Assembly (NCBI RefSeq): GCF_003315205.1 | Contig: NZ_QNRR01000009.1 | Span: forward strand, 1-64,000 | Direction: 5' to 3' | Length of the DNA: 64,000 nt | Source of the DNA: Roseimicrobium gellanilyticum | Lineage (GTDB): Bacteria; Verrucomicrobiota; Verrucomicrobiia; Verrucomicrobiales; Verrucomicrobiaceae | Part shown: one piece after another, positions 1-64,000 of the stretch | Layout of the letters: every line of letters starts with the position of its first letter | Position numbering within the stretch: the first letter of the stretch is position 1 | The notes under the pieces: generated by a model | Seen by the model: the letters and a program-made list of their open reading frames with translations, nothing else | Told to the model about the DNA's origin: nothing | Databases searched by the model: none | Translations under genes and position numbers: made by a program

Positions 1-11
1 CACGTATCCAT
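1..11 (-). CDS. Possible 5' end of a gene leaving the window on the left
   Basis: On the minus strand an ATG at 11-9 is preceded by GGGAGGAG (24-17) with a 5-base spacer, a strong Shine-Dalgarno arrangement. Only three codons (Met-Asp-Thr) are visible, so no function can be given. The call rests on the ribosome binding site alone. Confidence 0.35.
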
Positions 12-141
12 GAGCGCTCCTCCCGCAATGGTCACTTCGAGTTTAAGCTCATACCATGGTAAAATACCCCGCATTTTCCTTCATGGCATTGGGCTGAAGC
101 CGAAACTACTTTGGTACTCACCAGCTCCGCTCACCTCGCAC

Positions 142-176
142 AAACAAAAAGGACGGCAGCCCACGCTGCCGTCCTT
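142..176 (-). terminator. Rho-independent terminator of the ThuA-like gene
   Basis: An 11-bp perfect stem (149-159 with 165-175, loop of 5) is followed on the minus strand by a T-rich run. It lies about 45 bases beyond the stop codon of the ThuA-like gene and points the same way. Confidence 0.8.
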
Positions 177-221
177 GGAACTTCAGAATGCTCGCGAAGA
201 GACTCGCGAACTACGATGGGT

Positions 222-1226
222 TTACTCCACCGTCGGATTCGGCTCTGCGCTGCCGTCAGCAAGGCCGAGGGCCCATTTGATGCCGCCGAGGATGTGCGCC
301 TGGTACTGCTTCGCCGTTTCGACCGGGTTCACGCGGCCCTTCAGCTCAGGGTCAGCGCTCCAGAGGTCTTCGCGGTGGCCGAGGCTGGTGTAGAACACCT
401 TGCCCTTGCCAGGCGTGCGCACCCAGGACACGGGGAAGTAGCCCTTCTCCTCGGGCTTGTTCGGGTGCTGGCGCAGGTGCCAGAGGGAGCGCACCTTGCT
501 GCGGTCGTGGTGCTTGATGAGGTACATCTCTTCCTGCTTCAGGCTCCAGGAGTCACCGATTTCCGCATTGGCGGGGTGCTTCGCGTCCGCGGCCACGAGG
601 TCGGCAGGGACCTGCGCGCCGTGACCAGCGAACTCACCCTGCAGCATGTCGAGGTAACCTTCGAACTGGTGGAAGGTATCGCTGGAGGAATGCATACCGA
701 TGAAGGCGTGGCCTTCTTCAATCCACTTGATGAAGCCCTCCTTGTCCGGCAGGGGCAGCATGCCGGTGGTGTTCGCGAAGATCACGGCGTCGATGCCCTT
801 GGCCTTCAAGTTGTCCGGGCTGAGCTTGGCGAGGGACTCGGCCATCTTCTTGTCGAGTTCTGCCTGCGCCGCCTTGGCTTGGGCTTCCACTTCAGGAGTC
901 CACTTGGCCATCTGCGCATCGTAGTTGGCGATGTCCTTCTTATAACGCTCCTTGGCCTTGTCATCCGCATCGGCGGCCAGGTCCTTGGGTTTGTTCGGCT
1001 TCTTGGGCACGGTCACATCCGGCTGCTGGCAGTAGTCCACCACCTTGTAGGCGCCGGACTTGTCGCCCAACTCGGCGATGGTCTTCTCCGCAAAGGGAAT
1101 GGAGCTGTGACGGAAACCCGCCGTGGTGGTGACGACGATGACCTTCTTGGGCTCAGCGCCCTGGGACTGCACGGGCAGCACGATGGCCCCGGCGAGAAGG
1201 AGGAGGATGGAGGTACGACGTAGCAT
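222..1226 (-). CDS. Secreted ThuA-like domain protein
   Basis: A 334-residue protein with an N-terminal signal peptide (MLRRTSILLLLAGAIVLPV, cleavage near QSQGA) followed by a ThuA-like (trehalose utilisation, glutamine amidotransferase-like fold) domain. Typical family motifs are TTTAGFRHSS early on, FIGMHSSSDTF in the middle and FYTSLGHREDLW near the C terminus. A lysine/alanine-rich segment of about 60 residues is inserted between the first strand and the core, probably a coiled coil. In PVC bacteria such proteins sit among secreted sugar-degrading enzymes; the substrate is unknown. The start at 1226 was chosen because it gives a clean signal peptide; upstream in-frame starts would add about 29 residues unlike a leader. 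The gene is single, with its own terminator. Confidence 0.8.
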   Translation of the reverse strand: MLRRTSILLLLAGAIVLPVQSQGAEPKKVIVVTTTAGFRHSSIPFAEKTIAELGDKSGAYKVVDYCQQPDVTVPKKPNKPKDLAADADDKAKERYKKDIANYDAQMAKWTPEVEAQAKAAQAELDKKMAESLAKLSPDNLKAKGIDAVIFANTTGMLPLPDKEGFIKWIEEGHAFIGMHSSSDTFHQFEGYLDMLQGEFAGHGAQVPADLVAADAKHPANAEIGDSWSLKQEEMYLIKHHDRSKVRSLWHLRQHPNKPEEKGYFPVSWVRTPGKGKVFYTSLGHREDLWSADPELKGRVNPVETAKQYQAHILGGIKWALGLADGSAEPNPTVE

Positions 1227-1401
1227 TTTGAGGGGGATGATGAGATGTACTGACCCACTCCAGAGGACTGGAACGGGTGGAGACATACGGGAAGACGGGC
1301 GAGTTGCTTCCAAAATTAGACATGGCGGGGGTCAAAAGCGTCTCGCGCGTCCTTGGAATCCATGGCAGTCACAGGCTGTAGGAAACCAGGCCACCACCCC
1401 C

Positions 1402-1872
1402 ATGTCCCACACCCTGCGATTCTTCCGGACCAGATGTCTCGATTGCGGCGCCGACTTTGCAATACCTGACCTCGGCGAGTTCCTCTACGGTCAATTCATC
1501 TGGTACGGAGAGCGCGGCGACGCGTTTGCGTACTTTGACGCCATCGCCAGCCCCATGTTTGAGCACATTCGCTCCCTCCTGCGAAAGGCCGTAGGATACC
1601 CACAATCACCGTCGAGCCATGAGATTGACCGCTTTCATTGGGTGGTCGCAGGATGCGCCGAAAAGATCACAGACCAGCAGCTTCTGCCTCGCAGGGTCTG
1701 CCCTTCTTGCCGGTCACGGAATCTCTCCGTGGACGACGGCGACCCTGTTGCAGACCGCCTGGTGGAAGAGGCTTCCTATGATGAGTTTCTCGCCAAACCA
1801 GCTCTGGAACAGCTCTCCATGGTGGCGCAGTTATGGGAGCAGTCGGGAGAGAATCGCTTCACGTCTCCCTGA
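1402..1872 (+). CDS. Hypothetical protein with paired CxxC zinc-ribbon motifs
   Basis: This 156-residue protein has one CxxC near the N terminus (RCLDCGADF) and a second near residue 100 (RRVCPSCRSRN), so it probably binds one zinc ion as a zinc ribbon. The region between them is aromatic-rich (FLYGQFIWYG, FAYFDAI). No signal peptide or membrane segment is present, so it is probably cytoplasmic. The start was placed at the first ATG before the first zinc knuckle. The gene runs opposite to both neighbours. The family was not recognised and no function is proposed. Confidence 0.65.
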   Translation: MSHTLRFFRTRCLDCGADFAIPDLGEFLYGQFIWYGERGDAFAYFDAIASPMFEHIRSLLRKAVGYPQSPSSHEIDRFHWVVAGCAEKITDQQLLPRRVCPSCRSRNLSVDDGDPVADRLVEEASYDEFLAKPALEQLSMVAQLWEQSGENRFTSP

Positions 1873-1883
1873 CCAGCTACACA

Positions 1884-1920
1884 AAAAACAAAAAAAGGGC
1901 GGCATCCCCCGATGCCGCCC
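1884..1920 (-). terminator. Rho-independent terminator of the sulfatase/DUF1549/DUF1501 operon
   Basis: A perfect 10-bp GC-rich stem (1897-1906 with 1911-1920, loop of 4) is followed on the minus strand by a long T-rich tract (complement of 1884-1896). It lies 43 bases beyond the stop of the DUF1501 gene. Confidence 0.85.
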
Positions 1921-1962
1921 TGCTTTCTGTCGATGGTCCGCCGCCTGAGACGGGCATCGGCA

Positions 1963-3282
1963 TCAAGCAAATATGTCGGTGATAGGATGACCCTTGTCCG
2001 CAATGGTGAACGGACGCTTGCTGGGCGAGTACACCACGTGGTCAAGCGGCAGACCCAAAGCGTAGGCGATGGTCGCGTTGAACTGCGGGATCTCCACCTT
2101 GTTCTCGATGACTTCGCGGCCTTCCCTGTCCGTCTTGCCGTAGACAAAGCCGCCCTTCACGCCGCCGCCGGCCATGATGCCGGAGAAGGCTTTCGGATAG
2201 TGGTCGCGGCCGACATTCACGTTGATGTCGGGCGTGCGACCGAATTCGGAAGTGACCACCACGAGCGTTTCTTCAAGAAGGCCGCGCGAGTTGAGGTCGC
2301 TGAGCAGGCTGGCGAGCGCCTTGTCCAGCACATCGCAAAGTTCCGGCACGCGGACGAAGTTCGCATTGTGCGTGTCCCAGCCACCGAGCGAGACTTCCAC
2401 GAAGCGCACGCCGCGCTCCACGAGACGGCGGGCCAGCAAGCAGCCCTGGCCGAAGGGCTCAGCGCCGTAGCTCTTGCGGGTCTCCTCGTTTTCTTCCGTG
2501 AGGTCGAAGGCCTTGAGGTCTTCGCTCTTCATCATGGTCATGGCGTGGTCGTACATGTCCGTGTACGCCTTCACATTGCGATGCTGATAGGTATTGCGGA
2601 AGTCCTTATCCAGTTCATCCGCCAGAGACATGCGGGCGACGAAGCGATCCTCCGAGAGGCCCTTCTGCACGCGCACGTTCTTGATGCCGTTTTCCGGATT
2701 GTTCACGAAAAGCGGGTTGTAGCTCGCAGGCAGGAAGCCAGCGCCAGGGTGGCGGCTGTCATTGCCGATGAAGACGCTCTTCGGCAGCGTGCTGTTCCCC
2801 GTGGCGGGCTGGAAGGCGGTGAGCCAGGAACCCATGGCAGGGTGGCGGATGGTGCCACGCAGCGTGTAGCTGGTGTGCATCATGTAGTTCCCCTGCTCAT
2901 GCGCTCCCTGGGTGGAGGTGAGAGAATTCACCACCGTGACGTGGTGCATCTGCTGCGCGGTGAGCGGAAGATACTCGGAGATGCGCACGCCATCGGCGCT
3001 GGTCTTGATGGGCTTGGTGGGGCCCGCAGTTTCCACGCCTTCCTTCACGTCCCACGTGTCCATGTGCGTCTGGCCACCGGACATGTAGAGGTAGATCACA
3101 TTCTTGGCCGTGGCCACCTGCTTGCCCTTGAAAGAGCCTTCGAACGGTGCGGCGCCCGCCTTGTTCGTGAAGACCGAGGGAAGCAGACCCACGCCGAGAA
3201 GCGTGCTCGCGGTGCGGGCGGCGAACTGGCGGCGCGACAGCTGGTCGCCACGGAGGAGGCTGGACTGAAGGGCGGTGCTCAT
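1963..3282 (-). CDS. DUF1501 family exported protein
   Basis: A 439-residue protein starting with a Tat-type leader: SRRQFAARTASTLLGVGLLP carries a twin arginine before a hydrophobic stretch. The body matches DUF1501, a PVC-rich family related to alkaline phosphatase/sulfatase folds; recognisable pieces are YLYMSGGQTHMDTWD, GGWDTHNANF and VVVTSEFGRTPDIN followed by GRDHYPKAF. In this phylum it is almost always paired with a DUF1549/DUF1553 protein, and here it lies 21 bases downstream of one. It is the last gene of a three-gene minus-strand operon ending at the terminator at 1884-1920. The biochemical role is unknown; a periplasmic metal-dependent hydrolase role is only an inference from the fold. 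Confidence 0.88.
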   Translation of the reverse strand: MSTALQSSLLRGDQLSRRQFAARTASTLLGVGLLPSVFTNKAGAAPFEGSFKGKQVATAKNVIYLYMSGGQTHMDTWDVKEGVETAGPTKPIKTSADGVRISEYLPLTAQQMHHVTVVNSLTSTQGAHEQGNYMMHTSYTLRGTIRHPAMGSWLTAFQPATGNSTLPKSVFIGNDSRHPGAGFLPASYNPLFVNNPENGIKNVRVQKGLSEDRFVARMSLADELDKDFRNTYQHRNVKAYTDMYDHAMTMMKSEDLKAFDLTEENEETRKSYGAEPFGQGCLLARRLVERGVRFVEVSLGGWDTHNANFVRVPELCDVLDKALASLLSDLNSRGLLEETLVVVTSEFGRTPDINVNVGRDHYPKAFSGIMAGGGVKGGFVYGKTDREGREVIENKVEIPQFNATIAYALGLPLDHVVYSPSKRPFTIADKGHPITDIFA

Positions 3283-3303
3283 GGCTTTGCGAGGGTGAGG
3301 GGC

Positions 3304-5655
3304 TTATTGAATGAAGATGAACTGCTGGGTATTGATCAAAGCGTAGATCAGGTCGGAAATGTCCAGGCCTGCATCGGAGCTCTGGGCCTTGTTCCAAAGC
3401 TCAAGCTCACGCGGGGTGGGCTTGCGGGTAAGCAGGGTCATGTACACGGCTTCCACTTTGTCATCCGGGTAAGGGGCCTTGTTTACCACGAGCATGAGCT
3501 GTGAATAGCGCTCCATAATGCCGGGCAGGAGCTGGCTGTTCATCATGGCCAGGGCCTGCGGCACAGAGGCATCGTAGTTCGCGTTTTCAATCGTCTCACG
3601 ATCGCTCTGACCGAACTCACGAAGGTAGTGGCCACGCGGCGCGGGCGATTCGATCTCGGCGGCACGCAGCCAGTTGCGCATCTGGCCCGCGCGATAGCTC
3701 GCATAGCCCTTGCGCTCCTTCTCAGGGATGCCGTAGTAGGCAGCCTCCTGCATGAGGTCATCGAGCTGCTTCTGGCGCTCTGCCTTCACCTGCTCATCGG
3801 ACTTTTCGGGCTTGTCATAGCCGGGGATCTTGATGCGATCCGCGTTCATGCCGGCATCTGCCATCATGCCACCGCTCATCATCATGGAGCTGTCTGCGGA
3901 GGCCACGACGGGATCGCCTGGCTTGTCGGAAGTCTTGGCGCCGCCCACACTTGCAGCGAGCTTTTTCACCGCGGGAAGGTACACCTGGTTGTTCACTTCC
4001 TGGCGAGCTTCACGCTGGAGTTCACTGACCTTGCGGCTCAGCTCCTTGGCGGTGGCCTTGTCGTCATTCGCACGGGCATCCGCGATCTTCTTCTGCAGAT
4101 CCTTCACCTGATCATTTTGCGCCCGGTATTTCTGCGCAGCGATCTGGGCACCCTTCAACATCTCCTCGGGGGTGAGCTCATTCAGCGCATCGCCCAGTTT
4201 CTTCGCAGCGAGCACACGGCGCTCAGCCGCTTCGCGAATGGGAAGATTCGGCATGTCTGGCGTGGGATTGATGAGGGCCACGAAGGAATCCCACATCTGC
4301 TCGGCGCTCATGCGGCGCAGGACGGGGCCGGTGAAATGATAGGTCACACCGGCGGGTATTTCCTCCTTCGTCACGGCGCGCTGGTAGCTGCTGGTATTCA
4401 GGAGCACACGGAGGTACGACTTGAGGTCATACTCATTGCTCACCATGAGCTTTTCCAGATGCTTCATGAGCTCCGGATTCATGGGGGCGGTGCCATCCAT
4501 CAGCTCGTCCACCGGTTCGATCAGGCCAAGACCGAACACCTTCTTCCAAAGACGGTTCGCAATCACGGTGGTGAAGCGGGGATTGTCCGGTGAAGTCATC
4601 CACTTGGCAAAGGCATCCAGCGACTTCTCTCCAGGGGCGGCTTTCAGCTCATGGCCCATCATCGTGGCCGCGGAGACCACGGACTTCGGCTTCGCATCCG
4701 AATACTGGTAGTCGTGCGGCAGGCGCAGTTCACGTTTCGGATTGAAGCCCACCGAGGTGTAGCGCAGGCTGTTGCGCACATCCCCCAGCACTTCCTCCAC
4801 CGGGCGCATTTCCTTGCGCTTGGCATCGCTGGCAAGACGGGCCTGCTTGCCCATCTCCTCCATCTTGTCACGGTAGGCCTTCTTCTCCTCCGGTGTCATG
4901 TTCTTCTTCGGAGGCTCCGGCTTGAACTTGTCCCGCTCTGCCTGGATCTCCTTGTTCATCATGTCACGCGCGGCGAGCTGCGTGGGGCCGTAGTAGTCAT
5001 TCGTCTCCACCCCGTAGGTGAAGGCCGCCATCTGGTAGAACTGCATCTGCGACCACTTGTCGAAAGGATGGTTGTGACACTGGGCGCACTCGATGCGGGT
5101 GCCCAGGAACACACGCACGGTGTTCGCAAGATTGTCCAGCGGCATGCCACGGTCACGCATGTAGTAGCCGATCGCACCACTGTCCCAAGCATCACCTTCT
5201 GCGGAGACCATCTCCTGCACAAGCTTGTTCCACGGCTTGTTGGTCCGCAGGCTGTCCTTGATGTAATTGGTATACGCGGCCCCGGTAATGCCACCCGCCT
5301 GGCCGTTCGACTGCGCACGCAGGATGTCGGCAAGGTAGTTGTACATGTGCTGCACATAACCCTCGCTCGCCAGCAGGCGGTCGATGAGCTTGCTGCGCTT
5401 GTTCGCGTCCTGGGAACTCAGGAACTCCTCCGCCTCGCGATGCGTGGGAATGCGGCCGACGACATCCAGATAGATGCGGCGGAGGAAGACTTCATCGCTG
5501 GCAGGGGCGTTTCCCTGGAGCTTGTTCGCCTTCCAGTCCTTTTCCAAAATGGCATCGATCTCCCGGGCTGCCTGTTTGGCATCGGGCTTGGCGGCCTGCA
5601 GGGTCAACGAACCGAGCAAGACCACAAGGGGGGTGAGCAATGTGGGCCTTTTCAT
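3304..5655 (-). CDS. DUF1549/DUF1553 domain protein with CxxCH motif
   Basis: A 783-residue exported protein with an N-terminal signal peptide (MKRPTLLTPLVVLLGSLTL). DUF1549 covers roughly residues 30-230 and DUF1553 roughly 340-620 plus the C-terminal end. A CAQCH sequence at about residues 190-194 is a c-type haem-binding motif, typical of the family. Between DUF1553 blocks lies a lysine/glutamine-rich, coiled-coil-like stretch and then a methionine-rich stretch (SSMMMSGGMMADAGM), unusual and possibly metal-binding. The start at 5655 gives the signal peptide; an upstream ATG would add 14 polar residues. It is the middle gene of the operon, between the sulfatase (80 bases upstream) and DUF1501 (21 bases downstream). 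The function in the family is unknown. Confidence 0.88.
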   Translation of the reverse strand: MKRPTLLTPLVVLLGSLTLQAAKPDAKQAAREIDAILEKDWKANKLQGNAPASDEVFLRRIYLDVVGRIPTHREAEEFLSSQDANKRSKLIDRLLASEGYVQHMYNYLADILRAQSNGQAGGITGAAYTNYIKDSLRTNKPWNKLVQEMVSAEGDAWDSGAIGYYMRDRGMPLDNLANTVRVFLGTRIECAQCHNHPFDKWSQMQFYQMAAFTYGVETNDYYGPTQLAARDMMNKEIQAERDKFKPEPPKKNMTPEEKKAYRDKMEEMGKQARLASDAKRKEMRPVEEVLGDVRNSLRYTSVGFNPKRELRLPHDYQYSDAKPKSVVSAATMMGHELKAAPGEKSLDAFAKWMTSPDNPRFTTVIANRLWKKVFGLGLIEPVDELMDGTAPMNPELMKHLEKLMVSNEYDLKSYLRVLLNTSSYQRAVTKEEIPAGVTYHFTGPVLRRMSAEQMWDSFVALINPTPDMPNLPIREAAERRVLAAKKLGDALNELTPEEMLKGAQIAAQKYRAQNDQVKDLQKKIADARANDDKATAKELSRKVSELQREARQEVNNQVYLPAVKKLAASVGGAKTSDKPGDPVVASADSSMMMSGGMMADAGMNADRIKIPGYDKPEKSDEQVKAERQKQLDDLMQEAAYYGIPEKERKGYASYRAGQMRNWLRAAEIESPAPRGHYLREFGQSDRETIENANYDASVPQALAMMNSQLLPGIMERYSQLMLVVNKAPYPDDKVEAVYMTLLTRKPTPRELELWNKAQSSDAGLDISDLIYALINTQQFIFIQ

Positions 5656-5735
5656 GGCTAAGGATCCTAAACGATCCCGACCATTTGGATTTATCACAAA
5701 TAATATTCCTTATTTGCCGAACCCATTTTACCCCC

Positions 5736-7190
5736 TCAGGGTTTGTCCACGTAGTCGCCACCGTTCAGGCTTTTTGCCACGGACTCCAGCCAGCGCTCCA
5801 GCGCCTCCTGCATCTGCGGCACTCGCTCGGGTTGTTCGGCCAGCAGCACGCGACTTTCATCAGGGTCATTTGCCAGGTCATACAGCTCCCAGCTGACCGC
5901 GCCGGTCTTGGGGTCCTCCATGCGGTGCAACTTCCAGTTTCCATCCAGCCATGCGGAATGCCCGGGATACTTCTGCGGTGCAAAGTGCTCTTTGATTTGT
6001 CCCGCCTCTGCGAACGCCTGTGGCTCGGGAGTGGGCTCGCGACCTTCTTTCTCGGCGGCCATCTGCTCCTCCATCCATTGCTTTGCCGGTGTGCCGATGC
6101 CTCTGATCGGAGAATCCCAGAAGCCGATGGGCTGGCTGCGCTTCTTTACCGTCCCCTCCAGCAGTGGCATGAGGCTGACTCCGTCGAGCGGGCGCGATTT
6201 GTCAGGCTCCAGGTCGGTGATATCCAGCAGCGTGGGGAAAATATCGCTGGTCACGCAGGGTTCGGTGATCACCTTGGGCTCGGGAAACTTTGCGGGCCAT
6301 TCCAGCAAAGCAGGCACGGCGAGACCGCCTTCGTACACGGCGCCCTTGTTGCCACGCCGTCCACCGGTGGAGCCAATCTTCGGCAGCGCACCGTTGTCGC
6401 TGTAGTACCAGAGCAGCGTGTTCTTCCGCAGACCAAGCTCCTTCAACGTGTCGCGGATGCGGCCGAAGGCACGATCCATGGCGGTGATTTCCCCGTAGAA
6501 GTCCTGCGCGTTCTTGGGCAGATCCGCATACAGCTCGCGGTCTGCCTTGAGGGCCTTGTGGGGATTGTGTGGTGAGCCGAACCACACCACGGCCACGAAG
6601 CGCTGCTCCTTCTCCACGCTTTCCTTGATGAACTGGATGGCGAGGTCCGCAGTGATGTCCGAGCTGTCTCCCTGGAACTGCGTGGCCTTGCCCCGCTCGC
6701 TCAGGATGGGATCGAGGTCGAAGAAATTGGGCGAGGACACCCACGCATCAAATCCCTGGGCACCGGGGCTCGTGGGCTGATCCTTGCGCACAGAACCGAG
6801 GTGCCACTTGCCGAAATGTCCCGTGCGGTAGTCCGCCTGCTTGAGTGCTTCCGCGAGTGTGAGCTCCTGCGGTCGCAGCGGCCAGCCCCACTGGAAGACA
6901 CCGTACCGATTCGGCGTGCGACCTGTGAGCACACTGCCACGCGTGGGAGAGCACACGGGCGCAGCGGCATGGAAGTTATCAAAGCGTACGCCCTCCTTCG
7001 CCATGGCATCGAAGTTCGGCGTCTTCAGGTGTGGGTGCCCATTGTACGCCATGTCTCCCCACCCCTGGTCATCGGCCATCACGAGGACGATGTTGGGCAG
7101 ATTATCCACAGCACGCAGCGTGGACATGAGGGCAAGGGACGAGCAAGCGACGACAGCAGCGCAGGTCAGGCGGCGGAGGCTGGTGAGCAT
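5736..7190 (-). CDS. Exported sulfatase (arylsulfatase family)
   Basis: A 484-residue protein with a signal peptide (first 25-27 residues, ending near TLRAVD). The sulfatase signature is complete: NIVLVMADDQGWGD holds the first calcium-binding aspartates (about residues 40-41), and CSPTRGSVLTGR at residues 80-91 contains the cysteine converted to formylglycine. WHLG and the substrate-binding SDNGAL region follow at expected positions. It should hydrolyse sulfate esters, probably of sulfated polysaccharides, in the periplasm or outside the cell. Modification of a CxPxR site by a formylglycine-generating enzyme is required; no such enzyme is visible in this window. It appears to be the first gene of the operon with DUF1549/1553 and DUF1501. 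Confidence 0.92.
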   Translation of the reverse strand: MLTSLRRLTCAAVVACSSLALMSTLRAVDNLPNIVLVMADDQGWGDMAYNGHPHLKTPNFDAMAKEGVRFDNFHAAAPVCSPTRGSVLTGRTPNRYGVFQWGWPLRPQELTLAEALKQADYRTGHFGKWHLGSVRKDQPTSPGAQGFDAWVSSPNFFDLDPILSERGKATQFQGDSSDITADLAIQFIKESVEKEQRFVAVVWFGSPHNPHKALKADRELYADLPKNAQDFYGEITAMDRAFGRIRDTLKELGLRKNTLLWYYSDNGALPKIGSTGGRRGNKGAVYEGGLAVPALLEWPAKFPEPKVITEPCVTSDIFPTLLDITDLEPDKSRPLDGVSLMPLLEGTVKKRSQPIGFWDSPIRGIGTPAKQWMEEQMAAEKEGREPTPEPQAFAEAGQIKEHFAPQKYPGHSAWLDGNWKLHRMEDPKTGAVSWELYDLANDPDESRVLLAEQPERVPQMQEALERWLESVAKSLNGGDYVDKP

Positions 7191-7313
7191 GCGTCGAGGC
7201 TACCGCAACCATGGCAAAACAAGCAATGCCGCAGTGAAGAATCCACCCCGCCGATGCAACCGCCCGCAACCCGGCGGCGTCTCCAGGGGTTCAAGACCGA
7301 ACCTCGACGCTCC

Positions 7314-8252
7314 ATGCCCACTTACCTCCTCCCCCGATTTGCCGCCCTCGCTTCCGCCGGAGCCCTGCTGCTTCACGCTGGGATGGGTCATGCGGAAGGC
7401 ATCGCCAAGTCATCCACCACCAGCGGCAGCGCCGCGACTGCGACAGCAGTCGGCCAGCGCGTCTTTGTCTGCGCACACAGCTTCATGATTTACACGGCGA
7501 AGCTGTTGCCTCCCATGGCGCAGGCCGCGGGCATCGCGCATGTGAATGCCGGCCAGCAGATGATTGGCGGCTCGAAGGTCATCCAGCACTGGGAACTGCC
7601 CGATGACAAAAACCGCGCCAAGGAAGCCCTGCGCTCCGGGAATGTGGACGTCATCACGCTCTCACCCCACATGCTGATGCCTGACCCCGGCATCACGAAC
7701 TTCACCAAGCTCGGCTTGGAGAAGAATCCGAAACTGCGGGTGCTGGTGCAGGCCTCCTGGCCCGCGCGTGATGGACATCCGGAAAAGGGATTCAAGAACG
7801 AAGAACGCGATGCGCTGACGTTGGACGGGCTGAACCAGATGCGCATCGATCATCAAACGCTGTGGCGCTCGAAGCTGGAGGACCAGGTGCGCTCACTGAA
7901 TACCGCCGCCGGTCACGATGCGGTGCACATCATTCCAGTGAGCGATGCCGTCTTCGCCCTTCGCGAGCAGGTCATCAAAGGCACGGCACCGGGCATCGCG
8001 AAGCAATCTGCGCTCTTCCGCGATCCCCTCGGCCATCCCCTTGAAGTGCTCGCCACGCTGGTCACCTACACGCACTTCGCCGCCATCTACCAGTGCAGCC
8101 CGGAAGGACTCGCCGTGCCGGAGCAGCTCAAGAACCAGCCTCAAGCCGAGGAGCTGAACAGGCTGCTGCAGAAGCTGGCTTGGGAGGCGGTGGTGAACTA
8201 TCCCATGAGCGGGGTGAAGCAAAAGGCCGTCAGTACCACGCAGAAGGGCTGA
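7314..8252 (+). CDS. Exported hypothetical protein, possibly SGNH-hydrolase-like
   Basis: A 312-residue protein with a signal peptide (MPTYLLPRFAALASAGALLL, then HAE). After the leader, VFVCAHSFMIYTAKLLPPMA resembles the block I of SGNH/GDSL-type hydrolases with the usual GxSF changed to AHSF. GGSKVIQHWE and VDVITLSPHMLMP follow in the order expected for that fold, and a late HIIPVSDA element could precede the catalytic Asp/His. The assignment is tentative because the block I glycine is absent. The start at 7314 was chosen for the signal peptide. It is divergent from the sulfatase (123 bases apart), so the two may share a promoter region. Confidence 0.6.
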   Translation: MPTYLLPRFAALASAGALLLHAGMGHAEGIAKSSTTSGSAATATAVGQRVFVCAHSFMIYTAKLLPPMAQAAGIAHVNAGQQMIGGSKVIQHWELPDDKNRAKEALRSGNVDVITLSPHMLMPDPGITNFTKLGLEKNPKLRVLVQASWPARDGHPEKGFKNEERDALTLDGLNQMRIDHQTLWRSKLEDQVRSLNTAAGHDAVHIIPVSDAVFALREQVIKGTAPGIAKQSALFRDPLGHPLEVLATLVTYTHFAAIYQCSPEGLAVPEQLKNQPQAEELNRLLQKLAWEAVVNYPMSGVKQKAVSTTQKG

Positions 8253-8279
8253 CTCATTTCATAGGGTGCCACCGGGATC

Positions 8280-8418
8280 GTAGCCGAGTTTCTCCGAAAC
8301 TCGAAGCGCCTAGCATGTGCTGTAGATGCATCCATTTCTGACGTCTGGCACCACGCCGTGATGGATGGCACGTCATAGACAGGTCCACGCGCAACGAGTT
8401 TCGGAGAAACTCGGCTAC
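8280..8418. repeat. Paired inverted REP-like element with GTAG ends (139 bp)
   Basis: Two perfect 24-base inverted arms at 8280-8303 and 8395-8418. Each arm begins (from outside) with GTAG and contains an internal hairpin, CGAGTTTCTCCGAAACTCG. It fills most of the 248-base gap between the SGNH-like gene and exonuclease III. No reading frame lies inside. Confidence 0.85.
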
Positions 8419-8500
8419 TTTGCCAGGAAGCCACCCGGGCCTTGCCATGACCGAATGCCGCTATTGACCGCGCCCACCTTTCCGCGCATCTGTTTCCCAG

Positions 8501-9253
8501 ATGAAATTCACCTCCTTTAACGTGAACGGTGTGCGCGCGGCGATGGACAAGGGTCTCCGTGACTACCTGACCTCTTGCGACGCCGATGTGATCTGCCTTC
8601 AGGAGGTGAAGGCCCTGCAGGATCAAGCCGATCTCACCTTCCTCAAGGACTACGAGGTGCTCTGGAATCCCGCCGTGAAGAAAGGCTACTCCGGCACGGC
8701 GGTGCTGACACGCATTTCTCCGAAGACGCACGTGCTCGGCGTGGGCATGCCCGAGCATGACAACGAGGGCCGCGTGATCACGGCAGAGTTCCCCGACTTC
8801 TACCTCGTGAACGTCTACACGCCGAATGCGCAGGAGCAGCTCAAGCGCCTGCCCTACCGCCTGAAATGGGACGCGGACTTCCGCACCTACCTGAAGCGTC
8901 TGGAGCAGACCAAGCCCGTATTCTCCTGCGGTGACTTCAACGTGGCGCATGAAGAGATCGATATCGCACGCCCGAAGGAGAACCGGAAGAACCCCGGCTT
9001 CAGCGATGAAGAACGCGCGAGCTTCAGCGAGCTGCTCAACGCCGGCTTCATCGACACCTTCCGTGAGCTGGAGAAAGGTGCGCACCACTATTCCTGGTGG
9101 AGCTACCGCGCCAATGCCCGCGCCAACAACGTGGGCTGGAGAATCGACTACTGGCTCATGTCCCAGGCCTTGCGTTCCAAGCTGAAGGCAGCACGCATCC
9201 GTCCAGACATCTACGGCTCGGACCATTGTCCGGTGGAGCTGGAGATTGGGTGA
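8501..9253 (+). CDS. xth: Exodeoxyribonuclease III / AP endonuclease
   Basis: A 250-residue protein, full length for the ExoIII family, which acts on AP sites and 3' ends in base-excision repair. Family motifs are in order: FNVNGVRAA (N-terminal metal site), CLQEVKA with the metal-binding Glu near residue 35, YSGTAVLTR, FSCGDFNVAHEEID with the catalytic Asp/Asn, and the C-terminal SDHCPVELEI with the catalytic Asp-His. There is no leader, so it is cytoplasmic. No close operon partner exists; a repeat element lies upstream and the tandem paralogs are convergent downstream. Confidence 0.95.
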   Translation: MKFTSFNVNGVRAAMDKGLRDYLTSCDADVICLQEVKALQDQADLTFLKDYEVLWNPAVKKGYSGTAVLTRISPKTHVLGVGMPEHDNEGRVITAEFPDFYLVNVYTPNAQEQLKRLPYRLKWDADFRTYLKRLEQTKPVFSCGDFNVAHEEIDIARPKENRKNPGFSDEERASFSELLNAGFIDTFRELEKGAHHYSWWSYRANARANNVGWRIDYWLMSQALRSKLKAARIRPDIYGSDHCPVELEIG

Positions 9254-9270
9254 GGCTGGTGCGACGCCAT

Positions 9271-9786
9271 CTATCGCGGCCCCCAGATTGGGTCAGGTTC
9301 CGGCTGACCACAGAGCTTTCGCCAATACTGCGGAATTGAGTGCCTGATCCAACCGTGGAGGAATCTGCGCCACGACGACTGGTCGTAAGTCCTCTCCTTG
9401 CCGAAGTTATCAATCACATATCCGCGTGACGTGAGGTAGTGCCTGTTGCCACTTTCCTGGCCAAGGTATTCGGCGCACTCCACCGCGAGCACGCGGTTGA
9501 GCTCCAGATGGACCGGAATGTCACTGCGTGCATCCTCCGCAACAAAGAAGCGGAAGCGGGTGTCGCTCACTTTCTGAATCTCCGCATTCAATTCAGCCAC
9601 GGCTTCGCGAGGTGTGACGCCATTCCAGCGAATGGATTTGATCTCCACACGCAAGAGCTCGTCGAAGACGCGATCTTCCGGGAGGGGCAGGAAGACGGCC
9701 CATGCGAGCAAAAGAAACAGAGTCGCCACTGCCGAAGTTGCCGGGAAAGGGAACCCCTTCTTCTTCACCATCGCTGAACCACCCAT
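9271..9786 (-). CDS. Membrane-anchored STN-like paralog 3
   Basis: A 171-residue protein, third of three tandem paralogs. A short basic N terminus precedes one membrane segment (about residues 15-30) ending in the shared LPLPEDRVFDEL motif. A periplasmic domain follows with PREAVAELNAEI, then VHLELNRVLAVECAEYL, which resembles the repeated strand-helix pattern of secretin/TonB short N-terminal (STN) domains. The C terminus has the shared SSWRRFLHGWIRHSIPQYW element. The start at 9786 is supported by GGAGGA (9799-9794) seven bases upstream; an earlier start at 9801 would overlap this site. It lies 15 bases after the preceding paralog, so the two are co-transcribed. The function is unknown. Confidence 0.72.
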   Translation of the reverse strand: MGGSAMVKKKGFPFPATSAVATLFLLLAWAVFLPLPEDRVFDELLRVEIKSIRWNGVTPREAVAELNAEIQKVSDTRFRFFVAEDARSDIPVHLELNRVLAVECAEYLGQESGNRHYLTSRGYVIDNFGKERTYDQSSWRRFLHGWIRHSIPQYWRKLCGQPEPDPIWGPR

Positions 9787-9801
9787 GTGAAGTTCCTCCA
9801 A

Positions 9802-10446
9802 TCAAGGAGGTGGCGGAGTTTTGAACGGATCGACCACCGCGCCAGGTGGGCTGCCGAACGGACCCGCCGAGGCAGGGGGCGCAGGCGCCGCCGACGGAGC
9901 GGAAAACGGAGTGGCGCTTGGGACTGATGGAGCTGGCGCAAAGGGATCGCCTCCGCGTGACCTCCAAAAGCGGTCCCACTTTGAAGGCAGGCTGTATCTC
10001 ACCCAATCGCGGAGGGGTCTTCGCCACGACTGGCCTGGGCGCCTGCTTGAGGGAGCCTCACAACGCAACATGTCGATGACAATTCCATCCCGCGTTCCGT
10101 ACATGCTGCCCCCCGACAATTCAGACACGTACCGGGCCAACTCGTCCACGGGCACATCATCCAACTGCAGGGAGATCGTGCCTGAGGACAGTTGAGCATG
10201 GGCGTCCGAAACGAAGAAGCGCAAACGCGTTTCCCCTTCCTTCTCCAGTTGGGCGTTTACTTCAGCCACCGCGACTTCAACCGGAGCGTTCTCCAAGTGG
10301 ATGTGGCCGACCTTCACGGTCGAAAGCACCTCGAAGACCTTTTCCTCAGGAAGGGGAAGCAACACCAGCAGCGCAAGCGATGCCACGGCGATCACAAGCA
10401 CCGCAGTCATCAGCATGGGACCGGAGGGTCTTCGTGATAGAGCCAT
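9802..10446 (-). CDS. Membrane-anchored STN-like paralog 2 with Pro/Ala-rich tail
   Basis: A 214-residue protein, middle member of three tandem paralogs. It has one N-terminal membrane segment (about 12-30) ending in LLPLPEEKVFEVL, then VAVAEVNAQLEKEG and ISLQLDDVPVDELARYVSEL, the STN-like segment, and SWRRPLRDWVRYSLPSKWD. It differs from its siblings by a C-terminal tail of about 50 residues rich in proline, alanine and serine, probably disordered and periplasmic. No clear ribosome binding site precedes the ATG at 10446. The family and function were not recognised. Confidence 0.72.
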   Translation of the reverse strand: MALSRRPSGPMLMTAVLVIAVASLALLVLLPLPEEKVFEVLSTVKVGHIHLENAPVEVAVAEVNAQLEKEGETRLRFFVSDAHAQLSSGTISLQLDDVPVDELARYVSELSGGSMYGTRDGIVIDMLRCEAPSSRRPGQSWRRPLRDWVRYSLPSKWDRFWRSRGGDPFAPAPSVPSATPFSAPSAAPAPPASAGPFGSPPGAVVDPFKTPPPP

Positions 10447-10529
10447 CCGGAAAGGGAATCAGAGCCTCAACCTCCTGTCACTCGTTTCCTCAAATGCTTA
10501 GCGATTACAGAACCACCCCACACAGGAAT

Positions 10530-11036
10530 TCACGGCGCCGCGAAGGGATCCGAAACGGAGGGCTCGGGCTTCTTTCGGAAATAGTTTGGCAAGCCATTTG
10601 TCACCCAGGAGCGAATGCTTCTCCGCCAGGAAGATTCGCCATAGCGGTGACCGTGATCGTAGTCATCAATCACCAGCCCGTCTGGGGTGGCAAAAACACC
10701 GCTGCCGCTAAGCTCAGCGATGTATCTGGCGCATTCCGTGGCAGGGATGGAATTCTGAAACTCCAGGGAGAGTGTGATGTCATGGTAGGGCTCCTGCCGC
10801 TCGGCGAGCTTCACGCGGTAGGCGCTTCTATTGGCCTTCTCCACCTGGGCATTCAGCTCGGCCACTGCGGCCTTGGCGGAGACATTCTCCCACTTCACCG
10901 GTCCTACTTGCACCTTCGACAACTCGTTAAAGATGCGCTCCTCCGGAAGAGGCACCAGAAATGCCATGGTGAACCCCGCCGTCAGCCCGGCCACCGTGGC
11001 GGTCACGGGGATGAACAGGGCCCTGCTGCTTGGCAT
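10530..11036 (-). CDS. Membrane-anchored STN-like paralog 1
   Basis: A 168-residue protein, first of three tandem paralogs in transcription order. The layout is the same: membrane segment, FLVPLPEERIFNEL, AAVAELNAQVEKAN, ITLSLEFQNSIPATECARYI, the strand VFATPDGLVIDDY and SSWRRSIRSWVTNGLPNYF. The ATG at 11036 gives an N terminus like its siblings; a GTG at 11096 would add 20 basic residues and cannot be excluded. The three genes probably arose by tandem duplication. The central part resembles STN domains, which in other proteins contact outer-membrane signalling or secretion partners; no such partner gene is nearby. Confidence 0.7.
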   Translation of the reverse strand: MPSSRALFIPVTATVAGLTAGFTMAFLVPLPEERIFNELSKVQVGPVKWENVSAKAAVAELNAQVEKANRSAYRVKLAERQEPYHDITLSLEFQNSIPATECARYIAELSGSGVFATPDGLVIDDYDHGHRYGESSWRRSIRSWVTNGLPNYFRKKPEPSVSDPFAAP

Positions 11037-11108
11037 GAGCGGAGCAAACCAGAAATGGCGGCGCTTGTCACGGGTCCTTTCATGCGGTGGACTCACTCGG
11101 CAAGAAAA

Positions 11109-11534
11109 TCAAAAAGGCCTGCGCCACTTCAGGGCGGGAAACCGCGCGAACCCAGTATCGAATGTCAGAAACTCACACCCATGCTCAATCGCCACTGCTG
11201 CGTGATAGGCATCGGTAACATCATTGCCTCTCGCAGAAATGGCCCGCATTTGATTCACGAAAATCCCCCAGTGTGAGCGACCAGGGACAAGCACTCTGGC
11301 GGTTGGAGCACCGCGCACGCTCTCCACAAAAGCCAGAGCTTTATCCAGGCTAAACGGTGTGACGTAAATTCGTGGGTTGGTCAATATGCGGACGGTTGCC
11401 TGAAGAACCAGTTCGCTGACACCGAACGGTTGCTGACCGTTGAGAAGCGAATGTAACCATGACCGCGCTGGCGCATGCAAAGGCGACGATTTGTCGGCAG
11501 CGTAGATCAGCGGATTAACGTCGGGCAGGTCCAT
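11109..11534 (-). CDS. PIN-domain toxin (VapC-like)
   Basis: A 141-residue PIN-domain ribonuclease, the toxin half of a type II toxin-antitoxin pair. Likely metal-binding acids are Asp5 (MDLPDVNPLIYA), Glu41 (VSELVLQ), Asp105/Asp108 (GNDVTDAYHAA) and Asp126 (FLTFDTGF), in the standard PIN order. The length is normal for VapC. It overlaps the upstream antitoxin gene by 20 bases, a typical coupling. Activity would be RNA cleavage, with the usual target in this family being tRNA or rRNA; the target here is unknown. Confidence 0.88.
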   Translation of the reverse strand: MDLPDVNPLIYAADKSSPLHAPARSWLHSLLNGQQPFGVSELVLQATVRILTNPRIYVTPFSLDKALAFVESVRGAPTARVLVPGRSHWGIFVNQMRAISARGNDVTDAYHAAVAIEHGCEFLTFDTGFARFPALKWRRPF

Positions 11535-11775
11535 CCACTTCGTCGAGGTAATCGTTCAGCGCACGACTGTCATGAATGGGAGGCACGCCGGGAAGGAGAC
11601 CTCCCGTATCGCCAACTGGGAAACTGACCTTCTTCCGCCTCACGGGCGTGGACCCACCAGCAAGTTTTGCGCGCACAGCATCTGCAATGTACGCCGTGAG
11701 ACTGTTTCCCTCCGCCGCTGCGGCCGCTTTGGCGCGACGCATCAGTGCATCGTCGAAGCGAAGTGTGGTTTGCAT
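11515..11775 (-). CDS. Ribbon-helix-helix type antitoxin
   Basis: An 86-residue protein whose N-terminal half (MQTTLRFDDALMRRAKAAAA, then EGNSLTAYIADAVRAKL) is a ribbon-helix-helix DNA-binding fold. The C-terminal half (from about residue 45) is polar with PPIHDSRALNDYL, the type of tail that wraps the toxin. It precedes and overlaps the PIN toxin gene. It should neutralise the toxin and repress the shared promoter. The ATG at 11775 is preferred over an in-frame TTG six bases upstream. Confidence 0.85.
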   Translation of the reverse strand: MQTTLRFDDALMRRAKAAAAAEGNSLTAYIADAVRAKLAGGSTPVRRKKVSFPVGDTGGLLPGVPPIHDSRALNDYLDEVDGPARR

Positions 11776-11837
11776 CAGCAAAGGTATGCGCGTGACAGAT
11801 TTCTGTCAATCTATCGCTTGCGATGCAAGAGCGTGAC

Positions 11838-11869
11838 AAAAAAACCGCCGGAGTCTCCTCCGGCGGTTT
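11838..11869 (-). terminator. Rho-independent terminator of the oxidoreductase gene
   Basis: A perfect 9-bp stem (11845-11853 with 11858-11866, loop TCTC) is followed on the minus strand by a run of seven T. It lies about 35 bases past the stop of the Gfo/Idh/MocA gene at 11903. Confidence 0.85.
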
Positions 11870-11902
11870 GTCGTTTGAAGGTGCTTCTGATGTCAGGCAG
11901 CT

Positions 11903-13240
11903 TTACGCCACCTTGTACTCGCCGCGGTACTCGCGGGTGAGCCACTTGGGATCGCCACCGCTGACGAAGTTGCTCTTCGCAGGGTCCCACTTGAAGCTGC
12001 CACCGTACCAGTAGGCGAAGTTCATCAGGTGGCAGGCGATGGCGCTGCTGGCGCCGATGGCCACGTCGCACACGGGTTGCTGGCGGCTCTTCACGCAGGT
12101 GAGGAAGTCCTGGATCTGGTCCTTGCTGTTGTAGAGCTTCACCTTGGCGTTCGCGAGGAACTCACGCTCGGCCAGGGTGTACTCGCGCTGGAGGCTGGTG
12201 CCCTTGTCCACTTCCTTGTCCCAGAAGCCGAACCGGCGCTTGCCGTCGAGCACGAGCTCGAACTTGCCGCGGTTCACGTGCACTTCACCTTCGGTGCCGA
12301 AGAAGCTGCAGCCCTTGCCGTTCACGTGGGTGAGCACCACGCCATTCGCGTAGATGAGCTGGGCGCCGCGAGCCTTCGGGCTGTCCCACTCAGCGGGAGC
12401 CTTCACTTCGACCGGGCCGCTGCCGTCCACATTGAGACCCCAGTGGGCGATATCGATGTGGTGTGCACCCCAGTCCGTGATCATGCCGCCACCGAATTCG
12501 CGGGTCATGCGCCATTGCGGGAATCCCTTGTGCACGCCACGCGGGCTGAGCACGGAGCTGTACGGCACCAGCGGGCCGGGACCGCACCAGCGATCCCAGT
12601 CGAGGCCGGGCTGCAGAGGCTCTTCCGGGTTCGCATTGGGCTTGGCGGGGTCACCAAAGCTGGTTTCCACGCGCTTCACTTCACCGATGACACCATTGCG
12701 TACCAATTCGCATGCGATGCGGAATTCACTTGAGCTGCGCTGCATGGAGCCGGTCTGGAGCACACGGTTGTGCTGGCGTGCGACTGCCGTCACAGCCACG
12801 GCTTCATGGACATTGTGCGTAAGGGGTTTCTCGCAGTACACATCCTTGCCGTTGGCGAGGGCGGAGATGGAGATCACCGCGTGCCAGTGGTCAGGCGTGG
12901 CGATGCAGACGGCGTCGAAGTCCTTGCTCTCCGTGATCTCACGGAAGTCATTCACCGCCTTGCAATCCTTGTTCTCGTACTTCTTGTCCACCGTCTCCTT
13001 GGCGGCGTTGCGGCGGTCGGTATCCACGTCGCACACAGCCAGGACGATGACGCTCTCGTCACCGAGGAACTTGTTCAGGAGGCCGCGGGACTGGGTGCCC
13101 ATGCCGATGAAGCCCATGCGGAGCCTGGCGCTGGGCTGCGTTTCTGCCGACCAGATGCGGCCTGGCAGGATGAAGGGGGCGGCAGCCGAAGCGGCGGCAG
13201 CGGTGAGGAAACGACGACGACTGGCGTGTTTGTGGGGCAT
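11903..13240 (-). CDS. Tat-exported Gfo/Idh/MocA family oxidoreductase
   Basis: A 445-residue NAD(P)-dependent oxidoreductase. A Tat leader (ASRRRFLTAAAASAAAPFIL) precedes the Rossmann domain: LRMGFIGMGTQSRG is the dinucleotide-binding loop, VLAVCDVDTDRR ends strand 2, ATPDHWHAV and VYCEKPLTHN carry the family EKP motif with the catalytic-site lysine. The C-terminal domain contains GGGMITDWGAHHIDIAHW, common in PVC members acting on sugars or inositols. Export suggests a periplasmic enzyme of the kind that uses tightly bound NAD; the substrate is unknown. The start at 13240 was chosen for the leader. The gene is single, with its own terminator. Confidence 0.88.
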   Translation of the reverse strand: MPHKHASRRRFLTAAAASAAAPFILPGRIWSAETQPSARLRMGFIGMGTQSRGLLNKFLGDESVIVLAVCDVDTDRRNAAKETVDKKYENKDCKAVNDFREITESKDFDAVCIATPDHWHAVISISALANGKDVYCEKPLTHNVHEAVAVTAVARQHNRVLQTGSMQRSSSEFRIACELVRNGVIGEVKRVETSFGDPAKPNANPEEPLQPGLDWDRWCGPGPLVPYSSVLSPRGVHKGFPQWRMTREFGGGMITDWGAHHIDIAHWGLNVDGSGPVEVKAPAEWDSPKARGAQLIYANGVVLTHVNGKGCSFFGTEGEVHVNRGKFELVLDGKRRFGFWDKEVDKGTSLQREYTLAEREFLANAKVKLYNSKDQIQDFLTCVKSRQQPVCDVAIGASSAIACHLMNFAYWYGGSFKWDPAKSNFVSGGDPKWLTREYRGEYKVA

Positions 13241-13350
13241 GAAAGTAGGAGTTCTGGCGATTTTCGGGAGGACGGAACGCCTCCTCCTGAGAGCTTCTTG
13301 CAGGAGGAGCAGACAACGTTCAGGCTCCACCCCGGTGCGTCCAGCCCCAA

Positions 13351-13384
13351 AAACAGACAAGACAGGCCGTCTCCGGCCTGTCTT
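13351..13384 (-). terminator. Rho-independent terminator of the DUF4013 gene
   Basis: A perfect 11-bp stem (13359-13369 with 13374-13384, loop TCTC) is followed on the minus strand by a T-rich run. It lies 25 bases beyond the stop at 13409. Confidence 0.8.
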
Positions 13385-13408
13385 GCGCTTCAAGGAATTG
13401 AAATTGAA

Positions 13409-14149
13409 TTACTTAACCAGGCTGGGAGGCGTGGCGATGTCATCGGTCAGCTTGGGGCTGTACGGGACTGGGTCGCCACCACGGCTCAGGTAGGTTTTGT
13501 AGAGCTGCTTCTGGAGATGGTGCCATGCGTAGAACATCACCGGGCCACCGGCGAGGAAGCCAAGGTAGCAGGTGATGACACCCAAGATCATATACACGAT
13601 GCCCACGCCCAGCATGAACAGGGCGGCCATCATCAATTCGCCTTTCGTGAGGATGAGGAAGCGCTTCACGAATCCGAAATCAAACGCTTTGGCAAAGTCC
13701 TGCGTGATCGTCGAGCGGATGATCATGGGTGTGGTCACGAAGAAGAACGCAGCCATGGCCAGAGCATAAAGGCCGAACATGACGACCATCATCAGCAAGC
13801 CGATGATGCTCGCGCCATCACCGCTGGAATTGGAACCCATCGCGCCGATGAGCAGCATGGGAACGAACATCACCACCATCATGACCGGGATCAGGGCGAA
13901 ACTGCTCACGAGGCTGACCAAGAACGGCCAGACACCGCGCTCCAAGTACTTCATGAAGTACTGAAAATCGAAGTCGGGAAAAGTGGCAGGATTCTCATCA
14001 TTTTTCCTTCCGTACAATCCCGTGATCAGCCAGCCGGCGAGAACGATGGGTCCCACGGCCGGGATGATGAAGGCCACGATGCCAAGCAGCAGGTTCATGC
14101 CCCACTTGGGGCTTTTGAAGAAGTCAGTGATAGAGGCGATGTAGTTCAT
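13409..14149 (-). CDS. DUF4013-like multipass membrane protein
   Basis: A 246-residue integral membrane protein with about six hydrophobic segments, grouped in pairs (about 17-45, 70-105, 115-145, 170-215). The opening DFFKSPKWGMNLLLG and the block GLYGRKNDENPATFPDFDF are typical of DUF4013 proteins, whose function is unknown. The C terminus is polar and cytosolic (GGDPVPYSPKL). It is a single gene with its own terminator; the coiled-coil protein gene at 14240 lies 90 bases upstream in the same direction and could be co-transcribed. Confidence 0.75.
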   Translation of the reverse strand: MNYIASITDFFKSPKWGMNLLLGIVAFIIPAVGPIVLAGWLITGLYGRKNDENPATFPDFDFQYFMKYLERGVWPFLVSLVSSFALIPVMMVVMFVPMLLIGAMGSNSSGDGASIIGLLMMVVMFGLYALAMAAFFFVTTPMIIRSTITQDFAKAFDFGFVKRFLILTKGELMMAALFMLGVGIVYMILGVITCYLGFLAGGPVMFYAWHHLQKQLYKTYLSRGGDPVPYSPKLTDDIATPPSLVK

Positions 14150-14239
14150 TTTCGATGTCCTTGAGTATGGTGTGTCGAGTTCTTGTTCCCCCGCGTGCGT
14201 GTTGTGACGAAAAAACTGGAATCGAAAAATGCGTGCGTG

Positions 14240-14758
14240 CTACAACCCCGCTTCTTCTTGAGCGAGTTCAATGTTCTGGCCGAGGAAGTCAAGACCGCGG
14301 TCGAAACCTCTTTGTTTCACGCGGAAGGCCTCGTCTGAAGGCGCCTCCTGCAGACGGGCGAGGTCGCGCTTGCAGTAGTCCAGGTGCTGCTTGAGTGCCT
14401 CGATGCGCGTCTTGAAATAGTCACGCGTGGTCACGGCGGAGCCGCCCTCTGCCAGCACTTGGATTTCGGCATCCATGGTGGCCAGGGCGGAGTTCACCTT
14501 CTTCACATAAGCCTCACGGCTCATGGTGAAGTTTTCCTTGGTGCGCTCCCAGAGGTCCTTGCCCTTCTCGCCGCTCTCTTTCACGGCCTCCTTGGCCTCA
14601 CCCACGAGCTTTTCGAGCATCTGCTTCGCCTTGTCGGAGGTGGACTTGTCGATCTTGAGGGGCTTCTCATCCTTGTCCTGCGCGTGAGACACGGTCGGTA
14701 CGGCGAGATGGAACCCAAGGGTGGCTGCGAGCGAAAGGAGCGTGAGGTCGAGCTTCAT
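14240..14758 (-). CDS. Secreted helical hypothetical protein
   Basis: A 172-residue protein with a signal peptide (MKLDLTLLSLAATLGFHLAV, cleavage near SHAQD). The mature part is almost entirely charged and helical, rich in Lys, Glu and Ala with no prolines over long stretches, so a periplasmic coiled coil is likely. KAKQMLEKLVGEAKEAVKES resembles the heptads of small envelope stress or chaperone-like proteins, but no family was recognised. The start at 14758 was chosen for the leader; an ATG 10 codons upstream is possible. Confidence 0.68.
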   Translation of the reverse strand: MKLDLTLLSLAATLGFHLAVPTVSHAQDKDEKPLKIDKSTSDKAKQMLEKLVGEAKEAVKESGEKGKDLWERTKENFTMSREAYVKKVNSALATMDAEIQVLAEGGSAVTTRDYFKTRIEALKQHLDYCKRDLARLQEAPSDEAFRVKQRGFDRGLDFLGQNIELAQEEAGL

Positions 14759-15054
14759 GAGGAAGAGATGCTTCAGGTTCGGTGGCAATCAACTGCGCAA
14801 ACACTGTGCCGCACGTCCGCGCCATTTACGAGTGGAAGTGTGGGATCGTTGCATGATTTGACGCCGGCGCATGATTCTGCGCCAGGACAGGGCCCGAAGG
14901 CGCATCCCAGACGTATCTCCTCGCACAGCCGCTTCAGATTTGATGTCACGCAACCTTGCGTGACTGACATGAAGAAACGCACATCGCAATCAGTCCAACG
15001 AGAATCGACCAACGCAACCAATCACCAACTCACGATTCCCATCCATGTATCTCC

Positions 15055-15384
15055 ATGAAAAGCCCAAACAGCCCCAACGAATACGACCGCACCTTGAGTC
15101 TCCGCGAATACCGTCTCCTTCATCCTCATACTGCTGACTATCCCACGCTCAGTGAGAGCACGGTGATTGGCGCCCTTCTGGAACGTCGCCGTCGCCGCCT
15201 GGAACGCGCAGCCCGCCGCCACGAGTTCTATCGGAACATGCTCGCCCTTCCGGGAAAGACCGCCATCAGGGCGTGGAACTGGGCAGTGGCCCTCGTCCCG
15301 CAAAAGTCCGTGAGCCAGCCGGCGCCTGCTGTCGCAAGGCCTGCCTTTGCGAAGTTCGACCAGCCCGCGCAGATGCGCGCATAA
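15055..15384 (+). CDS. Small basic hypothetical protein
   Basis: A 109-residue protein, no signal peptide. An arginine-rich helix (LLERRRRRLERAARRHEFYR) lies around residues 41-61, followed by a hydrophobic TAIRAWNWAVALVP that could be an amphipathic or weak membrane helix. No family was recognised. The 296 bases upstream hold no gene and no clear repeat. Confidence is limited because the gene is short and isolated. Confidence 0.5.
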   Translation: MKSPNSPNEYDRTLSLREYRLLHPHTADYPTLSESTVIGALLERRRRRLERAARRHEFYRNMLALPGKTAIRAWNWAVALVPQKSVSQPAPAVARPAFAKFDQPAQMRA

Positions 15385-15483
15385 ATCCCGCCTCACGGCA
15401 AGCGTGCGCGGTATATGTATGGTGCGTGAATCATGCGCACCGACATCGCATGGAGCAGCTGATTGTGCCATGGTGGTGTATCC

Positions 15484-15978
15484 ATGGCCTCAGCGCTCTT
15501 CCGCTATCGCGCGTCTCTCCTGCTGTTCATTGCCGGTCTGATTCTGGCTGGAGTCACGGCATTTCCACTGCTGCATGAGCTGCGCCTGCTTTGCCAGATG
15601 CTCGGCATCGATGAGCCAGCCCGGTATGCAGAGCTCTCTGGCTTGCGGCATTGGATCGCACAGGTGGCGCATGGTCTGGAGCAGACCTATGCGAAGTTTC
15701 CCTTCATCGCGTACGGCACGGACTGGCTCGCCTTTGGGCACCTCAGCATCGCGATGTTCTTCATCCGCCCCCTGTGGAAGCCGCTGGAAAGTGACTGGGT
15801 GCTGAAGTGCGGCCTCATCTGCTGCGCCGGCATTCTCCCGCTCGCGTTCATCGCTGGAGCGATGCGTGGCATTCCCTTCTACTGGCAGTTGATTGACTGC
15901 TCCTTCGGCGTTTTCGGCGCGGTGCCGCTGTTGTATTGCCTGAAAATGAGCAAACAGATGCAGGCGGAAAAACAGTGA
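15484..15978 (+). CDS. Four-helix membrane protein of unknown function
   Basis: A 164-residue protein with hydrophobic segments at about residues 10-33, 80-96, 108-126 and 133-152, so it is an integral membrane protein. The sequence ALFRYRASLLLFIAGLILAG begins the first segment. A loop between segments 1 and 2 (about 45 residues) is probably periplasmic. The ATG at 15484 is preferred over a TTG seven codons upstream. It ends 41 bases before the ECF sigma gene, which points the same way. No family was recognised. Confidence 0.62.
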   Translation: MASALFRYRASLLLFIAGLILAGVTAFPLLHELRLLCQMLGIDEPARYAELSGLRHWIAQVAHGLEQTYAKFPFIAYGTDWLAFGHLSIAMFFIRPLWKPLESDWVLKCGLICCAGILPLAFIAGAMRGIPFYWQLIDCSFGVFGAVPLLYCLKMSKQMQAEKQ

Positions 15979-16019
15979 GTAACGGAGATGCCGCGTCGGT
16001 TGACTTGCCCGCGTGGTGA

Positions 16020-16769
16020 GTGTCCCATGACGACGTGGATGCAGGGCCCTCGCATTTTCCAACTACCCAATGGACGGCCATCGTCCATGCCGTGCGATCA
16101 GAGAATGGGCAGCACCGGCATCAGGCGCTGACGGATCTCTGCCGGGAATACTGGAAGCCGCTGTACGCCTTCTCCCGCCGTCTGGGATACAGCATGCATG
16201 ATGCGGAAGACCTGACACAGGGCTTCTTCGCCTACCTGCTGGAGCGCCGGGTATTGGAGACGGCCAACCGCGACATGGGCACGCTGCGAACCTTTCTTCT
16301 GAAGGTGTATCAACGTTACATGAATGACGTGCGCGATCGTGAGCAGGCACAGAAGCGTGGTGGTGGAGTGCAGGTCTTTTCTCTCAACGTGGAAGAGGGC
16401 GAGCACCTGTACCTCGCCGATCTCGCGGGAAAGCACACCCCCGAGAGCCACTATGATCATGCGTGGGCGCAGTCGGTGCTGCGAGGAGCCTTGCGGCATC
16501 TCGGCGTGCAGGAGGAAGAGGCGGGGCGCGGAAAACTCTTCGCCGAACTGGAACCGCATCTCAATCCTGACTCCGATGCCGAGGCGGACTATGCCAAGGC
16601 CACCGTGACGCTCGGCATGAACGCGGAATCCCTGCGCCAGGCGGTGAGCCGGCTGCGGAGGAAATTCCGCGACTGCCTGCGCGAGCGCATTGCCGCCACG
16701 CTACAGGACCCGGATGACGCACGCATCGACACTGAGCTTCATGCTCTGAGGGCGGCGCTACGGTCGTAA
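16020..16769 (+). CDS. ECF-type RNA polymerase sigma factor
   Basis: A 249-residue sigma-70 family protein. Region 2 spans about residues 35-105 (LCREYWKPLYAFSRRLGYSM, then DAEDLTQGFFAYLLERR, core-binding 2.2, and TFLLKVYQRYMNDVRDRE, the -10 recognition part). Region 4 lies near 160-225, with ESLRQAVSRLRRKFRDCLRE as the -35-recognition helix. It starts at a GTG (16020); no internal ATG would leave region 2 intact. It is 27 bases upstream of a Ser/Thr kinase with TPR-like repeats, an arrangement known from planctomycete and verrucomicrobial ECF groups, where the kinase is thought to control the sigma factor. No anti-sigma gene is present. Confidence 0.88.
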   Translation: MSHDDVDAGPSHFPTTQWTAIVHAVRSENGQHRHQALTDLCREYWKPLYAFSRRLGYSMHDAEDLTQGFFAYLLERRVLETANRDMGTLRTFLLKVYQRYMNDVRDREQAQKRGGGVQVFSLNVEEGEHLYLADLAGKHTPESHYDHAWAQSVLRGALRHLGVQEEEAGRGKLFAELEPHLNPDSDAEADYAKATVTLGMNAESLRQAVSRLRRKFRDCLRERIAATLQDPDDARIDTELHALRAALRS

Positions 16770-16796
16770 GATGATGAACCAGGCATGAGATGACTC

Positions 16797-19700
16797 ATGG
16801 GAGACACATCATCCAGTAACGCTTCTGATTCGCCGACGGCAAAGGTGCTGCCGGCGGGTCTGCTGGATCTGGGCTTCATCACGGAAGATGCTGCGCACGA
16901 GGCCGGCAGGGCATCATCGCCATTTTCCACGCCGGAGACAGAGGGGGATATGATTGGGCGCTACCGCCTCATGGCTCCACTGGGTGAAGGCGGCTTCGGA
17001 TGCGTGTGGAAGGTGGAGCAGACCGAACCCCTCAAGCGTGAGCTGGCACTCAAGCTGATCAAGGCGGGCATGGGCAGCAGGGAGATCATTGCCCGGTTCG
17101 AAGCAGAGCGGCAAGCCCTGGCCTTGATGGACCACCCAAACATCGCGAGCGTGCTCGATGCAGGGACCACCACCGACTCGCGCCCGTACTTCGCGATGGA
17201 ACTGGTGAAGGGCGAGCCCATCACCGAGTACTGCGACAACCACCAACTCAGCATCCGCGAACGGCTGGAACTCTTCATCCCCGTCTGCCAGGCGGTGCAA
17301 CACGCACATCAGAAAGCGATCCTGCATCGCGACCTGAAGCCCTCCAACATCCTCGTGGTGACCGTGGATGGAAAACCGGTGCCGAAGGTGATCGACTTCG
17401 GCATTGCCAAGGCGCTGGGCGGCGGTGATGCCGAAGGGCCGGTGGCTGCGACTCTGCTGCGCACACAGATGGGAATGATCGTCGGCACGCCACGCTACAT
17501 GAGCCCGGAGCAGGCTGGGAGCATGCCGGACGTGGATACGCGGAGTGATGTGTATGCCCTTGGCGTGATCCTTTGCGAGCTGCTGACGGGGCAAACACCC
17601 TTCCCCACCCAGCCGGCAGATTTCGTGGAGGCCCTGCGGTGGGTGCGCGAAGCCGAGCCTGTGAAGCCCAGTACGCTGGTGCAGCAAGCCACTCCCGCCG
17701 TGGTGATGGCAGCCGCGCATCGCCACACGGATCCCGCACGCTTCGCCCGGGCACTGCGCGGCGATCTCGACTGGATCACACTGAAGGCGTTGGAGAAGGA
17801 TCGCACACGCCGTTACGAGACGCCCACCGCGCTGGCACGCGACATCTCGCGCTATCTGGAGCAGAAGCCCATCAGCGCCGTGGCTCCCACCTGGCGCTAT
17901 CAGCTTGGCAAGTTCGCACGCCGCCAGCGGGCAACGTTGATTGCGACGGTTCTCATCACCCTGGCACTCATCACCGGTACCGCCGTGAGTCTCTGGCAGG
18001 CCTCGCGGGCGGAGAAGAGCCGCCTGGAGTCAGAAGCGCACTACGCGCAAGCACGCGATGCCGTGGATAAGTACCTCGCTCGTGTGTCGGAGCATCCGCG
18101 GCTGAATTCTTCCGACTTCACGGACCTCCAGCGTGAATTGCTGGAAACGGCATTGCCATTCTACGAACAGATGGCCACGCAGCGGAGTGACGATCCAAAG
18201 CTGCAAAAGGATCAGGCATGGGCTCTCTGGCGGTTGGCGAAGCTTTATCAAATGACCCGGCAGTTGGAGAAGGCAGAGAAGACCTATGAAAAAGTGATCC
18301 CACTGCAAAAAGTAGTGGCGGCCGATTCATCCCACGATCCGACACTTCAGAAGGATCTGGCGTTCCAGTATGACGAACTGGCCTACGTGCAGAGGCAGCG
18401 TGGCAAGAACGAAGCCTGCCTCGCCAGCCATCAGCAGGCCATTGATACCATGGCGAAGCTCGTGGCGCGTGATCCTGCCAACCTTGGCCATCAGCTCCGT
18501 TTTGGCATCGTGCGGACGAACTATGCGCTGACACTGGATGAGCTGAAAAGGCACCACGACTCCGAGCGAGAGTACCTGAAAGCCGCCGCAGTTCTTGAGC
18601 CTCTGGCAAGGCAACACCCCAGTCACGTGGAGCACTGGCGCGCCATTGGGGAATGTTTTGGCAAGCAGGGCGGACTTTATCGGAGAATGGGACGCCTCAG
18701 GGAGGCCGAAGCTGTCTTGAATCAGGCGGTGGAGTGCCAGGAGCAGGCCGTCACGATGCGCCCCCGCGACCGGACCTACCGTCACCATCTTGGCAATGCG
18801 CTGTCCATGTTGGGGACGGTGCTCTACTATCAGGATCGTGCCACCGAGGCCGAGCCCCATGTGCGCCGCGCGATTGAGTTGCACCAGGAGATGGCCGCTG
18901 AGTTTCCCTCCATTCCCCTCCACAGGACTGCACTGACCGAGGCACGGGAAGTGCTCATCTACACGTGCATCAAGCTCGGCAAGTCAAAGGAGGCGGACGC
19001 CTTGCAGGAACTGCAACAGGCAGAGCTGTCGCGACTGGCTTCCGAGTTTCCTGACGAGAAGAAGCACAAGGACAATGTGGTGAAGATCTTCGCGCTGCAG
19101 GCGGCACGCGCATATGAACGGAGGGAGTGGTCTATCGCGCGTGACCGCTATCAAAGGGTCGCGGATGCGACCGGTGGCTATGATGCGCATCTGAGGCTCT
19201 GCCAACTCGCTCTCATTTCAAAGGAACCTGCGACCGCCGTGAAACATGGTGTGGAATTCATGGAGAAGGCTCCAATCAACTGGCAGAACTATGAAGTGGC
19301 TGCGCGACAATTCCGCGATGCGCTTGCCCTCATTCGCGCAGATGCAAAGACTGCTCCCCCAGATCGCGAACAAGCCGCCGCCGAATGCACCGGACACCTC
19401 ATCAAGAGTCTGCAAAAGGCAGTCTCGCTGGGCTTCACGGGCATCGCGTTCATTGACCATGATGAGCGAGCCGCTCCCCTGCGCGAACACCCGGACTACC
19501 AGACGCTGCTACAGCAAAGCTATGCTGCGCCTCCACGATCACCGGTGAAGTTCCAGTTCGACTACCGGCATGACAATCCTGGGATCCGCCACTGGACACG
19601 CGAGGGGCTGACCTGGACCGAGACCGCGCCCAAAGGAGAGACCGGCACCTTCACCGTCATGGGGCCAGCTACTGTCGATGGAGTGTCCGGAACCCAATTG

Positions 19701-19829
19701 GAAAAGAACGGCCCGAGGAGACTCACCGTGTTCCTGCCTGACCTCGGCACTCCGGAACCGATGTCACTCAAGTTGAGAAAGCCGGACGGATCATGGGGTG
19801 CCTTCAGCATCTTGCAGCAGGTGCAGTGA
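16797..19829 (+). CDS. Transmembrane Ser/Thr protein kinase with C-terminal TPR region
   Basis: A 1010-residue Hanks-type kinase. Catalytic elements are complete: glycine loop GEGGFG at 63-68, Lys86 (LALKLIK), HRDLKPSN at 177-184, DFG at 200-202, SPE at 236-238 closing the activation segment. One membrane helix lies at about 380-400, so the kinase is cytoplasmic and the rest periplasmic. From about 430 to 870 the sequence has TPR-like helical repeats (for example LWRLAKLYQMTRQLEKAEKTY and GNALSMLGTVLYYQDRATEA). The last 110 residues look beta-rich. It sits 27 bases after the ECF sigma gene and is probably co-transcribed. It likely senses an envelope signal and phosphorylates the sigma factor or a partner. 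Confidence 0.92.
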   Translation: MGDTSSSNASDSPTAKVLPAGLLDLGFITEDAAHEAGRASSPFSTPETEGDMIGRYRLMAPLGEGGFGCVWKVEQTEPLKRELALKLIKAGMGSREIIARFEAERQALALMDHPNIASVLDAGTTTDSRPYFAMELVKGEPITEYCDNHQLSIRERLELFIPVCQAVQHAHQKAILHRDLKPSNILVVTVDGKPVPKVIDFGIAKALGGGDAEGPVAATLLRTQMGMIVGTPRYMSPEQAGSMPDVDTRSDVYALGVILCELLTGQTPFPTQPADFVEALRWVREAEPVKPSTLVQQATPAVVMAAAHRHTDPARFARALRGDLDWITLKALEKDRTRRYETPTALARDISRYLEQKPISAVAPTWRYQLGKFARRQRATLIATVLITLALITGTAVSLWQASRAEKSRLESEAHYAQARDAVDKYLARVSEHPRLNSSDFTDLQRELLETALPFYEQMATQRSDDPKLQKDQAWALWRLAKLYQMTRQLEKAEKTYEKVIPLQKVVAADSSHDPTLQKDLAFQYDELAYVQRQRGKNEACLASHQQAIDTMAKLVARDPANLGHQLRFGIVRTNYALTLDELKRHHDSEREYLKAAAVLEPLARQHPSHVEHWRAIGECFGKQGGLYRRMGRLREAEAVLNQAVECQEQAVTMRPRDRTYRHHLGNALSMLGTVLYYQDRATEAEPHVRRAIELHQEMAAEFPSIPLHRTALTEAREVLIYTCIKLGKSKEADALQELQQAELSRLASEFPDEKKHKDNVVKIFALQAARAYERREWSIARDRYQRVADATGGYDAHLRLCQLALISKEPATAVKHGVEFMEKAPINWQNYEVAARQFRDALALIRADAKTAPPDREQAAAECTGHLIKSLQKAVSLGFTGIAFIDHDERAAPLREHPDYQTLLQQSYAAPPRSPVKFQFDYRHDNPGIRHWTREGLTWTETAPKGETGTFTVMGPATVDGVSGTQLEKNGPRRLTVFLPDLGTPEPMSLKLRKPDGSWGAFSILQQVQ

Positions 19830-19951
19830 GGCTTTGCGCCGGTGACGCGAACTTTTTTCGTCACGGCCAGCGGGTTCTTCCCAAAGGAGGGTTGGAACGG
19901 AAGAAGCTCCATTTCTTCCGTCACTGAAACCCAAAGAAGAAAGGACCTGCC

Positions 19952-21007
19952 ATGTTAGCTGCCCGAATGCATGAATACTACAAGCCACTCATCCTTGAAG
20001 ACGTCCCGGTGCCGGACATCAAGGCGGACGAAGTCCTGGTGAAAGTCACCGCCGCCGGCATGTGCCGCACGGATGTGCAACTGCTCGACGGTTACTTCCG
20101 CAAGTATGTGGAGTCGTCATTTCCTCTCACGCCCGGTCATGAGATCGCAGGCATCATTCACAAGATTGGCAGCCTCGTGCCGAAGAATTCAGGATTCGAA
20201 GAAGGCGATCAGGTGGTGCTGGTGGGCGGCTGGGGAGATGGCACCTGCCGCCACTGCCAGAGCGGCAACACGCAGATCTGCGGCCACGGCGCCTGGCCGG
20301 GCTTCGGCCCGTACGGAGGTTACTCGGAGTTCCTCCCCGTACCCAGCCGGTATCTCATCAAGGTGGACAAGCGCCTGAAGGCAGAGGAACTCGCACCGCT
20401 CACGGACGCAGGTCTCACGCCCTACCGCGGCATCAAGAAACTCCGCGACGCCGGCGCGCTCGGACCCGACCGCATCCTCGGCGTGTTTGGCATCGGTGGC
20501 CTGGGCGCCTATGCAGTGCAGTATGCCAGGCTCCTCGGTGGCGGCGCGACGGTGATTGCTTTCGCGCGCAATCCTGAAAAGCTCGCCATCGCAAAAGACT
20601 ACGGCGCGGATCACATCATCAGCACGAAGGACAAATCCACCGCGGACATCCGCAAAGAGCTCAACACCGCCTGCGGTCAGGGGCAGCTCGATGCTATCAT
20701 CGACTGCGCTGGCGCCCCGGAGATGATTCGCATGGGATTCGAGCTGCTCTCCACCGCTGGCCACTATTCATCCGTCGGCCTCGTGGGTGATCAGATCGAC
20801 ATTCCGCTCTTCCCCTTCGTGGCTCGCGAGTACACATTCCACGGATCCTTCTGGGGAAACTACAATGACCTGAGCGAGGTCATGGCGCTCGCCACGCAGG
20901 GCAAAATCCGCCACACGGTCAAGCCGATCACGCTTGAGCAGGTGAACGAGAACCTTGAGCTGCTGCGAACGGGTGATGTCCTGGGCCGCGCAGTGATCCG
21001 GTTCTAG
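19952..21007 (+). CDS. Zinc-dependent alcohol dehydrogenase
   Basis: A 351-residue medium-chain dehydrogenase. Catalytic zinc ligands are Cys38 (GMCRTDVQL) and the GHE motif near residue 64; the Rossmann loop is GVFGIGGLGAYAV around 169-181. The structural zinc lobe reads GDGTCRHCQSGNTQIC: three of four usual cysteines are kept and the first is Asp. This can still bind zinc, as acidic replacements are known there. It oxidises alcohols or reduces aldehydes with NAD(P). The ribosome binding site AAAGGA lies six bases before the ATG. A SnoaL-like gene follows 94 bases later. The substrate is unknown. Confidence 0.9.
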   Translation: MLAARMHEYYKPLILEDVPVPDIKADEVLVKVTAAGMCRTDVQLLDGYFRKYVESSFPLTPGHEIAGIIHKIGSLVPKNSGFEEGDQVVLVGGWGDGTCRHCQSGNTQICGHGAWPGFGPYGGYSEFLPVPSRYLIKVDKRLKAEELAPLTDAGLTPYRGIKKLRDAGALGPDRILGVFGIGGLGAYAVQYARLLGGGATVIAFARNPEKLAIAKDYGADHIISTKDKSTADIRKELNTACGQGQLDAIIDCAGAPEMIRMGFELLSTAGHYSSVGLVGDQIDIPLFPFVAREYTFHGSFWGNYNDLSEVMALATQGKIRHTVKPITLEQVNENLELLRTGDVLGRAVIRF

Positions 21008-21101
21008 TCCACCAGCATCCTGGCGGCCTGGCGTTGTTCCCGGGAACAATTGTTCAGGTCGCCTCCATCTGCCCCACTTCAATTTCCACCAGGAGCACCC
21101 G

Positions 21102-21611
21102 ATGAACACACCTGCAAGATCCCTCCTCCTCCCCTTCATTCTTGTCATCACATCCCTTCATATCATCCCAGCCATGCACGGTGCCGACACCAAGAGCACA
21201 GCCGAATCGAACAAAGCCATCATCCAAGCCAGCTTTGACCGCTGGCGTGCGGGAACGGGCGGGCCATTCGAGCTGCTGGCCGAAACAGCTGACTGGACCA
21301 TCACCGGGAATTCCGTCGTCGCGAGGAAGTATCCCACGCGCGCGGAGTTCATGGACATCGTCATCAAGCCGTTCAACGCGCGAATGACCAAGCCGCTGGT
21401 CCCAACCATGCGCAGCCTTTACAGTGATGGTGACACCGTGATTGCGTTGTTCGACGCTGAAGCACTTTGTCTGGACGGCAAACCGTATCGCAACACCTAC
21501 GCGTGGTTCATGAAAATGCAGGACGGCAAGATGGTGAGTGTCACTGCCTTCTTTGACTCCGTCGCCTTTGATGATCTCTGGAAGAGAGTGGTGCCCAGGT
21601 CCAGTTCCTGA
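21102..21611 (+). CDS. Secreted SnoaL-like (NTF2-fold) protein
   Basis: A 169-residue protein with a signal peptide (MNTPARSLLLPFILVITSLH, cleavage near AMHGA). The mature part fits a SnoaL/NTF2-like fold: helix NKAIIQASFDRWRAGTGGPF, LLAETADWTITGNS, and late strands TVIALFDAEALCLDGKPY and AWFMKMQDGKMVSVTAFFD. Such domains are ketosteroid-isomerase-like enzymes or small-ligand binders; the active residues cannot be assigned by eye. The ribosome binding site AGGAG lies six bases before the start. It is convergent with the adenylate cyclase gene, with only 8 bases between stops. Confidence 0.78.
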   Translation: MNTPARSLLLPFILVITSLHIIPAMHGADTKSTAESNKAIIQASFDRWRAGTGGPFELLAETADWTITGNSVVARKYPTRAEFMDIVIKPFNARMTKPLVPTMRSLYSDGDTVIALFDAEALCLDGKPYRNTYAWFMKMQDGKMVSVTAFFDSVAFDDLWKRVVPRSSS

Positions 21612-21619
21612 AGTCACGC

Positions 21620-23344
21620 CTACTTCACGTCGAAGACCCACGCGCCATTCCAGTCTGGAGCGGGAGGATTGAGACGAAAAGCGTAGACGCGCTCAAGGAG
21701 AATCCTCGCAGGTGCATCATCATGATCCATGGCGAGGCACTCCCGCAGCGCCGTCTCCGCCGCATCCCAGTCCCGCGCCTGGTACGCGGCAAGGGCTGTG
21801 GCGGAGCGGCTGCAAAGCCCGAGCATCTTCTCCGGCACCTCACCGGCCAGACCGAGCAATTCGTAGATGCTGGTGGTTTCCGTCTTTCCTTTGACGATGA
21901 TGGTGTCGATTTCACGAGCGACAATCGCATCACCGACTGCCGCGCGCGTGCTGCCACAGATGAGGATGTGAGTGCCGTAAAAGCGATTCACATGCTCAAG
22001 GCGCGAGGCCAGATTCACGGTGTCACCAATGACGGTGTAGCTGCGGGTATTCTCCGAGCCAATATTCCCCACCACCACCTCGCCCGTGCTGATGCCAACG
22101 CGAAGGTCGAGCTGTGGCAGATTCTTCCTCAGGCCGGTGACCTCGGGCAACATCGTTTGCAGACGTTCCACCGCGCGCCTCTGCTCAAGGGCAGCACGAC
22201 AGGCGAGTAAAGCATCGCCCTGTTCGGTGGAGAAGGGTGGGCCCCAGAAGGCCATGACGGCATCACCCATGAACTTGTCGACAATGCCATGCTCATGCTG
22301 GATGGCCTCCGCCTGGAGTGTGAAGTGCCGGTTCAGGAGATTGACCACCCCCGCAGGCGTGAGTTGCTCCCCGATCGAGGTGAAGCCAGAGAGGTCGCAA
22401 AAGGACACCGACATCTCACGTCTCCCGCTCGCAGGCCCGGCTGATTCGGAAGTCAAGAGCACCTGCTTCAGGATGCGCGGATCGATGTATTTGCCGAACG
22501 TATTGCGCATCTGTTCCTTCTGACGGAGCTCGGCGATGAAGAAATTGAAGGAACGTGTCAGGGCTCCAATCTCATCCGCACTGGCCACGGGGAGCTGGAT
22601 GGTGAGATCACCTTTCTCAACAGACTGAATGCCGCTCATGAGAGAGCGCACCGGCTTCACGAGTCTGCGTGTCACAAGGGCGGCCACCGTCAATCCCAGA
22701 AGTACCGAGGTGATGGTGGCAAGGAGTGTCGTCCACACGATCTTGACATGACGCTCGGCAGACTCACGCGTCGATGCCGCGATGACCGAACCCATGACGT
22801 TCTGCATTTCGCTGCGCTGCTTTTGCACCACGACCTGAAGTTCATCGAGCATGCCCAGAACATCTACGGCGCGGGCTTTCTCGCCCCCCTTGATGAGGTC
22901 AATCACCTCACGCTGACGCTTCGTGATGATGCTGTAACTGGATTCCACCTGATCCAGCAGGACGCTGATTTGCTGAAGTCTAAGCTGGTTGCTGGTCCCT
23001 GCCGGGGGCGCGGCCAGCATGCCTCGTGCCCGGACGATTTCCTCCGACACCGCCTGGTTGTACAAGTCGTAGTTCTTTGAAGCCTCGGCAATGGCCGCAG
23101 ATCGATCCTGCCCAGAATCAAGTGCCGCATGCCAGCGCTCAAACGCAAGACGGCGACGCAATCCTGCCTCGTTCAAGTCTACCAAGGTCAGTCGCAGGGG
23201 AGCATAGTATCCCGCGATGATCTTCAAGTGACCATTCAACGCCGCTACCTGGTAAAGGAGGAACCCGACCAGCGAAATCATCAGGCACACGAGGATGAGC
23301 GCGAGACCGAAGATGCGTGAGGCAATGCTCTTGATGAATGGCAT
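21620..23344 (-). CDS. Membrane class III adenylate cyclase with HAMP domain
   Basis: A 574-residue receptor-type cyclase making cAMP. Membrane helices lie at about 10-32 and 204-225 with a helical periplasmic sensor region between. A HAMP linker follows (226-280), then the cyclase domain (about 310-490). Metal-binding aspartates are Asp317 (FCDLSGFTS) and Asp361 (DKFMGDAVMAFWG). Lys357 for adenine recognition and Thr437 (SYTVIGDTVN) in place of the usual Asp fit a class IIIb adenylate cyclase. Asn444 and Arg448 stabilise the transition state, so the enzyme looks active. The C-terminal 80 residues include a short TPR-like helix pair. The cAMP receptor is not in the window. Confidence 0.92.
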   Translation of the reverse strand: MPFIKSIASRIFGLALILVCLMISLVGFLLYQVAALNGHLKIIAGYYAPLRLTLVDLNEAGLRRRLAFERWHAALDSGQDRSAAIAEASKNYDLYNQAVSEEIVRARGMLAAPPAGTSNQLRLQQISVLLDQVESSYSIITKRQREVIDLIKGGEKARAVDVLGMLDELQVVVQKQRSEMQNVMGSVIAASTRESAERHVKIVWTTLLATITSVLLGLTVAALVTRRLVKPVRSLMSGIQSVEKGDLTIQLPVASADEIGALTRSFNFFIAELRQKEQMRNTFGKYIDPRILKQVLLTSESAGPASGRREMSVSFCDLSGFTSIGEQLTPAGVVNLLNRHFTLQAEAIQHEHGIVDKFMGDAVMAFWGPPFSTEQGDALLACRAALEQRRAVERLQTMLPEVTGLRKNLPQLDLRVGISTGEVVVGNIGSENTRSYTVIGDTVNLASRLEHVNRFYGTHILICGSTRAAVGDAIVAREIDTIIVKGKTETTSIYELLGLAGEVPEKMLGLCSRSATALAAYQARDWDAAETALRECLAMDHDDAPARILLERVYAFRLNPPAPDWNGAWVFDVK

Positions 23345-23462
23345 GCAGAGAAGGTCGGTACAGGATCACACGCCAGAATCTTGCGAGGCCGTGTGTTCGC
23401 TGATGTACGCCGTTTTTCTCCGTGTGCAATCGAGTCTGCTGGGAGTGGTCCTGCACGAACCT

Positions 23463-23933
23463 TTAGCGCCCCAACGCCTTCGGCCACCACCACACAAGGG
23501 CGGCGCAGGTGAAGAGGCAGGCGTCTTTGACGAGGCCACCGAAGGGGTCATGGAGCGCCTCGGGATTCGTACCGATGACCAGCACCATCAACACCAGCAC
23601 GGCTAGTGTCGAAACAAGTGCGGCAGCGCGCTCCCAGATACCGCTCATGATGGCGATGCCCGCCACGACCATGGCCGCGCCCAGCCACCAAAGAGTCTCC
23701 TCGGGAGAGCCCACCCACCAGCCGCTGCGGCGCACCATCTCAAACTGGGTCGCGTTGGGGAAGAGCATCTTGGGCATCAGTCCCTCCCACACCCACACGA
23801 GGCCGATGCTCAGTCGGGCGGCGACTTTGATGCGGTGGAGGGCCTTCCATTCACCTGATGTGAGGTGATGCGTGGGCGCATCAGTGTCTGGGGCAGCATT
23901 CATGGCAGTGGCGGCTATGGCATTGGTGTTCAT
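23463..23933 (-). CDS. DoxX-like membrane protein
   Basis: A 156-residue membrane protein with four hydrophobic segments. The first ends in RLSIGLVWVWEGLMPKMLFP, followed by a perimembrane loop and LWWLGAAMVVAGIAIMSGIW, the pattern of the DoxX-like family. It is the last gene of the operon headed by the GbsR-type regulator, 20 bases after the DUF2071 gene. DoxX family proteins are linked to electron transfer, but the role here is unknown. The start at 23933 keeps a polar N terminus of about 34 residues. Confidence 0.78.
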   Translation of the reverse strand: MNTNAIAATAMNAAPDTDAPTHHLTSGEWKALHRIKVAARLSIGLVWVWEGLMPKMLFPNATQFEMVRRSGWWVGSPEETLWWLGAAMVVAGIAIMSGIWERAAALVSTLAVLVLMVLVIGTNPEALHDPFGGLVKDACLFTCAALVWWWPKALGR

Positions 23934-23953
23934 GTTCGTGACTCCGGTAGAGG

Positions 23954-24703
23954 TTAAAGGCGATGGCGGCTGGCGCGGACGGGCCTGGACATCCACACGT
24001 CCCGCAAACCCGGCGAGTAGTTGGCGCCGATGAAGCACGCGTGTTTGGCCCACTCGCCCGTAAGGGACATGAGGCTGTCGTCTTCGATGACGGCCTCCAC
24101 CTCGCACTGTGGCCAGGGTTCATGCCAGATGCGGAAACAGCGCTTCCACCCCAGCCAGGTGGTGAAGGCTGTGTAACGCTCCATGAGGAACTCGGTGAGC
24201 GATCCGTGCTCCGCTGGACGGAAGTCCGGATGCAGCGGCAGTGCGGCCCGGTAGCGCAACACTCCTCCGCCACCGCTCTTGCCCTTCCTCCTGTGAGCAA
24301 TCACGCTGCCACGTATTCTTCCGCGCTCATGATGATGCCGGTAGTCCAGCCTGCCCAATCGATACGGCAATCCGAAGACCGGCCGTCCCAGCAACACCGC
24401 GAGCTTGTTCGGCAACCACTCGGCCAGGAAGTAGATGCCGCTCTCACCGTGGTGCTTCACATAGGTGCGCACATTGAGAAAGCCGTGGGTGGCAATGGGC
24501 TTGAAGGCGAGTGCCGCGAGCTTCCCGCCGTGACGCGGTCGCATGCCACGCATGGTGAAGGCGACCAGGCTCACATAGGCCTTTCCGTCGCGTACATCGA
24601 GGGGGAAGGGGACGAAGGGTTGCAGTGCCTCCGGAGCAACTTCGTAGTGCAGCATGAGTGCGTGTTCCCAATCGGCGAAGAGGAAAGGTTCTCCTCTGCG
24701 CAT
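23954..24703 (-). CDS. DUF2071 (YqjF-like) family protein
   Basis: A 249-residue soluble protein of the DUF2071 family. The N terminus MRRGEPFLFADWEHALMLHY followed by EVAPEALQPFVPFPLDVRDG is characteristic (normally FLxADWxxLxxxHxxVPP). GKAYVSLVAFTMRGMRPR and FLNVRTYVKHHGESGIYFLA are the next conserved blocks. Its activity is unknown; in related operons it travels with TIGR01777 and DoxX-like proteins, as here. The ATG at 24703 is the best start because the in-frame extension runs into a repeat element. DoxX follows 20 bases downstream. Confidence 0.82.
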   Translation of the reverse strand: MRRGEPFLFADWEHALMLHYEVAPEALQPFVPFPLDVRDGKAYVSLVAFTMRGMRPRHGGKLAALAFKPIATHGFLNVRTYVKHHGESGIYFLAEWLPNKLAVLLGRPVFGLPYRLGRLDYRHHHERGRIRGSVIAHRRKGKSGGGGVLRYRAALPLHPDFRPAEHGSLTEFLMERYTAFTTWLGWKRCFRIWHEPWPQCEVEAVIEDDSLMSLTGEWAKHACFIGANYSPGLRDVWMSRPVRASRHRL

Positions 24704-24787
24704 ATCCAGCAGGCGGCTGCGAGCCGCGGCGCTGGATGTTTCTGCGATTGATGGGTGATGGTGTATCAGGGGCGAACCCACCCCGTC

Positions 24788-24884
24788 GGGAGCAAGAATG
24801 CCCCCGCTCCTTGAGCTAGCGCCCGGTTCTGCATCGTCTGTGAGGCATCGCACTCCTTCAAGGAGTGGGGGCATTCCTGCCCCC
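24788..24884. repeat. Paired inverted REP-like element in the 364-base gap before DUF2071
   Basis: Inverted arms at 24788-24814 and 24858-24884 match in 24 of 27 positions. The right arm reads TCAAGGAGTGG and then forms the hairpin GGGGGCATTCCTGCCCCC; GGAG precedes the hairpin, as in REP elements. The rest of the gap 24704-25067 holds no gene; near 24990-25060 it is pyrimidine-rich. Confidence 0.75.
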
Positions 24885-25067
24885 ATGCGCGCGTGACCGC
24901 CCAGCGGCCCGCCATCCTCCACGACAGCGCATATCTCTCCCCCCTCCTCCAATGCCCCAACCCCCGCTTTCATCGCGCTGGAGTGTTTCATGACCATCTT
25001 CTCCTTTCTCTTTCTTCTTCCTCAATCACTCACTCATTCATTGCTATTGCTCATTCCAAACCTCCGC

Positions 25068-25502
25068 CTACGCCGTCGCTGCGAGTGCATACACCACGGT
25101 CCATGCGCCATATCCGAGGAAGAACAGCCAGTGCAAAAAGGTCCGGCTCGGAATGCCACGCCAGTGCACCGGGCTGTAGTGGAGCCACTGCGCCGCGCAG
25201 CGGATGCCCCAGAATCCCGCCATGGCCCAGCACAGCCAGCGTGAGAGTTCCGTGGGCGCGTTTGCCATCTCATGCGCGAAGCGCCACGTGAGCACCGTCC
25301 AGATGGCCAGCGTGATCGTGATGAACCACGAGTGGATGATGAACACATCCCGCACCAGTGGCGACATGCGGTCAATGTCCGGCTTGAAGTTCAGGATGCG
25401 CCCGATGAACAGATTCGCGATCACCAGGGAGAACTGCGCCACGGCGACGATGCGAAGGAACAGTTCCAGATGCGTGCGGGCAAATTCGATGAGCGTGTTC
25501 AT
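25068..25502 (-). CDS. Four-helix membrane protein, related to the one at 26472
   Basis: A 144-residue membrane protein with hydrophobic segments at about 15-33, 55-73, 90-105 and 122-140. Its order of elements (LELFLRIVAVAQFSLVIAN, long loop, VFIIHSWFITITLAIWTVL, AGFWGIRCAAQW) parallels that of the 145-residue protein two genes upstream, including the FWG-R-Q pattern before the last segment. The two are probably ancient paralogs. It lies 22 bases after the TIGR01777 gene. The function is unknown. Confidence 0.75.
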   Translation of the reverse strand: MNTLIEFARTHLELFLRIVAVAQFSLVIANLFIGRILNFKPDIDRMSPLVRDVFIIHSWFITITLAIWTVLTWRFAHEMANAPTELSRWLCWAMAGFWGIRCAAQWLHYSPVHWRGIPSRTFLHWLFFLGYGAWTVVYALAATA

Positions 25503-25524
25503 GGTGGGATGCGGTGTAGGTTCA

Positions 25525-26442
25525 TTACTTGGCAAAGAGGTCGTGCAGCGCTTCGGGCAGTTCCGCATGGCGGAACTCGAAACCCTCCTGCGTAAGGCGT
25601 GCGGGAATGCCGCGCCGGCCGGTGAGTGCGAGTACCGGTTCCGTACGCAGGAAGAAGCAACCGATGGGTACGAGGAACGCGGGCATCGGCGGGCTCCAGG
25701 GGCGATGCAAGGTGCTGCGAAGCTCCCGCATGAACCCGGCATTCGTCACCGCTTCCGGTGCCGTCGCGTTGTACACGCCGCTCATGCGTTCGTCTTCGAT
25801 CGCGCGCAGCCACAGTCGATTCATGTCCTCCACGTGGAGCCACGAGATGTACTGGCGTCCACTCCCGATCGCGCCTCCAAGGTAGCACTTCGTGAGGTTG
25901 GCCAGCATGCGGAGGGCGCCGCCTCCATTTCCCAGCACGAAGCTGATGCGGTAGATGACCTTGCGCGTATGAGGTGTGTTTTCCGCTTCGAACGCGCCCT
26001 CCCATTTCAAGCAGGTGTCCACCGGGATGCCTTCGCCGTGCGGCGCGTTCTCATCGCACACATGATCACCAGCATCACCATAGATGGCGAGTGAGCCAGC
26101 CTGCACCCATACCGCTGGCGGGAAACGGCAGGCGCGGACGGCCTCGCCGATGACCTTCACCGAATCCACGCGTGAGTCGTTGATTTCATCCAGCGCTGCC
26201 GTGGTGTAGCGGCAGTTCACATTCTTCCCGGTGAGATTCACCACGGCAGTGGCACCTTCCAGCTCAGCCGCCCAGGCTCCCAGGGTCCTGCCGTCCCAGT
26301 GGATGTATCTCGCAGGAACACCAGGCGGCAGAAGATGACGTGACAGGATGAAGACCTCGTAGCCTTCCCCAGCCAGATAGCGTGCCAGGGCGATTCCCAG
26401 GAATCCGCTGCCTCCGGCGATGATGACTTTTCCCTTGTGCAT
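25525..26442 (-). CDS. TIGR01777-type NAD(P)-binding epimerase/reductase family protein
   Basis: A 305-residue extended short-chain dehydrogenase-like protein. GKVIIAGGSGFLGIALARYL is the dinucleotide-binding loop. The family blocks are DGRTLGAWAAELEGATAVVN, LTGKNVNCRYT, then QAGSLAIYGDAGD and ISFVLGNGGGAL. The C terminus (PARLTQEGFEFRHAELPEAL) is diagnostic for TIGR01777. The usual YxxxK catalytic pair is replaced by the family's YGD, so the reaction is unknown. The start at 26442 matches the family N terminus. It lies in the GbsR-headed operon, 29 bases after the preceding gene. Confidence 0.88.
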   Translation of the reverse strand: MHKGKVIIAGGSGFLGIALARYLAGEGYEVFILSRHLLPPGVPARYIHWDGRTLGAWAAELEGATAVVNLTGKNVNCRYTTAALDEINDSRVDSVKVIGEAVRACRFPPAVWVQAGSLAIYGDAGDHVCDENAPHGEGIPVDTCLKWEGAFEAENTPHTRKVIYRISFVLGNGGGALRMLANLTKCYLGGAIGSGRQYISWLHVEDMNRLWLRAIEDERMSGVYNATAPEAVTNAGFMRELRSTLHRPWSPPMPAFLVPIGCFFLRTEPVLALTGRRGIPARLTQEGFEFRHAELPEALHDLFAK

Positions 26443-26471
26443 GACGATGGATGATTGGGTTTCGTGGTGTA

Positions 26472-26909
26472 TCAGAAACAAATAGTGAGGTGCAGTGCCG
26501 CCATGGTGTAAATGGCGGTGAAGAAGACAAAGGCCGCAGTCAGCACGTGGTCACCCAACTTCATCCAGGCGTTCGTCAAATACGGCCCCGTCTCGAAGAT
26601 GAAGAGTTGCACGAAAAGTCGGGCTCCCCAGAAGACTGCGGTGAAAGCCGCCAGCCCGCGTGCTACCGGCTCTCCCTTCACCATGGCATCCGCATGGAAC
26701 AAGGTGAGCGTGCCGAGTCCGATGATGGTCAGCACGATGAACACGCCATACACCCAGAAGAGCGTGCGCAGGAAGGGGGGCAGCGGTTGCAGGTTGGTTT
26801 TCCAGTCCAGCACCTTCGGCACGAGCGCGCTGGCACAGAGGATGCCGAAGTGACCGATGCCGGCGAGCAGCAGTAGGTTTTCCAGATGGAGGAAGGTGTA
26901 CACACTCAT
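26472..26909 (-). CDS. Four-helix membrane protein, operon member
   Basis: A 145-residue membrane protein with hydrophobic segments at about 8-28, 47-68, 85-103 and 120-142. It resembles the protein at 25068 in length, topology and the FWGARLFVQ element. Its ATG overlaps the stop of the MBOAT gene by four bases, so translation is coupled. No name was recognised; a partner role in the membrane acyltransferase system is an inference from the coupling. Confidence 0.78.
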   Translation of the reverse strand: MSVYTFLHLENLLLLAGIGHFGILCASALVPKVLDWKTNLQPLPPFLRTLFWVYGVFIVLTIIGLGTLTLFHADAMVKGEPVARGLAAFTAVFWGARLFVQLFIFETGPYLTNAWMKLGDHVLTAAFVFFTAIYTMAALHLTICF

Positions 26910-27736
26910 GGCAGGGCTCCGATGGCGTGGAAGAACGGAACCATGACGCCCTCCACGAAAGGCGGATGGAAGAGGAAGAAGGCCGGCACCGCCGTGAAGA
27001 GCACGGTGCGGATGTGCTTGATGATGGTGGGGAGCTTGCAGTAGCGCCGCTCCAGGATGAGTCCCGCGCCCTGCACCAGGAAGTAGGCGGTGGGCAATCC
27101 ATACCCCGCACCCGCCGGCACACTGATGACCAGCTCATGCACCAGTCCCGAGATGGCGAAGACGAACCAAGTGGCCCCAGTCTCGCCGAAGCGACGCGCC
27201 ACGGGGATGAAGAGTGTGCGGTGCGCGAGGTCGCGGAACGAGGTATTCCACCTCTGACCCCAGAACTCTGCCAGCGTGGTGGCAGCAAGAGGATTGCGCA
27301 TGACCGGCTTCACCTTCAGGCCGAGCCCGCCCCAGAAGGCGGTCACGAGGTGGAACACACCGAAGTGCAGCAGGAAGATGAGCCCCACCATGCCTACCCA
27401 TCCCGCAGCGAGCGGATGGGTGAAGAGTCTCGCCACACCCCAGAGCAGCGCTGCGCCAAAGAGGATGTTGCGCACGCCGTCCAACCAGAGTGTTCCCACT
27501 TCACGCTCTCCCGCGGCGTCCGCCTTCGTCCGTGCGGGCCACTTGCTCCAGCCGTTCAGGCTCATGCCCGGCCAGGCGAGCCACCATCCAGCGGTGAGTA
27601 CGGCGTCTCTTCCGCCTTTCGGAGCGGGTGTCAGCATCCACATGGCCACCTTCCCAGTATAGAAGACCGCAGCCGCCAGCACCCACATGGTCACCCAGCG
27701 AGGCAGAGCTTCGGTGATGGCGGTTGTGGCGTTCAT
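26906..27736 (-). CDS. MBOAT-family (wax-synthase-like) membrane acyltransferase
   Basis: A 276-residue multipass protein with about seven hydrophobic segments. EFWGQRWNTSFRDLAHRTLF (about 157-176) is the signature of wax-synthase-type MBOAT enzymes, and the invariant histidine of the family is His200 in ISGLVHELV inside a helix. It should transfer an acyl chain to an alcohol or lipid at the membrane. It is shorter than eukaryotic wax synthases but normal for bacterial homologs. It is the first gene of the operon; an 18-bp palindrome at 27745-27762 lies 8 bases before its start, probably an operator. Confidence 0.82.
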   Translation of the reverse strand: MNATTAITEALPRWVTMWVLAAAVFYTGKVAMWMLTPAPKGGRDAVLTAGWWLAWPGMSLNGWSKWPARTKADAAGEREVGTLWLDGVRNILFGAALLWGVARLFTHPLAAGWVGMVGLIFLLHFGVFHLVTAFWGGLGLKVKPVMRNPLAATTLAEFWGQRWNTSFRDLAHRTLFIPVARRFGETGATWFVFAISGLVHELVISVPAGAGYGLPTAYFLVQGAGLILERRYCKLPTIIKHIRTVLFTAVPAFFLFHPPFVEGVMVPFFHAIGALP

Positions 27737-27744
27737 ATCTGTAG

Positions 27745-27762
27745 TTTCGGTAAATAACGAAA
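27745..27762. promoter_or_regulatory. Palindromic operator candidate upstream of the MBOAT operon
   Basis: TTTCGGTAAATAACGAAA, 18 bases, with complementary TTTCG/CGAAA ends, lies 8 bases before the MBOAT start codon. It matches the palindrome upstream of the regulator gene at 13 of 18 positions and at the same distance. A bound repressor here would block translation initiation or promoter clearance. Confidence 0.55.
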
Positions 27763-27785
27763 TTCCGTGGCAAATAAAAAGAGCG

Positions 27786-28328
27786 CTATGACCCCTGGCC
27801 TCCCAAACCCAGCAGCTTCACCGCCTTGTCCCCCATGCGGGCCACCTTCACCAGCGAACCGGTGGGAAGACGTTCAAGCTGGTTGGCGAAGGTCGTGGCC
27901 AGCTCGAAGAACTCCTTCATGGTCGTGAGTCGGGCACGCACATACTCCTCGCCCTTCTTCTCCTTGCCGGTGTCTTCCAGACAGTCCTCGATGAGCTTGA
28001 GCGTGGGATCCACCTCACGGCGGCGACGCTCGTTGGCGATGACGCGGAACATCTCGAAGACGTCCTTCATGCTCTCGAAGTGGTCCCGGCGATCGCCCGG
28101 CAGGTGCACCAGCTTCACAATCCCCCAGCCCTGCAGCTCGCGGAGCGAGACGCTGACATTCGACCGGGCCAGCTCCAGCGCCTCGCAGATTTCCTCCGCA
28201 TTCAGCGGGCGCTCCGAGAGATACAGCAGCGCATGGATCTGCGCCATGGTCCGGTTGATGCCCCAGCGCACGCCCATCTCTCCCCAGTGGAGGATGAATT
28301 TGCGGGTGATGGGCGGCAGGTCCGTCAT
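27786..28328 (-). CDS. GbsR/MarR-type transcriptional regulator
   Basis: A 180-residue winged helix-turn-helix regulator of the GbsR/MarR type. The N-terminal GEMGVRWGINRTMAQIHALL is typical of GbsR-like proteins. The helix-turn-helix is PLNAEEICEALELARSNVSV, followed by the wing (LREL, VHLPGDRRDHFE). The C-terminal half is helical and dimer-forming. It lies 49 bases upstream of the MBOAT operon in the same direction. The two similar palindromes at 28337-28354 and 27745-27762 suggest that it represses both itself and the operon. The ligand is unknown. Confidence 0.87.
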   Translation of the reverse strand: MTDLPPITRKFILHWGEMGVRWGINRTMAQIHALLYLSERPLNAEEICEALELARSNVSVSLRELQGWGIVKLVHLPGDRRDHFESMKDVFEMFRVIANERRRREVDPTLKLIEDCLEDTGKEKKGEEYVRARLTTMKEFFELATTFANQLERLPTGSLVKVARMGDKAVKLLGLGGQGS

Positions 28329-28336
28329 GTCAGTCT

Positions 28337-28354
28337 TTTCTGTTAAGACAGAAA
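28337..28354. promoter_or_regulatory. Palindromic operator candidate upstream of the GbsR-type regulator
   Basis: TTTCTGTTAAGACAGAAA, 18 bases, with 7-base complementary arms, lies 8 bases before the regulator start codon. It matches the site upstream of the MBOAT gene in position and in most bases, pointing to autoregulation. Confidence 0.6.
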
Positions 28355-28416
28355 TAGCTGAAGAATGGGAAGGTGTCTAGGGAAAAGTGATTCCCAAAAT
28401 GCATTCTTGCCTCGCC

Positions 28417-28836
28417 TCACTTCGGGACGTCGATGGTGATCTTCAAATCATCCACGGTGACGACCGTGCCTGACCTCAGGGCAAACTCCATGAGCAATTC
28501 CAAGGCACGGACATCCTTTTCCTCTCCGAAGGAAAACCGATGGTTCTTTGCAGCGTCCGAGCAGGTCACACGGTATCTCATGCCCGGCTTGGTCCACTGG
28601 ATGTTGCCCAGGACAATCTCTTCCATGTATTTGGCAAGTTCCCCAGCAGTGGTGTCCTCGAAGTGAGCGGTGGGCACAATGACTCTGGGGAGGGTGTGAG
28701 CCCCTTGAACCGACCGCAGCAGCACCCCGGCGCTGGTAGAAGGACTCGATGGAGTTTCGGCTCTGATGCCGAGTGAAGTCAGTGCGAATGCCAGGCAAAG
28801 CAGCGACCTTATCCTTGAGCTTTGAAGACGTGTCAT
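28417..28836 (-). CDS. Secreted hypothetical protein with STN-like segment
   Basis: A 139-residue protein with a signal peptide (MTRLQSSRIRSLLCLAFALT, cleavage near IRAET). A serine-rich linker follows. The C-terminal 85 residues (IVPTAHFEDTTAGELAKYME, then RALELLMEFALRSGTVVTVD) alternate strand and helix and loosely resemble the STN-like part of the three paralogs at 9271-11036, for example TTAGELAKYMEEI against ATECARYIAEL. The relation is an inference. A REP-like hairpin lies 51 bases upstream of the start. The start at 28836 was chosen for the leader. Confidence 0.65.
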   Translation of the reverse strand: MTRLQSSRIRSLLCLAFALTSLGIRAETPSSPSTSAGVLLRSVQGAHTLPRVIVPTAHFEDTTAGELAKYMEEIVLGNIQWTKPGMRYRVTCSDAAKNHRFSFGEEKDVRALELLMEFALRSGTVVTVDDLKITIDVPK

Positions 28837-28886
28837 GACATGGACTCCCAATGCGAATCTCGACTGACCACACCCACCCACTGAGG

Positions 28887-28918
28887 GACTGACCGCACAC
28901 GGAGTGTGCGGACCACCA
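28887..28918. repeat. Single REP-like hairpin (CCGCACAC type)
   Basis: The stretch GACCGCACACGGAGTGTGCGG is the reverse complement of the hairpin CCGCACACTCCGTGTGCGG found paired at 40354-40553. No second arm is visible here. Confidence 0.65.
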
Positions 28919-28922
28919 GGGC

Positions 28923-29339
28923 TTACTGCCCCGGAGCCGGTGCAGGGTAGTAGTTCGGATCGATCTCGTCCTGGCTCTTCTCCTTGCCACCGACGAAAGG
29001 CACCCACTTCAAGGGCTTCTTCACCGCTTCGGCGGTGGCGCTGGCCGTGTTGTTCATGGCGCGAGTGGTCTTCTTCAGGATGGTATTCTCCTGCTTCTCC
29101 TTCTCCGCCTTTTCCGCCAGGTAGGCATTGGGCTGGGAAGTGGGCGCCGCTACCGGCCGTGCTGGGCGCCAAGTATTCGAGTACGGGTCAAACTCCTGGC
29201 CACCACCGGTGTAGGCAGGCGGCGTGGCAGCGGAGGACGACGAGCCGAAACCAAGGTTAAAGCCGGACGTGCCGCACGAGGTGAGGGCCATCGCGGCGAC
29301 GGCACAGAACAGGGCGGAGGTGGATTTCTTCACGGTCAT
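28923..29339 (-). CDS. Small lipoprotein
   Basis: A 138-residue lipoprotein: MTVKKSTSALFCAVAAMALT followed by SCG gives a lipobox with Cys22. After it come a serine-rich stretch, YTGGGQEFDPYSNTW, a helical KAEKEKQENTILKKTTRAMN region and a basic-aromatic KKPLKWVPFVGGKEK. The C terminus (NYYPAPAPGQ) is proline-rich. No family was recognised; an envelope structural role is possible. The start at 29339 gives the lipoprotein leader. Confidence 0.7.
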   Translation of the reverse strand: MTVKKSTSALFCAVAAMALTSCGTSGFNLGFGSSSSAATPPAYTGGGQEFDPYSNTWRPARPVAAPTSQPNAYLAEKAEKEKQENTILKKTTRAMNNTASATAEAVKKPLKWVPFVGGKEKSQDEIDPNYYPAPAPGQ

Positions 29340-29391
29340 GGTAAGGGGCGGAGAAGCTAGAGGGGGACGAAAGGAATGACAAGCGACGTTC

Positions 29392-30246
29392 TTAGTCCGG
29401 CGTCGACAGCTCCCGGATGGCCTGGCCAATCTCCTCACGGGCATGTTCTACGACGTCGTTGTGGTGGCTTTTGTTCATTTCCACATAGCGCACCTCCTTG
29501 GGGAACCGGTCGCGCAGGACGTGGGACATGCGCACGGGAATCACTTCATCATGAGTGCCATGGAAGATGCGCACCTCGGCATTTCCCCGGCTCGTGATGG
29601 AGTCCAGACGCGCCACATTGTCGAATCGGTGCATGTTGATGTAACAAAGCGGCCAGCCCAGAACGTGCCTGCCCATATCCGTGAGGGAGGTGAAGGGGGC
29701 GCAGAGCACGGCGCGGTGCAGGTGCACGCTATCCGCCATGATGAGGGCGGCCGCGCAACCAATGGAGTGGCCGAAGACACCGCTGTGAGCGCGGAACTCC
29801 TCCTCCGTCCATCCAAACTCAGCCCGCATCTTCTCCGCCACCGCCACCGCATTCTCTTGGATGCGCTTCGGGTTGGGCTTGCCCTGACACAGGCCGTATC
29901 CCGGGTAATCCACGAAGACATAGCCCAGCTTTCTGTCCCAGAAGGGTGGCTGGTCTGCGTAGTCGAGGGAGAGTGACCCATTGCCGCCATAGATGAACCA
30001 GACGAATGGCGGCGCCTGTTTGGTCCCGACGATACCTTCGGGTGGCAAGTAGAAAGCGGTCTGTTTCCCCTGGGAGGTGGTGTACTCCAGCTTCTTTCCA
30101 CCCTCCGCCTCAAAGACCTCGACCTGCGTCGTGTCGTATGGGCGCGGGTAGTAGATGATCTTCGACTGGCAGGAGAGGAGAAACACGACACAGGTGAGCA
30201 GCGCAATGGTCAACATCCGACCGAGCGACTTGAGGGCTTTGATCAT
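29392..30246 (-). CDS. Lipoprotein alpha/beta hydrolase
   Basis: A 284-residue alpha/beta hydrolase with an N-terminal lipobox (MLTIALLTCVVFLLSC, Cys26). PRPYDTTQVEVFEAEGGKKL starts the core. The oxyanion region is WFIYGGNGS, the nucleophile elbow is GVFGHSIGCAAAL (Ser in GHSIG), the acid is probably in FHGTHDEVIP and the histidine in SHHNDVVEH. It is related to serine aminopeptidase-like hydrolases. Substrate unknown; attached to a membrane facing the periplasm. The start at 30246 gives the leader. It is divergent from the helicase gene. Confidence 0.85.
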   Translation of the reverse strand: MIKALKSLGRMLTIALLTCVVFLLSCQSKIIYYPRPYDTTQVEVFEAEGGKKLEYTTSQGKQTAFYLPPEGIVGTKQAPPFVWFIYGGNGSLSLDYADQPPFWDRKLGYVFVDYPGYGLCQGKPNPKRIQENAVAVAEKMRAEFGWTEEEFRAHSGVFGHSIGCAAALIMADSVHLHRAVLCAPFTSLTDMGRHVLGWPLCYINMHRFDNVARLDSITSRGNAEVRIFHGTHDEVIPVRMSHVLRDRFPKEVRYVEMNKSHHNDVVEHAREEIGQAIRELSTPD

Positions 30247-30353
30247 GAGGTGGGAGACGTGTGAAAATCCAGCCGGGCTACGAACGGGCGGAGTATAAGT
30301 GTTACAGAGACAACGTTTTCGGCTTCCCGTTGCCATTTTTCCTGCCTGCTTCC

Positions 30354-32969
30354 ATGCTGGATGACCTGCACCCCACCCTGGCCGCCTGGTTCCGCGGGCG
30401 CTTCGGCAGGCTCACGCATGCACAAGAGGTGACGCTGCCCCACGTACTGGCCGGACGCTCCGTGTTGCTCTCTTCCCCCACCGGCACAGGAAAAACCCTC
30501 GCCGGATTCCTCGGCGTGCTGGACCACCTGGTGCGCTTGCTGGAAAACGGTCCCCTGCCCCATGGCATCCACGCGGTCTATGTCTCGCCGCTGCGCGCCC
30601 TGACCTATGACATGCAGAAGAACCTGCTCCTCCCGCTGCAGGAAATGGGCTTGGAGAGTCAGGTACGCATTGGTCTGAGAAACAGCGACACCACGGCCAG
30701 TGAGCGCACGAAGCAGAAAAAGCATCCACCCCATCTGCTGCTCACCACGCCGGAGAGCCTCTCCATTTTGCTGCCGCAGGAAGGCCATCGTGAGGCGCTG
30801 CAATCCTGCCGATTTGTGATCGTGGATGAACTGCACGCCATTGCGGAGAACAAGCGTGGCTCCCACCTCACGCTCTCCCTGGAGCGGCTGGAGGAACTCA
30901 CGGGTAAAGGAAAGCCGCTGGTGCGCATCGGACTCAGCGCCACGGCAGCGCCTTTGAAGGAACTGGGCCACCTGCTCTGCGGTGTGGGCAGGAAGTGCGA
31001 AATCGCCGAGGGCCGCATCGAGCGGAAGCGACGCGTGGAAGTGCTCTCACCACTGAAGCGCAATCCCTACCCGCCTGCGGGGTGGACGGCGGGTCGCGTC
31101 ATGGAGGACCTCGCGCGCCTCGTGAAGCAGAAGCGCAGCGTCATCATCTTCTGCAACACGCGTAGCGGCACGGAGAACATCTCGCTGCGACTCAAACAAT
31201 CACTGCCAGAGCTCGCGGCAGTGATCGAGACACATCATGCCTCGCTGGATCGCGACGTGCGTCTGGAGGTGGAGGACAGGCTGAAGGCCGGGGAACTCCG
31301 CGCCGTGGTATGCAGCACCAGCTTGGAGTTGGGCATCGATATCGGCGCGGTGGATTGCGTGGTGATGATCTCCACGCCCAAGGGGATCAGCCGCGCTCTC
31401 CAACGCATCGGGCGCAGTGGGCACAGCATTCATGAGGAAAGCCACGGCGTGCTGGTGGCCACGAATGTGAATGATCTTATGGAGTGCGTGGTCTGCGCGG
31501 AGATGACGCGCAAGGCGCAACTGGATGACGTGCGGATCATGGACTCGCCAGGTGATGTGCTCGCGCAACACCTCGTGGGTCTCGGCATGGAGAAGAAGCA
31601 CACGCGGGACGATGCCTTCGCGATGGTGCGGAAGGCGTGGCCGTATCGCGAGCTCACACGTGAGACTTTCGAGAAAATCCTGCGCTACGTGATGGGCGGC
31701 GGTCGCAGCCTGGAAACGCAGTACCGCGAGACCTTCGGCAAGGTCATCGAAGGTGAGGATGGCATCCTTCGCACGCCAAGCAAGAAGGTGGAGCGCGACT
31801 ACCTCGTGAACATCGGCACCATCGCCAGCGAAGGCGCGGTACGTGTGTATCTCGGCACGCGACGCATCGGCGAGGTGGAGGAGAACTTCGTAAAGGGTCT
31901 GAAGATAGGAGACATCTTCGTGCTCTCTGGTCGCACGCTGAAACTCATCGAGACCGGCATCATGGAGATCCACGTGGAGGCTGCGGATGGACGCCTGCCC
32001 ACCGTGCCGAGCTGGAATGCGAACAAGATGCCGCTCGCCAGTGGCCTTGCGAATCAAGTGACGAAGCTGCGCACTCAGCTCTCCGACCTTTTCAAGAAGG
32101 ATGAATCGGTGGAAGCCATCAATGACTGGCTCGTGGAGAACTTCAGCATCTCCAGCGTGAATGCGGATGCCATCGTGAAGCACTGCAAAAACCAGTTCCG
32201 CTTCTCACGCATGTCCACGGAGAAGCTCTTCCTCATTGAGGTGTATCATGAGCCGAGTGAAGAACCGGAACTGGACAAGGAAGGCCGCCGCATGACCGCC
32301 GCCGCGAAACGCTCGCGCATGCAGAGCGAGGCAAACATCCAGGTCTTCTTCCATTCTCTCATCGGTCGCTCGGCGAATGACGCGCTGTCACGCGTGATCA
32401 GCCATCGGCTCAATGAAGCCGTGGGCGGCAATGCCTTGGTGACCATCGATGACTACGGCTTCCTCCTCACGTTGCGACCGTTTCAAAAACTTGGCCTCGA
32501 AGATTGGCGCGAACTCTTCCATCCGGAGAACACGGCGCAAGACCTCCGTACCGCCTTGAAGGAAAGCGCGCTGGTGAAGTGGCAATTCCGCGGCGTGGCG
32601 CAGACAGGACTCATGGTCCCGCGCAATCTCCCCGGTGCCGAGCGCAAGCTGAAGCAACTCCGGTGGAGCTCGGAGATTCTCTTCAAAGTCCTCTCCGCCC
32701 ACGAGCCGGATCACGTTCTGCTGGAGCAGGCTTACCGCGAAGCCGAGCATGTCTTCCTCGATCTGCCACGCGCGCAGGATTTTTTAAGCCGCGTGCAAAA
32801 GATGGAGTGGGATCTCATCGAGGTGCCCGTGGTCACACCGTTCTCGTTTGGCATCTACGCCAGCAAGATCAAAGAAGGCATGATGCTGGAAGACCCCGAG
32901 GAGGCGATTGAGCGATTGTGGAAGGAATTTGAGCGGGCGGATTTGCTGGCGGGGAAGGGGCAGAAGTGA
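30354..32969 (+). CDS. Lhr-type superfamily 2 DNA/RNA helicase
   Basis: An 871-residue ATP-dependent helicase. FGRLTHAQEVTLPHVLAG is the Q-motif region, SPTGTGKT (41-48) Walker A, VDELHA (about 158) the DExH box with Leu, LSATAAP (195-201) motif III, IIFCNTRSGTEN and HHASLDRDVR motif IV-V area, STSLELGIDIGAVD and QRIGRSGHS motif VI. A winged helix and a DEAD/H-associated domain of the Lhr core follow. The length fits an Lhr core without the long C-terminal extension of E. coli Lhr. It probably acts in DNA repair. The start at 30354 is the first ATG before the core. Confidence 0.87.
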   Translation: MLDDLHPTLAAWFRGRFGRLTHAQEVTLPHVLAGRSVLLSSPTGTGKTLAGFLGVLDHLVRLLENGPLPHGIHAVYVSPLRALTYDMQKNLLLPLQEMGLESQVRIGLRNSDTTASERTKQKKHPPHLLLTTPESLSILLPQEGHREALQSCRFVIVDELHAIAENKRGSHLTLSLERLEELTGKGKPLVRIGLSATAAPLKELGHLLCGVGRKCEIAEGRIERKRRVEVLSPLKRNPYPPAGWTAGRVMEDLARLVKQKRSVIIFCNTRSGTENISLRLKQSLPELAAVIETHHASLDRDVRLEVEDRLKAGELRAVVCSTSLELGIDIGAVDCVVMISTPKGISRALQRIGRSGHSIHEESHGVLVATNVNDLMECVVCAEMTRKAQLDDVRIMDSPGDVLAQHLVGLGMEKKHTRDDAFAMVRKAWPYRELTRETFEKILRYVMGGGRSLETQYRETFGKVIEGEDGILRTPSKKVERDYLVNIGTIASEGAVRVYLGTRRIGEVEENFVKGLKIGDIFVLSGRTLKLIETGIMEIHVEAADGRLPTVPSWNANKMPLASGLANQVTKLRTQLSDLFKKDESVEAINDWLVENFSISSVNADAIVKHCKNQFRFSRMSTEKLFLIEVYHEPSEEPELDKEGRRMTAAAKRSRMQSEANIQVFFHSLIGRSANDALSRVISHRLNEAVGGNALVTIDDYGFLLTLRPFQKLGLEDWRELFHPENTAQDLRTALKESALVKWQFRGVAQTGLMVPRNLPGAERKLKQLRWSSEILFKVLSAHEPDHVLLEQAYREAEHVFLDLPRAQDFLSRVQKMEWDLIEVPVVTPFSFGIYASKIKEGMMLEDPEEAIERLWKEFERADLLAGKGQK

Positions 32970-33025
32970 GCAAGGCGATTGTTAAAGAGGCGAAATGTCC
33001 CAGTGCGCCTCGTATTCCGAAGTTT

Positions 33026-33286
33026 GCTCCCGGAGGGAGCACGGATGGTAGCCGGTCGGTGGAGGGAGCCTGAGCGACCGCAACCACCGGATCTTCGGGA
33101 AAGCTATGATGGCGTCCCGGAGGGTACGCCGGAAGGTGTGGCAGAGTGAGAGAGCGTTCATTGGCCAAGCCACGCCTTCCGCCGTCCCATCCGGGACGGG
33201 TCATCTTTTCCGCACACTGATCCGGTGGTTACGCTCGTCTAGACTCGCTCCACCAACCGGCTACCATCCGCTGTCCCTTCGGGACA
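33026..33286. mobile_element. Non-autonomous inverted pair related to the RAYT element at 47845
   Basis: Two inverted units, 33026-33130 and 33183-33286, belong to the same family as the 106-base flanks of the transposase at 47964. Each shares the internal GTAGCCGGT and CAACCACCGGAT segments. The end hairpin is GCTCCCGGAGGGAGC on the left, but GTCCCTTCGGGAC on the right: paired changes keep the stem. Only 52 bases separate the units, with no transposase gene. It fills the 334-base gap after the helicase gene. Confidence 0.8.
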
Positions 33287-33303
33287 AACATCCGCAGGCA
33301 CTC

Positions 33304-34629
33304 ATGAGAACCTTCACTCGCTTATCCAGCACGGCATGCCTGGCTCTCGGGGGAATCATGATGCTGCTGCCCGCATGCCGCGACACTTCTCAACCCCACG
33401 CGCCTCTCACCCGCGAAGCCTATATCTGGCAGCAGCAATGGCGCGATCCCGTGGAAGCGGCGGCTGCGACCGCCAGCAGGGAACTCGACAGCCTCGCCGT
33501 GCTGGCGGCGGTGATTCGATTTCCCAAAGGCTCCATCGCCCCGCAGACACAATACGTCGAGGTGCCATGGCAACGACTCAAGGAACACGGCAAGCCAATC
33601 GCGGTGGTGGTGCGACTGGGCACGCCTACCCCTAGCTTCGATGTGGGACATGCCGAGCACGAGACAGGTGCTTTGCGCACTGCCATCCACGCCACGCTGG
33701 AAATGCTCTCTACCGCGGGTCTTTCACCTTCAGAAATCCAGGTGGACTTCGACTGCCCGGAAAAGAAGCTGGCTGCGTATGCCCAAGTAATGCGCGACCT
33801 TCGCGCGCAGTGGCCGAAGGAGAAATGGTCCATCACCTCCCTGCCTTCCTGGCTGGGAGCGAAAGGTTTCAAGGAACTGGTGCAGACCACAGGCAGCTAC
33901 ATTCTGCAAGTGCACTCACTGAAACTCCCGCCTCCGGGACGCGCGGCGACGCTGTGTGATGAGCAACGCTCGCTCCATTGGGCGAAGCAGGCGGACAAGG
34001 TTGGTGTGCCCTTCCGCATCGCCCTGCCCACGTATCGCAGTGAGGTGCTCTATGATGCCGGTGGCAAGCTTTTGGATGTGATCTCCGAAGACCTCCCACA
34101 GGACAAAACCATACGTGCCGCCTCACGCTCCGTGGCCGTTGCGGATCCCGCTGCGATGGCCCGGCTGGTAAAACAATGGACTGCCGAGCCGCCGGAGCAT
34201 CTCACCGGATTGATCTGGTTCCGCGTGCCGGTGGAAGGCGACCGGCGAAACTGGTCCATGCCTGCTTTCCTGAAGGTCCTCCAAGGCGAAGCGCCCGCAC
34301 CGAAACTTGAGCCGGTGGTGGAGCTCGACCCTTCCGGCATTTGGAAAATCTCCATCCGCCAGACTGGTGATGGAATGGCACTGTGGCCGCTTCAGGTGAC
34401 GGTCCGTCTCGCGTCAGGCGCGGTGGTGGAGAGCACGGATGCACGTCCCGAGTATGCGGCAGGCACCGCGCCCAACGGTGTGACCTTCCAGCTCACCCGT
34501 GACGCACGCGCTCGTGTGCCGGAAATGCCGGCGGGGGATCCACTCTATGTGGGCTGGGTTCGTGGCGGCTCCAGCAAGCCGGAAGTTTCGCTGACGACAG
34601 CCACTGTTTCCGAGATGCTGGGGCAGTAG
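33304..34629 (+). CDS. DUF3142 family lipoprotein
   Basis: A 441-residue protein with a lipoprotein leader (MRTFTRLSSTACLALGGIMM, then LLPAC, Cys25). The mature protein has DUF3142 features: REAYIWQQQWRDPV near the N terminus, then a probable TIM-barrel-like body with IQVDFDCPEKKLAAYAQVMR and WSITSLPSWLG. DUF3142 proteins look like glycosidase-type barrels but their activity is unknown. The start at 33304 was chosen for the leader; the in-frame extension is repeat sequence. The TPR-like lipoprotein gene follows after 116 bases in the same direction, so the two may work together in the envelope. Confidence 0.83.
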   Translation: MRTFTRLSSTACLALGGIMMLLPACRDTSQPHAPLTREAYIWQQQWRDPVEAAAATASRELDSLAVLAAVIRFPKGSIAPQTQYVEVPWQRLKEHGKPIAVVVRLGTPTPSFDVGHAEHETGALRTAIHATLEMLSTAGLSPSEIQVDFDCPEKKLAAYAQVMRDLRAQWPKEKWSITSLPSWLGAKGFKELVQTTGSYILQVHSLKLPPPGRAATLCDEQRSLHWAKQADKVGVPFRIALPTYRSEVLYDAGGKLLDVISEDLPQDKTIRAASRSVAVADPAAMARLVKQWTAEPPEHLTGLIWFRVPVEGDRRNWSMPAFLKVLQGEAPAPKLEPVVELDPSGIWKISIRQTGDGMALWPLQVTVRLASGAVVESTDARPEYAAGTAPNGVTFQLTRDARARVPEMPAGDPLYVGWVRGGSSKPEVSLTTATVSEMLGQ

Positions 34630-34745
34630 GTTTGTTCGCCAGTGTGACGTTAGTCCCGTCACTTATTTACAATTGTTTTTCTCGCGGGATTATCGAACAA
34701 GCCCATCGTTTCGCCGTCTGTCATGCTCACGCACAGACAACCATC

Positions 34746-37046
34746 ATGAACTCTCCCATGCGACTGCTTGGCGCTGGTCTCGGTATCGGGACCCTCGCCG
34801 GCATTTCCGCCATCCTGGCCTGCGGGCCTTTCATTTCCGAGGACTACCTCGGTGGACCTTCCCTGGCGCCTTTCCGCGCTCCCGTGGCCGATGTCGCCGC
34901 CGAATTGAAGCGGCTGGCCCAATGGTCACGCGAAGCCTTTCCTGACGCCGATCTCGCCCCCTTGCCCCTGCCACCGGATGCGGCTGGACGTCACCAGTAC
35001 TTCCGCACGCTGGAGCATTCCTTCAGCACCACACTCGAGGTGGAGACCCGTGAACTCGGTGAGCTCGCGAACATGGACGCTCCTGACCTGGAAAAGTGGA
35101 AAGACGCCCGCAAGGCCCTGCTCCCATTTGTAGGCGTAGCGCTTTCCATTGGCGCCACCGACCCTGCCACGAAGGATCCACAGGCCGAAGGCGCCATCAA
35201 GGCCATCACCTTTCCAAACGCACCGGAGGCGTTCTCGCTGTATGTGGAGGGTGCGCGGCGCTTCGCGCTCGGCGAGAACAAGGAGGCCCGCGGCGCTTGG
35301 GAAACAATCATCGCGCTCCCCACGGAACAGCGCAAACCCCGTGCCGTGTGGGCGGCCTACATGATTGCCCGCAGTCACGAAACGGAAGAAGCCTGGAAGG
35401 ATGCCCGCGCGGCGTACCGACTGACCCGCAAGCTGGTGCGTGAAGGCTGCAGCGACCCCCTTGGACTTGGCATCGCGTCCTTCCGTCGTGAGGCGGACTG
35501 CGCCACCGCCTCGGAGGATGAGGAAAGCGCCGCGCGCCTGCGCCTGGCGTGGCTCGCCTGCGGAGATGAAGCCGCCGTGCAGGTCATTCGCACGAACATG
35601 GAGCTGCCTCCTCCAGCCATGGATGAGGTGGCGGTGGAAAAGGCCGCCAGGCAACCCGTGCGCCGTGTGCTCATCTCCATGGCCCTGCTGGAGCGTGACT
35701 TCATGGGCGAGGATCCTTCCTCTGCCAACCCGGATGAGAGTACCAAGGCGTGGCTCGAAGCACTGGAGAAGCATTTGCATGACGCACCGCTGCTTCATGC
35801 GGAGCGCCTCTCATGGGCCGCCTACTCCCAGGGGGACTTTGATCGGGCGCGCCGCTGGCTGAAGCTCGCGGATGCGAAGGAATCCATGACCCAGTGGTTG
35901 CAGGGCAAGTTCGCCCTCATGGAGGGCCGCAAGGACGATGCCACCCGGCACTTCGCCTCGGCGAAGCCTGCCTTCACGCCGAAGACCAATGCCGTCATCA
36001 TCTGGCGCAGGACCGCAGACCCTGACGCCTACATTCACTCTCCCGTGACGGAAGGGATGGAGATACAGCCCTGCCAGTTCCTGGCGGATGCCGCCACGGC
36101 GAAGCTGGCCGCGGGTCAGTTCATTCCCGCGATGCAGGGATATCTCGACGCGGGATCATGGCGCGATGCGGCTTACATCGCGGAACGTCTCCTGAGCCGC
36201 GAGGAGCTGCTCACCTATGTGCGCCGTCACACCAACGACCGTGAGTGGACTCCAAAAGCGCCGGCGAATGCTCAAGAACGCGCAGAGAACGAAGAGTACG
36301 GCATTGTTGGGTTTGGATCCATCCAGGCCCACCTGCGGTACCTCGCCGCGCGTCGTCTCGCGAGAGAGCGCTACTTCAAGGATGCGGCTCTGCTCTTCCC
36401 ACCTGCGTTGCGTGGTCCCTTCCAGGAGTACACTGCTGCCTGGCGCAAGGGGCATGACGGCAACCTCCCGCGCAAGGAGCGGGCCGGTGCGCTCTGGACG
36501 GCCGCGAAGCTGCATCGGAAATACGGCATGGAATTTTTCGGCTTCGTGAATGATCCCGATCACCAGGAGAACGGCGGCAACTTCCAGGTGAACCACGTGG
36601 CCGCGTCCCGCACGCGCGGCTCCTATGTGGTGGAAACGGAGGCCGGTGAGTTCAAGGACTACTGGCAGTGGATGAATCGCTGGGCGGATCCTGCCGCCAT
36701 GCAAGGCAAGCGCGACCAGAATGCCGCCTTGGGCCTGCCCGCGCCTGATGCCATCTTCCCCAAGGTGAGCAGCAACGAACGCTGGAGGCTCGCGAAGTAT
36801 GGCGTGGCTCCGATCGAGAAGCGTTTCCACTACCGCTACACCGCCGCCGATCTCGCCTGGAAAGCTGCCGCCCTCATGCCGGACAACGACGAGCAAACCG
36901 CCGAAGTCCTGCGCACCGCCGGCCTGTGGCTGGCCAATCGCGACCCGAAAGCCGCGGATAAGTTCTACCAATCGCTGGTGAGCCGAAATGCTGCCATCCC
37001 CATCGGCCAGAAGGCGGATAAGTTGAGGTGGTTTCCGCAGAGGTAG
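34746..37046 (+). CDS. Large TPR-like lipoprotein
   Basis: A 766-residue lipoprotein: MNSPMRLLGAGLGIGTLAGI, then SAILACGP gives a lipobox with Cys26. The mature part is a long chain of helical repeats, for example AFSLYVEGARRFALGENKEA and AVWAAYMIARSHETEEAWKDA, which look like TPR units. The C-terminal third has aromatic segments (YMEFFGFVNDP region, YWQWMNRWADP) and may be a separate domain. It follows the DUF3142 gene and probably forms a pair with it at the outer membrane. Function unknown; a scaffold role is inferred from the repeats. Confidence 0.78.
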   Translation: MNSPMRLLGAGLGIGTLAGISAILACGPFISEDYLGGPSLAPFRAPVADVAAELKRLAQWSREAFPDADLAPLPLPPDAAGRHQYFRTLEHSFSTTLEVETRELGELANMDAPDLEKWKDARKALLPFVGVALSIGATDPATKDPQAEGAIKAITFPNAPEAFSLYVEGARRFALGENKEARGAWETIIALPTEQRKPRAVWAAYMIARSHETEEAWKDARAAYRLTRKLVREGCSDPLGLGIASFRREADCATASEDEESAARLRLAWLACGDEAAVQVIRTNMELPPPAMDEVAVEKAARQPVRRVLISMALLERDFMGEDPSSANPDESTKAWLEALEKHLHDAPLLHAERLSWAAYSQGDFDRARRWLKLADAKESMTQWLQGKFALMEGRKDDATRHFASAKPAFTPKTNAVIIWRRTADPDAYIHSPVTEGMEIQPCQFLADAATAKLAAGQFIPAMQGYLDAGSWRDAAYIAERLLSREELLTYVRRHTNDREWTPKAPANAQERAENEEYGIVGFGSIQAHLRYLAARRLARERYFKDAALLFPPALRGPFQEYTAAWRKGHDGNLPRKERAGALWTAAKLHRKYGMEFFGFVNDPDHQENGGNFQVNHVAASRTRGSYVVETEAGEFKDYWQWMNRWADPAAMQGKRDQNAALGLPAPDAIFPKVSSNERWRLAKYGVAPIEKRFHYRYTAADLAWKAAALMPDNDEQTAEVLRTAGLWLANRDPKAADKFYQSLVSRNAAIPIGQKADKLRWFPQR

Positions 37047-37108
37047 GTATCCTCCAATCGTGGATTCACCCCAAGCGATCCCTGCGCCTTGTAAACTCAA
37101 TTGAATGC

Positions 37109-37576
37109 ATGAAAAAGACCTGTCTGCTGGTCGGCCTCGCTGTTGCCATTGGTTTTTGGATTGGGATGCCGTTGTCCATTGGACAGAACAAGGGAGGGAC
37201 GGGCCGACTATCTCAAAAAGATCGAGTGTTGAGGTCGCTGAAGGATTTCCGGAAACTGTCAGAAGGGATGACCCAGGAACAGTTTGAAAATGTTCGCAGC
37301 ATTGAACAGCTGTACGCCCTTCTATATGCAGATGATCCGAAGTTCACTATGATGGCTGGCGGTGGAAGTGCATGGCACTACGTGGATGAGCACGCTGGCA
37401 CAAAATACAGTTATCTTGTTTACCCCTACTCCAGGGGAAGAAAACTCACGGACTCCATCTACATCGCCACCCCCTGTTCCATTGATGGGGTAAGGCTGGT
37501 CCTCAACCATGCTTTGAAGATTGAGGAAGTTAATGAATCGACGTTTCACTTCCGAGTATACAGTCAAAGCAAATGA
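37109..37576 (+). CDS. Secreted hypothetical protein
   Basis: A 155-residue protein with a signal peptide (MKKTCLLVGLAVAIGFWIGM, cleavage near SIGQN). The mature part contains DFRKLSEGMTQEQFENVRSI, resembling the small helical domains that begin secreted proteins of the BamE/SmpA type, then a strand-rich YSYLVYPYSRGRKLTDSIYI segment. This similarity is only by pattern. The GC content looks lower than that of its neighbours. It is 62 bases past the TPR-like lipoprotein gene. Confidence 0.62.
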   Translation: MKKTCLLVGLAVAIGFWIGMPLSIGQNKGGTGRLSQKDRVLRSLKDFRKLSEGMTQEQFENVRSIEQLYALLYADDPKFTMMAGGGSAWHYVDEHAGTKYSYLVYPYSRGRKLTDSIYIATPCSIDGVRLVLNHALKIEEVNESTFHFRVYSQSK

Positions 37577-37636
37577 GCCTCCGCGCACTCAATGTTCTTG
37601 GCTGATTCTTCCCAGAATCCACCGAACTCGCGGCCC

Positions 37637-39028
37637 TCACACCTTCTTCTCCTTCCACTTTCCTTTCCTGAAGAGCACCGCGCTCCACAACGTGAGCACG
37701 CCGAAGGAGAGGGGCACAGAGATGTACACGCCGAGCGCGCCAAGCTTCAGCGTCACCGCAAGCACATAGGCCAAAGGAATTTGGCCGAGCCAGAAGCAGA
37801 AGAAGTTCAGGCGGGTGGGGGTCCAGGTGTCGCCGGAGCCGTTGAAGGCGCCTTCAAAACACATGCCGGCGGCGTAGAAGGGGAAGGCGAGGGAGACGAT
37901 CCACAAGGAGCGCGTGGCCTCATGGAGCACGTCTGGCTCGGCCGTGAATATGGCTGCGAGCGGATGGGCAAAGGCCACGTACAGTACGCCAATCACACCA
38001 AGGAAGATGGTGTTCCACTTCACCGCGATCCACACAGCCGCCTCCGCACGGTCCGGTCGCTCGGCGCCGAGGTTCTGCCCCACCAGGGTGGAGCCCGCAT
38101 TGGCAATGCCCCACGCCGGCAGCAGCATGAACATGATCAGACGCAAGGCGATGGTGTAACCCGCCAGCGCAGCCTCGTGGAACATGGCGAGGATTTTGTA
38201 GAGGCCCACCCAACTCGTGGTGCTGATGAGCAATTGCGCGATGCCATTCTTTGAAGTGCTGAGGATGGTATGCAGCACCTCACGCGCTGGGCGAAGATGA
38301 TACAGATGCACATGGATGCGGCTGTGATGGCCCAGCAAATGCCAGAGCTGGTAGAGCACGCCGATGCCACGGCCGATGTTCGTGGCCACCGCAGCGCCGG
38401 TCACGCCCATCTCGGGGAAGGGTCCCCAGCCGAATACGAAACACGGCCCCAGCGCCATGTTGATCACATTCGCGAGGATCAAGGTGCGCATCGCGATCAC
38501 GGCATCCCCCGCGCCACGGAAGATGGCATTGATGAGGAAGATCATGAAGACGGTGATATTCCCACCCAGCATGATGCGGATGAAAGGCGTGCCCATCTCC
38601 ACCACGGCGTCGCTCTGGCTCATGAGCCGCAGGATGTCCTCTCCAAAGTAGCCCAGCACCACGCCCATGCCGGAGGCCACCAGTGTGCCCAGCACCACGA
38701 TCTGCCCCGCAGCCTGCGAAGCGCGCTCGGGATCCTTTTCCCCAATGCGCCGCGACACAATGGCGGACGCGGCAAAGCACATGCCGATGGCCACCGCATA
38801 CACGAGGCTCATCACCGACTCGGTGATGCCTACAACAGCGACTGCATTCTTCCCCAGATGCGAGACCCAGAAGATGTCCGTGATCGCAAACAACGACTCC
38901 ATGAACATCTCCAGCACCATGGGCACGGAGAGCAGGAAGACGGCTCGATTGAGAGATTCAGCGGTGTAGTCATGCTCCTCGCCCCGCAGCGACTGAACAA
39001 TGCTCCGCCACAGGGAGGGCTTTTCCAT
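37637..39028 (-). CDS. MATE family multidrug/organic cation exporter
   Basis: A 463-residue integral membrane protein with twelve predicted helices, in two homologous halves. The N-terminal ESLNRAVFLLSVPMVLEMFM and GKNAVAVVGITESVMSLVYA are MATE signatures, and the second half begins near residue 250 with TSKNGIAQLLISTTSW. It should export drugs or metabolites in exchange for Na+ or H+; the substrate is unknown. It is divergent from alanine racemase, with 185 bases between starts. Confidence 0.92.
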   Translation of the reverse strand: MEKPSLWRSIVQSLRGEEHDYTAESLNRAVFLLSVPMVLEMFMESLFAITDIFWVSHLGKNAVAVVGITESVMSLVYAVAIGMCFAASAIVSRRIGEKDPERASQAAGQIVVLGTLVASGMGVVLGYFGEDILRLMSQSDAVVEMGTPFIRIMLGGNITVFMIFLINAIFRGAGDAVIAMRTLILANVINMALGPCFVFGWGPFPEMGVTGAAVATNIGRGIGVLYQLWHLLGHHSRIHVHLYHLRPAREVLHTILSTSKNGIAQLLISTTSWVGLYKILAMFHEAALAGYTIALRLIMFMLLPAWGIANAGSTLVGQNLGAERPDRAEAAVWIAVKWNTIFLGVIGVLYVAFAHPLAAIFTAEPDVLHEATRSLWIVSLAFPFYAAGMCFEGAFNGSGDTWTPTRLNFFCFWLGQIPLAYVLAVTLKLGALGVYISVPLSFGVLTLWSAVLFRKGKWKEKKV

Positions 39029-39213
39029 TCACCTCAGCATAGTCGGAAATTGCGAGTGCGAAAGCGGGATGGTGGAAACAGTGCGCAGGTGTGCAGGCTT
39101 CGCGTTCCATGACAGATTCGAGGCGCTTGCAGTGGTCATGGATGTTACAGGTGCCCGCGTGATGCATTGAGTTTTACTTGTAGCGCCAGCGCGTTCATGT
39201 AGTGCTCTCGCGC

Positions 39214-40332
39214 ATGGATTCCCCGACCCTCCCGCACCGTTGCTGGACTGAACTCAGTGCTGATGCGCTCCGGCACAATGCTGCCGTGGCGCGGGAGCAG
39301 GGAGGCGCGGAGATCATGGCCGTGGTGAAGGCCAATGCCTATGGTCACGGCGCAGTCTGGGCGGCGCGCATCCTGCAGGACCGCGTGGCCATGTTTGGCG
39401 TGGCGAATCTGCAGGAGGCCCAGGAGTTGCGCCTCGCGGGCATCGAGAAGCCCTCGTTCCTGCTGAGCCCCTGTCTCCCGGAAGAGTGGGAGCCTGCGGT
39501 GCGCATGGGCTGCCACATCTCCGTGAGCTCACTACAGGAGGCCATCGCGCTGGATCGCCTCGCACAACGCACCGGAGTGAGGGCGCTCCTGCATGCCGTG
39601 GTGGATACCGGGATGGGCCGCATTGGCTTCCTGGAGGAGGCATGGGATGAATCCTCCATCGCCGCGCTGAGCTCGCTGAAGTTCGTTTCGTGGGAAGGCA
39701 TCAACACGCACCTCCCTTCGGCAGATGAAGACGCGGCCTTCACGCGCGCACAGCTCGCCCGTTTCCGCCAGGCGGTGGAGAAGGCTCGCGCCATGGGCTT
39801 GCGCCCGAAATGGATTCACTCCTCGAACAGCGCGGGCCTGCTGGGCTATGAAGAACAGCGCGGCTGGTGCACTCTCACGCGTCCGGGCCTGATGCTCTAT
39901 GGCATCTCACCTCTTCCCGAGGAGCAGTCCCGTCTGAAACCCGTGCTCACCTGGAAAACCCGCGTCACGCAGGTGCGCGAACTCCCGGCCGGGCACGGTG
40001 TGAGCTATGGATGCACCTACATCACCGAGCGTCCCACACGCGTGGCCACCCTGGCCTGTGGCTATGCGGATGGGTACCCCCGGCAGGTCTCTGGTCATGG
40101 CGCACAGGTGCTCATCGGCAGCACGCTGTGCCCGCTGCTGGGCCGGGTGACCATGGATCAGATCATGGTCGATGTCACCGCGCGCAGCGATGCCAAGCCG
40201 GGTGATGAAGTCATTCTCATCGGCGCCCATGGCACGAGCAAGATCACCGCAACGGAAGTCGCCGCCTGGGCGGAAACCATCGAGTGGCACGTGTTCACCG
40301 GCATCGGGCCGAGGGTGCCACGGGTGGGGTAG
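39214..40332 (+). CDS. alr: Alanine racemase
   Basis: A 372-residue PLP enzyme making D-alanine for peptidoglycan. The PLP lysine is Lys39 in AVVKANAYGHG; the second catalytic residue is Tyr265 in GVSYGCTY. Other blocks: VVDTGMGRIGF, THLPSADE, HSSNSAGLL, TRPGLMLYGISPL and GRVTMDQIMVDVT. Full length for the family. The ATG at 39214 is preferred to a GTG four codons upstream. No murF-type partner is adjacent. Confidence 0.95.
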   Translation: MDSPTLPHRCWTELSADALRHNAAVAREQGGAEIMAVVKANAYGHGAVWAARILQDRVAMFGVANLQEAQELRLAGIEKPSFLLSPCLPEEWEPAVRMGCHISVSSLQEAIALDRLAQRTGVRALLHAVVDTGMGRIGFLEEAWDESSIAALSSLKFVSWEGINTHLPSADEDAAFTRAQLARFRQAVEKARAMGLRPKWIHSSNSAGLLGYEEQRGWCTLTRPGLMLYGISPLPEEQSRLKPVLTWKTRVTQVRELPAGHGVSYGCTYITERPTRVATLACGYADGYPRQVSGHGAQVLIGSTLCPLLGRVTMDQIMVDVTARSDAKPGDEVILIGAHGTSKITATEVAAWAETIEWHVFTGIGPRVPRVG

Positions 40333-40353
40333 GGGCGCCTGTGGTGGTCCCAA

Positions 40354-40553
40354 GTGGTCCGCACACTCCGTGTGCGGGTCAGGGCTCACCAACGGGATAG
40401 AAGGTCAAATATCCCAATGCTGGAGAAGTCCCTGAGAAATCGGGAGAAGTATCTCGACCCTTGGGAAGGAACAGCGCTCCTTGTGCTGCATGAGAGAACG
40501 TACGCTTCTTGCGAGTCGCGCCACCCTGACCGCACACGGAGTGTGCGGACCAC
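40354..40553. repeat. Paired inverted REP-like element with CCGCACAC hairpins (200 bp)
   Basis: Arms at 40354-40384 and 40524-40553 are inverted and differ by one extra G. Each begins GTGGT and forms the hairpin CCGCACACTCCGTGTGCGG. It occupies most of the 245-base gap between alanine racemase and the exonuclease-ligase gene. Confidence 0.82.
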
Positions 40554-40577
40554 CATGGGTGCGGACCACCTCGCTAC

Positions 40578-43391
40578 CTACTTCCCCACGCCTGCCAGCT
40601 TGCGTGCGTAAGCCAGGGTATCGATCTCGGCAGGGGTCTTGTCCGTGCGGATGGCCTTGATGCGAGGAAAGCGCAAGGCGAGGCCGCTGTCATGCCGCTG
40701 GCTGGGCTGGATGGAATCAAACGCAATCTCCAGCACCACATTCGGTGTCACGGTACGGACACTGCCGCGCTGACTGAGGGTGTGTTCTTTGAAATGCTCC
40801 GTGAGTGTTTCGATTTCCACATCAGTGAGGCCGGAGTAGGCCTTGCCGATGACCTTGAGCGCGCCAGTGTTTTCCTCACGCACGGCAAAGGTGTAGTCGC
40901 TGAGCACATGGCTGCGCTTGCCATGGCCCTGCTCCGCCTTCACCACCACCACATCCAGCGTGGAGAAGGCTTTTTTCAACTTCAGCCAGGTCTTCCCACG
41001 TCGGCCCGGCGTGTAGAGGCTGTGGCGGTCCTTGGCAATCAGGCCCTCGTTTCCATTGCGCCGTGCGGCGTGAAAGGCGTCTTCCACCTCTTCCGGAGAG
41101 CCCGCCTCGGTTACAGCGATGCGGCGTAGCAGCCTGGGCATCTTCAACGCCTCCAGGTGCTGCCGCCTGGCCGCAAGTGTCTCATGGAGCAGGCCTTCGC
41201 CATTCTTCCAAAGGAGGTCGAAGGCGATGTATCGCACTGTGATGTCTGATGATACAAACAAGTCGCCCTGATCACGGCGGCCCAGGCGCTTCTGCAAATC
41301 ATGGAAGGTGAGCTTCTTGTTTTCCGAGAACGCAATCAGCTCGCCATCGAGGATGACCTCCTCCTTCAGATCACCCGCGGACTGCACAATCTCCGGGAAC
41401 TGGTCGGTGAAGTCCTTCAGGTCGCGGGTGAAAATCTTCACTCCGTCCTTCGAGCGATGCAGTTGGGCGCGGATGCCATCAAACTTGTCTTCAAGCCACA
41501 CCCTGGGTGGGCCTTCCTTGGATGCGCTTCCATTCTTTGTCGGGAGCGCTTCTTCATCGTCCTTCGCATGCGCTCCGTCGCCACAGATGCGCTCCCAGAT
41601 ATCCTCCGCCGTTTCCTCCGGACTGGCGAGCATGACCTTGATGGGGATGAAGAGCGTGGGCTGCGCCTCGTGAAGCGCATCCCTCGAGGCCAGCACCGCA
41701 GCACGACCAATGTCGCCGGAAAGCATCGCGGCCTCGCGCAGGGCATCCGCGTCCACGTTGAACGCCTTCGCCACGGCTTCCTCCACGAGTCCTTCTCGTG
41801 AGCCCACACGCAACTCGCCCGTGAGGAGCCGCACCAGGAAACTACCCTCCAGCGCCGGCATGCCTGCGAGCGCCTGCTGCAGCACCATGGCCTTTTCATT
41901 CGGACCACGCGCCGCGCGCAGATTCCGGAAGATGGTCGCGACACCGGCGATGGAGATGGCATTTCCATCCGCAGCCACTCCCGGTCTGCGTTGAAGGACA
42001 AGATACGCCGTGCGCCCCGTGTCTGCCTGCTGCCGTGAGATGGCGCGGTATTCCTGCTCCCGAAGCTGGCTTGCCTGCAGGAGGGCACGCCGGATGATGG
42101 ACCAGCCGACCTGCAGGGGTCCTGTCTGAGCTGCGGGATCATCCAGCAAGCCCGAGAACCATCGCGCGGCGGTGGCAAGATTCTCCTCTCTCAGGGCCGC
42201 GAGGCATGTCGCGAGGTGCTCCTGCTTCTTCAGGCGCGAGGAGTCCGCCGCCACCCGCTCACACGTGCGACACCAGCTGGCGAAGGCCTCGGGAGCGAGC
42301 ACCTTGTCCCGCAAGTCCGCGTCCGTGGTTTCCGGCACAGACGTGGCGGCCGTCGCTCTTGGGGATGCAGGGACGAAGTCCGCGGCGAGCCCCAGCTCCA
42401 TCTGGTCATCCGAAACGAGGGACCATGCCTCCCAGCCACGCTGCCGCAGGTCGCGGGCAAACTCGCTCGTGTACCCGTGCACGGTGTACACGACCTTGGG
42501 CTTCACCTCTTCCACACAGCGGATGAGTTCCGGGTAGTCCGCGTGATCGCTCAGGGGGAAGACTTCATCCACCTGGTAGCGGTACTTCGCACCCGGCGTG
42601 AGGGCCCAGCCACTGAGCATCGCAGTGCGGCAGACTTTCAGGCGGCGGACGGCCTGTGATCGGGCGGCACTTGGCGGCAGCACCAGCACGTGGCCATGCG
42701 CCCGTGCCGCATCGAATTTCTCATACTCGGGAAACTCATGTCCGGGATGCAGGTCACGATAAACGGAGGTCATCTTCAGGATGGACTCGTGCAGCATCAC
42801 GGGCACGCCCGCCTGGTGCAGGGCGGAGATGATTTCCTGCGCCTTCCCCAAGGAGTAGCCCAGCAGCACGGGAATACCACCATCCTCCAGTGTCTCCCGC
42901 ACGAAACGCAGCATCTGGTCCAGAATCTTTTCCATCGGGGGAAACTGGAACTGCGGCAGGCCAAAAGTGGTCTCCAGGATGAGGGTATCCGCCGACAGCA
43001 GCTCCGCAGGTTCGGCGGTGAGCCCCTGCCGCAGCTTGAAGTCACCGGTGTAGAGGAGGCTGGCCCCATCCGAAAGCCGGGTGAGATGCAGCATGGCGGA
43101 GCCGTAGATGTGCCCCGCTGGCACGAGCCGGATGGCATAGCCGCCCTCCTCCACCACTTCTCCGTAGGCAGGCGAAATGGCCTCCCGACCCCGGAAAGCC
43201 CCGTACCGCCGCTCAATCAGGGTGCGGGTCACGGGGGAGCAGATGGTCTGCGCATGCCGGGCGAAGTGGTCGCTGTGTGCGTGCGAGACGAAGGCCCGCC
43301 CCTTCTGGAAGGGCGGGTCCAGCCACAGGTCCGGCTCCGGCAAGTAGATGCCGTCCGCGTAGTGGACCGTGATGTGAGCAGGCGAGGACAC
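40578..43391 (-). CDS. Fusion of metallo-beta-lactamase exonuclease and ATP-dependent DNA ligase
   Basis: A 937-residue bifunctional repair protein. The N-terminal third is a metallo-beta-lactamase/beta-CASP-like nuclease: SHAHSDH (about residues 36-42) binds the metals, GHIYGSAML and LYTGDFKLR follow, and GWALTP and FPLSDHADY are beta-CASP motifs. The rest is an ATP-dependent DNA ligase with an N-terminal helical domain, an adenylation domain with Lys636 in EDKFDGIRAQ, ILDGELIA, EGLIAKDRHS and KTWLKLKK, and an OB domain ending in LRFPRIKAIR. Many bacteria encode these as adjacent genes in a ligase-associated repair cluster. The start is uncertain: GTG at 43391 fits the usual exonuclease N terminus; a GTG at 43508 would add 39 residues. 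Confidence 0.9.
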   Translation of the reverse strand: MSSPAHITVHYADGIYLPEPDLWLDPPFQKGRAFVSHAHSDHFARHAQTICSPVTRTLIERRYGAFRGREAISPAYGEVVEEGGYAIRLVPAGHIYGSAMLHLTRLSDGASLLYTGDFKLRQGLTAEPAELLSADTLILETTFGLPQFQFPPMEKILDQMLRFVRETLEDGGIPVLLGYSLGKAQEIISALHQAGVPVMLHESILKMTSVYRDLHPGHEFPEYEKFDAARAHGHVLVLPPSAARSQAVRRLKVCRTAMLSGWALTPGAKYRYQVDEVFPLSDHADYPELIRCVEEVKPKVVYTVHGYTSEFARDLRQRGWEAWSLVSDDQMELGLAADFVPASPRATAATSVPETTDADLRDKVLAPEAFASWCRTCERVAADSSRLKKQEHLATCLAALREENLATAARWFSGLLDDPAAQTGPLQVGWSIIRRALLQASQLREQEYRAISRQQADTGRTAYLVLQRRPGVAADGNAISIAGVATIFRNLRAARGPNEKAMVLQQALAGMPALEGSFLVRLLTGELRVGSREGLVEEAVAKAFNVDADALREAAMLSGDIGRAAVLASRDALHEAQPTLFIPIKVMLASPEETAEDIWERICGDGAHAKDDEEALPTKNGSASKEGPPRVWLEDKFDGIRAQLHRSKDGVKIFTRDLKDFTDQFPEIVQSAGDLKEEVILDGELIAFSENKKLTFHDLQKRLGRRDQGDLFVSSDITVRYIAFDLLWKNGEGLLHETLAARRQHLEALKMPRLLRRIAVTEAGSPEEVEDAFHAARRNGNEGLIAKDRHSLYTPGRRGKTWLKLKKAFSTLDVVVVKAEQGHGKRSHVLSDYTFAVREENTGALKVIGKAYSGLTDVEIETLTEHFKEHTLSQRGSVRTVTPNVVLEIAFDSIQPSQRHDSGLALRFPRIKAIRTDKTPAEIDTLAYARKLAGVGK

Positions 43392-43531
43392 GAGCGCGAG
43401 GGTCAAAAGGGTCTGAGACTCAATACGCTTCCTCACAAGGATCGCCACGGCGGAGCGCAGCGGTTTTGCGTCTCGATTTCCCCATGGAGTCCGTTGACAT
43501 CCTCCCACCCTCTCCCTATTCTCCGCCGTTT

Positions 43532-44029
43532 ATGACTCTCCGCCGTCTTGTCTTATCCTCCCGTCTGATCTTGACTGCGGGCATGGTGTCACTGCTCGCA
43601 GCGTGCTCCACCACACCGAAGACCGAGACCGGAGCCAAAATCACGAAGGTGAACCCTTACTGGCTCGCGGACATCAGCGAGCCCATCCGTGCACAGGACC
43701 CCTCCATCCTGCATGAGCGCAACGCCCTGCTCCATGGCGCCATCTCCAATGACGAGCGCACTGCCCGCCAGGGGAACTACTTCACCATCTTCTGGGAACT
43801 GGCCGATCGCCAGCCCGTCACCGTGCGCCTGGAGTACCGTCAGGCCAATAGCGGCCTGAAGGTGAAGACCATAGAGCAGGAAGTCACGGAGCTGAAGAAG
43901 CACAACGTGACCAAGTTCTCCTTCATCGGCGAAGACTACGTCACCAACGGTCGTGTGACCTCCTGGCGCGCCAGCCTGGTGCGAGGCAAACAGACACTTG
44001 CTGACTATAAGAGTTATCTCTGGGAGTAA
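43532..44029 (+). CDS. Small lipoprotein of unknown function
   Basis: A 165-residue lipoprotein with leader MTLRRLVLSSRLILTAGMVS and lipobox LLAAC (Cys25). The mature part has VNPYWLADISEPIRAQDPSI, then a beta-rich domain: NYFTIFWELADRQPVTVRLE, YRQANSGLKVKTIEQEVTEL and FIGEDYVTNGRVTSWRASLV. A loose parallel is to Verrucomicrobia envelope lipoproteins; no family was recognised. It is divergent from the exonuclease-ligase and has its own terminator at 44041. Confidence 0.72.
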   Translation: MTLRRLVLSSRLILTAGMVSLLAACSTTPKTETGAKITKVNPYWLADISEPIRAQDPSILHERNALLHGAISNDERTARQGNYFTIFWELADRQPVTVRLEYRQANSGLKVKTIEQEVTELKKHNVTKFSFIGEDYVTNGRVTSWRASLVRGKQTLADYKSYLWE

Positions 44030-44040
44030 TTTCCCTTCTG

Positions 44041-44072
44041 AAGCGCGTGCTTTCACCGGCACGCGCTTTTTC
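44041..44072 (+). terminator. Rho-independent terminator of the lipoprotein gene
   Basis: A 10-bp stem (44041-44050 with 44059-44068, loop of 8) runs into a T tract on the plus strand, just after the stop at 44029. Confidence 0.85.
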
Positions 44073-44288
44073 GTGTCCTCAACTGTTTGCGTGACAGACA
44101 CGTAACAGTACTTAGATTATTGGCTATATTCTTCTGAATGCATACCCACGTGCCAGCTCATCACCTCCGATGTGGCGCTGCGGCTTCCCGAAAATCTTGG
44201 GTAGCCCGACAGGCCATCGGTGGCGCATGCGCGTGAAGTAGGCAAAAAACATCCCCCGCTTCTCCACCCCTTCCGCCCGCCCACCGTC

Positions 44289-44816
44289 ATGACTGCTCCC
44301 GCCCCCATCCTAGTAGGACAAGTAGGACCTTTTTTCTGGCTGCGCGTGGAGGGCAAGGGCTCTTTCCAGAACAGCGTGCAGGTGAAACGCTGCTTCCAGA
44401 CGATGATCGACAAGGGCGAGCGTCATTTTGTTGTCGACCTTGAGCGTTGTCCCATCATGGACAGCACCTTCCTGGGCACCCTCACCGGCGCTGCGATGAA
44501 TCTCCGTGAGAAAGGCGAAGGCGAAGTGTCCGTGGTGAACGTGAACACCCGCAACCAGCAGCTGCTCTGCAGCCTGGGCCTGGACCACATCCTCGACGTG
44601 GACACCGATGGCACCAAGCACTCCGCCGAACGTCGCGAAGTCTGCGCCGAACTCGGCACCTGCACCGAACCCGCCTCCTCCAGCAAGCAAGAACAGGCCG
44701 AGCACGTGCTCGAAGCCCACGAGGCCCTCACCAAGGCGAATGACAAGAACGCCAGCCGCTTCAAGGACGTGATCGACTTCCTCGAGAAGGAAGTCCGCGC
44801 GCATGCGGCGGTGTGA
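44289..44816 (+). CDS. STAS-domain protein, anti-sigma-antagonist-like
   Basis: A 175-residue cytoplasmic protein. Residues 5-105 form a STAS domain: VGPFFWLRVEGKGSFQNSVQ, then HFVVDLERCPIMDSTFLGTL, where Ser60 is at the usual phosphorylation position of anti-sigma antagonists. The last 65 residues are charged and helical (EQAEHVLEAHEALTKANDKN), an extension not common in short STAS proteins. No anti-sigma kinase or phosphatase gene is adjacent. It probably takes part in a partner-switching pathway. Confidence 0.82.
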   Translation: MTAPAPILVGQVGPFFWLRVEGKGSFQNSVQVKRCFQTMIDKGERHFVVDLERCPIMDSTFLGTLTGAAMNLREKGEGEVSVVNVNTRNQQLLCSLGLDHILDVDTDGTKHSAERREVCAELGTCTEPASSSKQEQAEHVLEAHEALTKANDKNASRFKDVIDFLEKEVRAHAAV

Positions 44817-44983
44817 GGGGCCGACCTTCTGCTAGAAGAAGACCAGAGGCGCTTCAACGGAAAAGGAATCTATTGCGGTGGCATCATGCCCGGAAATGGA
44901 GGTATGAGCAGTGTACACCCGGGTACGAGTGTGGGCTACCATCCCGGATGCGGAACTCGCGTTCCACACTCCTCTTCGTTGAT

Positions 44984-45080
44984 CGCCCTGAAGGGGCGGA
45001 GGAACCCAGCCCAGGGTTAAGGAGCCTTGGCGACTGACACCCTGGGTGGTGACGAAAAATGGATGCCACCCTGAAAGGGT
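44984..45080. repeat. Two related hairpin repeats in the 349-base gap before the lipoprotein
   Basis: CGCCCTGAAGGGGCG (44984-44998) and CCACCCTGAAAGGGTGG (45064-45080) share a CCCTGAARGGG core. Stem changes are paired, and each is followed by GGAGG. The stretch 44817-45165 otherwise shows no gene. Confidence 0.5.
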
Positions 45081-45165
45081 GGAGGAGAGTGTGCCACTCG
45101 CTGGAAATGCAGGCCGACACACCCTCCACCCCATGGTATGCTGGTGCGCACTGCTCGCGGTCCAA

Positions 45166-45537
45166 ATGCCTCTGCGAATCTCAACCACGATTCTTTTGCT
45201 CGTGCTCTTCACGGGCTGTTCACGCAGGTCGGTGTTTTGGGAAGACGGAGCGTATCGAGTGTATTCACGGCCCTCCTCTGACGAGGTTATCATGGGCTAT
45301 CACATGGGAGGCGGTGCCGTGCTCGGGCTCAGCGACCCGACTGTGACCGCAGCAGGATCGGATGCCCGCTTTGTCACGTTCAAATGCGAGTCCAACACAG
45401 GTCCGGTTCGCTTCTATTACATCGAAAAAAAGCCGGGTGAAGAGGGCGAAGTATCAGGGCCGTTTTCAGCGGATGAGTATGCCCAGGTAGAGAATGCAAA
45501 AATGCTTCCTCCCCACAGCTGGACGGCGAGGCCGTAA
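45166..45537 (+). CDS. Small lipoprotein
   Basis: A 123-residue protein with a lipoprotein leader: MPLRISTTILLLVLFTGCSR, Cys18. The mature part is short and strand-rich (SVFWEDGAYRVYSRP, ARFVTFKCESNTGPVRFYYI), with an acidic C terminus. No family was recognised. The start at 45166 gives the leader; an earlier in-frame start at 45046 lies in hairpin-repeat DNA. Confidence 0.6.
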   Translation: MPLRISTTILLLVLFTGCSRRSVFWEDGAYRVYSRPSSDEVIMGYHMGGGAVLGLSDPTVTAAGSDARFVTFKCESNTGPVRFYYIEKKPGEEGEVSGPFSADEYAQVENAKMLPPHSWTARP

Positions 45538-45580
45538 GACTCGCCGTGCTATCTTTCGATTTGCTCCGTGAAGTGGAGTA

Positions 45581-45912
45581 GCCTCCCTTGAGGGGCCGCG
45601 ACACCGCTTCGAGCGGAGCAAAGCTGAGTGCAAGATAACGCACCGTTGCTGCAGGCCATTTGGAATGCTGGATCCCGCATGCGGGACAGCTTTTGGGAGC
45701 AGAGCTTGCTCTGCGTGAAGCCATGCACGGGCCTGCCACTTCTTGGGAACGTTGAGCCAGGGGTAGCTTCACGGCAGCAAGCTGCCTGCGGAAAGCTGTC
45801 CCGCATGCGGGATCCAGCACTCCAAATCAGACCACGCCAGCTTCTTTCACATGGAAGGTGGCGAAGAGTTCCACCGCTCCGTTCAAAGCGGTGTCGCGGC
45901 CTCAAGGGAGGC
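45581..45912. repeat. Outer inverted pair (CCTCCCTTGAGG type) of a nested element
   Basis: Arms at 45581-45619 and 45876-45912 are near-complementary, with small differences between TTCGAGCGGAGC and GCTCCGTTCAAAG. GGAGTAG precedes the left arm. Another inverted pair lies inside (45661-45824), so one element seems inserted in another. Together they fill the gap 45538-45998, which holds no gene. Confidence 0.7.
45661..45824. repeat. Inner inverted pair with CCCGCATGCGGG hairpins
   Basis: The arms 45661-45693 and 45792-45824 (33 bases) differ at one position. From outside each reads TGGA(A/G)TGCTGGAT and forms the hairpin CCCGCATGCGGG. The right arm starts with GGAG. No reading frame lies inside. 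Confidence 0.8.
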
Positions 45913-45998
45913 CTGTGCCACCGCACTCCACGACGCAAAGCGAGATGGCACGCCTTTGAGGCACGACAGGCTTTACCAATAGGATGACCTGATACACC

Positions 45999-47600
45999 CT
46001 AATACCTCCGCAACACCGTATCCTGTGGTGGCTTGGTGGCATCCACATTGGGATAGTCCAAAGTATAGTGCAGCCCGCGGCTTTCATGGCGGCGCACGGC
46101 GCAGTCCACAATCAAGGAAGCGCACTCCACGAGGTTGCGCAGCTCCAGCACTTCCGCCGTGACGCGGTAGTGCCAGTAGAACTCCTGCACTTCTCGTTTC
46201 AGATTCCGCAGACGAGCGGCAGCACGCTGCAGGCGCTTCGAGGTGCGCACGATGCTGACGTAGTCCCACATGAGGCGGCGGATTTCATCCCAGTTATGGT
46301 AGATGACCACGAGTTCATCGATGCTCTGGGCATCGCCGCTCTGCCACGCTGGAATCTCATACTCCTGCAACTCCTCACGCCCCATGGGCAGCTTGTGCAG
46401 GAGGAAATCCACGGCGCGATGACCGAGCACGAAACACTCCAGCAGCGAGTTGCTCGCCAGGCGATTCGCCCCATGCAGACCGGTGCAGCCCACTTCACCC
46501 ACGGCGCAGAGGCCGCGCAGGCTGGTGGCGCCATTCACATCCGTGCGCACACCACCGCACTGGTAGTGCGCGGCAGGCACCACGGGGATGGGTTCCTTGG
46601 TGATGTCGATGCCCACATCCAGGCACGCTTTGTGGATGTTCGGAAAATGCGCGATGATGAAGTCCGCTGGCTTGCTGGTGATGTCCAGGTACACGCAGGG
46701 ACCGCCGGTGCGCTTGATCTCATGGTCAATCGCGCGCGCCACAATGTCGCGAGGCGCGAGTGACCCGCGTGGATCATAGCGGTGCATGAATTCCTTTCCA
46801 TCCTTCCCTACGAGCACCGCGCCCTCACCACGCATGGCCTCGGTGATGAGGAACGAGCGCTTCTGTGGATGGTACAGGCACGTGGGGTGGAACTGGATGA
46901 ACTCCATGTTCGCCACCTGTGCACCCGCGCGCCAGGCAATGGCCACGCCGTCACCGGTGGCCACGCGAGGATTGGTGGTGTATTGATACACCCTCCCACA
47001 CCCTCCGGTGGCCAGGATGATGCGGTCGCTGCGCATGGCCACCACGTCGCCGCTGGTTTCATTCAGCACGTAGACACCAATGACGCGGTCCTCCGAGACA
47101 AAGCCGAGCTTCGCCGTGGTGATGAGGTCGATGGCATAGTGATTCTCCAGCAGCGTGATGTTCGGCTCCGCTTTCGCGGCAGCCACGAGCTTGTCCGAGA
47201 TTTCCTTTCCGGTGGCATCGTGATGATGCAGCACACGGCGGCGCGTGTGGCCACCCTCACGGGTCAGGTCAAACTCCAGCGTGCCATTCACTTCGCGCCG
47301 GTCGAACTGCACACCGAGCGCGATGAGCTCCGCCATGCGCGCCGGTCCTTCGCTCGCGATGGTGCGCACGACATCTTCTTTGCACAGGCCCGCGCCGGCG
47401 ATGAGCGTGTCCTGCACATGCTGGTCGATGGAGTCCTCCTCGCTCTGCACACAGGCCACGCCACCCTGAGCCCAGGCGGAATTGGAATCCTCCGCGCTCT
47501 TTTTGGTGACCACGGCGACCTTGCCGTGTTTGGCGGCCCTCAACGCCGCAGTGAGCCCGGCAGCCCCGCTGCCCACGACAATGAAGTCGTATTCGTGCAT
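45999..47600 (-). CDS. nadB: L-aspartate oxidase
   Basis: A 533-residue FAD enzyme that oxidises L-aspartate to iminoaspartate in NAD synthesis. FAD-binding motif DFIVVGSGAAGLTAALRAA lies at the N terminus, followed by NSAWAQGGVACV, HHHDATGKEI, ILATGGCGRVY, EFIQFHPTCLYH, HYQCGGVRTDVNGATSLRGL and GANRLASNSLLECFVLG. The C-terminal helical domain is complete. No nadA or nadC is adjacent. The start at 47600 matches the family N terminus; upstream in-frame codons lie in repeat DNA. Confidence 0.95.
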   Translation of the reverse strand: MHEYDFIVVGSGAAGLTAALRAAKHGKVAVVTKKSAEDSNSAWAQGGVACVQSEEDSIDQHVQDTLIAGAGLCKEDVVRTIASEGPARMAELIALGVQFDRREVNGTLEFDLTREGGHTRRRVLHHHDATGKEISDKLVAAAKAEPNITLLENHYAIDLITTAKLGFVSEDRVIGVYVLNETSGDVVAMRSDRIILATGGCGRVYQYTTNPRVATGDGVAIAWRAGAQVANMEFIQFHPTCLYHPQKRSFLITEAMRGEGAVLVGKDGKEFMHRYDPRGSLAPRDIVARAIDHEIKRTGGPCVYLDITSKPADFIIAHFPNIHKACLDVGIDITKEPIPVVPAAHYQCGGVRTDVNGATSLRGLCAVGEVGCTGLHGANRLASNSLLECFVLGHRAVDFLLHKLPMGREELQEYEIPAWQSGDAQSIDELVVIYHNWDEIRRLMWDYVSIVRTSKRLQRAAARLRNLKREVQEFYWHYRVTAEVLELRNLVECASLIVDCAVRRHESRGLHYTLDYPNVDATKPPQDTVLRRY

Positions 47601-47720
47601 CCAACGATTTCGTTGCGGACTTGCATAGATGCAAGTGGTGGGGTGGAAAAGGTGAGGGGCGACGCGTTTAGAAAACAGCGCTAGGGAAAAGAAGGAATCA
47701 CGCGCGCGGCAACCTGCAAG

Positions 47721-47794
47721 CGGGGGACAGGAATGTCCCCGTTCCTTGGAGAGTGGCGCGCACCATCTCAAGGAGTGGGGGCATTCCTGCTCCC
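47721..47794. repeat. Paired inverted REP-like element upstream of nadB
   Basis: The left arm (47721-47752) forms the hairpin GGGGACAGGAATGTCCCC, the right arm (47763-47794) GGGGGCATTCCTGCTCCC with AAGGAG before it. Differences between the arms mostly keep base pairing. It lies in the 363-base gap 47601-47963. Confidence 0.65.
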
Positions 47795-47844
47795 ATTCCG
47801 CGTGGTGTGCCGCGAGAGCCTGAGTTTCCAGGCTGCTGCCTCTG

Positions 47845-48550
47845 CGCTCCCGGAGGGAGCACGGCTGGTAGCCGGTCGGTGGAGGGAGTCTTGGCGACCG
47901 CAACCACCGGATCCGACGCACAAAATCCGGTAGCGTCCCGGAGGGCACGCAGGAAATTGCTCCATGTCCTCGACGCATCTTTCCCTCCATTTTCACATCG
48001 TCTTCTCCACCAAGGACCGTCATCCATGGTTCGCCCCCAGCGTTCGTCCCCGCCTACATGACTTCCTTGGAGGGATCATCCGTGCGGAAAAAGGTCACCC
48101 GCATGCAGTTGGTGGAACGGGTGATCATGTCCATGTGCTTATGGGGCTGGATGCCACCCACAGCCTTGCCAAAGTCATGCAGCGCCTGAAGAGTGTCTCC
48201 TCAAGCTGGATTCACCGCGAACTACAGCTCGCAGGCTTTGCATGGCAAGAAGGGTATGGAGGGTTCACCGTAAGCGCCACCAATCTTCGTCGCGTACGGA
48301 ACTACGTGCTCAACCAGGAAGAGCACCACCGCACGAAAACGTTCCAACAAGAATATGTACAACTCCTGAAGCGCGGTCTGGTGACCTATGATGAGAAGTA
48401 TCTCTGGTAATTGGACGTGGAAGAAGATGGCACATCACATCCGGCGTGCCCTCCGGGACGCTACAAAACTCTACGCGCGGGATCCGGTGGTTGCAGTCGC
48501 TCAGGCTCCCTCCACCAACCGGCTACCAGCCGTGCTCCCTCCGGGAGCGA
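47845..48550. mobile_element. RAYT element: transposase gene inside 106-base inverted repeats
   Basis: The inverted units 47845-47950 and 48445-48550 are each 106 bases and differ at roughly one position in eight. Both outer ends form the hairpin GCTCCCGGAGGGAGC; both inner ends carry GTAGCGTCCCGGAGGGCACG, a GTAG tetranucleotide followed by a hairpin. The Y1 transposase gene lies between them, 13 and 34 bases from the units. A transposase-less relative lies at 33026-33286. Confidence 0.82.
47964..48410 (+). CDS. REP-associated tyrosine transposase (Y1/HUH, IS200-like)
   Basis: A 148-residue single-strand HUH transposase. The HUH metal site is His55-Val-His57 in GDHVHVLMG; the nucleophile is Tyr114 in RRVRNYVLNQEEHH. 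HFHIVFSTKDRHPWF at the N terminus and WQEGYGGFTVS are family blocks. The size suits RAYTs and IS200. Long inverted repeats with hairpins and GTAG tetranucleotides on both sides point to a RAYT, because true IS200 lacks such flanks. All catalytic residues are present, so it may be active. Confidence 0.88.
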   Translation: MSSTHLSLHFHIVFSTKDRHPWFAPSVRPRLHDFLGGIIRAEKGHPHAVGGTGDHVHVLMGLDATHSLAKVMQRLKSVSSSWIHRELQLAGFAWQEGYGGFTVSATNLRRVRNYVLNQEEHHRTKTFQQEYVQLLKRGLVTYDEKYLW

Positions 48551-48572
48551 AGCCCTTCCTCACGTCATCCCA

Positions 48573-48604
48573 CAAAGAACGGGGACATTCCTATCCCCGT
48601 TCAC
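48573..48604. repeat. Single REP-like hairpin downstream of leuC
   Basis: GAACGGGGACATTCCTATCC and the following CCGTTC form an imperfect hairpin related to those at 24788 and 47721. It lies 14 bases past the leuC stop and could serve as a transcript end structure. Confidence 0.55.
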
Positions 48605-48617
48605 ATCAACGATAATC

Positions 48618-50030
48618 TTACGCCAGCTCAAACACCTCACGCGCATCCGCCACTTCACCAGTCACGGCAGCGGCAGCCACCATGACAGGAGACATGAGAA
48701 TGGTGCGGCCGGTGGGGCTGCCCTGCCGTCCCTTGAAGTTGCGATTGCTGGAGCTGGCGCAGAGCTGGTCGCCCACGAGCTTGTCCGGATTCATCGCAAG
48801 GCACATGGAGCAGCCTGCGCCGCGCCATTCGAAGCCGGCGTCGATGAAGACCTGATTGAGTCCTTCCTTCTCCGCCATCACGGCGACAATCTGGGACCCT
48901 GGAACAGCGATGGCCTTCACATGGCTGGCCACCTTCTTGCCCTTCAGGAACTTCGCCACTTCGCGGAAGTCGCTCAGGCGCCCATTCGTGCAGGAGCCGA
49001 CGAAGGCCACATCAATCTTGGTGCCCTTGATGGGTGCGCCGCCTTCGAGCTTCATGTACTCCAGCGCTTCCTGGATGCTCACACGCTGCTCATCCGTCGC
49101 GGCGCTGTCCACGGTCGGCACGGCTTCCGTCACGGAGATGGCCTGGTCAGGGCTCACGCCCCAAGTCACGGTCGGAGGCACGTCCTCGGCCTTGATGTTC
49201 ACCACGTCGTCATACTGCGCGTCGCGGTCGGAGGCGATGGCGGTCCAGTGCTGCACGGCGGCATCCCATTCCGCACCCTTCGGCGCATAAGGACGACCCT
49301 TGAGGTAATCAAAAGTCTTCTGGTCGGGATTCACATAACCACAACGAGCACCGCCTTCGATGCTCATGTTGCACACGGTCATGCGCTCTTCCATCGTGAA
49401 GCCGTCGAAGACACTGCCGCCGTATTCATAGGCGAAGCCCTTGCCACCACCAGCGCCCAGCAGGCGGATGATGTGCAGGATGACGTCCTTCGCATACACG
49501 CCGGGGCGCAGGGCGCCGTCCACATTGATGCGGCGGACCTTCATGGGGCTCAGCGCCATGGTCTGGGTGGCGAGCACGTCGCGCACCTGGGTGGTGCCGA
49601 TGCCGAAAGCAATCGCGCCAAAAGCACCGTGCGTGGCCGTGTGGGAGTCACCGCAGGCGATGGTCGTGCCGGGCTGGGTGATGCCCTGCTCGGGTCCCAC
49701 CACGTGCACGATGCCCTGCTTGCCGGTGCTCAAGTCGAAATAGGTCACGCCGAACTCCTCCGCATTGCGGCGCAGTTCCTTGATCATCTCCGCGGCGAGC
49801 GGGTCGGCGAAAGGCTCGGTCTGCACATCCGTGGGCACGATGTGGTCCACCGTGGCGAAGGTGCGGCTCGGATAGGCTACCTTCAGACCCAGGTCACGCA
49901 GCATGCCGAACGCCTGGGGGCTGGTCACTTCGTGAATCAAATGGGTATCAATCAAAAGCTGAGTCTGCCCATTGGAAAGGGTGGCGACGGAGTGCGATTC
50001 CCAGACTTTAGCGAAGAGTGTCTTGCCCAT
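48618..50030 (-). CDS. leuC: 3-isopropylmalate dehydratase large subunit
   Basis: A 470-residue aconitase-family enzyme for leucine synthesis, isomerising 2- to 3-isopropylmalate with the LeuD subunit. The [4Fe-4S] cysteines are in [13 protein letters not shown] and [15 protein letters not shown]. Other blocks: [35 protein letters not shown] and [15 protein letters not shown]. Full length, start matching the family. LeuD is normally adjacent downstream; here the next thing downstream is the RAYT element, so leuD lies elsewhere. Confidence 0.96.
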
Positions 50031-50181
50031 GTTGCGTGTTACTTACGAGTGAGTCCGCCATCCGGACGGGGCGGGGGGAATGAGTCTAACATGGTTCTGC
50101 AAGGGCGCAACGACGGGAGAGGGAATGGAATGAGGGAAGGGTGGAATTTTGGAACGTTGGGGAGGGGGAACGGACGCCCAT

Positions 50182-50300
50182 CCAAGGAGCGGCGGCTTTA
50201 GCCGCCGATGGGGTCAAAGGAACCGATGAGTCGCCCTTCCAATCGGAAGCACGCCAACGGCCTGTCACGCAAAACGGCGGCTAAAGCCGCCGCTCCTTGG
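50182..50300. repeat. Paired inverted REP-like element, 26-base perfect arms (119 bp)
   Basis: Arms 50182-50207 and 50275-50300 are perfectly complementary. Each starts from outside with CCAAGGAGC and forms the hairpin GGCGGCTTTAGCCGCC. It lies in the 378-base gap 50031-50408. Confidence 0.88.
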
Positions 50301-50357
50301 GGGGCGCAAGCACCGGCACAATTGACTCACTGCCAAGGCACAATGCGGCACACCTTG

Positions 50358-50390
50358 CCCAAGGAGCAGGGCATTGCTGCCCCCTCCTTG
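50358..50390. repeat. Single REP-like hairpin beside the oxidoreductase gene
   Basis: CCAAGGAGCAGGGCATTGCT followed by GCCCCC forms a hairpin with the same CCAAGGAG head as the element at 50182. It lies 19 bases beyond the stop of the oxidoreductase gene. Confidence 0.6.
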
Positions 50391-50408
50391 AGCTTTGCAT
50401 GGAGAGCG

Positions 50409-51842
50409 CTACGCCAACTTGTAGCAGTCCGCCCACTCCTTCCGCGGAGCCGGGCCTGCCAGCAGGGCATTCGCGGCATCGTTGCCGGTGAAGCGCTTGG
50501 TCTTCGGGTCGAAGGTCAGCTCGACGTTGAGATACTCGGAGATCATGCCGAGGTTCAGCACCTGGGTCAGCTCGCCCGAGATGCTGAAAGCAGACTCGGT
50601 GGTGCCGTTCCCCATGCACGCCTGCACGAAGCTGTCGAAATGGTTGAGCTTCGGCGGGTGCAGCGCCAGGGCATCACGGAACTCCAGCATCTTCGTGCGG
50701 GGATACACCAGGGAGTGGTTGTCATGGGAGCCACGCTGCACCACGTAGTCGCCCTGCTTCCGATAGAGCAGCGAGCCATTCTTGAGAGGCTTCGGAGTGA
50801 CAATTTTGCCGTCCTTGTCCGGGTCGCCGTACTTCTCCGCGATTTCGATGGGGAAGTCTCCCGCCTTCCAGTCCAACTCCACAGCGGGGAGCTTGGCGCC
50901 GCGCTCCGGGAATTCGAATCGAATGTTGGAGCTCAGCGGGAAACTCACCTGATTGTAGTCCGCCAGTGCCACAGGGGTGATGCGGGTGGGCAGGCCGAGC
51001 TTGAGATGATGGTGGGCAAAATCGATGATGTGCGCGCCCCAGTCGCCGAACATGCCGCCGCCGTAGAGGTGGAAGCCACGCCAGTTGAAGGGGTGATACA
51101 TCTTGCTGAAGGGCTTCACCTCACAGGGTCCGCACCACAGGTCCCAGTTCTTCAGGGAGTCCGGCTTCGTCTCTTCAGCCGGGAAACCCTTGATGCGCTG
51201 GGCGGCATCCATGAACCAGAGTGAAGGCGACTTCCACGCTTTGATTTTCACAATGTCATCCACGATGCCCGCCGCGAGCATCTGCTTGAACTGCTCGGCA
51301 CCCGCAGACGTGTGGCCCTGGTTGCCCATCTGGGTGACCACTTTGTACTTCTTCTCCGCGCGCATGAGGATCTCCGCCTCTTCGAAGCTGTGCGTGAGCG
51401 GCTTCTCCACATACACATGCTTGCCCAGGGCCATCGCCGAAATCGCGGCGGTGAAGTGCGTGTGGTCCGGCGTGACGACGCTCACGGCATCGATGTCCTT
51501 GCCCATCTCATCGAGCATCACGCGGAAGTCTTCGTACCGCTTCACGTCGGGGAAGGCTTTCAGGTTTTTCTCAATATTCCCGGCGGTTGCGAAGTCCACG
51601 TCCGCGAATGCAATCGGCTTTGCCGTGCCGGCAGCAGACAGCCCGGGGATGACACTCTGAGCCCGCCCCCCCACGCCAATGCATCCCAGATTGAGCCTCC
51701 GGCTGGGCGGGAGCTGCGGATTGTCCGCCGCGCGGGCGCTGGTGAGGTAGGCAGGCAGAAACGTGAAGCCGAACCCTGCAGAGAGCGATTGTTTGACGAA
51801 GCGGCGGCGGGACGGTTGGGCAGAGGGGTCGGTAGGTTTCAT
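50409..51842 (-). CDS. Tat-exported Gfo/Idh/MocA family oxidoreductase
   Basis: A 477-residue protein with a Tat leader (PSRRRFVKQSLSAGFGFTFL, cleavage near ARA). The Rossmann part has LGCIGVGGRAQSVIPG, VTPDHTHF and VYVEKPLTH with the conserved EKP. GGMFGDWGAHIIDFAHHHL belongs to the C-terminal domain. It is about 30 residues longer than the oxidoreductase at 11903, and the two are only distantly alike. The substrate is unknown; Tat export suggests the cofactor is bound before secretion. Confidence 0.88.
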   Translation of the reverse strand: MKPTDPSAQPSRRRFVKQSLSAGFGFTFLPAYLTSARAADNPQLPPSRRLNLGCIGVGGRAQSVIPGLSAAGTAKPIAFADVDFATAGNIEKNLKAFPDVKRYEDFRVMLDEMGKDIDAVSVVTPDHTHFTAAISAMALGKHVYVEKPLTHSFEEAEILMRAEKKYKVVTQMGNQGHTSAGAEQFKQMLAAGIVDDIVKIKAWKSPSLWFMDAAQRIKGFPAEETKPDSLKNWDLWCGPCEVKPFSKMYHPFNWRGFHLYGGGMFGDWGAHIIDFAHHHLKLGLPTRITPVALADYNQVSFPLSSNIRFEFPERGAKLPAVELDWKAGDFPIEIAEKYGDPDKDGKIVTPKPLKNGSLLYRKQGDYVVQRGSHDNHSLVYPRTKMLEFRDALALHPPKLNHFDSFVQACMGNGTTESAFSISGELTQVLNLGMISEYLNVELTFDPKTKRFTGNDAANALLAGPAPRKEWADCYKLA

Positions 51843-52084
51843 GATGGTTCAGGAGCGGACGGCCCCACAGGGCGAAGTCGTTGGAACTAATCGCGCCTCA
51901 AACATCAGTTCTTGCCAGGGAAGGCGTGCCAGAAAGTTCTGAAAGCCGACGGGAAGGTCCGGCGCGTACTGGACATGAACACGCTCCGGCGAGCACCCCC
52001 ACGGCAAGACGCGCCCCTTTCACCCTCGCGCCATGCCCCTCTGAATCATTGCACGTATCGCACCTCACTTCATCCAACCCCACC

Positions 52085-53155
52085 ATGAGCACTCCCTACC
52101 AAGCCAAAGCCTACTCCGCCTCCAGCAAGACCTCACCGCTGGTCGCCAGCTCCATCCCGCGCCGCCAGCCCACGGACCGCGATGTGCGCATTGAAATCCT
52201 GTACTGCGGCGTCTGCCACTCCGACCTGCACTATGCCCGCGATGAATGGCATGACACCATGCCCACCGTCTATCCCTGCGTGCCGGGTCATGAGATTGTC
52301 GGACGCGTGGTGTCCGTGGGCTCCGCCGTCACCAAGTACAAGGCAGGCGACACCGTCGGTGTGGGGTGTCTTGTGGACTCCGACCACACGTGTCCGAACT
52401 GCCAGGATGGCCTGGAGCAATACTGCCCCAACATGGTCCTCACCTACGGCTCGCCGGACTCCCACGGCACGGCGCCGGTGACCTATGGCGGCTACTCCGA
52501 CAGCATCGTGGTGGACGAGCACTTCGTGGTACGCATCCCAGAGAACCTGGACCTCGCGGCCGCAGCGCCCCTGCTCTGCGCCGGCATCACCACCTACTCG
52601 CCGCTGCGCCATTGGAAGGTGGGCAAGGGCAAGAAGGTCGGCATTGTAGGCCTCGGTGGTCTCGGCCACATGGGCGTGAAATTCGCCCACGCCTTCGGCG
52701 CGCACACCGTGCTCTTCACCACCTCTCCGGGCAAGACGGAGGACGCGAAGCGCCTCGGCGCGGATGAGGTCGTCATCTCGAAGAATCCCGATGAGATGAG
52801 CAAACACGCAGGCAGCTTCGACTTCATCCTCGATTGCGTTGCGGCACAGCACGATATCAATGCCTACATCCAGCTGCTCAAGCGCGATGGCAACATCACC
52901 ATGGTCGGCGCCCCGGAAAAGCCGCTGCCGGTCGGCGTCTTCGGCCTCATCTTTGGCCGTCGCAGCTTCTCAGGCTCCGCCATCGGCGGCCTCGCGGAGA
53001 CACAGGAGATGCTCGACTTCTGCGGCGAGCACAACATCACCTCCGATGTCGAGGTCATCCCGATTCAGAAGATCAACGAAGCCTATGACCGCATGACGAA
53101 GAGCGATGTGAAGTACCGCTTCACGATCGACATGGCGTCGCTGAAGGGCGAATAA
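52085..53155 (+). CDS. NAD(P)-dependent zinc alcohol dehydrogenase (YahK/CAD-like)
   Basis: A 356-residue medium-chain dehydrogenase close to YahK/cinnamyl-alcohol dehydrogenase-type aldehyde reductases. Catalytic Cys in YCGVCHSDLHYARDEW, His in GHEIVGRVV; NADP loop GIVGLGGLGHMGVKFA. Late FGRRSFSGSAIGGLAETQEM is typical of the subgroup. In the structural zinc lobe, DSDHTCPNCQDGLEQYC, the first cysteine is Asp. It likely reduces aldehydes. The start at 52085 matches the family N terminus (MSTPYQAKAY). It is divergent from the oxidoreductase gene. Confidence 0.93.
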   Translation: MSTPYQAKAYSASSKTSPLVASSIPRRQPTDRDVRIEILYCGVCHSDLHYARDEWHDTMPTVYPCVPGHEIVGRVVSVGSAVTKYKAGDTVGVGCLVDSDHTCPNCQDGLEQYCPNMVLTYGSPDSHGTAPVTYGGYSDSIVVDEHFVVRIPENLDLAAAAPLLCAGITTYSPLRHWKVGKGKKVGIVGLGGLGHMGVKFAHAFGAHTVLFTTSPGKTEDAKRLGADEVVISKNPDEMSKHAGSFDFILDCVAAQHDINAYIQLLKRDGNITMVGAPEKPLPVGVFGLIFGRRSFSGSAIGGLAETQEMLDFCGEHNITSDVEVIPIQKINEAYDRMTKSDVKYRFTIDMASLKGE

Positions 53156-53301
53156 GCCAGCAGGTAGATTCAGCACGCTCTGCCCGCGCAACCAGCAATG
53201 CTCCGCGGGCAGAGTCTCTTCACCTGGAGTGCATTCAGAAATGAACGTCTCGTGACGTGAGAAACCCTGGGACGCACCTTGGGGCTCTGCGGTGCACCAC
53301 C

Positions 53302-53512
53302 TTGCGCGAAGCGCTTTGGAGTGCGGTGAGAATCACCGCTTTGGGAGGCAGGTTGCGAGGGGAACAGGCATTGTGATACAATATAATACACCAAAGCCCC
53401 TGATGGAGCAAGGGGAGGTGCGGAGCCGTGCCAGGAGCTGGCAATCTATCTCCGGCCCCAAGCTCCCCACCAAAGCGGTGATTCTCACCGCACTCCAAAG
53501 CGCTTCGCGCAA
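53302..53512. repeat. Paired inverted REP-like element with 43-base perfect arms (211 bp)
   Basis: Arms 53302-53344 and 53470-53512 are perfectly complementary over 43 bases. Each contains TTTGGAGT followed by the hairpin GCGGTGAGAATCACCGC, again a GGAG head before a hairpin. It is the longest perfect inverted pair in the window. It lies in the 624-base gap 53156-53779. Confidence 0.9.
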
Positions 53513-53779
53513 CGTAGCTGCGCGTGACCGACATTCCCTCTCTCTTCGAGTCACTCATGTCACGAGACGTTTCAGGAGCATCCCTCACTCTCCGAAGTTC
53601 CTCTGCGTCTCCGTGTTTGATTCGTCCTTCGTCCTCACCCTTCGGGCTGCTTCGCAGTCGTCTCGCTTCGCTCGGCGCTGTGTTGAACCCACTGCACCAC
53701 ACCACACCCACTCCCTCCAATCACAACCCCTCCGCCTCTCACCTCTCAACACTCAACCTTCACCTCTCAACTTCCCCTT
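53513..53779. other. Pyrimidine-rich intergenic stretch
   Basis: The remainder of the gap before the tannase-family gene is C/T-rich on the plus strand with short repeated CTCAAC and CACCTCTCAAC phrases. No gene, terminator or hairpin was recognised. Confidence 0.5.
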
Positions 53780-55315
53780 TCACTCCCCCGCCTTCCCCCG
53801 AAACCTCTCCGCCACGCGCTCCACCCCACCACGCGGCCCCACCACTTCCACAAAGCCCTTCCCACCCGAAGCGGGATCCACCGCCGCCTTCGCGGGATAG
53901 GGATACAGCGGAATCTCAATCGTCGTCTTCCCATACAGGATGCGCTGCGCCTGAATCTTCCCGGGTGCGATGCCCTTCTCGCGCCAGTCCATCACCAGCT
54001 TCAACATGCGCGGCAGGCTGTTGATGCCCGGCCCCGGACCATGACCCATGCCGGGGACGAAGTAGAGCCGCGCAAAGGACTGCGCCTTTTCCACCGAGCC
54101 GAAGTGCTCAATCACCCGCTCATAATAATCCAGCGTGGCATGGTACGGCACCACTGCATCCGCCGAGCCCGTGATCATGAGCAGCTTCCCACCACGCGCC
54201 TCAAACGCACTCAGGTCCGCATTCTCCGCATTCAGATACGGCGCAAGCTCCGCCGTGTAGGTATCGATATCTTTTCCGAAATCAATCGTCGCCAGGTTCT
54301 TCTCCTTCCCGAAGACCCACTGGAAAAGATACAGGTGCCCGTGCGCACTCTTGAAGTCCGCGCCAAAGGGAATGCCATTGAAGATGCGCTCGCCGGTGAC
54401 GGCATGCTTCGGTCCTCCGAAGAGCTTCCGCAGCGCATCGGCATGCTTGTCCGTGAGCGTCGCGTCCTTCGAGCGGGCCAGCGCGATGACGGCCTCGATG
54501 TCCTGCGCGGTGCAGCGCGGGTCAGACACCATCTTTCCCGCCGTCTGCGGCAGCTCGCGTGAGGCCATGTATGCATTCCCCGCCGCGATGATCTTCACCT
54601 CCTGCAACTCAGTAAAAGGGCAGGCGCGGAGTATCTGGTCATTCCACAGGAAGTAGGCATGCAGTGGCGTGCGGCAATGCGCGGGCACATTCGCCACGAT
54701 GCCGTCATAATCCTCCGGATACCGCTGCGCCTCCTGCAGCGCCTGCTGGCCGCCCGTGGAGCCGCCATTGAAGTACGAAAACTCCGGCGCCTTCCCGTAG
54801 TAGGCCTTGATGCATTCCTTCGCCGCCACCGTCATGAGATGCGTGGCGCGATGCCCAAAATCCTTCCACACTTCGCGATTCCCGATGCCCGAGTCCGAGT
54901 TCGGCGCCGTGCCCATGTCCGTGGTGGCCACGGCGAATCCCTGGCTCAGCGGTCCCACCAGGCTGTCCGGATTGATTTTCCCCGCCGCCCCGCCATTGCC
55001 CAGGCCGAGGAAGCGTCCATTCCACTTCTCCGCATCCGGCAGCCACGCCTCCACCTTGATGTTCGAGCCCTTCGCCGGTTGCAGCAGCAGATTCACCACC
55101 GTGCGCGCCGGCAGTTCGCCCACCCCGATGTGCGCCACCAGCACGATTTTTCCAGACTCGATGGGCAGCGTCCTGAGCCTCGCCGCGCCCTCTTCCGCCG
55201 GAGTCACCGCCTGTGCTTTCGGCGGTGCCTTCTGCTTTGTCTGGGCCGTCAGGACCACAGGACTGCACACTAGCAAAAGGGAAGTCAGGAGCAGGGGATG
55301 GGGATAAAGCTTCAC
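53780..55315 (-). CDS. Secreted tannase/feruloyl esterase family protein
   Basis: A 511-residue secreted esterase. The signal peptide runs from VKLYPHPLLLTSLLLVCSPV to about TAQ. RFLGLGNGGAAGKI and the nucleophile elbow NGGSTGGQQAL (Ser about 186) are tannase-family blocks; MITGSADAVVPY carries the likely acid and FVPGMGHGPGPG the histidine. It hydrolyses ester bonds of plant phenolics such as gallate or ferulate; the exact substrate cannot be told. The start is uncertain: GTG at 55315 gives a clean leader; a TTG at 55354 would add 13 residues. Confidence 0.86.
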   Translation of the reverse strand: MKLYPHPLLLTSLLLVCSPVVLTAQTKQKAPPKAQAVTPAEEGAARLRTLPIESGKIVLVAHIGVGELPARTVVNLLLQPAKGSNIKVEAWLPDAEKWNGRFLGLGNGGAAGKINPDSLVGPLSQGFAVATTDMGTAPNSDSGIGNREVWKDFGHRATHLMTVAAKECIKAYYGKAPEFSYFNGGSTGGQQALQEAQRYPEDYDGIVANVPAHCRTPLHAYFLWNDQILRACPFTELQEVKIIAAGNAYMASRELPQTAGKMVSDPRCTAQDIEAVIALARSKDATLTDKHADALRKLFGGPKHAVTGERIFNGIPFGADFKSAHGHLYLFQWVFGKEKNLATIDFGKDIDTYTAELAPYLNAENADLSAFEARGGKLLMITGSADAVVPYHATLDYYERVIEHFGSVEKAQSFARLYFVPGMGHGPGPGINSLPRMLKLVMDWREKGIAPGKIQAQRILYGKTTIEIPLYPYPAKAAVDPASGGKGFVEVVGPRGGVERVAERFRGKAGE

Positions 55316-55417
55316 AGGAGGAGATGAAAATGGTTTCGCAGAGAGACTAACCAACGCACGAACCCGCGGACAACAAACAAACGAATTCGCGAGGGAAGTT
55401 CACAATAGGTGAGCACC

Positions 55418-55915
55418 TCACGCGGTCGCGTCCGCTGCATCGCCCTCTTCGTCTTCATCATCGTCCGGGCAGCCCAGGGGTTTCCGGAAATAGGTGAGCA
55501 GATCCTGCTCCACTTTACCAGGCAGCAGAAGGTCGATGCTGCCCGCTTCGTCATCCGCATGCAGCTGGAACCATTTGCTCTTGAACGCGCCCGCCTGCTC
55601 CTCCACCCACGTCACGCTCGACCACGGCAGCAGGAAGGGCTCATGAAAACTCCGGAAGAGAATCACCACGGAAAAATGGATGCCCTCCTCTGCAAAAACC
55701 ACCCGCACCACTCCCTGATACCTCCCGCTTTGAAAATTGCTGGTGGAAACAGTGTACCTGCGACCCATGGGCGGGTGTGTCGCCGGGTACTTCACGGCAA
55801 AGGCATGCCACCCCTTGCGCGAAACGACGTATCCCGACGCTATCCACGCACAGATGAAGAGCGGGACAAACCACAGGAGTGAACCCAACGGCATCTCGGC
55901 CAGAATCGGAAGCAT
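55418..55915 (-). CDS. Membrane-anchored paralog A of the FLLPW family
   Basis: A 165-residue protein: one or two N-terminal membrane helices (about 8-33), then RKGWHAFAVKYPATHPPMG, VVRVVFAEEGIHFSV, HEPFLLPWSSVTWVEE and a C-terminal IDLLLPGKVEQDLLTYF. The tail is acidic (DDDEDEEGD). It is one of five related sequences at 55-61.5 kb. The compact beta-rich core recalls PH-like or pleckstrin-type small domains, but this is only by pattern. The function is unknown. The ATG at 55915 is preferred over a GTG one codon upstream. Confidence 0.7.
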   Translation of the reverse strand: MLPILAEMPLGSLLWFVPLFICAWIASGYVVSRKGWHAFAVKYPATHPPMGRRYTVSTSNFQSGRYQGVVRVVFAEEGIHFSVVILFRSFHEPFLLPWSSVTWVEEQAGAFKSKWFQLHADDEAGSIDLLLPGKVEQDLLTYFRKPLGCPDDDEDEEGDAADATA

Positions 55916-56224
55916 CACGTGAATGAAGTAGCCCGTTCTCCCATGCTATCAACCTTCACCCACTGAAACAGCGCCTAAGCAGATCGTGTCGACACCGTCA
56001 CCCGGTGCATCCCCACAAGCCCAAGGACCGGGAACGCCTCGTTCCCGCACGATTGAGCTGAACCCCGCGAGCGTACGTCGCAGGCACCGCCACCTCCCTC
56101 CGGGCATTTTCTTTTTCGCGTCTCTTTGCGGCCATCTCCTCTGCAACAAATCACCCACACGGCAAGAAACCTGCAATTCCCGCACATCCCCACCCGTCAC
56201 ACTCTCACCTCCACGGACAAACTC

Positions 56225-56288
56225 CCCATCTCCCCATCTCCCCATCTCCCCATCTCCCCATCTCCCCATCTCCCCATCTCCCCATCTC
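56225..56288. repeat. Tandem 8-base repeat upstream of the methyltransferase
   Basis: Eight perfect copies of CCCATCTC end 22 bases before the methyltransferase start codon. Slippage here would change promoter or leader spacing. It sits in the 395-base gap 55916-56310, which shows no gene. Confidence 0.85.
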
Positions 56289-56310
56289 CGCGTCTCCACC
56301 ACTCCCCGTC

Positions 56311-57327
56311 ATGCTCAATCCCTCTCCCATCCTCCAGACCGCCTTCGGCTTTTGGAATTCCAAGGTCCTCCTCACCGCCGTCGAGTTCGGCCTCTTCACC
56401 ACACTCGCCAATCGCCGTCTCACCGGTGCCGAGCTCGCCGACGCCCTGCAGCTCCACCCGCGTGCCGTGCCGGATTTCTTCGATGCGCTCGTGGCCATGA
56501 AATTCCTCGACCGCGATGGCAACGGCCCGCAGTCGCGCTATTTCAACACGCCAGAGGGCGACCTCTTCCTCGTGGAGAGCAGCCCGCGCTACATCGGCGG
56601 CATCCTCATCATGCTCAATGCGCGCCTCTTCAAATTCTGGCACGACCTCCCCGAGGCCCTGCGCACCGGCAAGCCGCAGAACGAAATCAAACACAACCAG
56701 CGTGGCATGTTTGAGGAGCTCTACTCCGACCTCCCCCGCCTGGAGCAGTTCATGGGCGCCATGACCGGCCTCTCCCGCATGAACTTCGAGGCCTTCGCGG
56801 AAAAGTTCGACTTCACCCCTTATCGCACCCTCTGCGACATCGGCGGCGCCACCGGCCTGCTCTCCACCGAGGTGGCAAAGCGTCACCCCCAGCTCCAGTG
56901 CACCAGCTTCGACCTGCCCGAGGTGGAGCCCATCGCGCAGAAGCACATCGCCGCCACCGGCCTGACCGACCGCGTGAGCACCGCGCACGGCGACTTCTTC
57001 AAGGACCCCCTGCCCAAGGCCGACATCATCACCATGGGCATGATCCTCCACGACTGGAACCTGGAGAAAAAGAAACACCTCATCCGCGCCGCCTACGAAG
57101 CCCTCCCTCCCGGTGGCGCGTTTGTGGCCATCGAAGCCCTCATCGACGACGCCCGCCGCGAGAATGTGCAGGGCCTCCTCATGTCGCTGAACATGCTCAT
57201 CGAGTTCGGCGACGCCTTCGACTACTCCGGCGCCGACTTCCGCGAATGGTGCACCGAGGCCGGCTTCACCCGTTTCGAAGTCATCCCCCTCGCCGGTCCC
57301 TCCAGCGCCGCCGTGGCCTACAAATGA
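56311..57327 (+). CDS. SAM-dependent O-methyltransferase (dimerising, Methyltransf_2 type)
   Basis: A 338-residue methyltransferase resembling plant caffeate/hydroxyindole O-methyltransferases. The N-terminal dimerisation winged helix (AFGFWNSKVLLTAVEFGLFT, then LTGAELADALQLHPRAVPDF) precedes the catalytic domain: CDIGGATGLLSTEVAKRHP (SAM loop, about 176-182), TSFDLPEVEPIA, HGDFFKDPLPKADI and ILHDW with the expected catalytic His. The ATG at 56311 matches the usual N terminus. It likely methylates a small hydroxylated molecule; no biosynthetic cluster surrounds it. Confidence 0.88.
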   Translation: MLNPSPILQTAFGFWNSKVLLTAVEFGLFTTLANRRLTGAELADALQLHPRAVPDFFDALVAMKFLDRDGNGPQSRYFNTPEGDLFLVESSPRYIGGILIMLNARLFKFWHDLPEALRTGKPQNEIKHNQRGMFEELYSDLPRLEQFMGAMTGLSRMNFEAFAEKFDFTPYRTLCDIGGATGLLSTEVAKRHPQLQCTSFDLPEVEPIAQKHIAATGLTDRVSTAHGDFFKDPLPKADIITMGMILHDWNLEKKKHLIRAAYEALPPGGAFVAIEALIDDARRENVQGLLMSLNMLIEFGDAFDYSGADFREWCTEAGFTRFEVIPLAGPSSAAVAYK

Positions 57328-57388
57328 TGATATAACCAGAACGGCTACACCACATCCCACCTTCCAGCACCCCGAAGGCACCCAGCTT

Positions 57389-57414
57389 CAAGGAGCGGCA
57401 CTAGCCTAGTGCCG
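57389..57414. repeat. Single REP-like hairpin (GGCACTAG type)
   Basis: CAAGGAGC followed by GGCACTAGCCTAGTGCC: the same head as other repeats with a different, fully complementary stem. It lies between the methyltransferase and the next paralog. Confidence 0.65.
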
Positions 57415-57605
57415 GTGGTCGGCAAATAGGGGTGCGGAGCCTCTCTCTTCAAAAATCCACCACTCCACCCTCTTGCCCCTCCTGCGTCTCTTTGCGGCCA
57501 ACCACTCCACCACTCCTCATCCCACCCCGCTCTCAGTCTCCTTGCCTCTTTCTCTCCGTATCTCCGCGTCTCCGTATCTCCGCGTCTCCGCACCACACCA
57601 CCCCC

Positions 57606-58160
57606 TCACTCACTCCTCGACTCACGCACCGCCACTTCCTCCACCTCCGTCTCCCCCTTCTCCCCCTCTGGCTTCTCACCCGTCTCCTTCGGATACGCTT
57701 TCTTCGCCGGAGGCACCTGCAGCATCGGCTTGTAGTACTTGAAAAAATCCTCCTGCGCCGCCTTGGACAGACACAGGCGGATGGGCCCCTCGGCATCTTC
57801 GATGTCCACCAGCAGGTTCCGGTTCGGCACGAAGCCACCCTTCTTCTTCACCCGACGCACACTCGTCCACGGCAGGAGAAACGGCGGATGAAACAACCGC
57901 ACCACAATCGGCGGGTGAAAGTAGATGCCCTCCGGCGCAAAGACCATCCACACCAGGTTCCGGTACCAGCCAAAGAGCTCAAACTTTACCCACGGCACCC
58001 GATGCGCCTTCCCCGCCGGCCGCACCTTCGCCCGGTACTTCCGGCCAAACCACAGCCACCCCATGCAGGAGAGCAGCAGGCAACCACCCAGCCACGCGCC
58101 AATCAGGGTCAGCGGGAAAAACACCCGAAGGTCCTGCAGCATGGGCGGGAGTGATGTCAT
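57606..58160 (-). CDS. Membrane-anchored paralog B of the FLLPW family
   Basis: A 184-residue protein with an N-terminal membrane region (about 15-36), then RKYRAKVRPAGKAHRVPWVK, WMVFAPEGIYFHPPIVVRLF, HPPFLLPWTSVRRVKKKGGF and IRLCLSKAAQEDFFKYY. The C terminus is a charged, probably disordered tail (PKETGEKPEGEKGETEVEE). It is the second complete member of the dispersed family. The ATG at 58160 is used; a TTG four codons upstream is possible. Confidence 0.68.
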   Translation of the reverse strand: MTSLPPMLQDLRVFFPLTLIGAWLGGCLLLSCMGWLWFGRKYRAKVRPAGKAHRVPWVKFELFGWYRNLVWMVFAPEGIYFHPPIVVRLFHPPFLLPWTSVRRVKKKGGFVPNRNLLVDIEDAEGPIRLCLSKAAQEDFFKYYKPMLQVPPAKKAYPKETGEKPEGEKGETEVEEVAVRESRSE

Positions 58161-58295
58161 TGCGATTTGCAAAGAATCACGTCGGCTCCCATACCCCTGT
58201 CAACACAACCCCTTGACACTAAATCCTTCTTCAACGCGCCCTCTACCCCTCTCCGGAAACCACACGCCGCCAAGGACTTGGCGCACCCCCGCATG

Positions 58296-58410
58296 GTGGT
58301 CCACCCACTCCAGGTGCGGCCCTCACCTAGTCACCCTGCGGAGACATCCCTCGCGTCTGCGCGTCCCAGACCCCTCCCTCCATGAGCGGCTGCTTTAGCT
58401 GCCGAAGCCT
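58296..58410. repeat. Degenerate copies of two REP families before the lipoprotein gene
   Basis: A GTGGTCCACCCACTCC-type unit (58297 on) and GAGCGGCTGCTTTAGCTGCC (58384 on) correspond to the two halves of the composite repeats at 59959, 60371 and 61050, in reverse order. They lie in the 305-base gap 58161-58465. Confidence 0.45.
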
Positions 58411-58465
58411 GGCCCCTTCCCAAGACGTCTCCACCCATGGTAGGGTGGCGCAACTCTCTCCTGCC

Positions 58466-58930
58466 ATGGCTTCCTACCCCACTCTGGCGAAGGCACTTCT
58501 TCTGGGCGCCCTCACCCTGCTGCACACGCAGTGCACCTCCTTGCGGCCCACTGGCGATTCTATCCCGGGGGAAGGCCGACAGGTCCTCGTCGCGGGCTAC
58601 CTCACCGGAGACCCGCGCGACAGTTTCCGGCTGCGCAAGCCGGTGCACACGGAGGAAGACGCCCGCAAGTCCTTCTCACAGTGCGGCGACCTCCTGGCCA
58701 GCCGCTATGACGATTGCTATTTCTACAAAAGTTCGGTGAGAGTCACATGGAAAGCAGACCAGCAACTCTTCGTCGGCACCGGCAGTGCCCTCTTCCACAC
58801 ATACGGGCAGATTCGCTATGAGATGCGCGTGAAGAAGGGCGGCACCCTCTTGAAATACCACGAGACCATCGAGAACCGCGTTCCCAAGCCGAAGCCGAAG
58901 CCGAAGCCGAAGCCCAAGGACTGGGACTAG
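58466..58930 (+). CDS. Small lipoprotein-like protein with Lys-Pro repeat tail
   Basis: A 154-residue protein with leader MASYPTLAKALLLGALTLLH and Cys23 (HTQCTS), a weak lipobox. The middle (KSFSQCGDLLASRYDDCYFY, TWKADQQLFVGTGSAL) is mixed alpha/beta. The last residues are six Lys-Pro pairs, encoded by a repeated AAGCCG unit, followed by DWD. The tail probably spans the cell wall layer or binds anionic partners. No family was recognised. Confidence 0.6.
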   Translation: MASYPTLAKALLLGALTLLHTQCTSLRPTGDSIPGEGRQVLVAGYLTGDPRDSFRLRKPVHTEEDARKSFSQCGDLLASRYDDCYFYKSSVRVTWKADQQLFVGTGSALFHTYGQIRYEMRVKKGGTLLKYHETIENRVPKPKPKPKPKPKDWD

Positions 58931-58982
58931 GGCGGTTTGAGGTACAGCGTGGCCATTTTCGTCTTGGGGTAGCAACAACCCT

Positions 58983-59092
58983 GGCACCACTGTGGCTGCG
59001 ACCGCTGGTCGCGGTGCGGTGCGCTAGCAACACCCCTGGCACCACTGTGGCTGCGACCGCCGGTCGCAGTGCGGTGCGGTCCGGTGCAATAC
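58983..59092. repeat. Two tandem 55-base direct repeats
   Basis: Units 58983-59037 and 59038-59092 both start GGCACCACTGTGGCTGCGAC and contain the hairpin GCGACCGCYGGTCGC. A GTGG tetranucleotide precedes the hairpin as in the REP families nearby. Confidence 0.75.
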
Positions 59093-59176
59093 AGTGCGGC
59101 AAGTCACCCCTGATCCTCAGCCAGGACTTCAGTCTCCCCACTCCAAGGGGTCAAGGACACTGGTAGTTCCCTGCCC

Positions 59177-59692
59177 TCAGACATTTTCCACCGGCCGCAC
59201 CGGCTCCCGCAGCGCCAAAAAGTATTTCAGCAAATCCTGCTCCACGCTTTTGCGCAGCCACAGATGCATGGTGCCCACGGGATCCATCACATCGACATGG
59301 ATGGACTGCCCGAGAAGAAAGCTGTCCTTCTTCTCCACCCGCCGCACACTTTCCCAGGGCAGCAAGAATGGCGGATGACACAGCCGGAACGGAAACCACA
59401 CACAGAAGTAGACCCCCTCCTCTGTCAGAATCACCCTCACCACATTCTTGTAGGGGCTGACGGGACTCCAACCCATCGTCGCCTTCACCGCAGTATGCGC
59501 TCTCCCTGCGGGCCGGGTTGTTGCCGGATATCTTCCCGCAAACCTCCGCCAGTCCCAGGAGACAACGAAGCTGGCGCTCAGCCATAAAACCACACCGGTG
59601 AGTGCCAACCGCGGCCACACCTCTCCGAACCCTGAAGCGGGCACGCTCGACGGCGACGTCGCCAGCAGCAGAAGCGGGAATATTGGGTCCAC
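59177..59692 (-). CDS. Membrane-anchored paralog C of the FLLPW family
   Basis: A 171-residue protein: hydrophobic start (FPLLLLATSPSSVPASG, then LALTGVVLWLSASFVVSW), RRFAGRYPATTRPAGRAHTA, NVVRVILTEEGVYFCVWFPF, HPPFLLPWESVRRVEKKDSF and WLRKSVEQDLLKYFLAL. It is the closest to the family consensus. The start is uncertain: the GTG at 59692 gives a normal hydrophobic N terminus; an ATG at 59809 would add 39 residues unlike the siblings. Confidence 0.65.
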   Translation of the reverse strand: MDPIFPLLLLATSPSSVPASGFGEVWPRLALTGVVLWLSASFVVSWDWRRFAGRYPATTRPAGRAHTAVKATMGWSPVSPYKNVVRVILTEEGVYFCVWFPFRLCHPPFLLPWESVRRVEKKDSFLLGQSIHVDVMDPVGTMHLWLRKSVEQDLLKYFLALREPVRPVENV

Positions 59693-60433
59693 AGGCGGAC
59701 TATCACGTACCCCGGATTCTCTTGTCAAGGCACCTGCATCCGGCCGATGCCCTCGGCCCCATCCGCTCAGCAACCAGGAGCCACTTTCCTCGAAAACATC
59801 CTCGGCCAAAGCTTCCCCTACCCCCCTGACGAATCTGACAAACCTGATGCTTTTTCACTAAACTCCCCAGCTTTCTTCTCTCCTGAAAAACTCTTGGAAA
59901 TCCCGTCAGTTTCGTCAGGGTACCAAGGCAACGGCTGGCCAATCACCGAACTCACCTCCCAAGGAGCGGCTGCTTTAGCTGCCGAAGCAGGTCCACCCAC
60001 TCCGCTGCGCGGTCAGTCACCCCACCCCCTTCCCCCCTCTTTGCGTCTCTTCGCGTGGAACCCTCCCCCTTCAACCAACCAAGAACGAAGAACCAAGGAC
60101 CAACAACATCCCCGAATGCACCCGACCATGAGGAAAATGGCAAACAGGGGGCCATTTCCATAAACCCCTCCGCTTCCTTCCATTCTCAGAACTCTGTGGA
60201 ATCACCCCATATCCACCATGTTTCCCATGGCCACCCTTTCCAGAGTGACGGAAATGACGAAAGTAACCGTGCTCCAAAAAGTTTGTAGGGCAGAATTCTG
60301 TAGAGAATACTTTTGGGAAAAGCGTCATGATTGTCACCACCGTCACCCGGCCATGGGAGCAGGTCACGCCCCAAAGGAGCGGCTTCCCGCCCTGAGGGAT
60401 ACCGACGAAGTGGTCCGCCCACTCCGTGTGCGG
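59693..60433. other. 741-base stretch without a gene, with composite REP-like repeats
   Basis: No supportable gene. Composite repeats at 59959-60016 and 60371-60437 combine CCAAGGAGCGGCTGCTTTAG-type and GTGGTCCGCCCACTCC-type units. At 60062-60110 the sequence is purine-rich (AACCAAGAACGAAGAACC), similar to 61180-61200. Confidence 0.55.
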
Positions 60434-60985
60434 TCAGTAGGCACCATCCCCCTTGAGCCCCTTGCGTCTCCCCACGGCCAACCCCTCAGTCCCAAGAATC
60501 GGGGGCACTCCTGCCCCCGCATTCATTCCCCCGACGTAGACGGCCTGGCGGAAGGTACTGCACAACTCCTGTTCCACCTCCACCTTCCCCGGCAGCCACA
60601 GTTCCATCGACCCCGCCTCGCCCGCGCCCTCCACCACCACGTGGTAGTAGCGCCTGCGAAACAAGCCCTTCAGTTCCTCCACCCGCCGCACACACTCCCA
60701 GGGCAGGAGAAACGGCGGATGAAAGGGGCGGCAGAGGAACTGCATGTGCAGGTACAGGCCTTCCTCGGCGAACACCACCCGGGCAGCGTTCTTGTACGAC
60801 GCCATCGTATCGCCAAACCGCACCCCCGGCACCTTGTAGGATTTCCCTGGTGGGCGATGCGCAACCGGATACGCACGGGCAAACGCCTTCCACCGGGGCG
60901 AAATGAGAAACCAAAAGACCAGGAATCCGCCCACAGCCGTCATGGGGAAACAAAGGTCCCAAGGCAGGTCATCAGTCGCAGGCAT
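60434..60985 (-). CDS. Membrane-anchored paralog D of the FLLPW family
   Basis: A 183-residue protein: MPATDDLPWDLCFP, membrane segment (TAVGGFLVFWFLI), RWKAFARAYPVAHRPPG, NAARVVFAEEGLYLHMQFLC, HPPFLLPWECVRRVEELKGL and MELWLPGKVEVEQELCSTF. The last 30 residues are encoded by a REP-like hairpin (near 60489-60524) and do not match the siblings, so a repeat has replaced or extended the end. Starts at 60985, 60991 and 61006 are all possible. Confidence 0.62.
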   Translation of the reverse strand: MPATDDLPWDLCFPMTAVGGFLVFWFLISPRWKAFARAYPVAHRPPGKSYKVPGVRFGDTMASYKNAARVVFAEEGLYLHMQFLCRPFHPPFLLPWECVRRVEELKGLFRRRYYHVVVEGAGEAGSMELWLPGKVEVEQELCSTFRQAVYVGGMNAGAGVPPILGTEGLAVGRRKGLKGDGAY

Positions 60986-61049
60986 GGCCATCCATACCGG
61001 CGTCATTCGAATAAGACAAGCCAAGTGGGCAATCTACGAGGGCAATGTC

Positions 61050-61106
61050 CCAAGGAGCGGCTGCTTGAGCTGCCGTCAAAGTGGTCCGCCCACTCCGTGT
61101 GCGGTC
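61050..61106. repeat. Composite REP-like repeat beside the truncated paralog
   Basis: CCAAGGAGCGGCTGCTTGAG, then GTGGTCCGCCCACTCCGTGT: the same two-part composite as at 59959 and 60371, in the same order. Confidence 0.65.
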
Positions 61107-61204
61107 CGTTGGCACCACCCCTCTGGAACCCTTTCCCGTCCCTCTGCGGCCAACCGTCCCCTCTTCAAAAAAACCAAGAACTAAGAACCAAGAACACTCC
61201 TCAA

Positions 61205-61457
61205 CCTCCTCCCGCCGCCTCTCTGCCTTCCTGCATTTGCGCACCGTCTTGCTCGAAAGGCGCGGCTGCTTCCCCAGCCTCTCCGCAAACGCACTCCATC
61301 CCATCCGCGACAAGCCGAAGCAGATGCCCAGCCACAGGGCGACAAGGCCGAGCAAAATCAGGGGCCAGTAGTTTTGGAGGGGGACAGCGAGGAGAGAATG
61401 AGCAAAGAGAGCTGTGGTGATGATGCCCAAGGCACCCGATTGAGGTCTGCGCGTCAA
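61205..61457 (-). pseudogene. Truncated remnant of the FLLPW family
   Basis: About 60 residues can be read (YWPLILLGLVALWLGICFGL, then SRMGWSAFAERLG), matching the N-terminal membrane segment and GWxxFAxxY element of the other members. There is no ATG start, and after KCRKAERRREE the sequence runs into repeat DNA instead of the FLLPW core. It appears to be a broken fifth copy. Confidence 0.5.
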
Positions 61458-61512
61458 GGGTGCAGTCGAAGTACGAGCCTACCCTGACGGTACTCTCGTT
61501 CGCATCAACTCA

Positions 61513-61923
61513 TTAGTGTCGCAGCCAATTCCAGATTTGCTGCCACACACTGGGGTTAGAAGGTGTGGAAGGCTCTTGGGGTTCGATTGTTTCGCTCTCG
61601 GCAACTCCATCACTTGATTCCGCTGGCTCACTTGAAGGTTTCTCCTCCCGAGAATCGTCCCATGAAGGACACCATTCTGCACGACTGCGCCTAATCCAAT
61701 AGTGTGACCGACATGGGAAGCGCCAGTTGCCGATAGATGGAGTCAGCGACAGCGACTCACCATCAAAGTAGAGCTGCCAATCTGTCGGAGACAATGGTGT
61801 CACCACTTCCCGACCACAGCCGCAACAGCAAAGATGCATCACCGTGCAATGCTCAATGGAAACGTACAGAGTGTTCCCCTCGAGCGCTTCAGGCATCTGT
61901 TTCACGAATCGAAGGTCGAGCAT
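61513..61923 (-). CDS. DUF6527 family protein, part of the ubiquitin-like operon
   Basis: A 136-residue protein. The core matches DUF6527: MLDLRFVKQMPEALEGNTLY, then MHLCCCGCGREVVTPLSPTD and SIGNWRFPCRSHYWIRRSR. Cysteines 34 and 36, Cys71 and His74 probably bind zinc. The C-terminal 45 residues are Ser/Glu/Pro-rich and end in WQQIWNWLRH, which could be an amphipathic helix. From memory, this family accompanies multiubiquitin and E1 genes in bacterial ubiquitin-like (Bub-type) operons, where a protease/deconjugase role has been suggested; this could not be verified here. It overlaps the E1 gene by 35 bases. Confidence 0.82.
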   Translation of the reverse strand: MLDLRFVKQMPEALEGNTLYVSIEHCTVMHLCCCGCGREVVTPLSPTDWQLYFDGESLSLTPSIGNWRFPCRSHYWIRRSRAEWCPSWDDSREEKPSSEPAESSDGVAESETIEPQEPSTPSNPSVWQQIWNWLRH

Positions 61924-63085
61924 ATTCGCCGAGAAGGAGATTATCGTTAATCGAGTATACAGTGTGGTGTTCCTCCTCAAAGTCTTGGTAGAACCCACAG
62001 AGCTTCTTCCACTTCAACACAGCAAGCGCAGCATTGAGCATGTTCAGTTCAGCAATCTGAATATTGGTGTGATAGTCATCATTCCGGGCTTCCTGAAATG
62101 AGACAACTTTCCCGAAGTGCTCCCGATTCGAAGGTGTGCTCGCTGTCACGCGAACGCTGCCCAGAAGCTTCCCATCACACACTTGTATTCCCATCCCAAC
62201 ATCAATGAATGACTTCTCTCTGGACTCCAGAAAATCAACAATGACTGCCCTCGCAGGCCCATCATCAACGCAGATAAATACGAAATCGAGCTGTTCCAAC
62301 TCGTGTACGTTCTCTGCGTGAATCAATTCCTCATGCGGGACAATGTGCTGACGCATCCGACCGTAGATGTCCGAGAAGTAAGCCACCTTGGGTTGCGGTA
62401 ACTCTAGCTGCTGCAGTGTTGGAGCCCCAGGAGACCTAAAAGCGTTGTGTTGCGCAAATGGGTCGACATCGAATAGATGGATCTCAGCGACGGGTGTCTT
62501 TGCCACTAAGTCGAGCACATACGAGCCGGTGCCACCCAGGCCAATAATCCCAATCCTAAGACCTTTGAGCTTGGCGCTGATCGCTTCAATCTCTCCACGG
62601 CTGGAGTTGGTATCAAGATAGTAGAAGACTGAGTCATTGGCCGTGGAAGGGATCACGCGAAATGTTGTCGCGGTGGCTTTTTCGTCGATAGACTTGGCTG
62701 GTGCCGAGATGATCTCGATGTACCGCGTCACTTTCTCATAATAGTCAGGATATCCCTCCTTGGGTTTGTTCGAGAAAGAATGCTCCACAACCAACCCCTC
62801 CATCAGCTGCTTCCGCTCACTGGCGTGCGTAATCGGCGAGATGACCCTTCCATCGCGATTGCACGGATGGGCTCCGATAAAGTGGATCACATGCGTCCTT
62901 GGCTTGGCAGTGCGATTACCTGCCAGGTCCAAGTCCGACACGAGTATTCCATACAGAACCTTCTTGTTCTGGTCTACGTAGGGAACATGACTGACCAGCA
63001 GGTACGAGCCGCGAACTTCCACCTCGTACCCCTCGTTTCTGAGACGCCGGAGGTCCGGACTAAGATCTATCAGTTGCTCGGACAT
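61889..63085 (-). CDS. ThiF/E1-like adenylating enzyme with extra N-terminal domain
   Basis: A 398-residue enzyme. Residues about 1-160 form a separate domain of the kind placed before ThiF in such operons (DUF6791-like), with HFIGAHPCNRDG at 68-79. The E1/ThiF domain follows: GIIGLGGTGSYVLDL (nucleotide loop 182-187), LFDVDPFAQHNAFRSPG with Asp206/Asp208, Asn214 and Arg217, then FVFICVDD (Cys272) and FIDVGMGIQVCDG (Cys303). One of these cysteines may be the thioester site. It would adenylate the ubiquitin-like protein C terminus. It overlaps the multiubiquitin gene by 26 bases and DUF6527 by 35. Confidence 0.85.
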   Translation of the reverse strand: MSEQLIDLSPDLRRLRNEGYEVEVRGSYLLVSHVPYVDQNKKVLYGILVSDLDLAGNRTAKPRTHVIHFIGAHPCNRDGRVISPITHASERKQLMEGLVVEHSFSNKPKEGYPDYYEKVTRYIEIISAPAKSIDEKATATTFRVIPSTANDSVFYYLDTNSSRGEIEAISAKLKGLRIGIIGLGGTGSYVLDLVAKTPVAEIHLFDVDPFAQHNAFRSPGAPTLQQLELPQPKVAYFSDIYGRMRQHIVPHEELIHAENVHELEQLDFVFICVDDGPARAVIVDFLESREKSFIDVGMGIQVCDGKLLGSVRVTASTPSNREHFGKVVSFQEARNDDYHTNIQIAELNMLNAALAVLKWKKLCGFYQDFEEEHHTVYSINDNLLLGEYARPSIRETDA

Positions 63086-63800
63086 TGAAGTTCATTCCAC
63101 ATTTTACTTTCACGACATCACCAGCAACCATGGTGCCCTTGGGCTTGTGGTCTGGTCCTTTGCTGTAGGTAACCGTGTATGCTGTGTTCGGGTCTGGCGA
63201 CCCGATTCCAAGCTGTACGACTTCCTCATATGAAATCAGCCGAGAGGTCACGACTCGCTCGCGACCATTAATGACGATTGTTATACCCTTGGTTTGGCGT
63301 GTATAAAACACGGGGCCATCACCGAAAAAGGCCGAATCTCCATCCTCAATAGGCGAGTCATGCGGAGACTCATAGTCACGGAAGAGGTCTTTCTGGCAAT
63401 CCAATCCAAACCAGTCACGAACGGTCCTACCAGACTGGTCGGGACGGATGGTGATTTCGACCCCGTCGTCCACGGAATATGCCAGTTTGGGAGGTGCTGT
63501 GCACTGGCCACGAGGTTTCAAGTCGCACAGCGGTACAGAGTAGAAGACATTGCCCTGTGCGAGATCAACGACTGCATCGTCAGCAAACACCGGGTCTTCG
63601 GGGGAGTTGTGATCGCGAACAAGCGCATGGGCCTCTGGGCTATTGCCCTGCGTCTTCAGCACTTTGACCAAAACTCGTCTTTGGGGAGTAGGAATCCTCA
63701 CATCGTTGATGTGAGCAAACCATTTGGCGCCCCTTTGAGAGTTCGAGCGGTCTTCTGAAGAGTGCACTGGATGCTGAGGTTCGATAAGTGGGGTATTCAT
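63060..63800 (-). CDS. Multiubiquitin-domain (polyubiquitin-like) protein
   Basis: A 246-residue protein. The C-terminal domain (about 172-244) is a clear Multiubiquitin-type beta-grasp: KGITIVINGRERVVTSRLIS, YEEVVQLGIGSPDPNTAYTV, and KPKGTMVAGDVVKVKCGMNF. Two earlier segments (about 30-110 and 112-170) look like diverged copies, with VFYSVPLCD and VEITIRPDQSGRTVRDWFG. It ends in ATDRS, not a di-glycine, as is usual for this family. It probably serves as the modifier activated by the E1-like enzyme downstream. A 49-residue-plus basic protein gene precedes it. Confidence 0.85.
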   Translation of the reverse strand: MNTPLIEPQHPVHSSEDRSNSQRGAKWFAHINDVRIPTPQRRVLVKVLKTQGNSPEAHALVRDHNSPEDPVFADDAVVDLAQGNVFYSVPLCDLKPRGQCTAPPKLAYSVDDGVEITIRPDQSGRTVRDWFGLDCQKDLFRDYESPHDSPIEDGDSAFFGDGPVFYTRQTKGITIVINGRERVVTSRLISYEEVVQLGIGSPDPNTAYTVTYSKGPDHKPKGTMVAGDVVKVKCGMNFNVRATDRS

Positions 63801-63849
63801 TTTCAGGAGTTCGAGGTAGTGTTGTTGTTCTTATTTTGTTGAGGTGTTG

Positions 63850-63999
63850 TCAGTGTTCACGCCTCACACCCTTGAAGGGCTTTGTGTCCGACTTTTGGTC
63901 GAGAAACCGGCCAGTCTCGATGTCACGCTTCACGTACCTGCGTGTATGGGGGTTCAATACTTGGGACCGGTTCCGGACAGCGCCCTTACGGTGGCCGTC
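63850..63999 (-). CDS. Small basic protein (partial), upstream of the multiubiquitin gene
   Basis: The C-terminal 49 residues of a gene cut by the right end of the window: DGHRKGAVRNRSQVLNPHTR, then RYVKRDIETGRFLDQKSDTK and PFKGVRREH, followed by TGA at 63852-63850. It is highly basic with few hydrophobic residues. I recall similar short basic proteins beside multiubiquitin genes but cannot name the family. The gap to the multiubiquitin start is 49 bases. The 5' end lies beyond 64000. Confidence 0.65.
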   Translation of the reverse strand, partial: DGHRKGAVRNRSQVLNPHTRRYVKRDIETGRFLDQKSDTKPFKGVRREH

Positions 64000-64000
64000 T

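Follow-up and report, generated by a model that had tools for sequence, protein, structure and literature searches.

A compact JAB-less Bub-type operon in Roseimicrobium gellanilyticum, a predicted ubiquitin-like conjugation system

The window that we analyzed, a stretch of 64,000 nucleotides (positions 1-64000 of a 324,891-base contig), carries at its edge a real and intact operon of the Bub type without a JAB domain. Its core consists of a ubiquitin-like modifier (Ubl), an E1-like enzyme with an N-terminal DUF6791 domain and a DUF6527 protein. Judging from the sequence, the operon most likely represents a DNA-damage-inducible Ubl conjugation system.

Organization of the operon

The preliminary description had reported four minus-strand genes, encoding in order a small basic protein, a multiubiquitin protein, a ThiF/E1-like enzyme and a DUF6527 protein, with overlaps of 26 and 35 bases between the last three. 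All these open reading frames are present and both overlaps were found (Table 1); the length of 35 nt follows from a DUF6527 start at the ATG at 61923, as homologues indicate. The ThiF/E1-like and DUF6527 identities were confirmed by Pfam profile matches, and the product whose multiubiquitin identity had been offered as a refutation test indeed matches Multi_ubiq. The small protein corresponds to the PADLOC defence candidate PDC-S38 (5.3e-32, covering 56 of 57 positions) and has homologues beside two other operons, between capS and the Ubl gene in L013 and downstream in L017.

The Ubl, DUF6791-E1 and DUF6527 genes are adjacent and in the same order in all 28 loci that were compared, which span at least five phyla. 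In each of these loci the E1 and Ubl genes overlap by exactly 26 nt, counted from the E1 start to the last base of the Ubl stop codon, a feature that was not seen in the canonical Bub operons examined. Conservation of both the core trio and the overlap in 28/28 loci places this operon far beyond chance.

Table 1. Features of the operon and of its divergent region.
Feature	Position	Strand or orientation	Evidence
57-aa basic protein, matches PADLOC PDC-S38	63850-64023 (window edge cuts ORF at 64000)	minus	ORF and PADLOC
Ubl modifier, 246 aa	63060-63800	minus	Multi_ubiq PF14452 1.9e-12 (Pfam)
Ubl/E1 gene overlap, 26 nt	63060-63085	minus	same length in 28/28 homologous loci
DUF6791-ThiF protein, 398 aa	61889-63085	minus	DUF6791 5.2e-61, ThiF 1.5e-11 (Pfam)
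DUF6791 domain, N-terminal	residues 10-159 of DUF6791-ThiF protein		Pfam 5.2e-61
E1-type adenylation domain	residues about 165-388 of 398-aa protein		ThiF
E1/DUF6527 gene overlap, 35 nt	61889-61923	minus	start codon taken from homologues
DUF6527 protein	61513-61923; open frame to 61998	minus	Pfam 3.4e-24
HTH protein (HTH_3), capH	64124-64594	divergent from operon	Pfam and PADLOC (1.8e-12)
M78 peptidase (Peptidase_M78), capP	64591-65520	divergent from operon	Pfam and PADLOC (1e-22)
Palindrome TTCATTTAAATGAA	64086-64099	divergent region	TTCATNNNNATGAA pattern
Palindrome TTCATTTTGATGAA	64140-64153	divergent region	TTCATNNNNATGAA pattern

The modifier and its E1-like enzyme

The part of the Ubl that matches Multi_ubiq is its last beta-grasp domain, and two further beta-grasp domains can be recognized by eye upstream of this match. 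Across the 28 loci, the region preceding this domain may be missing altogether or may hold up to about two additional beta-grasp-like stretches. The two C-terminal beta-grasp domains of the window Ubl match the ZDHYS365 multi-ubiquitin domain protein of PDB 9cd2 (2.9e-12), a homologous Ubl of the JAB-less type with a similar terminus (...TDKS) but with a diverged sequence of 222 aa. The window Ubl ends in ...FNVRATDRS, and its last residue is a Ser in 28 of 28 DUF6791-type loci. In contrast, separate canonical Ubls mostly present a Gly at or near the C-terminus, and the canonical BubA construct stops at position 229, which is occupied by Gly in the Citrobacter homologue. Since both termini of the window-type Ubl are fixed, we read the modifier as being made mature, with no trimming required.

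The adenylation residues of the E1 domain are invariant (GxGGxG at 182-187, D206, D208, N214, R217, K233 and D274). The best fold matches of the predicted structure (pLDDT 84.8) are eight Citrobacter BubCD chains (E 4.7e-14 to 3e-13), headed by the Bub E1 of PDB 9ea5 (4.7e-14); UBA5, ATG7 and MoeB rank lower, and MccB is also in the list. Profile-profile comparison of the E1 and BubCD families (hhalign) gave 2.3e-20, and the PADLOC E1-E2 models matched the adenylation core only (about 1e-5). Because the ThiF/MoeB fold is held in common, the enzyme could in principle activate a ThiS/MoaD-like sulfur carrier for thiamine or molybdopterin synthesis. This is highly improbable: the Ubl has no C-terminal Gly-Gly, no genes of either pathway lie beside the operon, and a whole-genome profile search found another strong ThiF-family gene elsewhere in the genome. 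Moreover, the NCBIfam models of ThiF (5.3e-7) and MoeB (0.0011) scored far under their cut-offs on the E1 protein, as compared with 8.6e-174 for the NCBIfam model PRK06153.1-4. A grouping of the ThiF protein with cofactor enzymes, named in the preliminary description as grounds for refutation, did not occur, and the E1 fold is closest to that of Bub E1.

No Cys is invariant among the 28 sequences of the DUF6791-ThiF protein, the best being C75 (25/28). C272, which was invariant in a set of 16 sequences, was rejected as a catalytic Cys: five of the 28 carry a Ser at this position (L008, L024, L026, L027 and L031). Tyr338 is present in all 28 and is placed by hhalign on BubCD Tyr370, a residue kept in nine of nine canonical sequences and mutated to Phe in PDB 9eav. 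D104 and Y370 are the mutated BubCD residues in PDB titles, D104 lying within the JAB motif region. An enzyme that adenylates without conjugating, either by modifying the Ubl C-terminus with a nucleotide in the manner of MccB or by adenylating a Ubl that serves as a scaffold or filament, would agree with the lack of an invariant Cys, the lack of a Gly C-terminus and the presence of MccB among the fold matches. We nevertheless regard it as improbable, as the order of these matches favors Bub E1, the Bub Tyr is conserved and DUF6527 is common to canonical Bub.

The DUF6791 domain and the DUF6527 protein

The preliminary description had seen no separate E2 gene, and this absence holds nearby and across the genome. 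Indeed, whole-genome profile searches returned no match to Prok-E2_E in the host genome, nor in four other genomes with a DUF6791-type operon (in a search that gave no match anywhere), and no JAB above the cut-off in the host genome (two weak matches). Inspection past position 64000, which had been recommended, revealed homologues of the PADLOC capH and capP models; neither an E2 nor a JAB gene turned up near the operon, including this region beyond the window edge.

The predicted order of elements in DUF6791 (helix, four strands, loop, helix) resembles that of the E2/RWD fold. Its FSxKP matches the [WF]S.H of Prok-E2_E by eye, and full-length hhalign gives the same register. Profile-profile comparison with Prok-E2_E was null at first and reached P 0.05 with deeper alignments. 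Alignments with shuffled columns scored as high in 17 of 400 cases, and those with shuffled blocks in 44 of 300, which is too often for us to accept the sequence match as proof of an E2. The identification of DUF6791 as a JAB was also rejected, the profile comparison with the JAB domain being null. S83 was discarded as an E2-like nucleophile as it is not conserved; the conserved polar residues are H65, S105 and K107.

In the part of their article considered here, Iyer et al. 2006 (PMC1779556) speculated that the domain in this region is a functional replacement of JAB. DUF6791 would then act in processing or removal and not as an E2, and the E1 would conjugate alone or with another E2. DUF6791 indeed occupies the JAB position N-terminal to the E1, and both its conserved polar residues and the failed sequence test for an E2 are consistent with this alternative. 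We consider it unlikely, given the null comparison with JAB, the E2/RWD order of the predicted elements and the fixed stop codon of the Ubl, which leaves no extension to trim. Our own suggestion is a tentative one: the DUF6791-E1 protein may do the work of both E1 and E2 via oxygen esters, on Tyr338 and perhaps on Ser105, with a Ser-ended modifier born mature and no processing peptidase.

The DUF6527 residues C57, C61, P87, S88, C96 and H99 (numbered on the 161-aa open frame, 61513-61998) were found in 42 of 42 sequences covering both operon types. DUF6527 gave no sequence match against the PDB, and the fold search returned nothing below E 1. We propose that this protein is a putative Ser-His hydrolase or deconjugase with a Cys-rich site. 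In 2026, Ye and colleagues reportedly described Bub operons as involving oxyester intermediates and as containing a family of Ser-His proteases; this lead would fit both Y338 and DUF6527 S88/H99.

Control region, distribution and related systems

The divergent capH/capP pair forms a predicted DNA-damage switch; past capP lie a TetR gene and then a membrane-fusion efflux gene, both of normal GC. The two palindromes are the only TTCATNNNNATGAA sites in 20 kb and both are located in the divergent region (expected 0.02, for a pattern chosen post hoc). Palindrome TTCATTTAAATGAA falls inside a promoter-like match oriented towards the operon, the only one in the region that was scanned; the number of such matches was not above chance. 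Cap-like neighbors were present in 13 of the 23 loci having enough upstream sequence: eight CapP-like, four CapW-like and one CapK/S-like. Among published Bub operons, 219 of 544 carry CapW or CapH together with CapP, and anti-phage protection was not shown (PMC13373217).

Other genes were observed upstream of related operons. In Klebsiella (L030:1792-5187), a large protein combining an M78 (CapP-like) peptidase, a UvrD helicase and a PD-(D/E)XK nuclease is encoded directly upstream of the Ubl gene. A homologous protein occupies the same place in three further DUF6791-type loci (L026, L028 and L029), and one upstream of the Ubl gene in the canonical Bub locus L038 was assigned by similarity. 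Upstream of the operon of a Runella plasmid (L024:1097-3502), an 801-aa protein presents a weak Piwi match (4.5e-4, below the cut-off); its gene adjoins a PD-(D/E)XK nuclease gene, perhaps as an Argonaute-type defence operon.

Records encoding the E1 number 115 among plasmids and 15 among genome contigs, and 5 of 388 genomes of the host phylum have it. Of 95 pattern matches in viral contigs just two are relatives, so the operon is not common in this collection by pattern search. The island 61513-65520 has a GC-content of 51.1%, relative to a contig mean of 60.5% (sd 2.2%; 2.5-kb windows across 100 kb of contig), and the lowest-GC 2.5-kb window of these 100 kb begins at 62501. In the E1 tree, the window E1 groups with Bacteroidota rows and not with same-phylum rows, with support (91/75) below the starred level. 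The low GC and the patchy distribution support the earlier suggestion of transfer, and the operon was probably transferred horizontally.

Elsewhere in the window, four related 48-nt stretches are spaced by 1.3-2.2 kb within 55600-61460. Two of them lie in ORFs 59177-59809 and 60434-61024, which look alike and have no Pfam match. Runs of the 8-nt unit CCCATCTC and its variants lie in a C-rich stretch at 56185-56337 and 57509-57621, and GC skew is strong across 52-62 kb.

The Citrobacter-type Bub system (PDB 9ea4, 9ea5, 9ea8, 9eae and 9eav) shares with the window operon the gene order Multi_ubiq, ThiF, DUF6527, as well as the E1 fold, the E1 Tyr, the invariant DUF6527 residues and the upstream Cap regulators. 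The plasmid operon from Citrobacter that encodes the E1 closest to the BubCD structures carries CapK- and CapS-position genes, Multi_ubiq fused to Prok-E2_E, JAB-ThiF and DUF6527, whereas the window operon has neither Prok-E2_E nor JAB and presents DUF6791 in the place of JAB. With DUF6791 instead of JAB and no JAB above the cut-off in the genome, we do not file it as canonical Bub, and extrapolation from canonical Bub may fail for a JAB-less system with a Ser-ended modifier. Two canonical operons carry a phosphotransferase gene between E1 and DUF6527 (L037:4849-6297 and L070:4303-5907). Bil and Type II CBASS Cap2/Cap3 also combine an E1-activated modifier or target with a defence context, but the window has no separate E2, JAB or cGAS-like gene.

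The closest description is operon type 6e (the fifth type) of Iyer et al. 2006 (PMC1779556). In the part of that article considered here, the E1 of a subset has an uncharacterized N-terminal domain replacing JAB, and the type includes a Cys/His protein and a Ubl whose repeat number ranges from one to three. All three features are found in the window operon, which is a member of this JAB-less variant first noted in 2006; the system is therefore not an unknown one. The same part of the account predates the DUF names and makes no mention of the Tyr, the Ser terminus, the Cap regulators or the host phylum. Relative to it, the new elements are Tyr338 without an invariant Cys, the Ser terminus, DUF6527 Ser88/His99, capH and capP with the palindromes, and the GC-content. 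In the accessible literature, we found no account of the JAB-less form working without E2 or JAB.

We consider it likely that the window encodes a compact JAB-less Bub-type conjugation operon, and propose the following cycle for it. Upon DNA damage, ssDNA would lead CapP to cleave CapH, opening the divergent promoter. The E1 domain would adenylate the C-terminal Ser of the Ubl, which would then be moved onto E1 Tyr338 as an ester, in place of a Cys thioester. DUF6791 of the same polypeptide would replace the E2 and hand the Ubl to its target, and DUF6527 (Ser88-His99) would undo the modification. The modification and removal system that had been proposed at the outset is supported. The observations comprise the gene content, the family membership, the conserved residues, the fold match between this E1 and Bub E1, the capH/capP homologues and the palindromes; every catalytic step, with modification and removal, is inferred, as are the targets and a purpose in defence or stress response.

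The JAB-less form is widespread, both plasmid-borne and chromosomal, and its interest lies in its operation without E2, JAB, conserved Cys or Gly terminus. Y338, S105, the Ser that ends the Ubl, DUF6527 S88/H99 and DNA-damage induction make the mechanism directly testable. If the tentative reading of one polypeptide doing both E1 and E2 work is true, this would be a three-protein Ubl cycle without Cys chemistry and without a Gly terminus, smaller, to our knowledge, than the characterised ubiquitin-like cycles.
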